Shown: one piece after another, positions 1 to 64,000 of the stretch | Position numbering within the stretch: position 1 is the first letter of the stretch | Layout: every line of letters starts with the position of its first letter | Assembly (NCBI GenBank): GCA_022376515.1 | Contig: WTXI01000022.1 | Span: 372,001 to 436,000, forward strand | DNA: 64,000 nt | Reading direction: 5' to 3' | DNA from: Lactifluus volemus | Taxonomy: Eukaryota > Basidiomycota > Agaricomycetes > Russulales > Russulaceae | Position numbers and translations under genes: made by a program | Notes under the pieces: model-generated | Databases searched by the model: none | What the model was told of the DNA's origin: nothing | Seen by the model: only the letters and a program-made list of their open reading frames with translations

Positions 1-1934
1 AGACTACCAGGGCTATTTATGAACCCGGATGCAACGGTTGCCCACTGAAATAAGCCCTCTGCGGCCATCGCTAGTTCGACACCATGATGTTTGAACACGT
101 CCGGAGGGAGCTCCTTCTGAAGATACATACGAATATCTTCCTCCGTCTTGGCAGCTAATTTGGCATCATCCATGTAGATGATATTGACAGATGACGCTTC
201 GACGAATGCAGGTTCGATTCCATCCTCTGGCCTTGAGGTGACGAGTACACGGAATTCGGAAGGGAGGTCGACGAGATTTTTGGCGAGAAAGGTGTGTAAT
301 CCGTTTTTGCCAATTGCATCACCACTCTCGTCCAATGCGTCGACGACAATGAGAATTGGCCCAGGAAGTTGTAGGTTTCTGAGCGGTTCCACAAGAAGCC
401 GTGTAAAAAGTGTACGATAATCTCGACTACTTCGAAGAGACGAGTTATCCTTAACGACCTTCCCAAGGGTGTGTTTGAAAGCAGGATGGCGGTCGGAGAG
501 ATCGCGCGCTATTGTCGTGAAGAGTTGGTAGGCATCGTCTTTAGAGCCCTCCTTCCGTTGAAAAGCGAAGTAAGAGCCGAGATGCTTGTCCTCGAAATGA
601 TGTGCCACCTCATGTGCAATCGAGGACTTTCCCGTGCCTACTTGGCCAAAGAGAACGAGTCCACGTGGAGATTTCTTATTCTCAACCCACTTGAAAATAT
701 AGTCCAAAAAATCTTTGCGTGTTCCCAGAAGACAGCGTTTCTCATCACCGAATCGCCAGCCTCCCCTGTAAGGCAATTCTCTGATTATTGCGCCTAGTTC
801 TGTGTGTCCCCTGTCAGACTGACGACGCCACGATCCAATGATTATCAAAATTACTCACCAGCTTCTAGCACAGCAAGGTTGGTGAGGACGGCAACATGAG
901 CAAGGAATTTGCCTCTCAATCGGATGAGGTTGGCGCGATGTTGTTCGACTTCGTCATCAACTCGGCCGAAAATGTTTTTTAAGACCCGTCTTCCTGTACA
1001 TTATATGTTCATAATGAACGACCGATGAGAAGTCAAGACGACGCACCGACTTGCATATCCTTCGCATAGGATATAATAAATTTGGCACATTTGGAGACGC
1101 ACTGCAGCATCTCGTCGAGAGTAGCTGCCAGCGGAGACCTTGGCTCCATTTTCCTCAAGACATCCGCTTCCTTTGAAAATTCGAACGCATCCAGTATGGC
1201 ATTAAGTAGTTTTCGGATGTTTTCATCACGTTCAAACTGACGGAGCAAAGTCTGGCAGCGAAGTGAAAAAAAAGGGTGAGAATGTTCCATATCCTCCGAC
1301 AAAAAAGCAAGCTGGCGCACCTCGGGAATCCTCGAGAGTAATTTCCATGCTAACTTTGCATGAGGGAGAAACTGAAGGGAAGAAGTTAGCTTTAGTGAAA
1401 GATAGGCAAAAACAACGTTCCGCATACTTCTGCGACTGGACCGATGACGTCCATTAGCTGCTTGATAACATCAACCGCACGCTTCCATGTCTTCAGCATA
1501 TCCATAGCTTCACTAGCGCGATCGAGAGCGCGGGATATCTCTTCATGGCTATCCGCTCCCGATTCCGCAGGAATATCGACCTCGGTAGGAACATCACCTG
1601 TCTGCGATAAAGGAGATGGAAGGGCGACAACTCCCGTGGGTCGCCTGATTTCACTGTCGGATTGAACAGTAGGACTTACAGCATTTTGATCAACAGGGTC
1701 CTCCGGTTCGGCCGTTCTAGGGTTCGGGGTGTTGACTGTTGCAGTTACGGTGATTATTAAGGAGAGTGTAGCGGGCTCCGACGGATGTCCATCAACACTG
1801 CCGAGAATAATGTCAAGTTCTGCATGTAGGGTGCTCAGTAAGGTGGATGAGTGAGAATTCTAAGAACCAGACGAACCGCGTGGAGGTTCACAGGCTATCT
1901 CTTGCCTCCCAACGAGGATATCTGCCCGCAGAAT
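1..1934 (-). CDS. NACHT-domain STAND (NLR-like) protein, 5' part, runs off left edge
   Basis: Partial gene whose C-terminal part lies beyond base 1. Exons as read: 1934-1877, 1819-1428, 1371-1321, 1251-1047, 993-859 and about 810-1, all with GT-AG junctions. Exon lengths match the complete paralogue at 33163-38116 (58, 392, 51, 205 nt). The N-terminal part is a low-complexity linker followed by a helical region. The last exon encodes a P-loop, GQVGTGKSSIAHEV (about 613-655), and continues into the NACHT NTPase core. STAND NTPases of this kind act as signal-sensing switches in fungal non-self recognition; that role here is inferred from the family. Two oddities: the codon aligned with the paralogue's start ATG reads ATT (1932-1934), with no in-frame ATG upstream in the same open stretch, and the junction before the NACHT exon is one base out of frame with the obvious intron, as in the paralogue. 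It could be a pseudogene or could start at an internal Met. Confidence 0.75.
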
Positions 1935-2130
1935 CTTCTTCGCATGAAGAGATATTGTGATTCGGGACAGTGGTTGTACAGTACTGTAGGGAAGTCAGTT
2001 CTGCGTATGATTCTTCAGGATATGGACAATTCTCACAATGAGTCGAGGGACTCGTCCCATTCCACGCGTTGCGCTACACTCCGCACAGGTCGTGTCCGCC
2101 GCACTTCCTCCCCATACGTCACCGTAACAT
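1935..2130. repeat. 5'-flanking block duplicated upstream of the 33-kb STAND gene
   Basis: The reverse complement of this stretch aligns by eye with roughly 32990-33162, directly upstream of the paralogous NACHT gene. Shared islands include the GCGGACACGA-CTGTGCGGAG block and the sequence just before the start codon. The duplication that made the two STAND copies therefore included their promoter and 5' leader, and the copies lie in opposite orientation. Confidence 0.6.
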
Positions 2131-3070
2131 AAAACCGCCTTTTTCTCCCAAAGATTGTCTTGAAGCGGGGAAGGTTGTGTGCTCTAAGGGCTGCAATAGG
2201 AAAGGGAATTACTACTTATCAGAGCAGGATTATAAAAGATAGGCACCAGTGACCTGCACGGTAAGCGAGATCATTGGTGTTTCTGAGACCTGGACATCAC
2301 TGATAGTCCCCATTCCGGAGTGTTGAGGACCTGGGTTATGGTACTGGTTTACAGCGAGGGACATCGGATGTGAGTGACTTTGTGAAAAAAGTGTAGATTG
2401 GTAAACGCCGCTAAACGGGCCTCGACAGGTACTGTGTGGCGAGGTCCCGGGCCGCATAGCAACCACTGGCAGGACCTACGCCTCCGCTCTGACTAACCTA
2501 CTGAACAGTATAGGGCGGTCATTGCGCAGATCTTTGAACTCTCTATAAGCGATTGATTTCATATCTCGGCAATCAAATATATTGATGCATGATAGGCAGC
2601 TGCCCGCGCTTGCTGGTCCGGTCTGATCTTCGGAAGATCCTCGTGCAATTACGGCACAAAACCTGGCGACATCAATATCCTAACGGACTTCCGTGCTCAG
2701 CAGGGACATCAGCTATGACTCTGATGACCGTGGATCATGTACTGACAACAGCCCAAGGACAGTAATCCAAGCTCTCCACGCCCATTTGAAGGCATGGTAC
2801 AAATAGCATACACGTTAGAAATTACAACTAAAACAAATGAGATGCCGCTGTATATATACATGGTATCGGATGCGGCCCAAGGGGTCCACGGTATGTGTAG
2901 ATAACATTGCAACTAGCACAAGATCCCAACGAAGAAAAAGAAGAAAAAAAGCATCGCGAAAAAAAAAAAAATGTATAAATAATGCAACGCAAAACAATAA
3001 CTGAACAACAAAAACCGAGATAATGGATACGCAGTATATATATCATTGTCATAATCATAATAAATCATTA
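2131..3070. other. Intergenic, no gene seen
   Basis: This 0.9-kb stretch lies between the STAND 5' flank and the 3' end of CYR1. It contains short A-rich runs near 2935-2975 and no open frame resembling a known protein. The part next to 3071 probably holds the CYR1 3' UTR. Confidence 0.5.
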
Positions 3071-6000
3071 TCAACTGAGCAATTCCAGAACCTGCTGCAG
3101 CGTTTCCGGATCTAGCGGGCGTCCACTCCGCACGCGGACGGCCAAAGCAGCCTTGATCGTCTCAATGTCGGCGGCCACCTCGGATGGGCTCAAACGTGAC
3201 GAAAGGGACTCGACCGAAACCTCGAGTTGTATGAGCAAAAAGTTGAGCAGGCCAAGTAGCTCCACCTCAGATGGCCGTTCGGACACGGTTGGAACGAGCG
3301 CATAGAGGTCGCTGTAGAGAAAGCGATCATAGTCTGCATCTGCTGGGGCAATAACCTGCGCACGTGACCCCTTGCGCACCGGTAGCGGGCGGAACACCCG
3401 TCCACCAGCAAGCGTCTGTAGGCGCACCGTCAGCTGGGCAAGCTCGCGGACCTGCTCCGGAGTCCAGCTACATTCCTCGCCCGGCATCTCCACGCCACCA
3501 CACTCGGGTGGCAAGTCATCTACGCCTGACTCCAACGCATCCTCTGGCCGCGGAACCGGCGCGGGCTGCTCGGTAGCGATAGGGACATGCAAGCGGCCCA
3601 AGAGCTTGTGCGGGTATACTGCCGTCATCACTTCGGGAATTTCGAGGCCCTTCAGCTTCTTTTCGCCAACGTCGATATACTCGGGTTCGAACGACCGCAG
3701 CGCGTCCACGGTGCTGGCCTGTAGCGGGTCATCCATCTCGACATTCAACTCGCGCAGAGCATCTGCGCTCAGCAGAATCTGGCCACCCGTCGCCGAATTG
3801 GTCACGCGAGATGCACGGTTCACCATCGGACCATAATAGTCCATGCGCCGCGAAACCAAGTCCATCTCGCAGACCGGCGAGCCGCAGTGGATGCCCATCC
3901 GGAGGCTCAATCCCCGCGCGATAAGAGTACCACCGTTGTCGCGGACCTCGCGACCTTCGGGTAGATCGAGGATCTCCTTTGGCCACGGCTCATCTAGCAG
4001 AAGCATCTGCACGCTGCTACACCACAACAATGCCGCCGAGACCGTCGAGAAAGCGACCATGAACGCGTCGCCTTCCGTTTTGACCTCGTAGCCACCGCAG
4101 ATACGTACATGACGCCGCAACAATTGATGGTGCATCGTTACGGCTGTCCTCATTGCCGTCTCATTGACGTCCCACATGTGCGTCGAATTGACGATGTCCG
4201 TGAACGCAAGCACGACCTGGCCAACGGGTGGTGGGATTTCGGGGTCTAACCTGCCGGTCTCGTTGTCCCCAACTTCGTCTTTGCGGTTCCTGCGTGGTGG
4301 AGAGAACAGCTCTACGTCCTGAAGCGGGTGATCCTTCTCCTGTCCTCGAGAGCTAAACAACCCTGCCATAGAGATCACCATGATCATGGTCGTGCCCTCC
4401 GAACCATAGCTGACGGCAAAGTCGCGTAGCTTCTGCGCCGCAATCATCGGGTCTCCGCGCTCAGTCCGTGCGATGTCCACCGCAGTCTGGTAGGGGACAT
4501 AATCCCACAACCCATTATTGGCGATAATCAGAAACTCGTCCAGCTCGGACAGTTTCAGTGAGCTGACATCGGGCCGCGCGTTGATGATCGGCAGGAGGTG
4601 ATAGTACCCAAACGATCGGGATACATCTGCCTCGTCATTGACCAGTCCCTTTGGCGACACCCAGCCCTCGGCCGAACGAATGCGCGTGATTTCGTTCCGG
4701 TCGAATGGTTCATGCTTGACCGAGACCACTTGCGCTAGGCCGCGTCGCGACATGACTGCGAGCGCATTCCCCACGTTCGCGACATATAGATGGTGTCCAC
4801 GAAAGTATGCAACGATGCCCGAAGCGCCGATACTCGATGCGCTGCCAGCGTTTCCCACCGCGTCCGAGCCAAGGAGTGTGCCCGCGGACCGATGACTGGC
4901 CTGCGACATCTTGCGACCGCTCACGTTACTCGAGTATGCCGAGAAAAGGTGGTCATGGGTGAGACGGTTCAGCTTAAGGAAGGTGCGCCGAAGTGCGTCC
5001 GGATGTGACTCGCCCTTACTCAGGTCAAGCGCCTTGAGCTGCTCCGCAAACGTAGACACAAAGCGGTCGTGCAAAAATTTTGAAATGTGGGTGTTATGCG
5101 GCGACGCATGCGAGCGCCCAAACATTGCGAAGATGGCCTCGTCGCGTTTCTCTCGAAAAGTGGGCTGCACGAGATCGAACATCGACAGATATTCACGGTT
5201 CCCTAGGTGGTCCGCAATCCCGTATTGCAGCTGGTTAACGAGCGTGACTGAGGTGCGAACTCGCCGGTCCTCCGTATCGTCTGGGATGTTCACCGCGAGG
5301 GTCGTGGTGACGTCCATCAGCCCAAGCACCCGAAGCTGATTCAGCTCCTCAAATCCCGCAAGTCGTTCGAGGAGCTCGTTGTTGGGTCCTTCTCGGTCCC
5401 CCCGCCGTTGCCATGTCTGGATCTTTAGGTGCTTGTTCCCGGAGAGGTTAAGGTACTTGAGATTTTTATTAAAGTTCCTGTCATAACAACAAAGTTGAGC
5501 GACCGCGGAGCCGGAGTCAATCTTTGCACATGAAAAGCTCACCAATTCCAATCAAACTCCCAGTTGCTTATATTGTACCTCAACCCGTTGCTCCCGACGT
5601 CTAACACTGCAAGATTGATGACTTTCCCCAGCTCTTGTGGTAACGTCAATAGGCGGTTCCCGTTCAGATACAGGACTTCGAGTTTGCTCAGCCGTGGTAG
5701 GCCCTCTGTCGGCAAACCGGCAAGCTTGTTCCCGCTAAGGTAAAGCTCTTCAAGCAAGATGAATTCCTTGAAGAACGGTCTTGGAAGTTCCTGGATATCA
5801 TTGAAGGACAAATTGAGCACTCTCAACTCTCGCAGCACCATTAGGAGCGGCAGTGCGTCATCCCCAAGTCGGTTCTCGCCTAGATATAATCGTTGGAGGG
5901 ACTTCACCAACGGTGGTAGCGGACGTGACGACGTGGCGACTGAGCCGGCTGTGGATGCTTTCCGGTCTGGTAGGGTCGGCACCAAGGTCGCTGTTGAGCT

Positions 6001-8506
6001 CAATGCGCTCTCGTGCGCCCCAACTAACGGCAGGTTGGAGGCAGGCGCGGCAGACGCCGGACAAAGTGCCGGTGGGCGGATGTATGCGATAAGGTTCGAA
6101 GTCATGTTGATGCGCTCGAGCGAACCGCAACACCAGAGCGCACTGGGGAATTCGGTCAAGTTGTTTTTGTGCACATCGAGCCGCTCTAGTTTTTGTAACC
6201 GGCCAATGCTCGAAGGGAGGGCACCGAGCAGGTTGTCTGAGCAGGAGAAGGACTGCAACAAGCTGAGCTCGCCAAACGATTCCGGAATCGCCCGGAACTT
6301 GTTGCGATCTAGAATTAACTCCTCAAGACTTGTCAGCTGCCCGAGGGCTAGATCGTCAAGCGACGATAACTTGGCACTCGAGACGTTGAGGTAGGTCAGG
6401 GAGACAGGGGTCCGGCCGACAGGTCCAGGTGCCAACGATATTTGCGTGAGGTCATTATGCGAGTTGTCTATTCTCTTGAGTAAGGGCCCCGACGATAGGT
6501 CCAATGCTTGCACAAAGTTGTGACCGACCAACAACTCCTCGAGGTTCGGCAAAAGGCTAACACCACCGAGCTCTGTGATGCTATTCCGCCGACAGTCAAG
6601 AACGGCTAATTTAGCGAGGTGTCGGAAGCTGTCCGGAAGGCGTGTAACGCGATTGCCAACGATGATCAAGACTTTCAGCCGTTGCAACGAACGGATGTCA
6701 TCAGGAAGCTGCGATATCATGTTGAAGGAAATGTCCAGTTCTTCCAGACCGGACATCCGACAAACCTCCTCCGGAACGTCCTGAAACTTGTTATTCGAGA
6801 TGTTCAAGAGTCGTAACATGTGCAATCGAGGGAAGTACCACGGCAGCTTCTCCATTCTATTATTCTGCACTCTCAGTTCTTGGAGATCTGGAAGACGGTA
6901 GAGAGCGATGTCATTGATGTCGCCGATCCGGTTGCTGGATAGATCCAGTCCCATCAGGGTAGTAAAGTTTTGCACACTTTGCGGCACCTTCTTGATACAC
7001 ATATTGGACAACCGAAGTTCTTGCAGAGATGTGCAGAGCTGGACAAAGTCGCCAGGAATGTCGAGCATAGGATTACGCGACAATGTCAGCGACTTGATAT
7101 CTTCAGCGTGCCCATATAGAATGACGGGGACAGTTCGTAGGCTTTTGTTCGTGAGATCGACGTTTCTATAGTCGGTAAAAATCATGTCTTCTTCCTAGTC
7201 AAGTTGTCAGGTCGTGGCAGTAGAGATAATTGTAAGGCCACGAACCGTAGGTCCCAGAACCGTGCTCTTATACACAAACTTCATCAGGAAGCTTAAATCA
7301 CCCTCGCCGAGGGTGTCCAGCCCATCAGCTACATCGTAGCCAGCCTGATCAAGACGCCTTCGAACGATATCTGCCGGCCTCTCAGTTTGGGCGAGCATGC
7401 GCTCTAAGTGAGCAGATTAGCGGGACTCAGGGTTAAACAAGATGAAGCAACACACCTCTCCCCCGCTCCTTGATATATAGTCTATGGTCCTCGCGCTCCC
7501 CTGGATTGAGTATGGTTGAGTTGAGCTTGCCAGAGAGCTGTTCGACGGTAGTATTCAAGCCACAAGTCAGAATATAATACTCGTTATTCGCGCGGTATAC
7601 CCTGATCTTATAGGTACGGGTGTCTGGAACCTGACTCGGTTGGGTACGTGAGATCATCGCGCGGCCATGTGATTTGCGCCTGTTCGCGGAAGGCTCATCT
7701 TCATCCGAGCTGGAGACATCGGGTTCGGGTTGGTCGCCCGAGACCCAACTGGGCGGTGCCTTCCACCCGGCCATGCCATTTTGCGCGCCTGATGTGCGCG
7801 AGACAAGCTGCGGTGGTGGCAACGTGGGTCCGACAGGTTGCGGAGATATCCTATGGTAGTCGATAGCTCCTTCACGGCCACGCGTGCCTGAATGGGACGA
7901 CATGAACGGATCGCGGAATACGGGGCCGCCAGATTGCGGTGGGGAGGAAGACGACGAAGACGGTGTGGGTGCCCGGCCATCCGTGCGGTAGTAACTTGTG
8001 CTTGCCTCGCCCAAACCGACACCCGAGATTGGCAGGCTGTTGGTCGATTGAGGGATCAGCGACGGGTCAATTATCCCTTCCATGCGCTCTAGGTCGGTAT
8101 CGAGGTTAAACTCGGACTGGAGGAACGAAACGGGCGGCACGGAAGTGCCTTTTGTTTTCTTCTTTTCGCGACCCCGAACGGTGAGTAGCGCGCTTCTGCT
8201 TGGAGAAGATGGGTCCATATTAAGGAAGGAGTTACTGCCGCTAGGTGGTGTGATAAAGGCAGGGAGTGGTTGGTGTAATTTATTAGTGGTGGCCTGCGTA
8301 TCTTTGTCCTCAGACTCAAGCCTCGCCTTACTACGTGCTCGTTTGATGGCCTTTAGTGGATTGATGAAGGACTTTGGCTTCTTGAGCTCCTTATGGCCAT
8401 TGCTAGTTGAGCTAGCCGCAATACTTGCATGGTCTTCGGCGCTGTTGGACTCGGTTGACCGGGTTGACCGACCACTTTGATTCCGCGGCGGCGAAAAGGA
8501 AGGCAT
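3071..8506 (-). CDS. CYR1: Adenylate cyclase (RA-LRR-PP2C-like-cyclase architecture)
   Basis: Makes cAMP from ATP at the cell periphery and is the Ras/G-alpha effector upstream of protein kinase A. Four exons (8506-7456, 7403-7246, 7194-5543, 5477-3071) join in frame to 1755 codons. In order: a disordered N-terminus with the conserved G-alpha-binding type segment FNLDTDLERMEG (about residues 130-145); a Ras-association domain starting TYKIRVYRANNEYY (about 300-395); a long leucine-rich-repeat array (about 405-1000); a PP2C-like domain (about 1060-1330); and a class III cyclase domain (about 1365-1560). The cyclase keeps AFTDIVNST and EVKTEGDAF (metal-binding Asp residues, substrate Lys) and YYGPMVNRAS (catalytic Asn/Arg). 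The PP2C part reads ANVGNALAV and ANNGLWD where active phosphatases usually carry Asp, so it looks non-catalytic. The start was chosen as the first ATG of an open 1.05-kb exon. It is divergent from the NIPA gene. Confidence 0.95.
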
Positions 8507-9210
8507 TTTGGAGCTGAAGTTGAATGTCTTGGAGCCTTTCGGGGGAGGGCAGGCTACGGGAGAGAAAAAAAAAATATGAGAATAGTTTAGGTGTAAACGG
8601 GGGAAAGTGACACACGGGTTCGTCCGACCAGAGCGAGTCAGTAGAAGATGGAGTTGGTACCAACAATTGGGATGTTCGAGGATAACTCTGGGTACCTAAA
8701 GCCATGAGAGGGTGGAATGAAGAGGAAAGGAAAGAAGGAGAGTGAGCGGAGGCTAAGGTTATGATCGTGTCTCTCAAGAAGATCAGAACAATCCTGACAG
8801 ATTATCGAGAATGGGGCGGCTGTCACTCAGGCACGAGGTGCACCGCTATACAAATACAGGTCATATTTTGCGCATACATTTCACTAACGTACCGCATATA
8901 TGCTGTCAATGACCCTTCTGTCTATAAATATCAAATATAATCGTTCGACGACGACGATGACGACGACAATGTGCGGTCACCGGCTGCATGACGACTGGTC
9001 AATTCTCCGAGGTATTACTTTATTTAGTAATATTGATCCCGGCTAATCCAATTTATCGCGATCCAAACTGCCCGTCCGGTCCTACCTTCCCCTTTCAGTA
9101 CCGAACCGGTTGCATCAAGGCCTTTCAGCCCGGGCCAACGACGCTCGCTGAGGCCTTCACAGCCTTCGTATCCGTACCCCGCCGTTCGACAACGTTAATC
9201 ACCTACCGCC
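8507..9210. promoter_or_regulatory. Divergent promoter region of CYR1 and the NIPA transporter gene
   Basis: A 704-bp spacer separates two start codons that point away from each other. It contains a TATA-like TCTATAAATA (8921-8930), placed about 290 bp before the NIPA start, and a GAC/GAT microsatellite at about 8946-8968. The A-rich run near 8565 lies in the probable CYR1 leader. Promoter function is inferred from position only. Confidence 0.4.
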
Positions 9211-11891
9211 ATGCCCTCCTCGACCACCTCCGCCTCTTCTGCCTCTTCTTCCTCTAGCAAGTCGTTTCAAGCTCCCAGCAGTCTCAAGGTTTTCATCATT
9301 CTTATCCACAAGCCTCCTTACTAATTCTGTGCAGGTCGTTGGTATCGTTCTAGCGATAGTCAGCGGGGTTCTCATCGGCTCTAGCTTCGTCTTCAAAAAG
9401 AAGGGCTTGTTGCGCTCGCAGGCCGGGCACACAGCAGGCGAGGGTGTTGCATACTTGAAATCCGTACGTTCTCCTCCGAGTACAATCCCGACCACTCACA
9501 CGTACTCACGGTTCGAGACCAGGTATTATGGTGGAGTGGCATGATTCGTGCGTTGTACCTTGCTACCTATTCTTATTCAAAGCTTACAGTAACAGTGATG
9601 ATTGTGGGGGAACTATGTAACTTTACTGGTGCGTGACCTGCCTTTTAACTACCATTTTCTCATAAATTTGATTCTCTTCTCCAAAGCTTATGCCTTTGTC
9701 GAAGCACTTGTGGTTGTACGTCACTCCTATCTCATTTCCTCCCTTCCCGCGCCTTAGCAACTACTAGACCCCTCTTGGAGCGCTCTCTGTTGTGATATCA
9801 GCCATACTGTCTTCAATATTCCTCAACGAAAAGCTCACTTTCTTTGGTTGGCTTGGTTGTGCACTTTGTATTGTCTGTTGCATTTGATCTTTGGTGCGTT
9901 CCGTGTTCTGATCCTGTACAGATCGGATCAACTATCATTGCCCTGAATGGTAAGTCGGCCGATCTCTCCTTCGGGGTCTCCCAATCACTAATCGATCGTC
10001 TAGGGCCGCAAGAAGCCAGCGTTGGACAAATAGTCGAGTTCCAGCACTTATTCCTCTCTCCAACTTTTGTCGTATACGCCTCAGTCCTCATCCTCGCCTC
10101 ATTGGCCATAATTTTCTACTTCGGGCCCAGGTCACTCTTTCTATCCGTCTCTCGTGCTCCTCGTTATGCTGAATATATCCCCAAGACATGGAAGCAAGAA
10201 TATGATTTGGTACATTCTCGTTTGCAGCTTGATTGGTGGACTTAGTGTCAGTGTAACTACTGGGCTGGGAGCTGCAATCGTCACGAGTGTAATGGGCGAT
10301 AATCAGGTTGGTTCCACAAGCCAAAGCAAGCGCTGGATCGTGCCTGACGTATTTTTGGTAGTTTAAACACTGGTTCATATATTTCCTCTTAGTATTCATC
10401 TCGGTGACGTTGGGTAAGTCCTCTGGTTGTAGCTTGCCCCTGGAAAGGGGGAGCTGAGCTTAACTTTTGTGTAGTGACCGAGGTCTTCTACCTTAACAAA
10501 GCACTCGCCCTCTTCAATACTGGTAAGCATTCTCTCCGTGCTTCTCGATCGGAAGTCTCACTTTTCCTTTTCAAGCTATGGGTAAGCTTTCCGTTTACGG
10601 TTTACTCCATTTCCAAACCCAATGGCTCATTCGCACACACCAGTCACCCCTACATACTATGTAATATGTATGTTCTCGTTATGTTCTATCCGGTCTTCTC
10701 CAACTTTATTGTGCCACAGTTTCATTCAGCTCCATGGTGACCACCGTCGTACGTCATGGTGATGCTTCCAGGAACTGCGGGCGTAATGATGTTCTCTAGG
10801 TCCTTTTCAAGGGTCTCAAAGCTTCCGCTGGTCAAATCATCACTATTGTGATGGCATTCCTAGTTATCTGTGTAGGAATCACCATCCTCCAGATGTCAAA
10901 GGTTGATCCCACCGAGCTCAAGAGCCTGGACCGCCGGTCCACGATTCTCCTCCAGGCAGCTCGGCAACAGACAGAAGCGTTTGAAGAGAAATCCGCCTCT
11001 GGTCTTGAGGACCCTGGAATTGACACTTTACGTGGTTCCTTTGGTACAGTTGGCAGCATTATTCGTGCCCGCACCGCCCGCCGCATCAGCCAATCCAGTC
11101 GTCTCTCCGCCCATTCAAGCCGGTTTGGGGTCTCTACCTCACAGCTTGATCTCGAGCGGGCTGGTTCGAAAAACACACCCCCAGTTCCATCTAACTTCGG
11201 TCACTATGGAGCTATGAAAAGACACCAACTTTTTGATCCTCCAGTACCCAGTTCAGACGCCGCCGAGTTTGATACGATATCCATGTCTAGCCAGCCGTCA
11301 GCGCGCAAGCCAGCAGCGATCAAGTTTGGCGAAGAAGACATGGTCCACTCTTACCATCGTACTACAGCCGGGAAAGACGACCTGGCTACGCACGAGCGCC
11401 GCGTCGTCCCTCGCGGCACTAGCCCGCTTGCGTCTCCGCCTTCGTTTATACCAAGTAGAAGCTCCCCGCCTGGAAACAGCACCGAAGGCCCGATGGATCA
11501 ACGGCAATCCCCGGAGAGCCCCAAGGCACCGCACTCCCGGTTCGACTCTGGCCCTAACGGGTTGCGTTCGGCACCACCGCGTGTGGGTATATCCAATGAC
11601 GCGTATCATGACCCCTTCGGGAATTCGCCGGCGACAGTGACATTGCCATCGTTCCCCTCTGGCATATCGTTGGACGAATTCGTTGAACCACGGCGCCAGC
11701 CCCATCGCCGACAGTCGAGCTCACGTGACTATCCCAAGGGACACAAGTCGGAGGATGCAGAAGAAAGGGTGTCCCTTTGGGACCCACGACGAAACAGCAG
11801 CAACAGTGAGGATATGGATCTTGGTGCACCTTCCGAGTCTCCTCCTGAAACCATCCGTTTGGTGAGTGCGTCGCGGGGTGGACAAATCTGA
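9211..11891 (+). CDS. NIPA-family magnesium transporter
   Basis: Fifteen exons give 641 aa: 9211-9288, 9335-9463, 9523-9547, 9596-9628, 9687-9715, 9768-9872, 9922-9949, 10004-10130, 10186-10306, 10362-10413, 10475-10522, 10576-10581, 10644-10667, 10720-10748 and 10800-11891. After a Ser-rich N-terminus comes a polytopic membrane domain of about nine helices (residues about 27-312). Family landmarks are [48 protein letters not shown] and [25 protein letters not shown]803 proteins move Mg2+ across the plasma or endosomal membrane. The last 330 residues form a Ser/Pro/Arg-rich, probably disordered cytoplasmic tail, long for the family. Exon 12 is only six bases long (CTATGG, giving Ala-Met plus one base) and is required to keep the conserved NTAMVTP motif in frame. 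Substrate is by homology only. Confidence 0.92.
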
Positions 11892-12835
11892 GCAACTCCA
11901 AAAAACCTGTTGGGGTATGCCTACCGTCTCTCTTTGTCATCCGAACCTTCCTTCGTTCAGTTCCCCTTTCCCTAGACTGTAGGACTTCTTTCGGTTAATG
12001 ATCTAGTAACGTTTTCTGTTTTCTATTTATTGGTCATGAACTCCGACATGCCCGTCCCAGCACACGTGTTTTTTACTCTCGGCCATGTATGATGTATAGA
12101 TAGCACCAAACATTAGCTGACCGGTCTCTTGCCTTATTTCGCTTTTTGTGACAAGACAATTATCTAAAAACATCCGATAGTTTCAAGTCTACTCCGACTG
12201 CAAAGTCCGCATCTGTGTGTGAACTTTACGATGTTTTGCGCATCACTCGCCCATCTGCCCATGTCGATCTTCTAGTTTTCTAACTAATCACGGAACGACT
12301 ATCTTTCGCTGTGATAAAAGTCTGCACCGGAGACAATTAAATTTCCTGGCCGTATGAACTGATCGATGGAATGGACCATGGAGAATAAACTGGACGATTT
12401 CCAAAAACAAAATATGTTACGTGACTCAGTTTCTACTTACGAACCTTGTTTCGGATTTTATGTATTGGTGGGTCCCAGACCGCTCACCAGAAGAGAGGGG
12501 GACCAGGAACCGGGGCAGGTTTTTTTTTTTTATGTTTTGGTCTCAGATGCTAGTTAGGGAACCATCATTATGTATGTGGGCGCATTGGAGGCGTATCAAG
12601 TCTCACGGGCCCGCTGCCAGGACGGTACTTCGAGTCCGGAAAGAGAATACGTGCAGTAATAGATATGACCAAGAACAGACAAATGAAAATACAAGAAGCG
12701 AGTAGGGAAAAAGAGGCGCGTGTACGTAGGAAGGGACAAGAAAAACAAGATGACTGTGATTGAGAAGCGGTACTATGCCCCGTCTGATCGTTCGTGTATG
12801 AACTATGGACAACGCTCCCTCACTTCGTTGCGTAC
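11892..12835. other. Convergent intergenic region, no gene seen
   Basis: This stretch lies between the 3' ends of the NIPA gene (+) and the Zn2Cys6 gene (-). It has short open frames only, without recognisable domains, and probably holds the 3' UTRs of both neighbours. Confidence 0.5.
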
Positions 12836-14757
12836 CTAGGCTAGAGATAGCTTGGACGACGCCCGTGCCCTAGGCTTGCTCGTGGTGCGGGCGGTACCAC
12901 CGGTACTTCCGCTGTGCCCCAGCGCGCTGTCGAGGTCTGCGGTGAGGGGTTTGCGTTGGCCACGGCGCGAGGTGAGCGGGTATTCGCAGAGGATATGTCT
13001 CTTGGCACATTGGCTAATATTGTATTTTTTAAATTTTCATTTGACAGCGATGGGGCGTGCGAAGAGGAAGGGGGAAAAAGGGAACGGAGGAAAAGGGCAG
13101 AGGGGTGGGAGATAATAGAGGGCGACACATGCGGCAAGGACGACGGAGTTCAAGTTGGGTGTTTCCGTCATTGATGAAAAAAGGAACGTCAGCGCGGAAG
13201 AAAGGAAAGGGAACGGAACGAAGAGAGAGAGAAAAGATCAGAGGACGATAAGGTATCCAGGTCGCGCCCGCAGGGCACAATGTTGGTCCCATGAGCGATG
13301 CAGCAAGTGCATAAAAGCTGGACATCCTCTCCCAGGCTCGTCAATCGGACCTACAATGTCCCGCCCCATTCTGCCTGCCCAGGCACCCCCCCTACAAGAC
13401 GCTTCTCCTTCCCCCCACCCCCCTTCTCCTTCCCCTCCACCTCCACCTCCTCCTAGGAGGCCCCCTTGACGCACCACCGCTTTTAAAGAACGTAAAACTC
13501 TGTTACTCACCTGCACGTCCTGTCCTCACCAAACCCGCCCTTAGGTTGACAAGCGATCTTGCGGCCCCTACAGAAGAAGCAGGCAAGGAATGGATCCTTC
13601 CTCGGTTGCTTCTTCCCACGACGGCCACGCCGCAAAGGCGACCCGTCCTCGTCGTTGCCACGCTCGTCGCACTCACCTCCATGGCCGTGCCCTTTTGGCT
13701 CGGTGTCTGGGTACGTGATGAAGGTAAAGGTCTGCAAGGCGGGGCTCTGGGGACGCGGCGGGGGCGGCGGCGTCGACGACGGAGATGGGGACAATCCCTC
13801 CGTGCTGCTGAAGACGGAAGACTGCCTAGTCTTGGCAACATCTTCCGGGTATGGTAAGTGGTCCATCGGAGACCTGGCACGAGGCTGCACGCCGATCGGC
13901 TCGGCGGCGGTTGACGTTTCGTATTGGGTTTGACTTTGAGGTTGAGGAACAGACGAGGCTAGGTATGCCTCTTGTTCTTCTTTTTCTGGGGATGGTGAGG
14001 CATAGTGGGACTGCGACACCTCTGTAGTGGCATATGGGATCCCATACAACCTATAGCCCACGTCTGTCTTATGGATTCCCTGCTACGAGTCTCGAGGTCC
14101 ACATCTTTGCCCCCAGGGTGTTGATGGGTACTTACCTTATATCCTGCAGATCGCGTTATCGCGCCCTGTAGTGTGTGGTCATGCCCACTTTCACCCTGGT
14201 TTTGGCCAATGATTGGACACGGGGCGCGTGCAGGGATCGACGTCGTGGCGCTAGGGTTTGCCGGGGTTGTGGCGGAACTTGGGTAGATCAAGTCTGCAAT
14301 GCCGTAAGACGTGGCGCAATCGGAGGGTGGACCGGACTGGGAGAAGTCAACAGCCACGGCGTGATGACTTTCTATCAAAGGCAAATCTTGTTCGGCATAT
14401 GATGAAGGAGGATTGTAGTACACGGGAAGCGCCGTCACGGTTGGGACAGAACCAGTAGCCGGCCAATATGGTATCGGCGGATCAGAAGGGACAAGGGATG
14501 CGAGCTGGGGAGCATCATTGTGAGGGATTTCATAGTGATGGTCTAGGTATTGGAGATGCTAGGCGGTGGTGATAGGTCACTTATGATACCTTGGGCGTAC
14601 CTCGGCTACATACCTCTCGATCAACATTCACGTGATGATACGCAACAGAGGACAACTCTCCAGTTTGATTAACGGATTGTTCGTGATAGGCCGACCAGAG
14701 GGACTCGGGGCTGTTGTAGGCGAAGGCCGGGTTCTCCGTAAGCAAATGTCCTTCCAT
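12836..14757 (-). CDS. Zn2Cys6 (GAL4-type) zinc-cluster protein, C-terminal finger
   Basis: Four exons (14757-14614, 14558-14136, 14079-13511, 13013-12836) join in frame to 437 aa. The first two thirds are Pro/Ser/Gln-rich and presumably disordered. The zinc cluster sits near the C-terminus and spans the last intron: ACFFCRGRKIACQ, then EDRTCSQCAKRHILCEYP. The six Cys have spacing C-x2-C-x6-C-x11-C-x2-C-x6-C, followed by a basic tail SRRGQRK. This is the binuclear cluster of fungal DNA-binding regulators, so nuclear DNA binding is expected; target genes are unknown. The last intron (13510-13014) is about 500 nt, roughly ten times the local norm, and is rich in poly-C/poly-G. A shorter paralogue in opposite orientation lies at 23039-24224. 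Confidence 0.85.
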
Positions 14758-17340
14758 GAACCCGAAAAAAAGTAGATATCGGCTCTGGACGGGGACGCAA
14801 AAGACACTAATGAGAAAAAGCTTTTGTGAGGGAACCCGTGTCCTGATTAAATACCATTTCAGCGCGTGGTCCCTGAACTAAAAACCTGAGGGGGGGGGGA
14901 AGACAAGCTTGGCCAGCGGGATAACAATGAGGCGCTGAACGATAAAATGTTGTGCAGACCATTTTGCCAAGCTGGAATTAATACGCCTCATCCGTTCCTG
15001 GCCAGTCAAATGACATTTTAGACATTGATCGAAGGATCATTCAACAATCACGCCTTGAAAAAAAATGATTGCACAGAACACCCAAGTTGACGCGCAATGC
15101 TGATGCTGAGGCGATATCGCACCCGTCCAACGTGTCCGACGCGACGCTGCTTCCGCGTCCCACTAGTGGTTGGGTCCCCCTCGAATCCAGCACTTCTATT
15201 CATCGTACAGCGCTCCTGCGTATACATCTTTTGATCCGCCTCAGAGCCCCTTACCATGACGAAGCCTCATCGTCCCCCTTTTGCAACTGCATGTGCAACC
15301 CCACCCCCAAACGTCAAAGGGATTGAAATGATGTGCGGTTCCTTTTTTTGAGTTTGACCGATTCAGACCACCTGAGGCGGCATTGGATCTCCTAAACGAC
15401 AAACCTGTAGGCAGCGGCTTCTTGCGAGCCGAGCTCCTGTTTTATCACTTCTTGCCCCTCGAAACTGCTTCAAGGCTGCGCGCGTCATGCACTCTTGCAG
15501 GATCAGTACAGGGGCCAAAGCTGATCTTACCATGTTCTAGACCACGATGGCAAGGTAGCGCATGGGTATCCATCGATTTGGGCGTCTAACACCAATATAT
15601 TTCGTTGAATTCGTTTGGGGGGAGTTGCAGGCTTAGTGACCTGTGGCTGGCGTCGACCCTGAAGACTTTCGAAATAGAATTGTCTTATCTGTGCTCTCGG
15701 GATCATCGGTGATTGCCGCATTCGGAGTTTATTATTAAAGGGCGTCTACTCTACACGCTCCCGCGCCATGGGAAACTCGACCGGTTCCATCAGCCGGGCA
15801 GCCTCCCCGTAGGTTAGCATACCCACGAAAGGCATGAGGTTGTATTTGAGTGTGTAATTGGCTGGCGTTGAACCTCTGCGAGCGTTCATATCAATGGTCA
15901 GCGATAATCACGGGGATAACGGAACACGGAAGTTTATATTGAGAAGTGACCTACTTGAACTTCGCAGACACCTCACGGAAAGGGTACTTGTTCTTGCTAG
16001 AAACCGCAATGACAGCATCCTCTTTTCTTCGGACAATGCGATCCCAAAATACGACCTCATTCCGAACCTGTGAATGTACGGTCAGGGGCTTAGATTCGCA
16101 ACAAGAAGGACGCTGGCACGGCGCTCTATGGTCACCTCTCGAGGCGACTCGCGTCTCGAAGTGCAGTAGTAATTGCCGATATCAGGCCGCTACTACACGT
16201 ACATGGCACCGTGATCACATGAACCACGGGCTATTCTGAGGTATGGCCACTCGAGGAGCATGGGAGGGACTTACCCCCTTGGCGTTCGTATACTCTGCTT
16301 CCAAATAAACGAATAATTGCTTCGTATTCCAGTTAAATAAGGTCGACAAGTCTGTGAATAAACAGCGAGCCGATACAATCGTACGGATCGCATTGTGGAA
16401 CAAGCGGAAATGACATATGCCTGATTGAGACTCTTATGAGGCGCGTATGTTCACGGGAACGCACCGGCAGTTATATTGAAGGTAACAAAGGCATATTCTT
16501 GCCGGCGGTGCGGATATCGTCGTGCCTCGCCTGCAAACCTATCAAAGTCGACGATTCAGAAAACGACGTAGCGCAAGCCTCGAGGCGAGTTAATGAAAGA
16601 TAGGGGAAGATAAACCGGAAAATAAGTTTCCCATATAAATGCCAGGCGGCCGTGGGCTTTCTGTACCCTTGGCCCTACGCTCAGTAGCGCTGGTTGAGCA
16701 ACGAATGACAGATTGATGGCCAAGAACGAATGGTGGGCACAACTCCGAGTGGATAGATGGAGCACGCGATCTCCCAGGCCACTGATGCCTCGTCACTAGA
16801 CAAGAAAAGTAATATCTTCTGCTTACACTTTGACTGATGAAATCTCGAGTGATCCAGTTGGATGAGGGGTGAATATGAAGGAAGATAGTGCAATGGCAGA
16901 AAGGAGGACCATTACTGTCGTGGAAATTGTAGCAGAGACATTGTTGACTCTGGCGAAGATGCTGTGCATTGTAGAGTTGACTGTCGACTTGCGCGTTCGA
17001 GTCTGAACGACGACACGTTGAGCCAATGCGGGAAATTTATACCCGTTTTGGAATGAGAGCGATTAAAACTTGAACTTGGCAATTTCTCGGTGTGTGGAGG
17101 CGCATGTATGGTGTGAAAGTACTCCCGACAACTCATCCAACGATATCTCTTGATCATGGCGACCATCATGATGCGTACGACTGATGTGGCCCTGGCCCAC
17201 CTTCATTGCAGACAACCTAAACATGGTATACTTTACCAAAAGAGGAAATTTAGTCCTACGCACGTCCCTATTAGACTTCCACGCCCCCGGCCCCTCTCTT
17301 TCGACTAACAAGAACGAGCACACCTCCTTCGCTTTAAACC
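14758..17340. other. Intergenic 2.6 kb, no gene seen
   Basis: Both strands show only short frames with no domain that I recognise. A run of nine G lies near 14891-14899. The last few hundred bases before 17341 are presumably the promoter of the acyltransferase gene. No tRNA, repeat or mobile-element ends were seen. Confidence 0.45.
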
Positions 17341-19725
17341 ATGGATACGGACTACATCTTACACAGGGTTCTTCGTGGCATCGCCTCTTGGGCAGTTTCC
17401 TCGTTCTTCACTGAGATTCGTGTCATTGGTGGAGAGAAGGTGCCAGCAAACGGGCCAATCATCGTGTACGTTCCGTTCTCTTGTTCATCCTCACGCATCC
17501 GGAGGGTGTCGTCTCCAGTGTTATGACAAGTATTGATGGCTTGTTTAGAACTGCCACTCACCACAACATGATGTTGGACCCCGCCATTCTCTGTTCGTCT
17601 CCTCAGTTTGGAAGTCTCGTCGCCTTGATTTGACGTTGTGCAGCCTCGTCGTTTCCTTATCTACGTATATTGCACTTCTGGAGCAAAGGTTGGACCCCCC
17701 CTCCTCAGTCTCTTCCAATGATAGGCTGATCAGTCAATGTAGCCAGCCTCTTTGTGAATCCCATCCTAAGCAAAGTTATGTACAGCACGGGGAATATACC
17801 AGTGGACCGTAAGAACAAGGATCGCAAGGCCCTTTTCCGTGGCACGACCGAGGAACTCAGTCACGGAAGCGCGGTGGCACTCTTCCCAGAAGGCACCAGT
17901 TACACTGAGCCTCGCATAATGCAAGTCAAGGAAGGTGCTGCTTGGGCAGCACTCGAGTACAATAAGTGGACCAGCGAAAATCCTGATCGTGCACCCAACG
18001 AGCCCCTTTTGATTGTGCCATGCGCTATTGTTTACACAAACAAGTCCAAGTACCGCAGCTATGTACGTGCCCTTTGCTGTGTCCACCTATGTACCATATG
18101 TTTAACCATCCTACCATGTGACAGGCTATCATGGAGTCAGCAACTTATATCAATCAATTTTGGGCCCAGCTGACGCTTTGAATCCTTAGATTCGGTGATC
18201 CTATCAACACCGCATCGTTCTTGGAGCAGTTCATAGATGGCGATGAGAATTCACAACGGGCCTCTGTGAAGCTCCTTACGCGCACCATCGAAGCACGCCT
18301 TGTGGAGTTGACAATCAATGCCCCCGACTGGTCAGTCGTCATGTGAAAGTGACTGCTCGGTCTTAGCCGTTTTCTTCTAGGGATACGCTCTACGCTGCCC
18401 GTATGGCGAGAGACCTCCTTTGGGAAAACCAGGAATCGCTGGATCGTGATGAATTCGTCAGCGTCTCCCAGACGTAAGTTTGGTCTTATTCAAGACGTGC
18501 CCTTTTTGACCACCTTACGACAGGCTCGTGGATCTTTTCACCACCACTGACGCCATCCCCAACTTTCAAGCCATGCGCTGCTCACTTGTAGAATACTACT
18601 CAATATTGCAGTCGGCACAACTGACAAATTCAGTGCTCTCTTCCCTCCCGCTGCCCCGAACATTGGACCCTCATCAACCCGTCCCACTGCCAAGTCGTTT
18701 GTTTACACTCCTCATACTCATTCGAGACAGTCTTGCTTGTCTCATACGGCTACCGTTTTTCATCATCCCTTTGATTGTACACTCCCCAGCCTATGCCATG
18801 AGCCGACTTGGCGCCCGACTCGTCATAGACGAGGAAGAGTCGCAGGCGCAAAATAAGATCCTTTTCGGAATGTTCCTTCTCATGTTGATCTACCCCACCG
18901 CTTTTGTGGTAATGTGGGCATTTTTATGGTTTACACCCATTGGCGCTATCCTCTCCGCCACTTGCGTCTGGCTGTTCGCGTTATATCATAACACGCTTAT
19001 CCATGGTGAGTGAACTAACCATAAACACACTACTCTCACGCTATGGCTGACCTGCATGTTCCAGATAATTACGAGCAGTGCGCTTTCTCTTTTTCGATGC
19101 GAACCACTTCCCTACCCCTAACTCGGTTGCTTTTTTTTTTAGTATGAAACGTGTTGCTGCCGCATGGCGCGTATTAATCGGCGTTTGGGCGCCCAAAAAG
19201 TGGGAGTATTCTCTGACGGCTCTTTCACAATACACTGCTACTCCGATACCACCGGCGAACCAGTGGATCACAAATAACAATGGGGCATCTGGGAACAGCG
19301 TGACGTCGGAGCCGCCTGTCTCACCGCACCCGCATCGCCCACGACGCCCCCGCTCAGGACGGGTGATGCGGCATGTCCTGCGCGCTCGCGCCGAGGCTGT
19401 GCGCTCACTTGCATCATTCATAACCCAGTTAGAGACTGGCCCAGAGAAAAAACGCGTGCGCGCCTCCGTCCATCTGGCGCGCCTTTACGGTGGAATTGAG
19501 AGCCCCACGGGTTCCTCAGACGCTACCAGCGGCGCCGCTGTAGCACCACCTACGGTCGTTGGATGGCGTCACGCACGCGAGGTTGTCTCGTATCTCCGTA
19601 CGCGTGGCGCGAAGATTGCCACTCTCGAACGGGGCATTGAAGTCGAATGGGCCGCGCAGAACAGTGATGGCGACCTGTCGTCGGCCGAGGACAGGGACTC
19701 TGCCTCCCTTTCCTCCACATCGTGA
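17341..19725 (+). CDS. Glycerol-3-phosphate / dihydroxyacetone-phosphate acyltransferase (Sct1/Gpt2 type)
   Basis: Catalyses the first acylation of glycerolipid synthesis, normally in the ER membrane. Ten exons give 618 aa: 17341-17465, 17549-17592, 17644-17688, 17743-18062, 18125-18135, 18190-18330, 18381-18473, 18524-19005, 19065-19077 and 19143-19725. Acyltransferase motif I reads ATHHNMMLDPA (about residue 45, with the H-x4-D pair), motif III reads LFPEGTSYTEPR (about 118), and FWSKASLFVNP lies between them. Two hydrophobic segments follow (about 320-350 and 375-416), then a basic, Ser-rich C-terminus. Exons 5 and 9 are only 11 and 13 nt. The conserved NxxDRK and FPEGTS blocks support an active enzyme. 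Sct1-like and Gpt2-like paralogues cannot be told apart from this sequence alone. Confidence 0.9.
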
Positions 19726-22700
19726 CCTCTCCAGTGACCGCGATTTGTTCTTTCTTCCTCTTGGTTAAGTTGTCGTTGCTTTATCGTTGCTTTATATTTA
19801 TGCCGTAAAATGGACTCAGAAAATCGACAGATTTTTCGTTTCGAAGTACTTGTTCACCCGGATACCCTCCTTTGAGTCACTTACATACTTACATGTGCGG
19901 AGCTTAAGTTCCAAACGTTACAGTGCCCTAACTGCGCGATGCCTTCGGAGGCTTCCTTCGTTAGACAGAATGACAACTGTGCTACGTAATTTGGTTAGAG
20001 TGGACCCAGAGCTCGATCCGCGAGGCGAGCATGTATTTGGGAACGCCACTAATTAACATTGTGTTACCCCACCAATTGCCAGGCGACCACACCTCCTGAC
20101 TTGTCACCTGAGAACACGGATGCATGGAATCGACGATGCCACCCGGCAGGGGTTGTGGTCAGCACTTTGTATGGCTTGAGTGATGCAGGTGACATGCGCA
20201 TCTGCACGTGCACGTAACCTTGGATGACATGCAGCCAGCTTTGGGAAGTGCGCGCTTGGCTGTCTATCATGATCAGGAGGGGCCGTTCTCGGATGGGCCG
20301 GGGCGAGAACCTTTCCGGGAGAGGGGGCACAGAGAATTAAAGCACCCCCCACACCCCCGGTGTGCTTACCGCCGGTGGACGTCGCGTTCCGAGTCCTTGA
20401 TGAAGAGGCCTGTGGGGTTAAACGCACGCCGTACGTGCCGATGCAAACCGTTATCCTTGTGTAGCGTACACACACAACATGCGCCGCGCGGTGATTAACT
20501 TTATGCTTATCACATTAAGTTGGTGTTTTGGAGTATTGGACGGTACATGGTTGGTGTGTGCCGTTACACCGTACGCTGGCAGCCGTTCTCTAGATTCTGC
20601 AAGCCAACTTGGTCACGGGCACGCACCTTAAGTAGGATTGTTCGACGAGCCGCACAGCTGGGTCTAACCCACCATCAAGGCCAGCAGCGCCCGGCGCCGT
20701 ACGCCATAATCAAAAGCCAAGAAAAAACCTCTCAAAAAAGCTCACGGGCTATTCCTTCCCCTGAGACCCGACCCCCCCCCTCCGACATCTCCCGACATCT
20801 CCTGGGCGCCACGTCTTGCTCTAGTCCACGGCCCATGCCTCTCGTGGACGAACGATACAAAAAAGGAAGTCGACGGAACACGAGGCACTTGACGACAGGA
20901 AGCTTTTCCCAGCGAGCTGCCGCATGATCCTTGGGTTGGACCAAAAGCTCCCTTCCGCTAAGCCCACTAAAGGACCCGTGTTTCGTGGTCATGTCGAGGC
21001 ACATAGCCAGAATCGCCGTGAATCCGTTGTTGAGTGGAATAACTATTCGTCCGAGTTCCCTTCGAGTCATTAACGCTCATCGGCATTTATTACATCACCG
21101 GGAGAAAGCACAAAACTTGTCTTGGGTATTCGTTCGAGAGGAAATTTTAGATGGGCGACTGACCCCTGGAGAACGTGAAAGTCTCGTTACGGTCAGGTGT
21201 CGGTGTCGCAAACGCACTAAATTCTTCGTTGCTGCCCCCGCAACTGGCACTTGACACTACTTTTGGCGACGGAAATGGAGGCGGGCCGCAAGCCGGTCGG
21301 GCCGGTCTCTGGGCATGTGACACTGGGCGCCGCTTGAACCAGAGTTGCGGGACAACTGTTGTACCAGTGGACTACTGTAGTGACTAACCCGTCGCTCTCG
21401 TCCACCACCCTTGGAGCTTCCCATCCGTCCGCTTATGTTACGCAAACTAGATGGTTGAGCAAATACACGTGCCCGATTCATTGTCCATGATCTCCCTATG
21501 GTGATATCACTCTCACGAAAATTTAGCTCTGTCGGCCGAATGAGAGCTCGTGGGCTGGGTGCCTTGCTGCCAGTCTAGACCTCTGGCCGAGCGAGGTTGA
21601 GGGGGGAGCTGATTGTTGCCTCCGCTGAAAAAAATTAATGTCGGACTTGGGATCTTCAACGTTATCCGAAGCCTCGCCTTTCGAACCACAGTTTATTGAT
21701 GCATCTCGACAACTTTTCGGCTCAACAGCGGTGATTTTGCGATACACTCTCCCTGTAATGGAATTGTACGCTCCCGGCGGTGCAGGCACTTTTCTGTGCA
21801 TTTGATAGAGAAATGGTCGTATCGAAGGACTCGACTGCGCTTTAATATTTATCTGGGGTTCCAAAATACCATGTCCCGCTATGCCACGCGCCGATCTTCC
21901 GGGTTACCGATTCAAATTCTGGCCCTCTGACTATGGTGCGGTTAAGTTCTTGGGAACAGATCGTAAGCCGAAAAGACACGGATGGGCGTTGCACACGATG
22001 ACCGCCCCGTTGCCTTTCCTGGGTATGAAGACACTTCCATTTCCTAAAGTGAGATCGGCCTACTAGGACATCTTTGCCCTTTCGGTTAGTGACTTTCACC
22101 AGAATTGGCAAATCGTTCTTGCCACAACGAGCCACGGAGTCGTTCATCCAATAAATCTTACACGATTGACAGGTCTTATGTTATTTCATAAGATTTGTGA
22201 CCCCTGACTATGCCAATAAGTGAGAGCTTGGACCTCGAGACGCATGATGGAAAGAGGGACTTTCTAGACCTCCAATCTCAATTCCAGACTCTCGGACCCT
22301 TTTCGCCTAGTAAGGAGCGGCTGCTCAAGGCACGGTTACCGACGTCAAGTGTGGTCATGGAATAATTGAGAGTCATGAACCCATCAATAGTGACAATACA
22401 ATATGTAGCCCCTCCATGGCTCTTCTCTTAACGCTTATTCGTAAGATGCTGTGCGGGATGTGTTGAATGCTGCGCCAAGGGCGCCAATTTGAAAAACATG
22501 ACACTTATCAGATATTTCACAGCCTGAGTAAACTCGAATTAATCAAAGTTTGGAAAACTTGCACGGAGGTGTGTCTTGATACTGTATCACTGAAAAAAAT
22601 GGGGCTTGTTTCTTCTCTCAGCTCTAGCGAAAGCTCGAGATCATCACAGAGCTAATTATCGGCAACACTGCTCCACAAGTAGTTCTGTCTTCTTTCGGAG

Positions 22701-23038
22701 TTGACGGGCATGGGCCGGGGTACGCTGGGCCCGCTACTGAATTTGTCTGTTCCTGGCGCCGTCTCTGCATCCGCGTTGCATCTCAGGAGCTTAGGCCGCG
22801 CTTGACTGCCGTCCTGACCTTGCTTATAGATCAAGATCTACCTCAAACTCGAAACGACCTTCCCAGTTACTGGCGGGTAGGGGGTGCGATCTCATTACAA
22901 CTCCGCGAGCACTACCAGGTACGCAAAACTACGAACCCCACTTTTAGCTGTAACTCTTCAAATACCAAGGCAAGTACCCCCGTTAAGATTTAGTCCTTTC
23001 AGGTCACTTTCGCTTGCTCACCCATTTCTTTGCTCTCA
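19726..23038. other. Intergenic 3.3 kb, no gene seen
   Basis: Short frames only, none with recognisable domains or a convincing exon chain. The stretch before 23039 may contain 5' exons of the zinc-cluster gene: an open frame ending LREHYQ before a GT at 22918 is a candidate, but I could not link it convincingly. Confidence 0.4.
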
Positions 23039-24224
23039 ATGATGCAGGCCAATCAACACTTTGAACTAAACCGAGGGTTACGGACCCAAGTTAACGAGGT
23101 GAGCAATTCCGCCTATCTGCAGGGTCAATTTGACCATATATGTCCAGGTCTACCTTCGCGGGAATGGGAACCAGTATCCCCCGTATCAGTATGAGGCTAT
23201 CGAGAACGTTTACTACTGGTATGATGGCAACGTGCCATATTATATGGATGGTACCACAATGCAGCGTCTGGACGACCATTTCTTCAACATGAACACCTCC
23301 AGCCACTCATATGTTGAGAAGCCTCAAGGGGTGCCGCACCAGGTAATCGCATAACTAGACTCGGATGGTGGCCTGGTTGCACATTTTGGCTAACTTTGCC
23401 TGATGAAACCCAGGTCATGAACTACACTCCCGACGTCGGCATACAAGAGCTCTCGTACCCGTACACTCTGCAACTTTACGAACCTCCTCCCCCAATGAAT
23501 GTGTCTGACGGCACATCATTATTCTGTTCCCCAACCTCACCCTGTACTTCAAGTTCCCTCTCCGAGTCACCATCTTCTTCTCAACCCTGGAGTGATTCGG
23601 AATCATCACCGACTCCATGTCAATACTCGGACGACGCAGTCCCATCTGTCACTCCTGTACCCAACCGATATTGCCCCCCCCCACCCCCGTCCCCGCCCCC
23701 ACCCAACCTCTCGAAGCGCCGGCGCGGCCCCCGTTTTCAAAACGACCGTTGCCTACCCCTCCCGTTGTGGAATCCCCCCGCCAGGATGTCCTCAGTCGCC
23801 GCGCGCCAAAGCAACGGCGCATTACACGTGCGGTACAGCCGCTAGCCTGCTACTTCTGCCGTGGTCGCAAGATTGCTTGCGGCCCGCCAGCTGACCTCAG
23901 TAGCGGTAACCGAACATGCGAGTACGTCGTTGCCCATAAAAACATACACTTGCACTCTTTATCTATCAAAACCCCCCACCATCATAACTATAATTTTCAT
24001 CGTTTCATGTTGATGAGAATTGGCTCCGTTCTCCGATTTCGTCCTCTGTTTGTGCATATATGCGGATGCTGATGGTTTTTTTTTTCCCCCTTTTGTCTTT
24101 CCCTTTTGGTATGGTCAGGCCATGTGCGCGACGGAGCCTCGTCTGCGAATTTCCTGCGGAATCATATCGTGGCCGCCGCGCATCTGGATCAAAAGCGGCA
24201 TCTGTGAGGCCACAGCGGCGCTGA
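23039..24224 (+). CDS. Zn2Cys6 zinc-cluster protein, paralogue, apparent 1-nt frameshift
   Basis: Exons 23039-23098, 23148-23342, 23414-23921 and 24119-24224. The N-terminal part is Tyr/Pro/Ser-rich. The zinc cluster reads LACYFCRGRKIACGPP, then NRTCEPCARRSLVCEFPAE (C-x2-C-x6-C-x12-C-x2-C-x6-C). As in the paralogue at 12836-14757, an intron splits the cluster right after the fourth Cys. The third exon cannot be read in one frame. The Pro-rich front half and the zinc-cluster half are offset by one base, and the change of frame falls in a run of nine C at 23674-23682. One extra C would make all four exons close in frame (about 289 aa). It may be an assembly error or a true inactivating indel. 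The start is uncertain, because exons upstream of 23039 are possible. Confidence 0.7.
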
Positions 24225-25479
24225 ATAGCGAATGCCACTTTGATGTACTTTCCAGTGTGGAATCCAAATGGGAAAGAAGAAGGGATAGAAGCGAGCACGC
24301 CATCTTTTCTCACCGACATATAAAAGCGACCATCTGCCCCCCCCAAATGGGTAGTTACTTACTGAGGTGTAGATCCAGCAGTTCAAAGTGTTTTTTTACA
24401 ACCAGTGTACGAATGTTCTCTACGTTCCAATCCTCGGTATAATCTTTTCAAGTAGATGCAACTTTTGTGGCCGTCTCTCGTTCAACTATTTTCACGAACT
24501 AATATCATTATGGTTCCTAGCTGTTCGGTATCTACTATCCCACTCTGTGTACTCCCCATCAAATGGCTAATATGCAAACAAATCTTAAAAAAAAAAAAAA
24601 AAGTAATGTGAAGTGTGAATATCGCGTATGTGCAGTGCACAACTCGACCACCAGCGTCGATTCGGGTGCGGAACTTTTAGCGCCTAGTACTAGTACTAGT
24701 ATAGCCGAGCAATACAATATCATTTGTAAAAACAGGCGATCCCCCTGTCGTATGGGACTTTTGGCGGGCGACACATGGGCCCCAAACGACGACGACCGCC
24801 GCCGGGTCCGAGTCGATACGCGAATTGAGTAAGTCGATGGTGTGTGAGGAAGGGAAGGGGGGGGCACGTTTTGACAAATCGTCCATTCTGAGATGAGACC
24901 GTAACTTTTTAGCTGCGGCGGTTTCGGGCTAGCCATATATAAGATCCGCATATTTGAATCACACACGACAACACAATACACAACACAGGAAAATGGAAAG
25001 ACCCGCGCCCACGCGCCGGTCCCTTCATCCCCTTCCCCCTTCATCCCGGCGCTCATGTACTAGCTTGTTCCAGCTAGCAACCGACCAAACCAAACAGGGA
25101 CTCAACCAAGGTCAGCACACAGGACAGAACGGCTGTCGGAGTCATTTGCTATACTGTTGTCGCTCAATCGCGATTGAAAAAAAAAAAAAAGCAAAATTCT
25201 TTATGCCCGTTTCCTTTATAAGGAAAGACACAAAAAGGTATAACTACTGAGTACTGTAACCAACTTGTACTGTGTTTAAGGTCCACGGTGATACGCAGAA
25301 TGATTCCATCATGCGATAGATGGGAAGGATCATGTGTCCTATTATTAAAACATATCGATATGATTTTAATGCAAGAGTCATCATCCGGAAATAAGTTCAT
25401 GATGGATGGTCACGCGGATGTACGAGCCGCTACTTCGCCACAGTTGGACCGGAGCAGGCGCGACATTGGCGCAATGTGG
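24225..25479. other. Convergent intergenic region, no gene seen
   Basis: Lies between two convergent 3' ends. It holds A-runs at about 24587-24601 and 25178-25190 and a short ACTAGT repeat near 24686-24700. No coding or RNA signature was recognised. Confidence 0.45.
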
Positions 25480-27825
25480 TCATATTTTGGTGATCGACGA
25501 CATGGGCGGGAATGGCTGCGTGAGCAGATCCTGAACAATGCCGACGTCAATTGGGATCCCAGCCTTGGACAGGTATGTGTCATTCCTGTATTGTAATCCA
25601 AGCACAGGGTTTTGTCAGACCCCACTTGTACAGAGAGCAGCCGAGAACGCACCAGAACTGTCAGGTTTGATACGTATAGGATCGTAAGCTCCGGGGACGA
25701 GTTTGTCACCAATCAAGCCAGAAAAGAAGGACGAACCTTGGAATAGTGTCGAGCGCCCGAGTCACACCTACAGAGATTATTTGACGAGCCCCAAAAAATT
25801 TCACGGCGTCGTCGGCATCAGGGCCGTCTATTACTGGTGAAGGAGGACGGAACAGACGCACAACATCGTAACGACCCTCTCGCCGTTGCTCCAACCCATC
25901 TTGCGCACGAGCTTCACGCACGCGACCAGGTTCACGGCGCTACTTGAACCGAGGAACAGGCCGTCACGCTGGACCAAGAACCGCGCCATGCTGACTGCCT
26001 CGGCGTCCGTTATCCTAATGACCGATGTCACCCGTCGTCAGCTTCTGATATGTTGTCACCTGATTCGGGAAACGCACCGGAAAGCATCGTCGATCACAGG
26101 GAGAGCGAACTCAATGTTCTTCGTGAGGCGGTTGATACCGATACCTTCGACGACAGTATCTACTTGATGTCGCCGCCTGGTACCCTCGCTCTCCTTGGGG
26201 TCATACATGACGCCGTGTTTTACCTGCGCATATTTTATTCATGATCGTAAAAGCCACTAAAAAAAGAGGCAGTGACGTGAAGCCACCTTGTTGTAAAGTC
26301 CACTGCCTTCGGGGTCCGCAAGCACAACAAGTATGTCATCCGCCATTGATTTCAGAAATTGGCCCGTGCCAGCGATTGTACCGCCAGTCCCTAACCAAGC
26401 TCGACATCAGATAAATCTATGGACGATACAGCAGTGGACGGACCTGCACCGGCGACAAACGCAGAAACCTCCCCGCTCGTCTGCCGCCAAATTTCAGGAC
26501 CCGTGCCACTAAAGTGGGCATCAAAGTTGCTCCGGTTCTGCATAGAGATCATATCACTTCATGTTCTGCTGAAACAGATTTCGCCGAGACTGACCTCGAA
26601 CTGATCGGCAAAAAATCCGCGGGGCTGAGGGTGGGGCTCCTCTTCTTCGTCCCCGTCGAAAGATGTGTGTCCGTTCCCATTCCCATTCCCGTTCCCCGCA
26701 ACGGCCATGGCGACAGTGACCGATGAGGTATCTTTTTTGTGAATATGTGGATAGAAATGGTCAGATAGAGGTGAGGCCTCAGATGATCCGTGTATATTCC
26801 CGTTGGTGAAATCGAGCGCATACTCCCGGGCGAGATTCTTAGAGCAAACAATGAGGGATCATTTCCCAGTCAGGAGGGCATTGTGCACCTACTACATACT
26901 GCAAGAGATAGAGGGCTCGTAATTAACACCACTTTGAGAGGCAAGTAGACTTGCCTGCTTCTTGTCGACAATACTCGCAGGTCGAACTCTCTCGACATCT
27001 GCGCCGAGAGCTTCGAGCGTCTTCACTTTCTCGAGAGCAACATCGTCGGGCATGATAATAGCTTCAAATAATATGATCGGTCAAGATGGCGGATCCAACT
27101 CGTGAATGTAAAGGATCTTACTCGTATCATAACCTCTAGCATCCGACTGGGGGTTGAGCATGATCGAGGAGGCATCAAGTAAATCGCACACACCGAGCTC
27201 GAGCAATCGTGGCTATTGAAATGCCTGTCGATCCAACAGTACCTTCGAAGATCCGTGACCCTGTATACGGGCGCAAGAGTCCCTCGCTTTCGGCATCTTC
27301 AATCACTTCACGAGGCCAGTCAACAAGGAGGCGGGCCTTTTCAAATCCTACAGTTGAACATACTTCTGAGTGCGACACGATCCTTGACGCTACCCCCGGG
27401 GTTGAGATACTGAAGAAACGAAAGAGGATCGATTATCAGAAAACGGCATCGCCACATAGGCCTCACACTGGACGCACCTCCGCCTTTCCGAGAATCTCGA
27501 CGCCCAACGCATTGCTCAACGAGTTAATCCGAACCAGCGGTGTATTTCCTTTAAGCGGCGTGCAGATGATTCTGTCAGGGCTCGAAGACACGGAATCACG
27601 GACCGACTCGGAGGGACGACACTTACCAATCAGGCCCGTCACTCCATCCAGCACCTCGTCGCTCCGCAATTCGATGGGGCTCCGGTCGACCCTCGTCGCA
27701 GAACTTTCCTCCTTTCTTTTTCTGTAAGCTGAGATAACAGATGTGGACGCGATGGAAAGAGAGAAGCCTATGAGAATGCCATAAAAGACATGCCGCGCGG
27801 TAGAGAGCGAAGGGATCCACGGCAT
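25480..27825 (-). CDS. MCY1: Membrane-anchored cysteine synthase-like PLP enzyme (fungal Mcy1/cys12 type)
   Basis: Fourteen exons join in frame to 476 aa: 27825-27627, 27548-27478, 27409-27364, 27305-27194, 27135-27122, 27061-26955, 26837-26595, 26537-26444, 26390-26287, 26223-26078, 26014-25862, 25767-25737, 25657-25653 and 25585-25480. The N-terminus carries one hydrophobic anchor (residues about 9-31). The fold-type II PLP core follows: GLIGNTPLVRIN, NPGGSVKDR (PLP Lys), EGTVGSTGIS, IIMPDDVALEKV, GAGTGGTIAGTG (phosphate-binding) and MLCDSGARHYSKFW. Relatives sit in the mitochondrial outer membrane, and their catalytic role is not settled. A linker of roughly 50 residues with a Gly-Asn alternation (26.6-26.8 kb) lies before GFFADQFE. 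Exon 13 is 5 nt and exon 5 is 14 nt. The intron after exon 6 has a GC donor at 26954-26953. Confidence 0.9.
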
Positions 27826-28143
27826 GGTTCAGAGGATATGTAGGGTGCAGCGGCCGTGCGCTGAGGGTATGAGAATGTGAGGAGAGCGAGGAAGGTTGCC
27901 CTTCGCAGGGGTCTTGGAAGTTGAAGAGCAAAGGGGGACGGCGCCAACGGGCGCGTGGCCCAGCACGCGTCAAAGGCGTGTCTGTTTCACGTGCGCCCCT
28001 CATTCTCACACAACTTCTGTACTGTACTAGTATATTGTCCTTTCACGGTAAACGTCGTGAGTTAATCAGAGAGGTCCAAATCACATGCTGGCCAGGGTGA
28101 TAATATCTAATCTGAAGATAGCTGTTGAAGACTAACGTCGACC
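27826..28143. promoter_or_regulatory. Divergent promoter of the cysteine synthase-like and CoA-binding genes
   Basis: A 318-bp spacer lies between two outward-pointing start codons and is CG-rich around 27940-27975. No canonical TATA box was seen. Promoter assignment rests on position. Confidence 0.35.
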
Positions 28144-28765
28144 ATGTCTCGGACTGTCACCGAGATCCAAAAATTCTTCCTTTCTTCTCCTCGGTATGCA
28201 GTCGTTGGCGCATCTAGAGATCAGTCAAAGTACGGCAACAAAGTACGTGCTATAATGTAGTTCAGTAGCCCACTCACGAAGGCGCATCTGACCATTCACA
28301 ATCCGCGTACTGCAGGTTCTACAATGGTACTTGAAACGAAATCTATTGGTCACCCCTGTGCATCCCGTGCGCCTCGTCTAACCACCGTTCCACGTAAAAT
28401 TGGAGCTTACTCGCATGTTGCATCACACGTTTAGAAGGAGAACGAACTCGAGGGTGTCGCAACGGTGCCTAATCTGGCCGATCTTCCTGCACCGACCGAA
28501 ACCTCTGTGAGCATCATTACAAACCCGAAGGTCAGTTTCATCACTGCATTCCGCATCTCTTCTCTTGCGACCGAGGGGACAGGTGACACTTGGCTTGCTC
28601 CAGGAGGCAAAGGAGTTGAACATCCCCGCGCTCTGGTTGCAACCTGGGGCAGAGGACGATGCCGTGAAGGGCTACATTCGCGCGAATGGGCTTGAGGACA
28701 AGGTACTCTATGGTGGGCCATGCATTCTCGTCGAGGGTGATGGGACCCGGAAGAGCTTGCTCTAA
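28144..28765 (+). CDS. CoA-binding (Rossmann-type) domain protein
   Basis: Four exons (28144-28242, 28316-28366, 28435-28530, 28583-28765) join in frame to 142 aa, the usual length for the stand-alone CoA-binding domain. The nucleotide-binding loop reads AVVGASRDQSKYGNKV. Conserved later blocks are LVTPVHPKENELEGV, SIITNPKVTLGLLQEA and ALWLQPGAED. The closest bacterial relatives are YccU-type proteins, whose physiological role is not well defined. It is probably soluble. It is divergent from the cysteine synthase-like gene, a possible link through sulfur or CoA metabolism, but that is speculation. Confidence 0.88.
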
Positions 28766-30098
28766 GTCCGTGCGTGGCCCTGAGGCTCGCATAACGTAGA
28801 CGACGTACAACGATACATTTGTAAAGCTGACTCATTGTTTCATTTCTGTGTATACTATGCAATTCCTAGCGCAGAGTTCTGCTTGTTTATTAACTGGAGT
28901 ATCGTTTACGCAGGTTATCAGCGGCTTTTGGGGGGCGAGTGGCCCATGGAACGACTAGTTGCAGGTGATGCCCAAGTTCCCTTGCAGACATCCGCATGTA
29001 AATCGCCTGGGCCGATCTTTGACGTCGGCGCTTTTGCACGGAGAACTAGATATAATCTGACTAAATGGGGATCTTCATCGCCATATCCAGAACAAAGAAC
29101 GCGACGCCGCGGCCGAGGAGCTAGCTCACTGTAGAACGGGCATATTTTCCTTCTCAAACTCCAGGAAGCTGGATAGCCTTAATACATTCGGCGACCCTGA
29201 ATTTTGGCCGAGCCTCCATGAGTGTGGTTGACGGTTGCGATGGGAGATACGGTATGACTTAGGCCATGGTAGGTGAACCCTGAAAGCTGGTATGGCGGAT
29301 GTCCAGTTGAGATGGTAAGCTAAGTGATGGCTTCCCCGCGCGATCTGAGCTGGCGGTCATTCTTTCTCATGGGGCGTGCAGTGACAGCTATTTGGGGCAA
29401 AGATGGAAAAGCCGAACCTGTCGACGGTTTTTCCGAGGTACCTTCTCCATTTTTGAACAAGAGCTAAACTGCTCTCGTACTGACAGCGGGTGGACCTGCC
29501 TCAAGATTTAATTTGGACTCGGGTCGGAGTAGTCAGTAAAGTACCTGAATTTCATGCAGAACCTTTCTTTCTTTTATGGTAGCGGAGACACGATAGAAGA
29601 TCTGGAGCTGGAGCTGCTGGAAAACAATCGAGGACCAGGAAAGGAGACGGGGGGAAACGCGCCAGAAGCAGAGAAATTGTTGCTGAGGCTGATCGAGGTT
29701 CCGTCGCTGTGGCTTATCCCAGATGCATGCCCGCTGTGTCTAAAGTAAACGATGTACCGACATACCCCGAAAAAGGAGTCTCGGAACGGAGGATGCATCA
29801 TGAAACCAGCTGAGATCAAAGTAATCTCAGCATTTGATCGCCGTAATTATCCATTGGCGTTTCCTCTCAGGCTGATATCTGGCAATCAGAACTTCATGTC
29901 GTCTAGAAACATACATTGTTCGATATATGGTCATATTCGGGCCAAATTACAACGACGCCTACTGGCTTGGAAACTGCATACCACGATTTAGGTGATTGAT
30001 GAAACGGGGACGCAAAAGGATTTGGGTACTGTATGGGAATGATGAGATCTACTGTCACGGTTACGGTTTCCCATCACGTGATAATGGCAAGTAACTTA
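28766..30098. other. Intergenic 1.3 kb, no assigned gene
   Basis: Contains short open frames, including a plus-strand frame at 29554-29748 rich in Glu/Leu that could be an exon fragment. I could not connect it to flanking exons or to a known family. Confidence 0.4.
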
Positions 30099-30766
30099 GG
30101 CCTTGTACGGCAACGCGTGTAAATTGAGATTTAGCCAAATCTCAATTTACATTGCCGTGTTGCCGGGGCTGAGTTTTAATACTAGTATGGGAACCTTAAC
30201 CACAGTCTTAAAATTGAAACAAGTCCATATAAGGTATGTTCCGCTTTGTTATTGCCGGGTTTCAGAGCCCATGTATGTAATCGCTAGATCTGGTTCTGGT
30301 GATTGCAATAACAACTCTCAATCGAAAAAAAAGGGCAATGTGCTCTCTGAATTCCCTTTATTGCATATATACACCATCAATAAATGTAAATTAACTGTTT
30401 TATGTGCAGTACAACAAGCTACATGTTATTTAAGAAATTTGACATCTGTGGATTTGAACCCAGGCCACTCCCAAGACGGAAAAATGCAGGCCGGACGCTC
30501 TGACCGCTGATCTATCCGGCCGGGAATCGGGCGCAAAATCGTTTGTATAGATGTACAAGTTTTAGCGCAGTGGCTTTGAAACCCCGCTCTGATGACTAAC
30601 ATGAAACTGGAATCTGCCATATATGGATGAGTGCATAAATACGATATTTCAATGACTAGGGTTGGGGTTTCCTTGCTAGTAATTCAGACTCAGCCCCGGC
30701 AACACGGCAATGTAAATTGAGATTTGGCTAAATCTCAATTTACACGCGTTGCCGTACAAGGCCTTA
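30096..30766. mobile_element. MITE with 76-bp perfect terminal inverted repeats (PIF/Harbinger-like)
   Basis: A 665-bp element (30099-30763) is flanked by the same 3-bp sequence TTA on both sides (30096-30098 and 30764-30766). It begins GGCCTTGTACGGCAACGCG, and the other end is the exact reverse complement over 76 bases (30099-30174 against 30688-30763). A TTA/TAA target duplication and termini starting with GG fit PIF/Harbinger elements. No transposase frame is present, so it is non-autonomous. Each terminal repeat contains its own palindrome (GTAAATTGAGATTT, then AAATCTCAATTTAC). Identical ends suggest recent insertion. It lies 40 bp upstream of the thioesterase start codon. Confidence 0.85.
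30447..30526 (-). pseudogene. tRNA-like sequence with Pol III A and B boxes inside the MITE
   Basis: On the minus strand the sequence reads GGCCGGATAGATCAGCGGT and, about 40 bases later, GGTTCAAATCC. These match the tRNA A-box and B-box consensus well. The 5' acceptor strand and D-arm look tRNA-like, but the anticodon stem does not pair and no 3' acceptor strand complements the 5' end. It is therefore read as a decayed tRNA or a SINE-type head rather than a functional tRNA. Confidence 0.4.
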
Positions 30767-30806
30767 GCTGCGAACTCGCTCGTTCGCTTGTTGTTGTTAG
30801 CTCGCG

Positions 30807-32011
30807 ATGATGAAGTATCACTTCATATTCATCCTCGCCTCCGTTATCAGGACTTTCGCAAGACCCGCACAAGATGTCCTTGCCATTTCAAAACCTCGGC
30901 CTCTCGTTATCTGGCATGGGCTTGGTCAGTGTTTCTGTTTCCCCCTGGGTTATGACTGAATCTTCAGTGCAGGAGACCAGTACGATGCACCCGGAATACT
31001 CAAGTTCCAATCCCATATAGAGGAAATGTATCCTGGAATATTCATACATTCGGTGTACATTGACCCAGATTCGAAGGCAGACCAAAGAGCTACTGTCGTA
31101 TGTTTCTGAACCACTCCCATCCTCTTCTCCCTCCTACTCATAAACAAACATTACGAAAAGTTTGGCAATGTTAATAAGCAAGTCGAGATGGTCGCCCAGC
31201 AACTGAAAGACTTGTCCCAACTGTCTCAGGGTTTTGATGGAATCGGATTCTCCCAGGGTACGTCCTCCCTGAAAGCACACATTCCGTTGATGATTGACGC
31301 AATTTCATTCTGGAATGGGCCTACCACCACTCATCAGGCGGACTGTTCCTTCGCGCATACGTGGAACGGCACAACGACCCGCCCATTCGTAATCTTATTA
31401 CCTTCGGCTCGCCGCATATGGGTATATCAGATATTACGTGTAAGCCACATGACGTGTTTTGCGAGCTTGGGCGGAATGCAGCGCGCGCCGGCATGTATAC
31501 CGAATGGGCGCAAGAAAACCTGGTGCAAGTAAGCCCATCTCCTCCATCCCATTTCCTCTAACCTGAATGGGATCTGGAACTGTTTTAGGCCCAATATTAC
31601 CGTGACACGGAACGGTTCGTACAGTACCTGGAATCGAACCACTTCTTGGGGTCCATCAACAATGAAGTGCCCACGTTGCACAACGCGACATACGCCGCGC
31701 GGCTCTCGCAGCTTGAAAACCTTGTACTCGTCCACTTCACGGAGGACCGCACCGTCGTTCCCAAGGAGAGCGCCTGGTTCGGGTCCTACGCTATTCCGGA
31801 CGACGAGGAAGAGTGTGAGGGTGCGGAGGAAGATTCCAAAACGATCGTCCCGATGCGCGAACAGCCGCTGTACACTGAAGACTGGATCGGCCTGCGCACG
31901 CTTGACGAGAGCGGGCGCATCGTGTTTCAGTCGTGTGAAAGCGAGCATATGCATATCCTGCCCGAGTGTCTAAAGCCACTCTTGAAGCAATACGTTGGCG
32001 CGCCATTGTGA
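30807..32011 (+). CDS. PPT1: Palmitoyl-protein thioesterase
   Basis: Removes thioester-linked fatty acids from S-acylated proteins in the vacuole/lysosome. Five exons (30807-30924, 30973-31097, 31161-31257, 31338-31528, 31589-32011) join in frame to 317 aa, the normal family length. The N-terminus is a hydrophobic signal peptide (about residues 3-17). Family landmarks are PLVIWHGLGDQYDAPG, the nucleophile elbow GIGFSQGG with the catalytic Ser (about residue 113), NLITFGSPHMGISD, and the C-terminal SEHMHI with the catalytic His (about 297). All introns are 48-80 nt. The MITE inserted immediately upstream may affect its promoter. Two ATG codons stand in tandem at 30807; the first was taken. Confidence 0.93.
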
Positions 32012-33162
32012 ACCACACTGATATCATTACGAGAAGTATGTATGTGTATTGTCTTGCTATCATATACCTTGTGTATATGTTGTTTTGTTTTTGAAAAGAG
32101 AGATAGTTAGCGATCCCCTTGCTCCACAACTTGAAGGTGCTAGAATACATAGAAATTTAAATTTAAAGTCAGCTACTTATACAATCTATAACGTATGGAT
32201 GTGAAAGCATTCCTACGAATCTGACAGATCCGAATATATCACGAGTATGCAAGACAAACTAGAGGTGAGATAGTCGTAAGCATAGTCGAACAAACGAGAG
32301 CATCCGTGCAGCACTTGTACCACAATCCATCCACCATGTCGTCCAAGGCCAAGACCAAGGCGCCGACAAACCGCCTCAGTCTTGAGGATACTTTGTGTGA
32401 AACCTCGCAATATTACGCACATCCGATGTCGACCTCGTCGCCATTCTCGCATCAACAATGCCTGCGCCGCGAGCGCAGCCTCTCCGACCGCGGTGGGCAC
32501 AATCTATCACGCGTTCGTAAGCCTGAGGCATAAAAACATAGGCGCGACCAAGGTGGTACGCGAGACCCGGGCAAGGGAGAGGATAAAGTATGGCCTGCTG
32601 GGTGTTCTAAGTCAGTGAAGGCGTAAACCTTCGTTCGGCAAAATGCGTACGGCATGTAGTCGCCAATGTACATGGTCACTTCTTTAGCTATCAGTACGCC
32701 CATGGTCCCGAATTTGTATGTCAAATTCACTCACAATCGGTGTCCATCGCTGCTGACATTTGCCACAGATCAGATCCTCGACACTCTGGAAGGGGGTTCA
32801 TCAGTGGTGCTGAGATCAGCGAAACGGCATCGACCTTGCTCCCACTCCAGGTCACTGGTATATATATATCTTTACTCGTCCTGCTCTGATAAGTGCTAAG
32901 TTTATCCCAGTCCTCAGAGCACACAATCTCCCCTCTCTCAAGACTCTCCTTGGGAAAGACAGAGAGTTTTATGCTACCGTGACCTGCAGTGACAAAACAT
33001 GGCGGACACGATCTGTGCGGAGCGAAGCACAACGCGTAGAGTGGAATGAGAGCATTGACACGTTGTAGGAAATCTCTTATTTTTATTTTCATGTACCACT
33101 AAGTCTTCTGCAGCGCTGTACGACCACTCTCCCGAATTACGGTATCTCTTTGGGCAGAAAAG
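32012..33162. other. Intergenic plus STAND gene 5' flank
   Basis: The first 0.9 kb shows no supported gene; a frame from 32336 has no recognisable domain. From about 32990 the sequence is homologous to the inverted block at 1935-2130 upstream of the other STAND gene and is likely its promoter/leader. Confidence 0.45.
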
Positions 33163-36100
33163 ATGGCGCGGAAAGATATCCTCGTTGGAAGGCAGGAGAT
33201 AGTCTGTGAACCCCGACGCGGTTTGTTTATTTCTTAAAATCCTTATTGATGCGTCTGGCTGAACATCATACATGTAGAATCTGATATCGTGTTTAGAGGT
33301 GCCGACAGACTTGTTAGACATCTGACGGAGCTGGCCACACTCTCCTTATCGATCACCGCGTCAGCGAATGCGAGTTCCTCCCCGACAGCGACAGTCAACA
33401 CCCCGAACCCAACCACTCCTGACTTGAATGACTCCAACACTGAAACTATGCAACCTACGGCGCTTACCACCACCCTTCTATCTCCTTCATCCCACACGGG
33501 TGACCTCCCCACTAAGGGCGGCACTCCTGTCGGACCTTTAGTAGATAGCCGGACGGAGATGTCCCTTACCCTCGGTTCCGCTGAAGAAGCTATGGATACG
33601 GTGAAAACCTGGAAAAGTGCTGTTGGTGTTATCAAGCAGGTGATGGACTGTGTCTGTCCAATCGTAAAAGTATGTCCTATTGATTTTTCCCATCCTTTCC
33701 TGAACTACCTTCCGCTGTTCAGCTACTCCCCCACGCAACGTTAGCATGGGAACTCCTCTCAAAAATACCCGAGGTGCGTCTCCTTGCCTCGTCTGAGGAT
33801 ACGGAACATTGGCTCTTTGTTCACCTCGCTGCCAGACTTTGTTACATCAGTTTCAGCGTGACGACAATGTCCGAACACTACTCAAGGCGATACGGGATGC
33901 GTTTGATATTGCAAACGAGGCGGACGTTTTGAGGAGCATGAAGCCAGCGTCTATGCAAGCAAAAATTCTCGATGAGATGCTGGAGTGTGTCTCCGAATGT
34001 GCCTCGTTTATCATTTCATATGCGAAGGATGTGCAAGTCGGTAGGTGTCTTCGCCTCTCTTTTTTTAGTCATTCATTATGAACTTATGGTTCGCAGGAAA
34101 ACGGGTTGTAAAGAATATATTCGGCCCAGTTGATGAAAAAATCGATGATTACCGTACCAATCTTCTCCGACTGCGAGACAACTTCCTTTCCCGTGCTGCT
34201 GTCATTACAGAGGTTGCTGTTCTAGATGTGCTAGATGCTGGTGAGTAATTCTGATAGTCACAGGATCATCTGGTCGTCGGTCTGACAAGAGGCACAAAGA
34301 ACTGGGTACAATTATCAGAGACCTGCCCTATAAAGGCGGCTGGCGATTTGGCGACGAGAAGCGCTGTCTCGAGGGCACACGCGAGGCGTTCTTGAAGTAC
34401 ATCATCAAATGGGTCGAAAATCCGGAATCACAGCGTGGGCTTGTTCTCCTCGGCCAGGCAGGCACCGGAAAGTCCTCGATTGCGCATGAGGTCGCGCGTC
34501 GTTACGAGAACAAGGGTCTTGGCTCCTATTTCGCCTTTCTACGGAAAGAGGGTTCCAAAGACGATGCTTACCAGTTCTTCACAACACTTGCGCGCGATCT
34601 CTCCGATTATTATCCCGGGTTCAAACGTGCGCTCGGGCAGGTCGTCAGGGATAATTCGTTTCTTCGTGGTAGCCGAGACTATCGTACACTTTTCGAACGA
34701 CTTCTTCTGGAACCGCTCAAGGACCTACAGCTTCCTGCCCCAATTCTTATCGTCGTCGACGCGTTGGATGAGAGCGGAGATGCGATCGGCAAAAAGGGGT
34801 TACATACCTTTCTCGCTCAACGTCTCGCAGACCTCCCATCACAATTCCGCGTGCTCATCACCTCCAGACTTGAGGACGGTATCGAACCTGCGTTCATTAA
34901 AGCGTCATCCGTTGATATCCTTCACATAAATGACGCTAAATTGGCCTCCAAAACAGAACAAGATATTGTCACATATCTTCAGAATGAGCTCCCTCCGGAC
35001 GTGTTCAAAGACTACGGTGTCGAACTAGCAAAGGCAGCAGAGGGCTTATTTCAGTGGGCAACCGTTTCATGCGGGTTCATAAACAGCCCTGCTAGTATCG
35101 GCCTTACCATGAAAAAGCGCGTGCAGAGGCTATTGGGACACTCGCGAGGCCGTCATGGAGAAGGTCTGTTGGACAACTTGTACGAAGAAGTTCTCAAGGG
35201 GTACTTCAAATCAGACGAAGCGCGGACTCTATTTCGGCTCATCGTGGGCCAAATTTTGGCTGCAATCGAGCCTCTTTCGATCGAATCCTTGATCAGCCTA
35301 CGACGACATGCACCGGTCGATGACCCCGAGGATTCTGATCCGGTTCTTGTTCTCGACACTCTGCGTCACCTCGGCTCATTGTTGAGTAACGTCACCTCAC
35401 CTGACCAAACGCGTCCCATCATCCCTCTCCACACTTCATTCCGCGACTTTCTGACCAATAGGACGAGCGACGTGTTTTATGTGGATCTCGAGGATAGCCA
35501 CTGTCAGTTGGGACATTCCTGCCTTGGTTTAATGCTGAATGATCTCAAATTCAATATTTGCAAACTCGAGTCGTCCTATCTTGCGAACAGCGATGTCCCT
35601 GATTTGGACTCTCGAATCGCCAAGCACATTCCACGTGCTCTGACGTATGCCTGCATTTTCTGGGTCGATCATTTAGAACACGCTTTCGAACAAGACCTCT
35701 TTGCGAAAGTTGAATCGCTCTTCGAGACAAAATTTCTGTTTTGGTTGGAAGTGCTTAGCCTCAAGAGTCGTGTGGGCCTTGCTTTACCGGCGTTGTCATC
35801 TGTGTTGAAATGGTTGCAGCGAGAGGTGGGGACACTCATCAATTTGATGTGAAAAGTGGTGACATTTATATACCATCCCAACAGCGTTCGCAAACGAAGG
35901 TGACAGAAATGATCAAGGACGCGTCCTCGTTTGTGCGGTATTTCGGAATGGCGATTGCAAGGAGCGCCCCGCATATCTACGTCTCTGCGCTTCCTTTCGC
36001 ACCACGCTCTTCTCTCATCCTCAATCAGTATCTTCCCCAATTTCCTCGCGTATTGTCCCTGGAACGCGGGCAGTTGCCTCATTGGCCAGCTCTGGAAATG

Positions 36101-38116
36101 ACGATTGAAGCATATAACGACTGGTTCTTCTCTGTTGCGTTCTCGCCGGACGGACAGCGTATCGCATCGGCCTCGTATGATGGTACGATTCACGTGTGGG
36201 ATGCTGCAACGGGAGAGGCCTTAGCAGGTTCATTTATTGGGCATACCGATTCGGTAGAATCTGTTACATTCTCACCGGACGGACAGCGCATCGCATCGGC
36301 CTCGAGGGACAACACAATTCGCGTATGGGATGCCGCAACAGGAGAGGCCATAGCAGGCCCATTTACTGGCCACACCGATTGGGTTTACTCTGTTTCATTC
36401 TCGCCGAATGGGCGGTGCATCGCATCAGCCTCGAACGACCAAACAATTCGCGTGTGGGATGCCGCAACAGGAGATGTCATAACAGGTCCGTTTACTGGGG
36501 ACACCGGTTCAGCCTTTTGTGCTGTATTCTCGTCGGACGGGCAAAGCATCGCATCGGCCTCGTCTGATCATACGATTCGCATGTGGGATATTACGACAGG
36601 AGCGGTCGTCGCAGGCCCATTTACAGGACACACAAATTCGGTCGAGGCTATTGCATTCTCGCCGGATGGACAGCGCGTAGTGTCGGCCTCGTCCGATCAC
36701 ACAATTCGAATGTGGGATGTCGCAACAGGAGAGCTCGTAGCAGGTCCATTTACTGGACACACAAAGTCGGTCAACTCTGTGGTATTCTCCCCGGACGGAC
36801 TCCGCGTTGCTTCGGCCTCGGATGATCACACAATCCGTGTGTGGGATGCCGCAACAGGAGACACTGTAGTAGGCCCATTTACTGGACACAGCTATCCAGT
36901 CAGCTCTGTTTCATTTTCACCGGACGGGCAGCGTATCGCCTCGGCGTCATCCGATAACACAATTCGTGTGTGGAATGCCGCAACAGTACTAGAGGACCTA
37001 GTAGCGGGCTATGCTGGGCACACCGATTTGGTCCACTCTGTTGTTTTTTCGCCTGATGGGCAATCCATCGCATCAGCCTCATCCGATCATACAATCCGCG
37101 TGTGGGATGCCGCAACAGGAGAGGTCATAGCGGGCCCGTTTACTGGACACACCTCTTTGGTCAACTCTGTTGCGTTCTCGCCCGACGGGCAGCGCATCGC
37201 ATCAGCCTCGGCCGATTGCACAATTCGCTTGTGGGATGCTGTAACGGGAGAAGTCGCAGCAGGCCCATTTATTGGACATACGTCTTGGGTCTCCTCTGTT
37301 ACATTCTCACGGGATGGCCAATTCATCGCATCAGCCTCGTACGATCTCACAGTTTGCGTGTGGGATGCTGCAACAGGAGAGCTCGTAGCAGGCCCATTCA
37401 CTGGACACACCGATTGCGTCAACTCGGTTGCATTCTCACCAGACAGACGGCGCATCGCATCGGCTTCGACCGATGACACAATTCGCATTTGGGACGCTGC
37501 AACAGGAGAGGTCGTAGTTGGCCCATTTACTGGACAAACCAAGTCTTGGTTTAACTCTGTTGTGTTCTCGCCGGACGGGCAACGCATCGCATCGGCCTCG
37601 GCTGATCACACAGTTTGTGTATGGGATGCCGCAATAGGAGAAGTCGTAGCGGGCCCATTTACCGGACACACCTCATGGGTCAAATATGTTGCATTCTCAC
37701 CAGACGGGCGCCGCATCGCATCGGCCTCGTACGATCACACGGTTTGCGTGTGGGATGCCGCAACAGGAGAGGTTGTAACAGGCCCGCTTACTGGACACAC
37801 CGACTTGGTCCTTTCTGTTGCGTTCTCGCCGGGCGGTCAGCACATTGTCTCATCCTCGAGCGATGGCGTAATTCGTGTAGAGAAGCTCGCAACAGAGGGT
37901 ATCGAGAACGTCCATTTTACCGAGAAGTCTCCGATTAATAACGATGGCTGGATATGCGGGAAAGATGGAGAACTTTTCTTATGGATTCCTGTGCTTCACA
38001 GGCCATGTCTTCATCGACCGAACACTGTCTGGGTTGCAGGCAAACATGAGACCCGGATTGATTTCTCGAACTTTGTGCATGGGTTAAATTGGGCTACGGT
38101 ACATTCATCTAAATAG
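33163..38116 (+). CDS. NACHT-WD40 STAND protein (NLR-like), complete
   Basis: Exons 33163-33220, 33278-33669, 33723-33773, 33836-34040, 34097-34240, about 34290-35825 and 35885-38116, roughly 1.54 thousand residues. After a Thr/Ser/Pro-rich linker and a helical region comes the NACHT NTPase: Walker A LGQAGTGKSSIAHEV (about 34450), Walker B ILIVVDALDE (about 34743), then a winged-helix-type region. The C-terminal half has 14 WD40 repeats of about 43 residues, enough for two seven-bladed propellers, and a conserved tail ending FVHGLNWATV. Such proteins sense a ligand through the propellers and signal in heterokaryon incompatibility or non-self defence (family knowledge). The start ATG is supported by the splice at 33220. 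One junction (34240 to the NACHT exon) is a base out of frame with the obvious 49-50-nt intron. Reading through requires a 23-nt intron or another solution, so the model there is open. Confidence 0.85.
36110..37890 (+). repeat. Tandem array of ~129-bp WD40-coding units (14)
   Basis: Fourteen units follow one another within the last exon of the STAND gene. Each encodes a variant of VAFSPDGQRIASAS-DHTIRVWDAATGE-GPFTGHT. Neighbouring units are very similar in DNA as well as protein, differing mainly at a few propeller-surface positions. This pattern is known for fungal STAND genes whose repeats recombine and diversify. Related units occur at the right edge of the window on the other strand. Confidence 0.9.
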
Positions 38117-38364
38117 AATCAATCGCTTTATTTACGCGGTTGTTGTTGTTCTATATACTGGCTGTATGTTTTTTTTCTTCAAAACCCGTGTCCTTGTCCA
38201 GCCATTGGCTTTCCAAACAAAACCACACCGCAACGCTGTCGTGCCAGTGTTAACTTATGCATGTGATTAGTACGACAATGAGAAGCTAGCATACTTATCT
38301 TTTCTGAGAAGGGAAAGGTACTATAGTAGCAGGTGCTGTAGTGTGGGTATGTGATGGCATCGTC

Positions 38365-38690
38365 CTACCACCCTAGTGCCAAGGAATAGTCAACGAACTG
38401 AGGCATATCAACAATAAATGGTGATAGAAACTTAAGGTAAATCTGTGAAGTATCGTCTGGGGGTGGCCCACTGGCACTGGGATGACCGTTCGCCGGCTGA
38501 TACGATGGTATTTTGGTGGTGAGCGCAGCTGATGAGCCGTGTTCCAGAGATTTGAGAACCTGGAACACCGAACGTGAGAGACTTTGGCATACGAATTCGG
38601 GTATATTCGTAGCTATGGAAGCTATGGGGAAAAGCTCAGGTAAGAGGAGAAAGAGAGGTTGAGAGCAACGATAAACATCGGCTACTAGGC
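38365..38690 (-). CDS. Possible 3' exon of an unidentified gene
   Basis: Open for about 108 codons without an initiating ATG, ending FVDYSLALGW and a stop at 38365. An AG acceptor lies at its upstream end near 38690. The composition looks coding (a hydrophobic start LFLLLPELFPIASI, then SLSRSVFQVLKSLE). I do not recognise the family and found no upstream exon with certainty. Confidence 0.25.
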
Positions 38691-41165
38691 GTTATAAAAG
38701 CATCGCAGCTACACCTCCCGCCTCACCACAGACTGTCCAGCCCATTCCTATATCCTTGGTTTGGATTAAAGTGTGCAATAGATTGACTGGAATAGCTTGG
38801 GGGAATGGTGTTTTCAGTGAGAGAGCACCGGCCCCGGCGGTCCGTGACCCGTGACCCTGTGGTCGCTACGATTCCTGGTGAGGTAACCGTAACCGCGGCG
38901 TTCAGTGACTGGACCACCTCGAGACACCTCGGCCGTCGTCGAGTAGAAGATGAGGATCGTCTGCATTTAAGAGGCGGGACACATTGTCACAGTGGCAGAC
39001 AAGCCCACTGGCAGGCGGGCGAAGTCTACGAACTTTCACGGCGCGGACAGACGTCATAAACAAGATGCATGGTATCCTTGTATCTTGGTATCCAATCTAC
39101 GCCGCTATCCCCCATTTCTCAGTGAAAGTACCGCTGTCACTGTTTGATCGAGTCCTGGCCTCTATCGAGCAGTAGTGCTCGCCTTGACAACGCCCCAAGA
39201 CGGGATTGTCAATGTCATCGGCACCCCCAAGGGCGACCCGGCGTGAATAACGAACGCTCCCCGTTGGGGGCGTTTGCCCGCAGCCGTCAACTATGATACT
39301 ATTCAGTTTCTTGCACCCGGCCCAACCCTCTTTTTACTTAGTTAAATTAGTCTCTCGCGTGAGTGACATACTAGTCCCGCGCCATGTGCAGACCGAGCGG
39401 CCGTGTCGGGCTGCAATCGAGTCTAGCATAATTGCCTTGTTATTGATAAAATACTCCACATGGACAGTCGAGTGGGCATCGCATTTTCGGCCTCACTATT
39501 CGTTTTTTCTCATCCCGGCCTCGGGCTTTCCCGCTCCTTTTCTTCGCCTCGCGCGTTTGTTATCTTCGCGCTCTAACATACTCATGCTAAAGCCCTACTA
39601 GTACAGTACGGCTAGCGTAACAACGCGTGGCGGTGGTGTTCAACTTCGAAGCTGTGCAGTTCAGCGGTGCCTGTAGCATACATTGCCACCCTCAAGAATT
39701 TCGTAGAATGACTGCGCACACGCCCCGGAGCGATCAATGATTCCGAAGCCGAGCATCCCCATTTCTGCATAAAAGCATGGCCTACTGTATCAACTAACCA
39801 GCATTTGCTGTGTAGCGCTATGTTGGCTCGCTTAAGCTCGGGTAGCTCCGGGTAGCTCGCCTGGGTTACGGCGTTGTTTGCTGACCGGGATTTCCGAGTC
39901 CGTTACGCTCATCGAAAAATTCTGAGGGGAAGAATGATTTCAGATTTACGGTAGTGCCCTGTGTATATAGCAGTTATCCTAGGCTCTTTTTTTTACCTTT
40001 CCGATCGTCGATACCAGGCTGAAACAATGCGATGGTGTAAATGAGGGAATATTGGGGAATATTATGGAACCATAGGTAGTGGCTCGCGCGGGATCTGACC
40101 ATGCTATGAGAGGCTCTGCTCCAAGCTGAGGTCAACCTCTCGTTGTGCTTCCGGGCGTGGCTCTGTGCGTCGCCCAAAGGTCAAACGCATCAGCCCGTAT
40201 TTCATCACACTTGAATAGAACCGGTCTCCTGATGGGATGTTATTGGTCCTACGGCCGGCAGAGCCGCCTGAAACCTCTGCTCTGTTTCTACCGTTGTCGG
40301 TACGCCTGCAAGAGCAGAGTTTTGCTCACGGACGTTCAACACGAGGCGAGATACCAGAGTAGTGGAGAGCCTGTACAACCAGAAATGAGCCCCCTGAAGC
40401 AGATAAGTGAGGCAAGAGTGATCAACACAAACACGTTCGTTGAGGTTGAAGTCGAATTTTTCAGTGAGGGCTGTTATTTGGCAGAAGCGAAGTGTGAAAT
40501 GAGGGTCCAGTAACACAATGCACGATAACGAACCGGGGCAAACTAGGTAAGGTGTAGGCTTAGAATGGGATCACAATGCGAGGAGATGCGATGCTGGCGT
40601 ACCCGAAACATCAAAATATTTCCTAGATTCATGATAGAGAGTACCCTTCAAGAACTGTTAACATCGAGTCGACGAATACAAGAATGGTCCATACGAGAAG
40701 TACATGGTCCCTAACATAGATGATTAGCTTCGGTGGATAGGTTAGCTAGTTCGACGCACCATCTCGTACCATCACATCGAATAAGCATCCACCTCTGCCA
40801 ATTGTAAATGCCTTGTACAAAGTGAGGGAAAATATGACGATGTCATAAAGGAGCACGCCCATCCATGATAAAGCACCGTCTGTGTCATCGAGTTATTGCG
40901 GCCGCAGCAACTGCTACCTACTAGTAGCAACTTACATAGACCCCTAATACCAAGGCGACACAGGTCATACCGGTAACCCGTCACCATGTAGATTCAATCA
41001 CTTACTCGACTGTTGACATCCCCTGATTACAGCCACGAACACCAGATACAACTATGTTTGTTTCGCCACTGCCAGTGAGGCGACTGCTTGCGGCCATCAT
41101 CAACTTCGCAAACAAAGTCGTGATACGTATGTGCATTATCAAAGGTCCGGAAAAGAAAGACGTAC
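38691..41165. other. Intergenic 2.5 kb, no gene seen
   Basis: Short frames only. No repeats, RNA genes or mobile-element ends were recognised. The left part may contain upstream exons of the unidentified minus-strand gene at 38365-38690. Confidence 0.35.
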
Positions 41166-41737
41166 AGATCCGTTAATAGTCGACCCGAAGCCAGCCCCCA
41201 AGAGAAAACACAGGACGCGGATACTTCTGCCGTACAACGCATAAACGCGAATTAGGCAGAGGGCTTCATATTACTAGTCAAGTTTGTGGAACGAGTGAAA
41301 TGGTATCGAACATACTGCCAATGAGGACCTGTAGAATGATATTAAAGTTCTCGTGGAACGCATGAATTTTCTGACAGCTACGATCGGATGAGTATCTCTT
41401 CATAAGGATATCATGATGCGCGTGGAGGTAACTTACAACTTTTCTGGGTCAAGACCAGGGACAGCTAACCTCAAATAAGGACAACCGAAGGACGCACCGA
41501 GACTTCCCCTGGGACAAAATATGTCATGACAAGTGGGAGGTGTCCAAACAAAGGAAGGTAGCGATTGAGAAAACAGGTCAATGTAAACCATCCTTGTTTA
41601 TTGTGTGGTGGCCATAGGAACCGAATTTCCCGGGGTAATGTGAGCATATAGTCGTAATACAGTATCACTAATAACCCAGTATGCAGGACAAATGTTGAGT
41701 TCGGATTTGAGGTTGACATTTGACTAGTGGTACTCAC
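41166..41737 (-). pseudogene. DUF6533-like multi-pass membrane protein, exon remnants
   Basis: Two stretches are characteristic of the basidiomycete DUF6533 family. One is YYDYMLTLPREIRFLWPP followed by FTLTCFLNRYLPLF (41515-41690). The other is LCLIRVYALYGRSIRVL (41166-41263). Between them lie short candidate exons (41464-41437, GLDPEKL; 41329-41317), but the phases do not agree over the whole chain and no N-terminal exon was found. It could be a decayed copy or a real gene whose introns I could not resolve. The function of this membrane family is unknown to me. Confidence 0.45.
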
Positions 41738-43978
41738 CTATGGCTGAGACATTGAAAATGGAGTTGAGGTACCTATAATGAATAATTATGAATGGAGGGA
41801 GAGCCTCAGAGGTCAGAGCCACGTACGCATACTCCCCAGGGTGTGGACCAAGGTTGATGTCGGCAAAGGACATAGCTGGCACGACTGGCGACTACCTCCT
41901 GTAAAGAAAACAGTGCCGCAACTCAGAGTTGAGATTATATGTATTCGTAACACAGACAATGCATGCTAGCCCGTGGATGCGGTAAGCGTAGTTTAGATTT
42001 GATGGGCACAGGTCAAGCAAAGGAACATGTCAGTGGGAACATGATGGGATCACCCTTCCAGAAAGGATAGTCACTTGTTGCCTTGGAGAATCTCAGACTT
42101 GTGAGTGTCATTTCCAGGAACGATAGGACATATGGGGAAGCACCACACTTTGCCTTTCGCGACGGTAGACTAATACAAGCATGGCATTACTCACATTACT
42201 TGCCAATCATTGCGGAGGTCCAGAATAGTAGCAGCATGTCGTTCTGAATATAGGGCAGCGAATTGCTTGCCTGGATAGTGCATGGCGCAAGTCAACGATA
42301 GAGACAGCTGGTCACGGTTGTGGCCAGTCGACGGTCGCCGGTTAGAGTTCAGCTTCCGATCAACCGTGTTCGCACGTGCTCAGCGCTCTCGGCCGCTCTA
42401 CTTTAAACTCCTAAACTTAGAGCGACTAGTCCTTTGTACCTTTGCCCGATCTTTAACTTACCACTTGTGTGCCTTGGCTTAACGTTCAAGGAAGGACACG
42501 ACATGAAACAGTGGGAAGCTTGGTGGTAATTGTGCTATGGACACCACGACTGGCCAACCCTGGGTCTAGAAACGTGAACTTCTACTGGACGCCTACCCGA
42601 CAGTTCATGCACCTTCATGATTCCCCTTGGGCAACCAGCGACTTGTAACCACCGCAGATTCAGGAGGAGGATTAGGCTGAAACCTGCATGTTGGATTCCC
42701 CCAATCGGCATGCAGAAGCAAGGACGGTTTCGGACGCTTGCTATAGCGAGGGTCACTTTAGCGTGGGGAGAAATTCGTTGGTACAGTTTCAAGGCCGCGG
42801 CTAATCTGCGTGCCAGGTCTCGGCCCAGATCATAACTGATCTTCTACGGAACTCTTATTCCCGAGCGTCATGCGAGGGCATAATAGGCCCATACAGTCTA
42901 GAGATAGCAAATGACAGAGATAACTTTGTACAGTGGGATCATTGAAAATCGTTTACGACAAGAGTTTTGCCACCGGTCTGTCACCCTTTCACACTCCGAT
43001 TGCAAGTGGGACTCCGAAAACCGGAATTGGGGCAGCCATGTCCTCCGTCGAGTTACCTTGAATGCCTATCTCACCTCGAGTCCATCACCCTTCTTTTCCC
43101 CGTATGGCCCTCCTCTACTCGGCACTGTGCGCACATACGATATCGTTGGGCTGGAAGACCACTTTCGAGGCGCCCCCACGATACATCACCACCGGACCTA
43201 CCGCCGCGTCTGCTGGTGTTGTATGTAGGCATGCTTCTCCTCGCCGTACTGTACATTCACCGTCTCTGGTAAACGGCTAATAGAACTGCGGTGATCTATG
43301 ATAGGGAATCCTATGAGGTATGTAGTCACTCAAAAAATGTATCCTAAAGCTGGTTAGATGATATCACACCCAGCTCTTAACCCTAACCTGATGACGACTT
43401 TGTTGCTAAGACCATACAAATTGATCGGGATAAAGATTTTGCCTCAAAAGCGCAATATTCCCTTCTTCGTCTCTTTCATCTCGAGGCTGCGCCATGTGTG
43501 GACATTGATGTAACTAGCGATCTGGCTGGAATTTGCAGATAACTGTGAGGCCCGACATGGCCAAAGGCCTCATTCGGAGGACGACGCTATAAGTTTAAGG
43601 AATTCGATTACTGACATATGGTCAGATGAATTTTCCTGCCATTTCCTCTACACGCACAAATGGACGGTTCATGCCAGTGGTTTCTATTAGCATGAATCAC
43701 CCATTCGAGTGTGATACGATTATGATCGATTTACTCGACGCGGCGTTTGGTTGCCTCAAAGACAGGAGTCAAGTTCTCCCTTCCGAGGGGCACTCGTTCT
43801 CCTTAACAAGTTTTCTGGTGCTGCATGAGGATCTTTTGAGCTGAAAATTTGAGGTTTCTAGCACAAAATATCCCAACACTAATACCCGGACCGACAGAAA
43901 CCTCACTGCCACTATCATGCTGGCAGTCATCCGAGAATGCAAGGCTGAGGACGAATACACCTTATCGTTCTAGGTTCT
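41738..43978. other. Intergenic 2.2 kb, no assigned gene
   Basis: Contains only short frames on both strands. A TTAACCCTAACC at about 43378 resembles two telomere repeats but is isolated. The region belongs to the accessory half of the window. Confidence 0.35.
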
Positions 43979-44281
43979 TGAGGGCTGTGCATGGGATGCC
44001 CCTTTTTTTTGACCTATTGACTCACCTGAAGGTTGAAATGGACAGGAAGGCCATCGTATCCAGCTTTGATGCGCTAATGGAAACCGTTAGGCATATCGAA
44101 GCCCGATATGACAAATTTGAAGCCGAGGACATATGCGAGTCCGTACACGACATCCTACAAGACGACACATCTCCGTCAGCGCCGACGCTGGTCGTTCCTC
44201 GTCAGTTCCACCCAGTATTCAGAGGACGCGCTGTGCTTCGCTACCATCCCAGGTGGCTGGACTGGAGTTGTAAAGCAAGGT
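43979..44281 (+). CDS. Possible exon of an unidentified protein
   Basis: An open stretch of about 100 codons is bounded by an AG acceptor (before 43974) and a GT donor (GTATGT at 44281). It contains KVEMDRKAIVSSFDALMETV and HIEARYDKFEAEDICESV, which read like an alpha-helical domain. No start codon, family or partner exon was recognised. It may be a remnant. Confidence 0.25.
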
Positions 44282-44567
44282 ATGTGATAAGCGAGCTGCG
44301 TGGGAGGCTACGTGGGAGGGTTTGTTCGTTATGACATCCAGGATACCATCTGCTCATAGACTGTGCATCGCGCAGTCACTGTACGATGATCGAAGGTAGT
44401 ACTATTCAGCCACTGGCCTTGATATTATCGTCGACATTTGCCATCTGTTTATCTAGTATACAGTACCTGATTACTGAGTCTAAAGAATGCAAGTTTTTGT
44501 TTGGCAAGACGAGTTGTGGTCCTTCCCCACATCAGCGATAAAAAGTCGCAGGCCTTGCCTCTCCCTC

Positions 44568-45852
44568 CTACGCTTGCGCATCTGTGGAATGTACCAATCT
44601 TTTACCTGCCTCGCCTATACGCACAACAAGGCACAATTCCCCACTCATCATTTCAAGCCATCCCCTCTTGTAATCAACTTCAGCATATGGGGTCTCCAGA
44701 TTGTTGAAGTCCGTTCGTGGCATCACCCATGTCAATTCTTCATACGCGGGGATCTCGATTCCTCCCTGATCATTCATGAATTCGTCCATGTTATAGTTCT
44801 CGCGGAGAACCACAGAGACGGGTTCGTGGTCGAGGAGAGTACCAAAATGATCCTCATCGTCACCATCGCTTTCATAATAAAGGCATAGGGTCGGTTCAAG
44901 TCCAAGTTTGCGCAGGCTCTGGTAGATAGTTGCATCGATTCCCCTCAGCTGACCGTAGACGGGTCCAAGCCTGTCCTTCACTTGGTACACGTTTCGGAGT
45001 CCAAACCCGAGCGTACCCCCATCGGGGAGGAACTCTGGGTTCTCGAGAAGATCCACGAATCTTGAACCAAACGTCCCCTCTTTTTCTTCTCGAGGAAAGG
45101 AAGGGGGTTCCGACACCAAGTCCTTCACAGAAGCAGGTTCACCCTCATCAAAGTAGAGATTATACGTCGACATGACACGATGGCCGGATGTCACGGGCAA
45201 AACCTCGCACTTGACGTTGCCGAAAAATGCAGCGTAGGCTATCGACTCGGAAGCTGCCGGTGCGGTTGATAGCGCGGTGGAGGGGTCGAACGTCCATTCT
45301 TGGCCGTCCAGCCGAAAAGCCAGAACACCGCCCTCGGAGGATGTTGGAAAGGCAACGACAAGGGAGCCGAACTGGTTTTCTCTGCGTGGAATATCGACGC
45401 GGGACTTGAAGACTGACCCCTTACCTGGGTAGTAACTTAGTGCCTGCTAAGAGTGGATGTGGATCAGACGCACTGTACACGTTGAGCTCGTATAGCTCGA
45501 TGTTTATTTGACGGGTCGAGTCAGTTCCCTCGAGGAGGTAGTTGCGCACGATCTTGATGAGATCAGTGTGATGAGGCACCAGCCATGGGGAAACGCTGTT
45601 GCTTTCAATCTTTCTGCGTTTGCGGCGAGTTTCATCCGCCACTTTATCAGAGATAGTGGGTTCACAAATCTGTGCAAGCTGCTCTAGTTCTTCAGGGGTC
45701 GCATTCGCGAGGTTGACATGTCTATGAATTGAACGTCGGTATGGGGTGGGTGATAGCATCAGCATATACGAACCTAGTGCCTTTGGGGGTTTTGTAAATG
45801 AGATAGAAATGTGATGGGGGAAGTTGCAGCGCATCAGGAAGTTGTGTTGTGG
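44568..45852 (-). CDS. 2OG-Fe(II) oxygenase-like protein, probable loss of iron ligands, 5' end not found
   Basis: Three exons (45852-45774, 45721-45474, 45424-44568) join in frame to about 394 codons, but no initiator exon was found. The sequence matches the fungal prolyl-4-hydroxylase-like family: INIELYELNVYSKGSVFKSR, GSLVVAFPTSSEGGVL and EVLPVTSGHRVMSTYNLYFD. Active members carry an H-x-D pair after FKS/FKP and a distal His in a C-E-H-E-V-type segment. Here the first is R-V-D (near 45410) and the distal position reads KCEV, so both ligand histidines look replaced. The gene may be a catalytically dead relative or a decaying copy. The retrotransposon begins just upstream (about 46.1 kb), which may have removed its first exon. 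Confidence 0.6.
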
Positions 45853-46074
45853 CTAGGTAGGCCTAGGTAGTTAGGGTAGCAGTTGTAGCACTGTAGGCAA
45901 GTGCCAAATTGTAAGACTTCCGTACGTGAGTAGTCTCGAGCGTTAGAAAGTCTGTAGTAGTATAGATTAGATGAATAGATATGATTTGGACTTGAAAACC
46001 CCTTAAGAGCACTACACAACTGAACCAGCCAAAACTGCGATTCTTTATTGTGAATACTTCGTAAAAGGGTAAGT

Positions 46075-46792
46075 CTGCCTTCCATCAGGGAAGGCAGGCG
46101 ATATAAATACATGTTCTACTACCCTAGATCTACAATAATCATAGTCCAATCTGTCGCGATCAAGAGGATCGCGACGTGTTTCACTTATTTATGAAACATC
46201 TTTGTAATTGCACAGTTTTCACGCGCCTCAGTGATCTAGGGTACTTAATATATTTGTTGCAGGTCGCCCTATCGGGGTGCTCTACTATAATCAATGTGCA
46301 GTGCTTGCAGGGTGTCGCAGCGTTGCTTAATTGCTTGTTATCTAGGCGGACCGGGCTGGCTGTGTCATTTGGTGCGAGACGCGACTAAGCTCTCGGGTCG
46401 GACCGCCCGTGCCGTGGGCACGACAATCTTTAAAAGCGATATCCTTTATCGCTTTGTCATATATCAATAAGATCTTAGATCATGTTTCATATGAGGCACT
46501 CTTGTTTCAGTGTGCATAGAATTTTATATCTTAATTGTGAGGCCTGACTACCTCATGTTCATATTCTCTCTGGCTCAAGCTTGGTATGAGCTCGAGCCGG
46601 TCCGGGGGGGCCGCTCACGCGACTTCCGACGTGCTGACGCGTCATGCGACACCAGCCTCGAGCCGGCCCGTGTTATACAGATTGCTTAGGATCGAAGATC
46701 CTAAGCAGTACTTTATCTTAACGCTTCACACGGGTATTTAATAGATCAGATGTGACTTTAGTTAGTATGGCGTCCATTAGGGGCGCCTTACA
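46075..46792 (-). repeat. LTR-like 3' terminal region rich in perfect hairpins
   Basis: It starts on the minus strand with TGTAAGGCGCC directly after a purine tract, as an LTR should. Its far end is not defined because no second copy is present for comparison; 46075 is an approximation. It contains five perfect short inverted repeats: 46075-46097, 46153-46175, 46178-46197, 46434-46454 and 46684-46706. Confidence 0.5.
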
Positions 46793-46984
46793 CCCTCCCC
46801 CACAAGAATAGACTCAGGGGTCAATTGATGTAGATCAGGGCTGAGTGATAACATTGCCGATGATATCATTGACGCAGATAGGTAGTGCGTTTGTAACGCG
46901 GTAGTGAGTACAAAGATAAGATAGGAAAATGAAGGCACAGTCTGAGGCAAGTATCCCCGGGATAAGCTGATTCTTTCGATCGCA

Positions 46985-48868
46985 CTATCCCGGGCCCATG
47001 CTAATATTATCATCATCCCATCCATTGTGGGTAGTTTCTTCTTCGTCTGGGTGGTCGATATGAGTGTACGCGAAATCAGGTGGGGTCATGGGACGTGTGA
47101 TGTCTGCCGTCTCCTCGTGCGATGCAGGCTGTAAGCTTCGCGCCTCCTGGGACTGCTCGAGGGCCGGATTGTAGTTGCCTGGAGCGTCCATATGCACCGA
47201 CTTTAAGATGAATTCAGGGTGGTCTGTAATACACTGGCGTGCAAGGTCTCTTGCCTGCTTCAAGATCAGTGCGTGCGCACTGTCAGGGTGATCAGACAGC
47301 GACATCTCAATGTATGCAGTGGCCCAGAGGCGCCACTGCTCCGCTTCTTCGGGGGGAACTCCGTTCCAAGCCAGAAATCTGGCCACTGATCTAATGCCTA
47401 GCTTGGGAGCAGTGCCGAACACTTCCTCTTCGTATGGTTCGGAGCGACGGGTTTAGTGAATGAGCAGCCGCTCCTGGGTTATCATCTGCTCATACCTTTG
47501 CGGTACTCCGAGGAGTGCCGCGGCCATGCTCAGGAAGTGAGTCCGGAGTGGGCCCTTGTGTATTGCGGAACCGTTGGAGTTCCGGGGCAAGAAAATCAAG
47601 AGTGCACGAGTGCCCTCTATGTGTGCGGTCTGAAAACCCTTTCTGACAAAGGGGATGCCTGTGTATCGGAAGTGCGGGTCCACGGAATGTTTCTGGTACA
47701 GCCAATGCTTCCAGATGTTTATGTGGGTAGTCGGCATGGGTTCCCGGCGATCTGTGGGACTGGTGTGCATTTGTAGATTGTCCCATCACTCAAGGGCACA
47801 GCTATGGAGTGTGCTGCACAATTCTGGGGGCGTGAGGCAGATGTGTTCCGCATAGCCCCTTGCGAATCCGGTCTTTTCAGGTGTGTTTAGGAGTGTGTCC
47901 ACCTCTGATTGTGTGCGCGGGTCTTTAACAGGTGAAATTAATACACCGTTCCTCCCCCCCAAGACCAGGCCCACTAGTGGTATTCTGCCGCCAGCTTTGC
48001 GTGCGGCGATGGCCCCAGGAGCGTAGAATGTCCCGGACCAGACCAGAGTGGTCTGGAAATTCGGCACACCATCCGGAGTCATGGATCCGGTGGCATACAC
48101 ATAGCGCGAGTAGGCGTTAAAATCTAGCTGCCCGTCCGGGAAGGCGGGAATGTCATCATTCGGTGCGCACAGAGAGTTGTCTGGGTGGCACAGGATTATG
48201 GGTAACAGTGCGGGAAACCTGGGCGGAGAAGAGGGGGTGATTAGATCCTGTGCAGGTATGAGTGTGGGTGCGGCGATCGGCAAGCCCGGAGGTCCGCGCA
48301 GTTGTATCCGCGACAGCAGTTGCGGCGGGGCAGAGACTGGGTGGGGGGTCTCGCAACCTCCGATCGTCAATGCCGAATGCACCGAAGTGCATGGCGATGG
48401 ATCTCACCTTGGGAGTTTGCGCGGCTGTTCCCCCTGAGAGTTTGCCATCTGCTCAGTCAGCTCAGTAACTTGGGCGATCGCTCGATCTTTCTGTTTATTG
48501 CACTCTTGCAATGTAAGGTTCAGAGTGTGCACTTGGTCGCACAATTCCACAATGGATGCGAGAAGTGAATCGCGCTCGTCAGTAATGCTGCCGATGATGG
48601 CAGTGTTGCGTGCGTGTTCCGCTTCCTCAAGAGACGGTTCCCCAGCCGCGATGTGCTCCAGGTAGTGGACTGTCCAGTGGGTGCACATCTCACATGTGCA
48701 TGGCTTGTGTGTGATAATGTGGAATTGCGGGTTATGGCACCAGCTTGTCGCTGGTTGTTCATCCAACATCGGATGCGATAAGGTCGCAGCGATACGGCGA
48801 GACAATATCTGTGTGGTCCCAGTGGGTACCGGGATTCGCAAGGTCCGAACAAGAATCCCTGCGATGTT
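46985..48868 (-). pseudogene. Extra ORF (ORF3) of the retrotransposon, broken by three stops
   Basis: Downstream of the integrase, one minus-strand frame stays open from about 48868 to 46985 (some 620 codons) except for TGA at 48404-48406, TGA at 47786-47788 and TAA at 47453-47455. The front part has several Cys/His residues (CHNPQFH, CTCEMCTHW) and then a predicted coiled coil (about 48420-48620). The middle is Pro-rich. The end is a compact domain with ARFLAWNGVPPEEAEQWRLW. No signal peptide or membrane segment is visible, so it is not env-like. An overlapping frame at 48930 starts with a CPKC motif and may be the true N-terminus after a frameshift. I do not recognise the protein family. 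Confidence 0.6.
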
Positions 48869-49033
48869 TTAAGAATGGTTGCCAGTCCGCACTTCGGACA
48901 TGTTATCTGTCGTGTATAGATCGACCCCATTTCATAGCGGGGTAGGTGCCTTAATTAATTAGTTTCGCGATCGCCGAGGCGGTCGCTTCTCATAGATGTA
49001 GATATGTTCGGTTATGAATAGTGCACAAGTGCA

Positions 49034-50074
49034 TCAAGCTTTCGATGCATGGCGGGGTAGATCCAGTGGATCTACCACGCCCATCAGCTCTAGATAATCG
49101 TCGAGTGCTTGTAGATCTTTGCACTCCTTGTATGGTTCCCAAGTAGTGTCACCTAGATTCCAGCATACCTGGAAAGATAACTTATTTCTGTCCCAGTTAT
49201 GGGCTAAGATTGCATCAACAAGCCACTCCTGATCATTAGGCGTGCCAAAGTCATAGAATGGGTGTGCTTCCTGATGCGGGAATAGTGCATCATCATTGGC
49301 GATGTGTGCGCACAACCTGCTCCAATGAAATCGGTTGTGGATCCGTCGCACCTTCAGTGTTGTGGGTAGATCTACTGAATAAGTGGACACCTCTGGGCGT
49401 GCATCAATGACCCTGAATGGGCCAATATATTTAGGCATCAGTTTCCACGCCCGTCCTTTCGGTAGGGATAGATCTGTGGTGGAAACATAGACCAGATCTC
49501 CTGCTTTAAACTGATCATCTTGTTTACGTCTGGTGTTAGCGTAGTGTGTCTGGCAAGCTCTACTTTCAATGATAGCATCATGTGCATCAGCCAAATTCTG
49601 CAGCGCTTTGTTCACAAATTGCTTAACCCCGGGAACCGCGCTTGGCTCCGGGCATGCACCGGGGTTGATGCTTGGGATGTAGCCACTGTTCAGCTCGAAT
49701 GGCGTGAAGCCGGATGAGCTGCTCACGGCCGAATTGATGGCAAATTCAGTCATAGGTACTTTCTCAGACCAGTCATGCTGATCTGGGCTCACTAGTGCGC
49801 GGAGGATCTGACTGATTGATCTGATCGTGCGCTCCAATGCCCCATCCGTTTGCGGATGGAAAGATGTAGACATAAGTAATCTTGTTCCTAGTAATTTGTG
49901 AGTCTCGCACCAAAAGCGAGATGTGAATTTAGAGTCCCGATCTGATACAATAGATTGCGGGAGCCCGTGCAATCGCACAATCTCCCGAACATAGATCCAC
50001 GTGAGTTCGCTTGCCTTAATGGTTGTGCGGATCGGCACCAGATGCACCATCGATGTTAAGCGGCAGATAACCAC
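49034..50074 (-). pseudogene. Integrase C-terminal half with chromodomain
   Basis: Continues the integrase core after an in-frame TAG (50075-50077). It contains SIVSDRDSKFTSRFW (second catalytic Asp) and HPQTDGALERTIRSI (catalytic Glu). The C-terminal part ends in a chromodomain: EWLVDAILAHNWDRN, then WNLGDTTWEPYKEC. In chromoviruses this domain directs integration to heterochromatin. Confidence 0.85.
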
Positions 50075-52411
50075 CTAAAGGTAGTTGTAGCCGCCCGAAT
50101 CTGGAAATGGACCAACAAAGTCCATCGCTATTGATTCCCAGGGTCGGACCGGGATCAGGAGACTGTGCAATAGTCCCAGCACTTTCTGAGTGTGATCCTT
50201 GGTCGTCTGACATACTGGGCATGTTTTACAGTATAATTCCACATCCTGTCCGATGCGTGGCCACCAATAGTAGTGGCGGATATATTCCGACGTCTTTTGT
50301 GGCCCCAGGTGTCCTAACACTTGGTGTGCCTGTGTCAGCACGATCTTGGTTAGGCGTTGCTTATCGCGTACGACCGCCGGAATGCACAGTACGTGATCTC
50401 CAGCCAGATTGTGTGTATACAGCAGATTATTGATGATCGCGAAGCTCTTGTAGTGTTTAATCTTCGCGAGTATCTTTGAGAACAGTGAATCTTTCTGATA
50501 GCCACGTCTCATGTCTTTCAGAAAGATCTTATCACCCTCGACGTGCGGCCGTAGATCTGAGTGATGATCTAATGAATCAATCACTCTGGGATCATCCTGG
50601 GAGTCGCCAGGGGGCAGATCTTTCGTCTGGGGTAGGGGATCCGGTTCTTTGTGTGCAGCAAGCTCAGCCGCCTCACTCTGGCGTGGCTCGATCACCTCTA
50701 CGATCTTGCGCTTAGGCGCGAACGATACGTCTTCATCTGGTCTTTTAGGAGCACGCCGTTGTCTCTTGGGGCGGCTGGCCGTTAGGACATCCTCACTCTG
50801 CATGCTCATCGCGCGATTCTCTTCAAATTGATCCCATGGCAGATCTTCTCCCTCGGGATCTAGCCGAGAATCTGTGTTTACATATTGAGCCGCACTCTGC
50901 TGCTCGTCCCACAGATCACTCTTGTAGTATCGCGAGAGTGCATCTGCTACTAGATTAGATTCCCCTTTAATATAGATGATGTCGAAATCAAATCGCGCTA
51001 GGAATTCCATCCATCGCGCCTGTCTGCTATTAAGTCGGCGTTGAGTTTTGAAGAACTCCAGTGCCTTATGATCTGTAACGATCTGGAGCTTCCATCCTAG
51101 AAGCTTATCTTCCCATTTAAGGAGTGCCTCAAGGATCGCGATCGTCTCCATCTCGAATACTCTGTAATTCATCTGAGCTGAAGTGAACTTCTTCAACATG
51201 AAGCCTGCGGGGCGGCAGGTTTGCCAAGTTTCACCTTGCCCATACATCGCACTGATTCTGGACATTGATGCATCGCAAATTACCCAGATCGGGTCGACAG
51301 ATAATGGGTTGATAGGTTTAAGGATCGGCGATCTACATGCGATCGCCTTAATATTCTCAAAGCATGCTTCATGCAACGGTTTCCAATAGAATGGTTGCCC
51401 ATTCCGGCAGATCGCAGACAATGGACTGGTGTATGCAGTAACATCTGGCATGAAGTGTGCCAGATACTGCACAAGTCCAAGGAATCGCTGTACATCTTTG
51501 TGATTGTGGGGTGTACACCATTCTTGTATCTTCGCCATCTTATCGGTGTCGGCGTGCACTCCCCGATCATCTATGCGATGTCCGAGACAGTCCATGTCGC
51601 TTGAATAAAGATCGCACTTATCTCTTTCGAGATAAAGTCGATGTTTCCTTAGCGTTCTAAACACATGATCCAGATGCGCTTCATGATCTTCCAGTGTATC
51701 GCTGAAGATGAATAGATCATCTAAGTAGGCATACACATAGATTCCAATCACATCTCGGAAGATCGCTGTCATGAGGCGTAGGAATGTGGCAGGCGCATTA
51801 CAATTGCCCTGCTGCATCACGTTGCTTTCGAAGGTCCCGAAGACTGTGGAGAATGCAGTCTTGTGCATGTCTGCGGGATCAACTCGCACTTGTTTGTAGG
51901 CGTTAGATAGATCGATCTTAGATCGGTATCTCGCGCGCGCCACATCCATCCGGATCTGATCTTGATCTGGGAATGGAGTGACGTCCATATGTGTATTATC
52001 ATTCCGTTGGCGACAGTCCATGACTGTGCGTAGACCGCCAGATTTCTTCAAGATGCACAGCAATGGTGCTGCCTGTGGTACCGCCTTAGGGGTCCACCAG
52101 CCATTATCAATGTAGTGGCGAAGCTTCTCTATCAGCTTAGGTCGCATCGCCTCAGCACATCTCGGTAGTCGATAGGAATAGTGCTTATTCTCATCAATCA
52201 AAGGTATTTTGTGATTGATCTCTTGTAATGGTGGTAGTCCAGGTGGGGAACCATTCATAATGTCTGCATACTTCGTGAACCAGCGTTCGCGACAGCTCTC
52301 TAGATCGATCTTATCGGTAATAGTTTTATTTATAGTGTCCATTGATTGGACGGGAATCTCCTTCCGCCCCTCGCTTGGAAGTGATGATGGTATGCCCAGA
52401 TCGCGATGCAT
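50075..52411 (-). pseudogene. Reverse transcriptase, RNase H and N-terminal integrase
   Basis: The RT core has LCILKKSGGLRTVMDCRQ, KIDLSNAYKQ and the YLDD active-site box in YVYAYLDDLFIFS. RNase H follows (VICDASMSRISAM, TDHKALEFF, VADALSRYY). After a variable spacer comes the integrase zinc-binding HHCC module (HQVLGHLGPQ, CKTCPVCQ) and the first catalytic Asp (AMDFVGPF). The frame is closed by TAG at 50075-50077 between the first and second catalytic residues of integrase. On its 5' side it is separated from the protease frame by two in-frame TGA codons. Confidence 0.9.
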
Positions 52412-52486
52412 TAGCGGAGGATTCGCAGATCCGGCCGATAGTCAAAGATCAGTGCGTGAGATCGTTGCTCCGCCAGATGCGGGGGG

Positions 52487-53587
52487 TCAGGCTCGCGCAG
52501 ATCGCTTCCGGGAGATCATCAGATCTTCCTGTCCCGCCGATAAGGTGGGGACTATCTGTCCATGATGAGATAATATGTTGTGGCCGAAATCCATTACTAA
52601 TTCATGTTTTCGCATGAATGGAGTGCCAATGATCATATCATAGCGGTCAATATTGACGACGTCTAGATAGGCATCGTCATCTTTGATCGGGCCAAGCATA
52701 AGCGAAGCTTTCGCTCCGAAATTAATAACAGACCTACTCCCGACCGTGCCTAATTGTAGCGCGATCGGGTTCTCCAACTGAGTAACGTTCAATTTGGCTA
52801 TGCGAGCGAAATCATGTGTAACAGATACTGTGGTGCTTCCTGAGTCCAGCAGGGCATAGGCTTCGAGGCCATTCACTTTAATCAGGGCAGCCATACACCT
52901 GCGATCATTCTTAGAGCTGCGAGGTCGTTCACCGATCACATAAGTTCTGCGCTGGGCCGATCTGAACTCCCGATCGTTAGATTGATCGACATCGCGTGCA
53001 GCTGCAATGCGAACGATTGTGATCTCATCGTTATTGCCATTCTGAATGAATTCATACGTAGGTACTGCTTGATTATTTATCTCATTACGGGCATCTATGA
53101 TCCCGTTGATCTGTGGCCCTTGGACTGTTCCGACGTGCTTAGGCACAGGCCCGATTGAGCCGTTGCTTCTGATCTCGCTTAGATCGTCTTCTTCCGAAGT
53201 AGCTTCGGTTCGCATCTGAACGTCCCCATTATCGTGGGGTAGAGCACTTATCAGTGCAATGAGTGAATGTAGATCCCGATTATCAGTGGGATTATCTGTG
53301 TGCTGGACGATCTCCGAAGCCTTCAGCCGATTCTCCAGCTCTGTGCAATATTGAGCAATCTGTCTGCACTGCAATTGCAGCAGATCAAACTCTGTATATC
53401 TAAGATCGAGATCGAAACGTTCTAGATCGAGGGCCTCCTCGAGGTCCTTGCGCTTTGCGATAGCATGACTGGTAGATAGACGTAGCGCTTCCACTTCTAC
53501 TGTGAGGCGATGAATCTTCTCTTCTAATGCATGATTTAAAGCACTGAGTGCAGTAATGGGGTGCCCCCAGCTTTCCGTGAATGCCAT
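52487..53587 (-). pseudogene. Coiled-coil segment and retropepsin-like protease
   Basis: The N-terminal part is heptad-rich (about residues 10-95). The C-terminal part holds the aspartic protease signature AYALLDSGSTTVSVTHDFA and a second conserved strand MIIGTPFM. It is in the same frame as gag, one codon after the gag TGA, and ends at TGA 52487-52489. Confidence 0.8.
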
Positions 53588-53590
53588 GGT

Positions 53591-55927
53591 TCATCCAAGG
53601 GACACTAGATCCCTCTCGAACTTATCTTGAGATTTCCAGGCGATCGAGTTATTGCCCTCGAGTGCTTTCATGATCACGGTGTGCTCTTTGAAGGTGGCGC
53701 ACACATTGCACCCGCGAATGTGTGTAACACTGAATTGCAGAGTGAATTCAAGTGCATCATGAGGCACCCATGGCGCACGCTCATAGCGCACACGGATCTC
53801 ATTGCGCCAGGGCTCCCAATCCGCATCCTCTAACTGAGGCGGAGGAGTTTCAGAGTGATCTCTGTCCTCGTGCATTGCCCGGAGGTACTCGGTTTCAAGA
53901 TCGTCATCTTCCGATGGCATTGCATATCCATCGTACTCGTCATAGGTTGTCTGATCTTCATCATATTGTGAGCCATCAGGGACGTCGGTATTGTCATCCG
54001 GGACCGATCGCTCTTCTTGCTCATCGCTGCCCCCTGGATCGAGATCAGCGTTGTCTAATTCCTCAGATCCTTCTGAGGGTTTATCAGGCTCGGGTAGATC
54101 GCTCTCCGATCTATCATCGATCACTTGTGCAGCGAACATTTGGCGCTGTGCCGGTTTCTTGTATTGAGGACATTTTGGATTAGTGGCAATATGTCCGGGT
54201 TGGCCACACTTATAACATGTTAGTTTTGAAGTGTTGCCCTTCCCTGATTGATGGGTAGATGTCTGCACTGGCTTAGATCCAGCTTGTTGTGTCTGCGGCC
54301 TTATCTTGCCGCCAGATCTGTTAAGTGGCTTTCTGGCCGACTGATTGCGATCGCGAGAATCCCTGCTATCTCGTGTAGATCTGTGGGGGGTTCCTGCAAT
54401 ACCAGACACTCCCGGTGCACTCTGTCCATCTGGCTTTCGCCTAGATCTGATCAGATGGAATGTTGTCTCGATGTACCGAGCTCTTTCCACTATCGTGCCA
54501 ATAGATCCAGTTTCTGCTGTTATGCCTTCGTGGAGTGCAAGATGATCTCGGATCTCTGCTGGTAATCCGTTGATCAGATGTCGCTTGAATGAATATTCAT
54601 CGGGCATCTGTGCAAGACGTCCTGCCCACATCAGCAGATCGCGATAGAAGGCTGACACACCTTCTTCTTGTGTATATTTGATCTGAGCATATCTGCGCAT
54701 CGCCTGAAGAGCAGTAGCAGTAGTTATGAATGATCTGAATAATCCGACGATCACTGATTCAAATGTCCAATCACGGATCAGTCGTGTTGGACGCTCTACT
54801 TCGTGGATAAACCAATGTTCTGCTTTGCCCTTAAGGCAAGATCCTGTAACTAATACACAATCCCCATCCCTATCATCCGCGGTGAGGCGGCTGATCTTAA
54901 AGTAGCGCAGTAAACCCTGCAACCAGTTATCTAGTGTGTCGAAGTTATCTTCACCTGAGTAAGCCTCTGGCATCTTTGCTCGAAGCCCCTTGATCTCCGG
55001 TAGATCTGGGGGTATTCCCACTAGGGATTCCCGAACGTGTCGGATTAAACTGGCCACCATATTGGCTTCATGATCTACATGCGGGCGTCCCGGCACCATC
55101 GCGGCTGGTACCGGGGGCATGTGAGGGGCCACAGGTGCAAACGCTGGCGGCACCGGAGGCATGTGCGGTGCAGCAGGATTAATAGGTCCGTGAACCGGGG
55201 GAGCTCCTGCGAAGTGGGGGGCTTGTGCTTGCGCTTGTGGTGCTCTCTGATCTAATGCGGGAGGCAGCATGTTTACGGGCTGCGCTCCGTACTGAGCCTG
55301 ATTGGCCGCGTACTGAATAGCTGCTGGATATACCGCCTGAGGCGCTACAGGTGGTCTTAGCTGTTGCTCGCGTGCCCTGTGCAGTCTCCGAGCGTAATCC
55401 ACATCCAGTGCATGCGGATCTGGAGCTGGCACGGCTATTGGCGTGGCAGGTCGTGGTGGATCTGCTCTTTCTGGGGTCGGCGTGTGTACGCGCTCTGATA
55501 TCTGGTGCCTGTCCTCGTCCTGAGGATCATCTGGATTGTACTGGTCTCTTTCTGATCTTGCCCAGGGAGGGGGGCCACCCCTTCCTCGGGCAGGTCGGTG
55601 CTTTACTTTAGCTCTAGATCTTCTGATATCAGCTTCGCACTGTTCCCAGATCCGATCGCTTCGCTGGCGCGCCCGATCTAAGCGCATTGCCTCCTCGTCC
55701 AGGGGCATTTCACTGAGATCTGTCTCCTCTAACTTGATTGCGGGTGTCTGAGAAGCAAATTGCGCCTGGGCACTTTGTTGCCTGCTGTAATCTGCGGTTT
55801 CCTCGTCGGATCCACGATCTCTGTAGATCTCTTGGACCGCTGATGTTCGCGCCGAGATCAGATGCGATTCTTCACTATCAGTCGCAAGGACAAACCGATC
55901 CAGGCTCTGTTGTGTCTCCTGAAACAT
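53591..55927 (-). pseudogene. Gag polyprotein with zinc knuckle
   Basis: About 778 codons. A Pro/Ala/His-rich segment precedes a retrotransposon gag capsid region (LDNWLQGLLRYFKISRL, FYRDLLMWAGRLAQM). A CCHC zinc knuckle follows, CYKCGQPGHIATNPKC, near 54160-54215, and then an acidic tail. It ends in TGA at 53591-53593, with the protease frame continuing in phase. Confidence 0.88.
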
Positions 55928-55972
55928 TTGTTTCGAGAGATCATACTGTTCGCGGGCTGATCTAAAGCGTCA

Positions 55973-56578
55973 CTAGAGGTCGTCTTGCTCTTCCATCCAC
56001 GCTTCTAGCTCGAACGTAGCTTTCCTTAGGTGATTGCCCCATCTGAGCACTTCCTGACCTAGCTCTCTGAGTTCTCTGTTAGTGCACGCCTGGGGCGATT
56101 CACTTTGATTACTTTGCACACTACCAGATGCCCTCTGCGATGGTCCGTAGTCTGCGCGTTGCTTTCCCTTGTCCCGGCGCGGCTCGGGGGTCGGGAGTCT
56201 TTCCTCTGGCTCGCCGTAGTACGCATAAGTACTCATTGCCGCTGAGAGCGGGGCAAAACTTGTGTGTGCAGTCGCAAAGGACTGTTCTGTTTCAATCTGG
56301 GGATCATCCAGTATCTCGCGGATCTGGGGCCCCTCTGATTTCTCTGGGATGTGGGGAAAGCTTCCTTCCGCTGAAGGACTTATATTTATCTGTGGGTCTT
56401 CCGCAATTGGTGTCAACTGTGTTAACTCAGAGCGTGCGGGGGCTTCAGCCTGAACTGCAACTCTCTCCGGTTTCTTTGGGGGTTGCTCTTCACTAGGAAG
56501 TGCAGGTTTGCTCTTTTCCGTGCGGCGTGCATGGGCAGAGCGGGTGTTTTTTGTGGGGGGGTCTGTACTGGAGGACAT
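55973..56578 (-). pseudogene. Gag N-terminal ORF
   Basis: 201 codons from an ATG at 56578, polar and Glu/Pro-rich, ending WMEEQDDL followed by tandem stops TAG and TGA (55975-55970). It lies in the same frame as gag and begins like the N-termini of fungal gypsy gag proteins (basic, Ser/Thr-rich), so it is probably the front of the same polyprotein. Confidence 0.55.
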
Positions 56579-57230
56579 TGTGTGTATTCCAATGAAGTCG
56601 TGTCACGGTTCACAGGGACCGTGGCTCGGAGTGAGCTTCAATTAATCAATGGAGGACGCGCAGGCAAGTTCCTGTGAAGGATAGACTTGACTGTGCGAAC
56701 TCTCGGTTCTGCTATCGCGTGGGGCGGGTAGTACGGGCCGGCGCACGCGATGGTCGGAGTTACCGTTCCCAAAGAGGATAGACGGTGGCAGATGGACGAA
56801 GGATGATCTGTAGGTTCAACCGCAATGCGGGCGCGAGTGTATTTGGAATGCAAGGGGTGCTCGCCTTCCAAGGACACTCGTGGGAGGTTGAACTAAGGTT
56901 TGTGCGAAATGGAAGGGAAGGGATTAGACAGTCCTTCACCCTCGATTTCGTACAAGGTTCAGAGCGTCTGTGAGCTTATTTACAAGGCGTAAACAAGCAA
57001 ACAGATGTTCTGATTGTGGCGCGAAGGTACCTTAACCAAAGGTACGAAGAGGGGGTGCACAAGAAAAAGAGAGGGAGTTTGAGTGTCAAGCAACAACTGT
57101 GATTCTCGACGAAGCTGAAGCTGGGGCTTTAGCTCGTCCATAGGGCCCTATTTATGCGTACAGAGGGCCAGCCAACTATCCTACAAAGGTCACAGTAAAG
57201 TAGCGGAGTCAAGACCATTGACTAAGGACC
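56579..57230 (-). promoter_or_regulatory. Promoter-like region upstream of the retrotransposon gag
   Basis: On the minus strand a TATA-like CATAAATAGGGCCC (about 57143-57156) lies between the TGASTCA array (57231-57329) and the first ATG at 56578. The order of activator sites, TATA and leader would suit transcription of the element. It is not a copy of the left LTR-like region, so the identity of this segment as a 5' LTR is unproven. Confidence 0.35.
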
Positions 57231-57329
57231 TGAGTCAGTTCTGATGACTCAAGAACTGACTCAGTGTGTCTGACTCAAGATCTGAGTCAAGAACGCTGAC
57301 TCAAGACTTGAGTCATGATCCCTGAGTCA
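57231..57329. repeat. Array of eight TGASTCA (Gcn4/AP-1-type) sites, 26-bp period
   Basis: Perfect TGASTCA heptamers start at 57231, 57245, 57257, 57271, 57283, 57297, 57309 and 57323, so the spacing alternates 14, 12, 14, 12, 14, 12, 14. The array is a short minisatellite of a 26-bp unit holding two sites. TGASTCA is the known binding site of Gcn4/Cpc1 and AP-1 bZIP factors. Binding here is inferred. Confidence 0.85.
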
Positions 57330-57971
57330 AATACACGTCCAAAACGGCGATGCACAGCCCCTAGAAGTCAAACAGAGGGGGCTGGCCAAGGAAAGGGGTC
57401 CTAGGTCATAACACAAGTCGAAAAATGGACGGAAAACAGTAAGAAATGGGCCGGGTGGCCCGCATAACCGTAACAGAAACGGCATCCTCTTTTTTTTACA
57501 ATCCATACATTTCTCTGCATGAATTTGCCCATTTTTTCAATGCTTGATAGTTTTACTTCACACCCCTGTATAATGCAATGTTCACAACTTGAATACCAAA
57601 AAATACATCTGTGTGACTCATTTATACCTAGTTCTACAGAGCCCTTTGATAAAAACAATAGGCTCTTGAGTGCTCTGTAGGAGGTTCCAAGCTACTGAGG
57701 CCTACATGTCCTACACGTGCTACAATGTCTACTTAGGAACCCGGTTCCTATGGAGCTGGGACCAGTTTCCTGATGCGATCCGCCTACGAAGGGCGGTTTA
57801 TGGACGATTGACTCTTGTAGAGGGGCAAGTAGCTTCTTTAAGTCTTCCGACTCACTGGCAGGGTCGACTTGGATGACGGATTTGTCATGACCTGAATCTG
57901 TATGCTCGGAGTCCGACATTGCAGTACTTGTAAGATGGGCACTGGAAAGGAGCTGAGTGTCTCCTATTCAT
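57330..57971. other. Spacer between the site array and the inverted-repeat element
   Basis: No supported gene. A minus-strand frame starting at 57919 is Ser/Asp/Glu-rich at its N-terminus and may be a remnant exon. It lies just outside the terminal repeat of the next element. Confidence 0.35.
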
Positions 57972-57984
57972 CAGCAAAATGTCC

Positions 57985-58255
57985 GAGCAGCTTATTTCTA
58001 CTTAAACTCACTTAAAATTTTTTTTTAAGTACTCCTAAGTACTTTAAGTACTTTAAGCACTTTAAGTCATTTTAAGACAAGTCGGCCTCCAGGAAATTGC
58101 TTATTTTCACTTATTTTCGCTTATTTTCGCTTATTTTCTTTTTTTTTTTTACTTAAAATTGGGTCAATTTCAACATTTGAGTGAGTTTCAAGCATGTTTA
58201 AGTGAGATTTAAGCACTTTTAAGAACATTTTAAGCAAAATATATTTGAGACTACA
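57985..58255. repeat. Left subterminal TTAAGT/ACTTAA motif array
   Basis: Dozens of short CTTAA/TTAAG copies at irregular 8-20-bp spacing, plus a TTATTTTCGC tandem near 58105-58138. The same motifs fill the opposite arm, as expected for subterminal transposase-binding repeats. Confidence 0.6.
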
Positions 58256-58263
58256 CTACAACA

Positions 58264-59523
58264 TTAATAACTAGGACAAGGCTCATGGGAAACACAGGAG
58301 GCACAGGAAACATGGAAGCCACAGGAGATGCAGGACGCGATCTCAAACTCATGAACTTGATTGTAGAGGCAAAAAGAATAAGGGAGCAGTGCTGAAAAAA
58401 AAGCTATATCAGTACACTCGAGCACCCATTTAGAGGTTGCCACTCACAGTCATCGTCTGCTGCGTCATACAGCTCAAAGCCTTTGAGCGAAAACCGATAC
58501 CGCAGTTCATACCACGGGCCACGAATTACCTTGGCCAATGCAAGGAAACCGCCTTCGTAAAGGAACGCAGCAAGGTACTTTGCCTTGAGCGCAGGCACTT
58601 GTACCACGTCTAGAGAACCAGCTAACGTGCAGGGACTGAGCGTACAGATGAAGGTAAGGACTGTGGCTGGTGCAGAAAGGCACACGCCAATGCGAGACAT
58701 TTGCTGTTGCTGAAGGTGCGAAAATTTTGCGCTGTCGACGAGGGCCGCGACATCCACCATCACCTTTTTTGCATCCATGATGACTGCATCCGTTCCAGTA
58801 GGTGCCGTTGGCCCGCGGTTGAGGATAAGTGGGGCAAGTAGAAGTGGATATCTGTTGAACAGGTCTAATGAGATAATCTGTGAATTGCATTCGCAGACGT
58901 GGATCACGCTCTGAAAGGCTTTCTTTGTTCCCAGCTGTGAAAGCAGCATGCTTCGTTAAGTCATGGTCCGAGCGAGAATGCCAGGAGGGCTGGGTTATCG
59001 AGCGGGGTCATGGACTGTCGCTGTGCATGTGACAATTCCGGGTCTGGATCGTTCTGGCAGACTATCGGCATGTGCAAGACTGGCAGTAACCAGCTCTGTG
59101 CAGCGTCGCTCAAACGCATCCCATTCAACAGGTCACTTACGCTGAAGGTTTTTTACAATCTCGATCGAGCCAGGATGTTCAGCACAAAATACCCCGTAAG
59201 CTTTGAATGAAGCGGCCTTTTAGAGAGAATTGTAAGCATCAGCCAACCGTTTAGACACGCTTCCGGATGAAAAAGCACACAAACAAACATGAAATATTTC
59301 AAAGATGGCACAAAAAAAAAGCAAAACACTGACTGACCTGGGCAGTGAACAACGTAGCCACGCTTATCAAGGCGGTTTCGAAGTGCTCCTCGCCATCATC
59401 ACAATCAGTACTAGGCAGATCTACCTCATAATCGTCGGAAAATTCCAGAGCATTGAGACCAGGAACCCAACCAGAGAGTCGTACGGCATCGATCAGCATG
59501 CTATGAAAGACTTCATGGAGCAT
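58264..59523 (-). pseudogene. RhoGEF (DH/PH) gene fragment captured in the transposon
   Basis: Pieces of a fungal Dbl-homology RhoGEF occur in gene order on the minus strand. These are YGVFCAEHPGSIEIVKNLQ (59200-59145), WDAFERRCTELV (59130-59095), FTDYLIRPVQQI directly followed in another frame by NRYPLLLAPLIL (58890-58830), LAGSLDVVQVPALKAKYLAA and WYELRYRFSLKGFELYDAAD (58640-58460), and after an intron LLPYSFCLYNQVHEFEIAS. In intact family members the DH core reads IKPVQRICRYPLLL; here a deletion breaks the frame exactly there. A TGA also follows NLQRK. RhoGEFs activate Rho/Cdc42 GTPases; this copy can hardly do so. Intron remnants remain, so it was copied from DNA rather than mRNA. Confidence 0.7.
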
Positions 59524-59639
59524 CGGCCGTCCCAGTTGGCCTCACGAACCATCGTAAGCTCGGTTGCGGGTGCCGCTGTCTGAGCAGATGCATGCGACGA
59601 CATTCGCAGACAGGTGACAAAGTCATAGAATGACAGGCG

Positions 59640-60210
59640 CGGGAAGCGCAGGAGGTGGTGGAGGCGGTGGCGGCAGCGGGGCAGGAGGCGGCGGGGCAGG
59701 AGGCGGAGGCGGAGGCGAAAAAAGAAGAAAAAAAGTCAGGACGCGTTAGGTTTGGGCAGGCAGTGTGACAACATACCGGGGAGGTGCAGAACGCGTCTGC
59801 TCGGGCAGCGTGACACCGTGGACCACCCAGCAGTACCAGTGGGTCCAGGAGGTGCGCGATGTGGAGGCGAATGCGGCGGAGGCGGCGGAGAAGATGGAGG
59901 AGACGGAAGTGGCCCAGGAGGCCCAAGAGGAGGTGGTGCAGGTGGTGCAGGCGGCGGCGCAGGAGAAGGCAGCAGAGGCGGAAGGGAAAAAAAGTCAGGC
60001 ACGTTGGGGTGGGGCAGGCAGCATGACAATGTACCAAAGAGGGTGTAGAAGACGCCGACGCAGGCAGCATGATGCCAAGGACCGCCCGGCAGTGCCAGTG
60101 GATCCAGGAGCCGCGCGATGTGGAGGTGGCGAAAGCGGTGGAGGCGGCGTGGAGAGAGAGAGAAAAAAGGCAGGGATGCTGAGACGTGTGGCGGGGCAAG
60201 ACGGCGAGCA
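59640..60210. repeat. GC-rich block with ~240-bp imperfect tandem repeats
   Basis: Two clear units (about 59745-59985 and 59995-60180) share the order GGGCAGGCAG, TGACAA-TACC, CAGGAG-GCGCGATGTGGAGG, a GGAGGCGGC stretch and AAAAAA-TCAGG; a partial unit precedes them. Long open frames on both strands here are low-complexity (Pro/His/Leu or Gly/Glu) and are not called as genes. Confidence 0.55.
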
Positions 60211-60399
60211 GTGGTGGTGACAACAGAGGCGAGACAGCGACAGAGGGGGACAGAGGGAGGGATAGGCGCAGACAACGAGAGGCACGAAAATGATGAGGCA
60301 AATGAAAATCAACATCAAGCAAACAAGAGTAAACAACCGATGCAGGTGCACCAGAATGACTTAGCAAAAATTTCGTGACTTTGGCAAAAACTTCGCGAC

Positions 60400-60870
60400 T
60401 TCACAAAATTTTCAGTGTGCTTAGCTAATTATGTGATAATTAAGCAACTTTAAGCAAATTTAAGCAACTTTAAGCAACTGTACATGTTTAAGTAACAATT
60501 AAGCAAACACAATAACTAGTAACCAGTGAACCAATTGTTTTAAGTGGTTTTAAGTGACAATTAAGCGACACCTGATAATCAAGCAACTGCTAAGTGCAGT
60601 AAGCAGTCAACAAGATGTTTTAAGTGCAATTAAGTACACAGACATGACACTTAAGCAGTTGATTAAAAATCATGTGACCACTTTGCTTAAAAAATGGGCA
60701 TCACTTAACTTGCTTAATTGTGCTTAAATGACTTAATTGTCTTAAGCTTCGCTTAATGTACTTAAAACTACTTAAAAAGCAATTTTAAGCAATTTTAAGT
60801 ACATTTTAAGCATATTTTAAGCACATTTTAAGTAAAACTTTTTAAGTGACTTTAAGTAACTTTAAGCTGC
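60400..60870. repeat. Right subterminal TTAAGC/TTAAGT motif array
   Basis: About 470 bp densely filled with TTAAG/CTTAA motifs, the inverted counterpart of the left arm. It runs into the right terminal inverted repeat at 60865-60888. Confidence 0.6.
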
Positions 60871-60886
60871 TTGGACATTTTGCTGA

Positions 60887-61109
60887 TGTTTAAGGCCCGG
60901 CGACTGCGACGATCGCCCCGAGTCATGACGTCATGATGTAGGGGAAACTTTCTAGGAAATCATGTGCTGCCGACTCCTTTCCAGAGGGTGTAGCTACTGT
61001 ATATGTTAGTACGTTGAGAGCGAGAAAGGATGAAGAGGAGGATGAGCCCAAGGGGAAACTGGGCTTGAACTAGGCGATACCTCTGATTGACCCGAATCGG
61101 GTGCCTACA
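60887..61109 (+). repeat. Possible solo LTR (TG...CA, 223 bp)
   Basis: Begins TGTTTAAGGCC and ends GGGTGCCTACA, with a TATA-like GTATATG near 61001 and a palindromic CRE-type site ATGACGTCAT at 60926-60935. No target-site duplication or second copy is visible, so this is a suggestion based on end structure and promoter-like content. Confidence 0.3.
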
Positions 61110-61250
61110 GCCCGCGGCATCCCCGACGTGATACCCCTATGTTCTACTTCGATATAGTTTAGGGACAGTTATGGGAACCATCTTGCCTCCCCTCCTCAGA
61201 CTCCCTACTTCTCGTGTGTGCGTAAGTTCTCGCTCCCGCTCAATGCAGGA

Positions 61251-61475
61251 ATGTCTGGTCGTAAGACTTCCGCCCGACCTGTGAGAGGCGTACAGACGGT
61301 ACAGCAATTTCCGCAGGCGTTTGACGCTTTCCTCGTACCCAGGAGGCTCCTTCATCATGCAGTAGCCTCTGGGTTACGCTATGTATCTCTTCACTACCCC
61401 AGCTCCCCATTGAGGTACGTGCCATTGAAGTCAAACGTGTCGATCTCTCCAATCGTTGCGCGCTGCAATTGCTAA
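61251..61475 (+). pseudogene. Short gag-like ORF after the LTR-like sequence
   Basis: 75 codons from an ATG preceded by a leader of about 140 bp after the LTR-like end. It is basic at its N-terminus (SGRKTSARPVRG). The position suggests the start of a truncated gag; sequence identity to gag is not demonstrable here. Confidence 0.2.
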
Positions 61476-62607
61476 TATGACTACAACTTGGAAGCTGGTT
61501 AACTTGGAAACAGGTGAGAATGTATTGAAATAGTCCACGCTGTAAACTGCAACTTCGGGCGACAAGCCGAGCACTGCTATAGATTCTTTCCGGCCGGGCG
61601 CGGAACTCTCTCCCAGGTGCTGGCCTGATTTAATGTGTCCACCTCACAATCTAGTCGCCATTGGTTCCTTCCACTCCAGCTAGGCCAGTCTGAGCGAGGT
61701 CGCACCTCCTTCAGAGTCAGCGTTTCGGATTGCCCTCACAGTCATCGACGGCTGCTGCGAGAGTACCGTCATCTGGACCGGCGCAGAATTCGAGTTCCGC
61801 TTTTCCTCTAGTGCTGTGACAAAGGACTGGTAAGGCATCTCGACTTGCCTTGTTTACCGTCCTGTCGCGATGCCCCCTTCTTCAGTCGATGCTCCTTTTG
61901 CAGCTCGCAAGGCGTTTGATATAGCTTGATGGTTTGCTGGCGCGAGTCGACTTGGCAGTGGCATGCACTCTAAATGTTGAGGTCTGTTAAGGAATTGGGA
62001 GGAGATGATTGAAGGATCTGCAAGAGACGATGAGAAGACGCCCAAGAGTCAGGACGGCAGCCAATCGTCAACTGGCACTCCGAATGCAACCCGGTTTGAA
62101 TAACCGTGACGATCGCTCCCTGTTGGAGCTCCCATGGCTGTTTACGATACCATTTGTGCTTCAATTAACCCTCTTTTTACTCGCCAGCCTTCAATCTAGC
62201 GGCACCTCGTGACGCACCGTCGCCCCACATACATGCGCCAACACCAGGCTACAGCTGCAGCTGCCGCCGGGGGACGCCTCTCCACACCATACCTCGATCT
62301 TTTTCTGTTTTATCACCCTGTGCCCCGCCTGTGCCCCGCTACCGACTTTGGAGCTAGATTAACGTCTGCACGATCAGCTGCCAATGGATTCATCTTTATT
62401 ACTAAAACGTTTAGAGACAATCTAGTTGAAGACACCATCATCATGTTTTCCTTCCTCCCCACTTCTCATGTGCCGCGCGAGGCTTGAAGCTTGAAGTATC
62501 GGCCTTTTGATGAAAAAGGCTAAGGTGCAAGAGGGAAGTACAGGAGTGTTAGAAGCGAACGTAAAATCTATCTAGGCCCGTCATGGTGCAGGATCATACA
62601 TGCTACT
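61476..62607. other. Intergenic 1.1 kb, no gene seen
   Basis: Short frames only. It includes the presumed 3' flank of the right-edge STAND gene. Confidence 0.4.
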
Positions 62608-64000
62608 CTATTTAGATGAACTGTGAACGTATACCGTAGCCCAATTTAATCCATGCACAAAATTTGAGAGGTCCACCTCCGTTCTATCTTTGCCGGCAAT
62701 CCACACAGTCTTAGCTTTATGAACGTATGGCCTGTGAATGAGGGGAATCCACAAAAGGAGTTCACCATCTTCCCCATACATCCATCCATCACTATTGATC
62801 GGGAACTTGTCCATAAAATCATCTTTCTCAATATCTTCCGCTCCGAGCTTCCCTAGATGAATCGTATGATCTCGTAAGGCTGAAGTAATAGGCCCATCAA
62901 GGGTGGACGCACCAGGGTTGATCGTTTGAGTGAGTCCGGTAGACGAGCTCACAACATCCTGTCCTGTTGTGACATCCCACATGCGAATCGTACAATCTGC
63001 CGAGGCCGAAACGATCCGTTGCCCATCTGGTGAGAATGCAACCGAGCTGACAAAATCAGCGTGTCCAATAAATGGGCCCCCTACGGCCACCCCTGTTGCA
63101 GAATCCCACAAGCGAATTGTGCGATCGTGCGAGGCCGATGCAACGCACCGCCCATCTGGTGAGAATGCAACACAGATAATAACATCAGTGTGTCCATTAA
63201 ATGGGCCCACTACATCTTGTCCTGTCTCAGAATCCCACACACGAATCATGGCATCTCCTGAGCCAGAGGCGATTCGCTGCCCGTCTGGTGAGAATGCAAC
63301 AGATTCGACCCGCTCAGTGTGACCAGTAAACGGGCCTATTATGACCTCTCCTGTCGCAGCATCCCATATGCGAATCGTGTGGTCCTCCGAAGCCGACACG
63401 ATGCGTTTCCCGTCTGGCGAGAATGCAACAGAGCAGACCTCATCAGTGTGTCCGGTAAACGGGGCCACTACAACCTCTCCCGTTGTGGCATCCCACACGC
63501 GAACCGTGTGATCGAACGAGGCTGAGACGATGCGTTGTCCGTCCGGCGAGAATCCAACAGAACTGACCGCTTCGGTATGTCCAGTGAACGGGTCCACCAC
63601 AATATCTCCTGTCGTGGTATCCCACACACGAATCGTACGATCGTGCGAGGCCGAGGCGATCCGCTGCCCTTCAGGCGAGAAGGCAACAAAAATGACCCAA
63701 TCGGTATGACCAGTAAACGGACCCGCTGTGACCTCTCCTGTTGCGGCATCCCACACACAAATTGAGCAATCTGCAGAGGCCGAGGCTATCCGTTGCCCGT
63801 CGGGTGAGAGTGCAACAGAAAATATCAATTGGGTGTGTCCAGTAAGCGTGGCCCCTGCCCCTCCTTTTCTGGCATCCCACACGCAAACCGTGTAATCATT
63901 TGAAGCCGATGCAATGCGCTGCCCGTCCGGTGAGAGCGCAACAGAAAATATGCAACCGGTATGTCCGGTGAAAGGGCCTGCTACGATCTGCCCTGTTGCG
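62608..64000 (-). CDS. WD40-repeat C-terminal part of a STAND protein, runs off right edge
   Basis: One open frame from the window edge to a stop at 62608 encodes eight clear WD40 repeats of about 43 residues (for example VAFSPDGKRIVSASEDHTIR) and a ninth degenerate one. It ends with a tail closely matching the NACHT-WD40 gene at 33163-38116: INSDGWMYGEDGELLLWIP, then FVHGLNWATV. The N-terminal NACHT part should lie beyond base 64000. It is a third member of the family in this window. Confidence 0.85.
   Translation of the reverse strand, partial: ATGQIVAGPFTGHTGCIFSVALSPDGQRIASASNDYTVCVWDARKGGAGATLTGHTQLIFSVALSPDGQRIASASADCSICVWDAATGEVTAGPFTGHTDWVIFVAFSPEGQRIASASHDRTIRVWDTTTGDIVVDPFTGHTEAVSSVGFSPDGQRIVSASFDHTVRVWDATTGEVVVAPFTGHTDEVCSVAFSPDGKRIVSASEDHTIRIWDAATGEVIIGPFTGHTERVESVAFSPDGQRIASGSGDAMIRVWDSETGQDVVGPFNGHTDVIICVAFSPDGRCVASASHDRTIRLWDSATGVAVGGPFIGHADFVSSVAFSPDGQRIVSASADCTIRMWDVTTGQDVVSSSTGLTQTINPGASTLDGPITSALRDHTIHLGKLGAEDIEKDDFMDKFPINSDGWMYGEDGELLLWIPLIHRPYVHKAKTVWIAGKDRTEVDLSNFVHGLNWATVYVHSSSK

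Follow-up and report, generated by a model that had tools for sequence, protein, structure and literature searches.

Which retrotransposon do eight Gcn4-type sites serve when they stand just upstream of a gag gene, and what would they do there? The locus bears on a standing question, namely whether stress wakes transposable elements by direct binding of a host regulator or by failed silencing. The DNA analyzed, referred to here as the window, is a stretch of 64,000 nucleotides from the basidiomycete Lactifluus volemus, and all positions without a contig name are counted from its first letter.

The window contains eight exact TGASTCA heptamers, at positions 57231, 57245, 57257, 57271, 57283, 57297, 57309 and 57323, with start-to-start spacings of 14, 12, 14, 12, 14, 12 and 14 bp, and TRF calls a 26-bp period over 2.3 copies. 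The original prediction of eight perfect sites in strict 14/12 alternation, with a 26-bp period and a chance expectation far below one, was thus confirmed: from the dinucleotides of the window, 0.015 heptamers are expected per 99 bp, and the probability of at least eight in one such stretch is about 7 × 10−20, by which chance clustering is ruled out. The window total of 13 TGASTCA is close to the shuffle mean of 10.3 (13 or more in 26 of 100 shuffles), so that only the clustering is unusual. Gypsy 5' regions elsewhere in the genome are richer in the heptamer: they hold 38 TGASTCA over 93.5 kb, equivalent to 26 per 64 kb and roughly 2.5-fold the expectation for the window. By our estimate, this base rate would lift the chance of the array by about three orders of magnitude, leaving it still negligible. 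The register runs two positions further left, to TGACTAA at 57219 and GGAGTCA at 57205, the latter being probably no site in most copies.

57231–57329, minus strand: array of eight exact TGASTCA sites with 14/12 spacing, in the U3 of a family A LTR; conserved among copies
57219–57225, minus strand: ninth, variant in-register site TGACTAA (TTAGTCA on the minus strand); one mismatch, invariant in 60 of 60 aligned LTRs
57205–57211, minus strand: degenerate in-register position GGAGTCA; GAAGTCA in 49 of 60 aligned LTRs

The genome searched was the window's own (62.4 Mb in 628 contigs). With positions 57140–57400 as query, 40 matches at 96–100% identity and two weaker pieces were obtained (40 of 390 candidates scored), and several of the matches are paired on one strand, about 7.4–8.4 kb apart. 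Comparison of copies showed that the array lies in the U3 of an 875-bp LTR of a Ty3/gypsy chromovirus, here called family A, the borders of which are sharp at 56601 and 57475 and the aligned copies of which end in TGT...ACA.

56601–57475, minus strand: whole family A LTR, 875 bp, without target duplication at the window copy; borders set by copy comparison

A three-site pattern with gaps of 7 and 5 gave 988 + 995 matches in the genome and none in a reversed-pattern control. Since a full array holds six such three-site matches, division gives about 330 arrays genome-wide; the TATA block of the LTR gave 367 matches at up to three mismatches. With some 330 LTR-borne arrays, the outcome that had been named as fatal to the original prediction, a one-off array with no link to copies of an element, is not what was found. 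The LTR sample consisted of the window LTR and 68 loci, i.e., 69 rows, two of which (L092 and L074) are parts of the same LTR, L092 being a fragment. Both ends were found in 49 of the 69 rows, at lengths of 849–937 bp. Of these 49, 17 are solo LTRs with a 5-bp target duplication, 13 are 5' LTRs next to the primer site TAAGCTGAAGCT and 16 are 3' LTRs next to a polypurine stretch, while the remaining three, which include the window LTR, have neither duplication nor primer site nor polypurine stretch. Family A thus shows the TG...CA ends and short target duplications by which LTRs are recognized. For the window copy, insertion as a simple solo LTR, with the 5-bp duplication that this would leave, was rejected, as its flanks, AGTCG and GAAAC, differ.

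Other clusters of the heptamer are smaller. In the nineteen 5' regions near other gypsy copies (L104–L122) that gave the base rate above, no eight-site array was found, and no 130-bp stretch holds more than three sites. Genome-wide, triple clusters with gaps of 8–18 were seen at four places, one of which resembles a family A variant. At positions 2683–2715 of locus L106 (G000:C379:232500-237500), three TGASTCA with 14/12 spacing stand upstream of a different gypsy copy and may be the remnant of a family A LTR. Differently spaced groups of three or four TGASTCA were seen near C491:11426-11479 (L123; identical letters at C602:12372-12425) and near C596:1193147-1193191 (L124); lying away from long frames, these could be host promoters or other repeats.

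What kind of element carries the LTR can be read from a copy with its gag and pol. In one family A copy, Pfam matches above cut-off were obtained for gag (PF03732), RVT_1, RNase H, the integrase zinc-binding and core domains, SH3_Tf2-1 and Chromo, with a weak protease match below cut-off; its pol frame (1363 aa) and gag frame (at least 538 aa) are both open in their present state. Judged by its sequence, family A fits a Ty3/gypsy chromovirus, with gag, the order protease, RT, RNase H, integrase, and a C-terminal chromodomain. For its gag, 7,991 candidates were scored, and two distant homologues emerged, one at 32% and the other at 27% identity. Twelve family A LTR pairs were compared, one of which, at 23% difference, is no true pair; three of the 11 true pairs have no substitutions. 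By its copies and LTR pairs, family A is taken to be multi-copy and recently active.

In all 13 true family A 5' LTRs, an 11-nt stretch next to the LTR (AAGCTGAAGCT, preceded by a single T) is exactly complementary to AGCTTCAGCTT within the LTR, and AGCTTCAGCTT stands at a fixed distance of 34 nt past the start of CATAAATA. In a control, random 20-mers reached a match of 11 nt or more anywhere in 3 of 2000 draws. In self-primed elements of the Tf1 type, such a complementary stretch is the RNA 5' end. Family A is therefore predicted to prime itself in the Tf1-like manner, and from the 11-nt complementarity and the Tf1-like arrangement the RNA start is predicted at position 57122. The TATA-like box that was said to lie downstream of the array was located on the minus strand of the same LTR, and all eight exact Gcn4-type sites fall 109–207 bp upstream of the predicted start.

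57149–57156, minus strand: TATA-like box TATTTATG (CATAAATA on the minus strand), read from the letters; 34 nt to the self-primer stretch
57112–57122, minus strand: AGCTTCAGCTT, predicted RNA 5' end (start 57122) and self-primer; complementary to the 11 nt adjoining the true 5' LTRs of family A

A candidate protein for these sites is encoded by the host. At C223:1117175-1117297 a Gcn4-type bZIP was found with the basic region KRLQNTLAARRSRKRKL, the best PDB matches of which are GCN4 chains, at an E value of 2 × 10−4 over a short match. Six-frame searches of the genome for bZIPs gave few loci, and the list is incomplete because introns break genes in such a search; several other bZIPs are also encoded. 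GCN4 of Ganoderma lucidum is reported to bind GA[C/G]TCA (PMC10653791), and another target given for Ganoderma GCN4, GGTGAGTTTCCA, differs from the array heptamer (PMC12016525).

What was established in silico comprises the array and its position within the LTR, the geometry of the promoter, the number of copies, the heptamer conservation and the host Gcn4-type bZIP. The reading preferred here is that the array probably serves as an upstream activating sequence in the U3 of family A for the host Gcn4-type bZIP. In the mechanism we infer, a dimeric bZIP activator, most likely the host Gcn4-type protein, would bind the TGASTCA sites upstream of the RNA start and so switch family A on; amino-acid or nitrogen starvation should then raise family A transcription.

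The identity of the protein is the part of this reading most open to a competitor. TGASTCA is the Gcn4/AP-1 form of the site, the Yap1 form being TTACTAA. The array might be a promoter enhancer read by another bZIP, such as a Yap1-like oxidative-stress factor, in which case the signal would not be starvation. The invariant TGACTAA/TTAGTCA, which we take to resemble a Yap1-type site, speaks for this, as do the several other bZIPs encoded in the genome and the fact that other bZIPs can bind related sites; however, each array holds eight exact TGASTCA, and a Gcn4-type bZIP is present. The different-bZIP explanation is thus considered unlikely, and the protein that reads the array appears, from motif and gene content, to be rather more probably the Gcn4-type one. 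It is a good deal less probable that the array acts in some other way, by binding a repressor or silencing factor, at the RNA level (the transcript also carries U3 at its 3' end) or in the replication of the element. Conservation indicates constraint and not its sign, which leaves room for such roles, but a known activator motif at 109–207 bp upstream of the predicted start fits an activator best.

Whether the heptamers are constrained at all was assessed from copies that were chosen independently of the array. This unbiased set comprised the window and copies for which an exact TATA-block match was the sole criterion of choice, giving 43 rows, of which 40 were used (L046, L053 and L060 were dropped, as the left LTR end was not found). 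Changes were counted by parsimony on a tree in non-CpG columns, with the TATA block excluded from the "other" positions. Non-center heptamer positions showed one change in 48 and spacer positions 14 in 37 (binomial p of 8 × 10−5), with two changes in the eight heptamer centers and 691 in 573 other LTR positions. On shifting the heptamer mask along the LTR, the unshifted mask had the lowest rate among 750 shifts. In the wider set (60 of the 69 rows, some of them found via the array itself and hence biased), the values were 0.083 changes per site for non-center heptamer positions, 0.97 for spacers and 1.80 elsewhere. In that set the heptamer center differs in five cells, two being C/G swaps and three C to T, so that changes at the center do not always keep the consensus.

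Eight exact sites are present in 56 of the 69 rows, and in 35 of the 43 rows picked by the TATA block. Of 451 spacings between neighboring exact sites, 444 are 12 or 14 bp, six are 26 bp, with a damaged site in between, and one is 13 bp. Diverged copies carry four to six sites and differ in phase-preserving blocks of about 26, 40 or 52 bp; the array would thus gain or lose sites mostly as blocks in which the 14/12 phase is kept. In the 40-copy set, the indel density of the array was not below that of the rest of the LTR, and hence selection on exact spacing is not claimed.

These counts also bear on the idea of a neutral minisatellite that contains the heptamer by accident. The 26-bp period, the different numbers of sites among copies and the unreduced indel density of the array would all suit such a repeat, but the heptamers change far less than the spacers of the same repeats and the unshifted mask ranks lowest, and the neutral minisatellite, by now highly improbable, was rejected on the ratio of 1/48 to 14/37. 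Selective conservation of the heptamers is supported by the comparison, and the array is very likely a U3 promoter element under selection that serves a bZIP.

The gag-pol next to the array belongs to a different family, here called family G. The window pol is 81–100% identical to the members of this small family, and the pol copies that are flanked by array LTRs (e.g., C20, C17, C146 and C53:18185) are only 27–29% identical to it. Four close G copies (L015, L016, L021 and L023) match the window up to 56603 and then continue into an LTR of their own of about 906 bp, which persists in the window as the 3' LTR.

49034–56578, minus strand: gag, protease, RT, RNase H, integrase and SH3/chromo-like frames of family G, assigned by Pfam and family membership; not the owner of the array
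45906–46792, minus strand: family G 3' LTR, its outer end about 20 bp short; 95% identity to the L015 LTR
56600–56601, minus strand: hybrid junction of the family A LTR and the family G primer site; the four close G copies differ here

No TGASTCA was found in the six G-type upstream loci that were counted (L015, L018, L019, L020, L022 and L023), and a search of the genome with the 56600/56601 junction, allowing up to three mismatches, gave a single occurrence. At the window junction, matches to the family A LTR are of 7 nt only, with no 11-nt match, and the hybrid is thus no normal replication unit; in family G, matches between primer site and LTR are likewise of 7 nt only. The possibility that the array drives the adjacent gag-pol as its promoter enhancer, suggested by an LTR placed 22 bp ahead of the gag ATG, correctly oriented and exactly at the LTR/primer-site border of G, is practically negligible and was rejected, given the different LTR of the close G copies, the absence of TGASTCA in the loci counted, the unique junction and its short primer match.

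The search for the array beside related gag genes, which had been proposed as a check, therefore turned against the expected association. That the sites lie upstream of a minus-strand retrotransposon gag was correct as to position and wrong as to ownership. Equally, the proposed tie to element transcription holds insofar as the array sits in a retrotransposon promoter (an LTR in hundreds of copies, with a TATA-like box and a predicted start), but the adjacent gag is not part of the element served. The window LTR is, on this comparison of copies, best described as a stray family A copy beside the gag-pol of another family, and proximity to a gag does not prove ownership. The exact A/G join may have originated by template switching during reverse transcription, or by nested insertion and later rearrangement.

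Morillon and others reportedly studied Ty1 and Gcn4 in 2002. To our knowledge, no such TGASTCA array is known in Tf1, and tandemly repeated motifs (the BII boxes) are found in Tnt1. In Saccharomyces cerevisiae, Gcn4 is one of about nine factors listed as binding the Ty1 promoter, which extends into the gag frame (PMC8585004). Ty1 and family A are alike in having a retrotransposon promoter with Gcn4 sites, binding being predicted for family A. However, Ty1 uses many factors and a promoter that reaches into gag, whereas family A has a phased array of a single motif inside the U3 of a gypsy chromovirus. Family A resembles the self-priming Tf1/sushi-type chromoviruses in its Gag, protease, RT, RNase H, integrase and chromodomain and in the 11 nt beside the LTR that are complementary to the predicted RNA 5' end, from which its priming is deduced. 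Tnt1 of tobacco is described as a high-copy element expressed under stress from its LTR promoter (PMC3316501), and its U3 is reported to be a hypervariable, separately evolving module (PMC1838419). It belongs to another superfamily and kingdom and differs in factor and motif, and, in contrast to its hypervariable U3, the family A heptamers are strongly conserved.

Gcn4 among the Ty1 promoter factors and stress-responsive LTR promoters from Tnt1 are thus already in print. Literature searches for fungal LTRs with Gcn4 sites, with subscription papers largely outside their coverage, gave no report of such an array among the titles listed. What appears to be new is the form, i.e., one heptamer repeated eight times plus a variant, in strict phase and conserved against a drifting background, in a predicted self-primed gypsy chromovirus. 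As a clean and conserved single-motif array is combined here with a predicted start and a predicted activator in a recently inserted element, the question of direct binding or failed silencing becomes directly testable. The 330 or so arrays would amount to about 2,600 sites, perhaps a fifth of the genome's TGASTCA when extrapolated from the window composition. A bolder and rather doubtful extension is that the host's general amino-acid control is the main on-switch of family A and that the spread arrays, many of them in solo LTRs, act as ready-made Gcn4 enhancers or as a Gcn4 sink, reshaping the host starvation response.

The hybrid lies inside a larger insertion. The flanks 45300–45831 and 57775–57968 are contiguous at C73:59377-60099 and, in more diverged form, at C595, which indicates that 45832–57774 is an insertion with CATCAGG-like ends and a 2–3-bp duplication; both empty sites bear only on this block as a whole.

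45832–45905, strand not assigned: left end (CATCAGGAA...) of the larger insertion around the hybrid; from the empty site at C73 and repeat copies elsewhere
57476–57774, strand not assigned: right end (...TTCCTGAT) of the same insertion; from the empty site and repeat copies

Within the block, extra open frames were seen on the minus strand at 46985–48868, between the end of pol and the G 3' LTR, in DNA common to other G copies; 47789–48382, the sole frame scanned there, gave no Pfam match. The ends of the insertion resemble those of the neighboring element at 57969–60888, which is DNA transposon-like, with terminal inverted repeats of 55 nt that are 85% complementary (CATCAGCAAAATGTCC...), TTTAAGC/TTTAAGT subterminal repeats and two ORFs (58404–58949 and 59513–60367) without a Pfam match. 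Further away, arrays of a 129-bp repeat occupy 36130–37845 and 62929–63966, and the frame at 62608–63882 encodes a WD40 protein.
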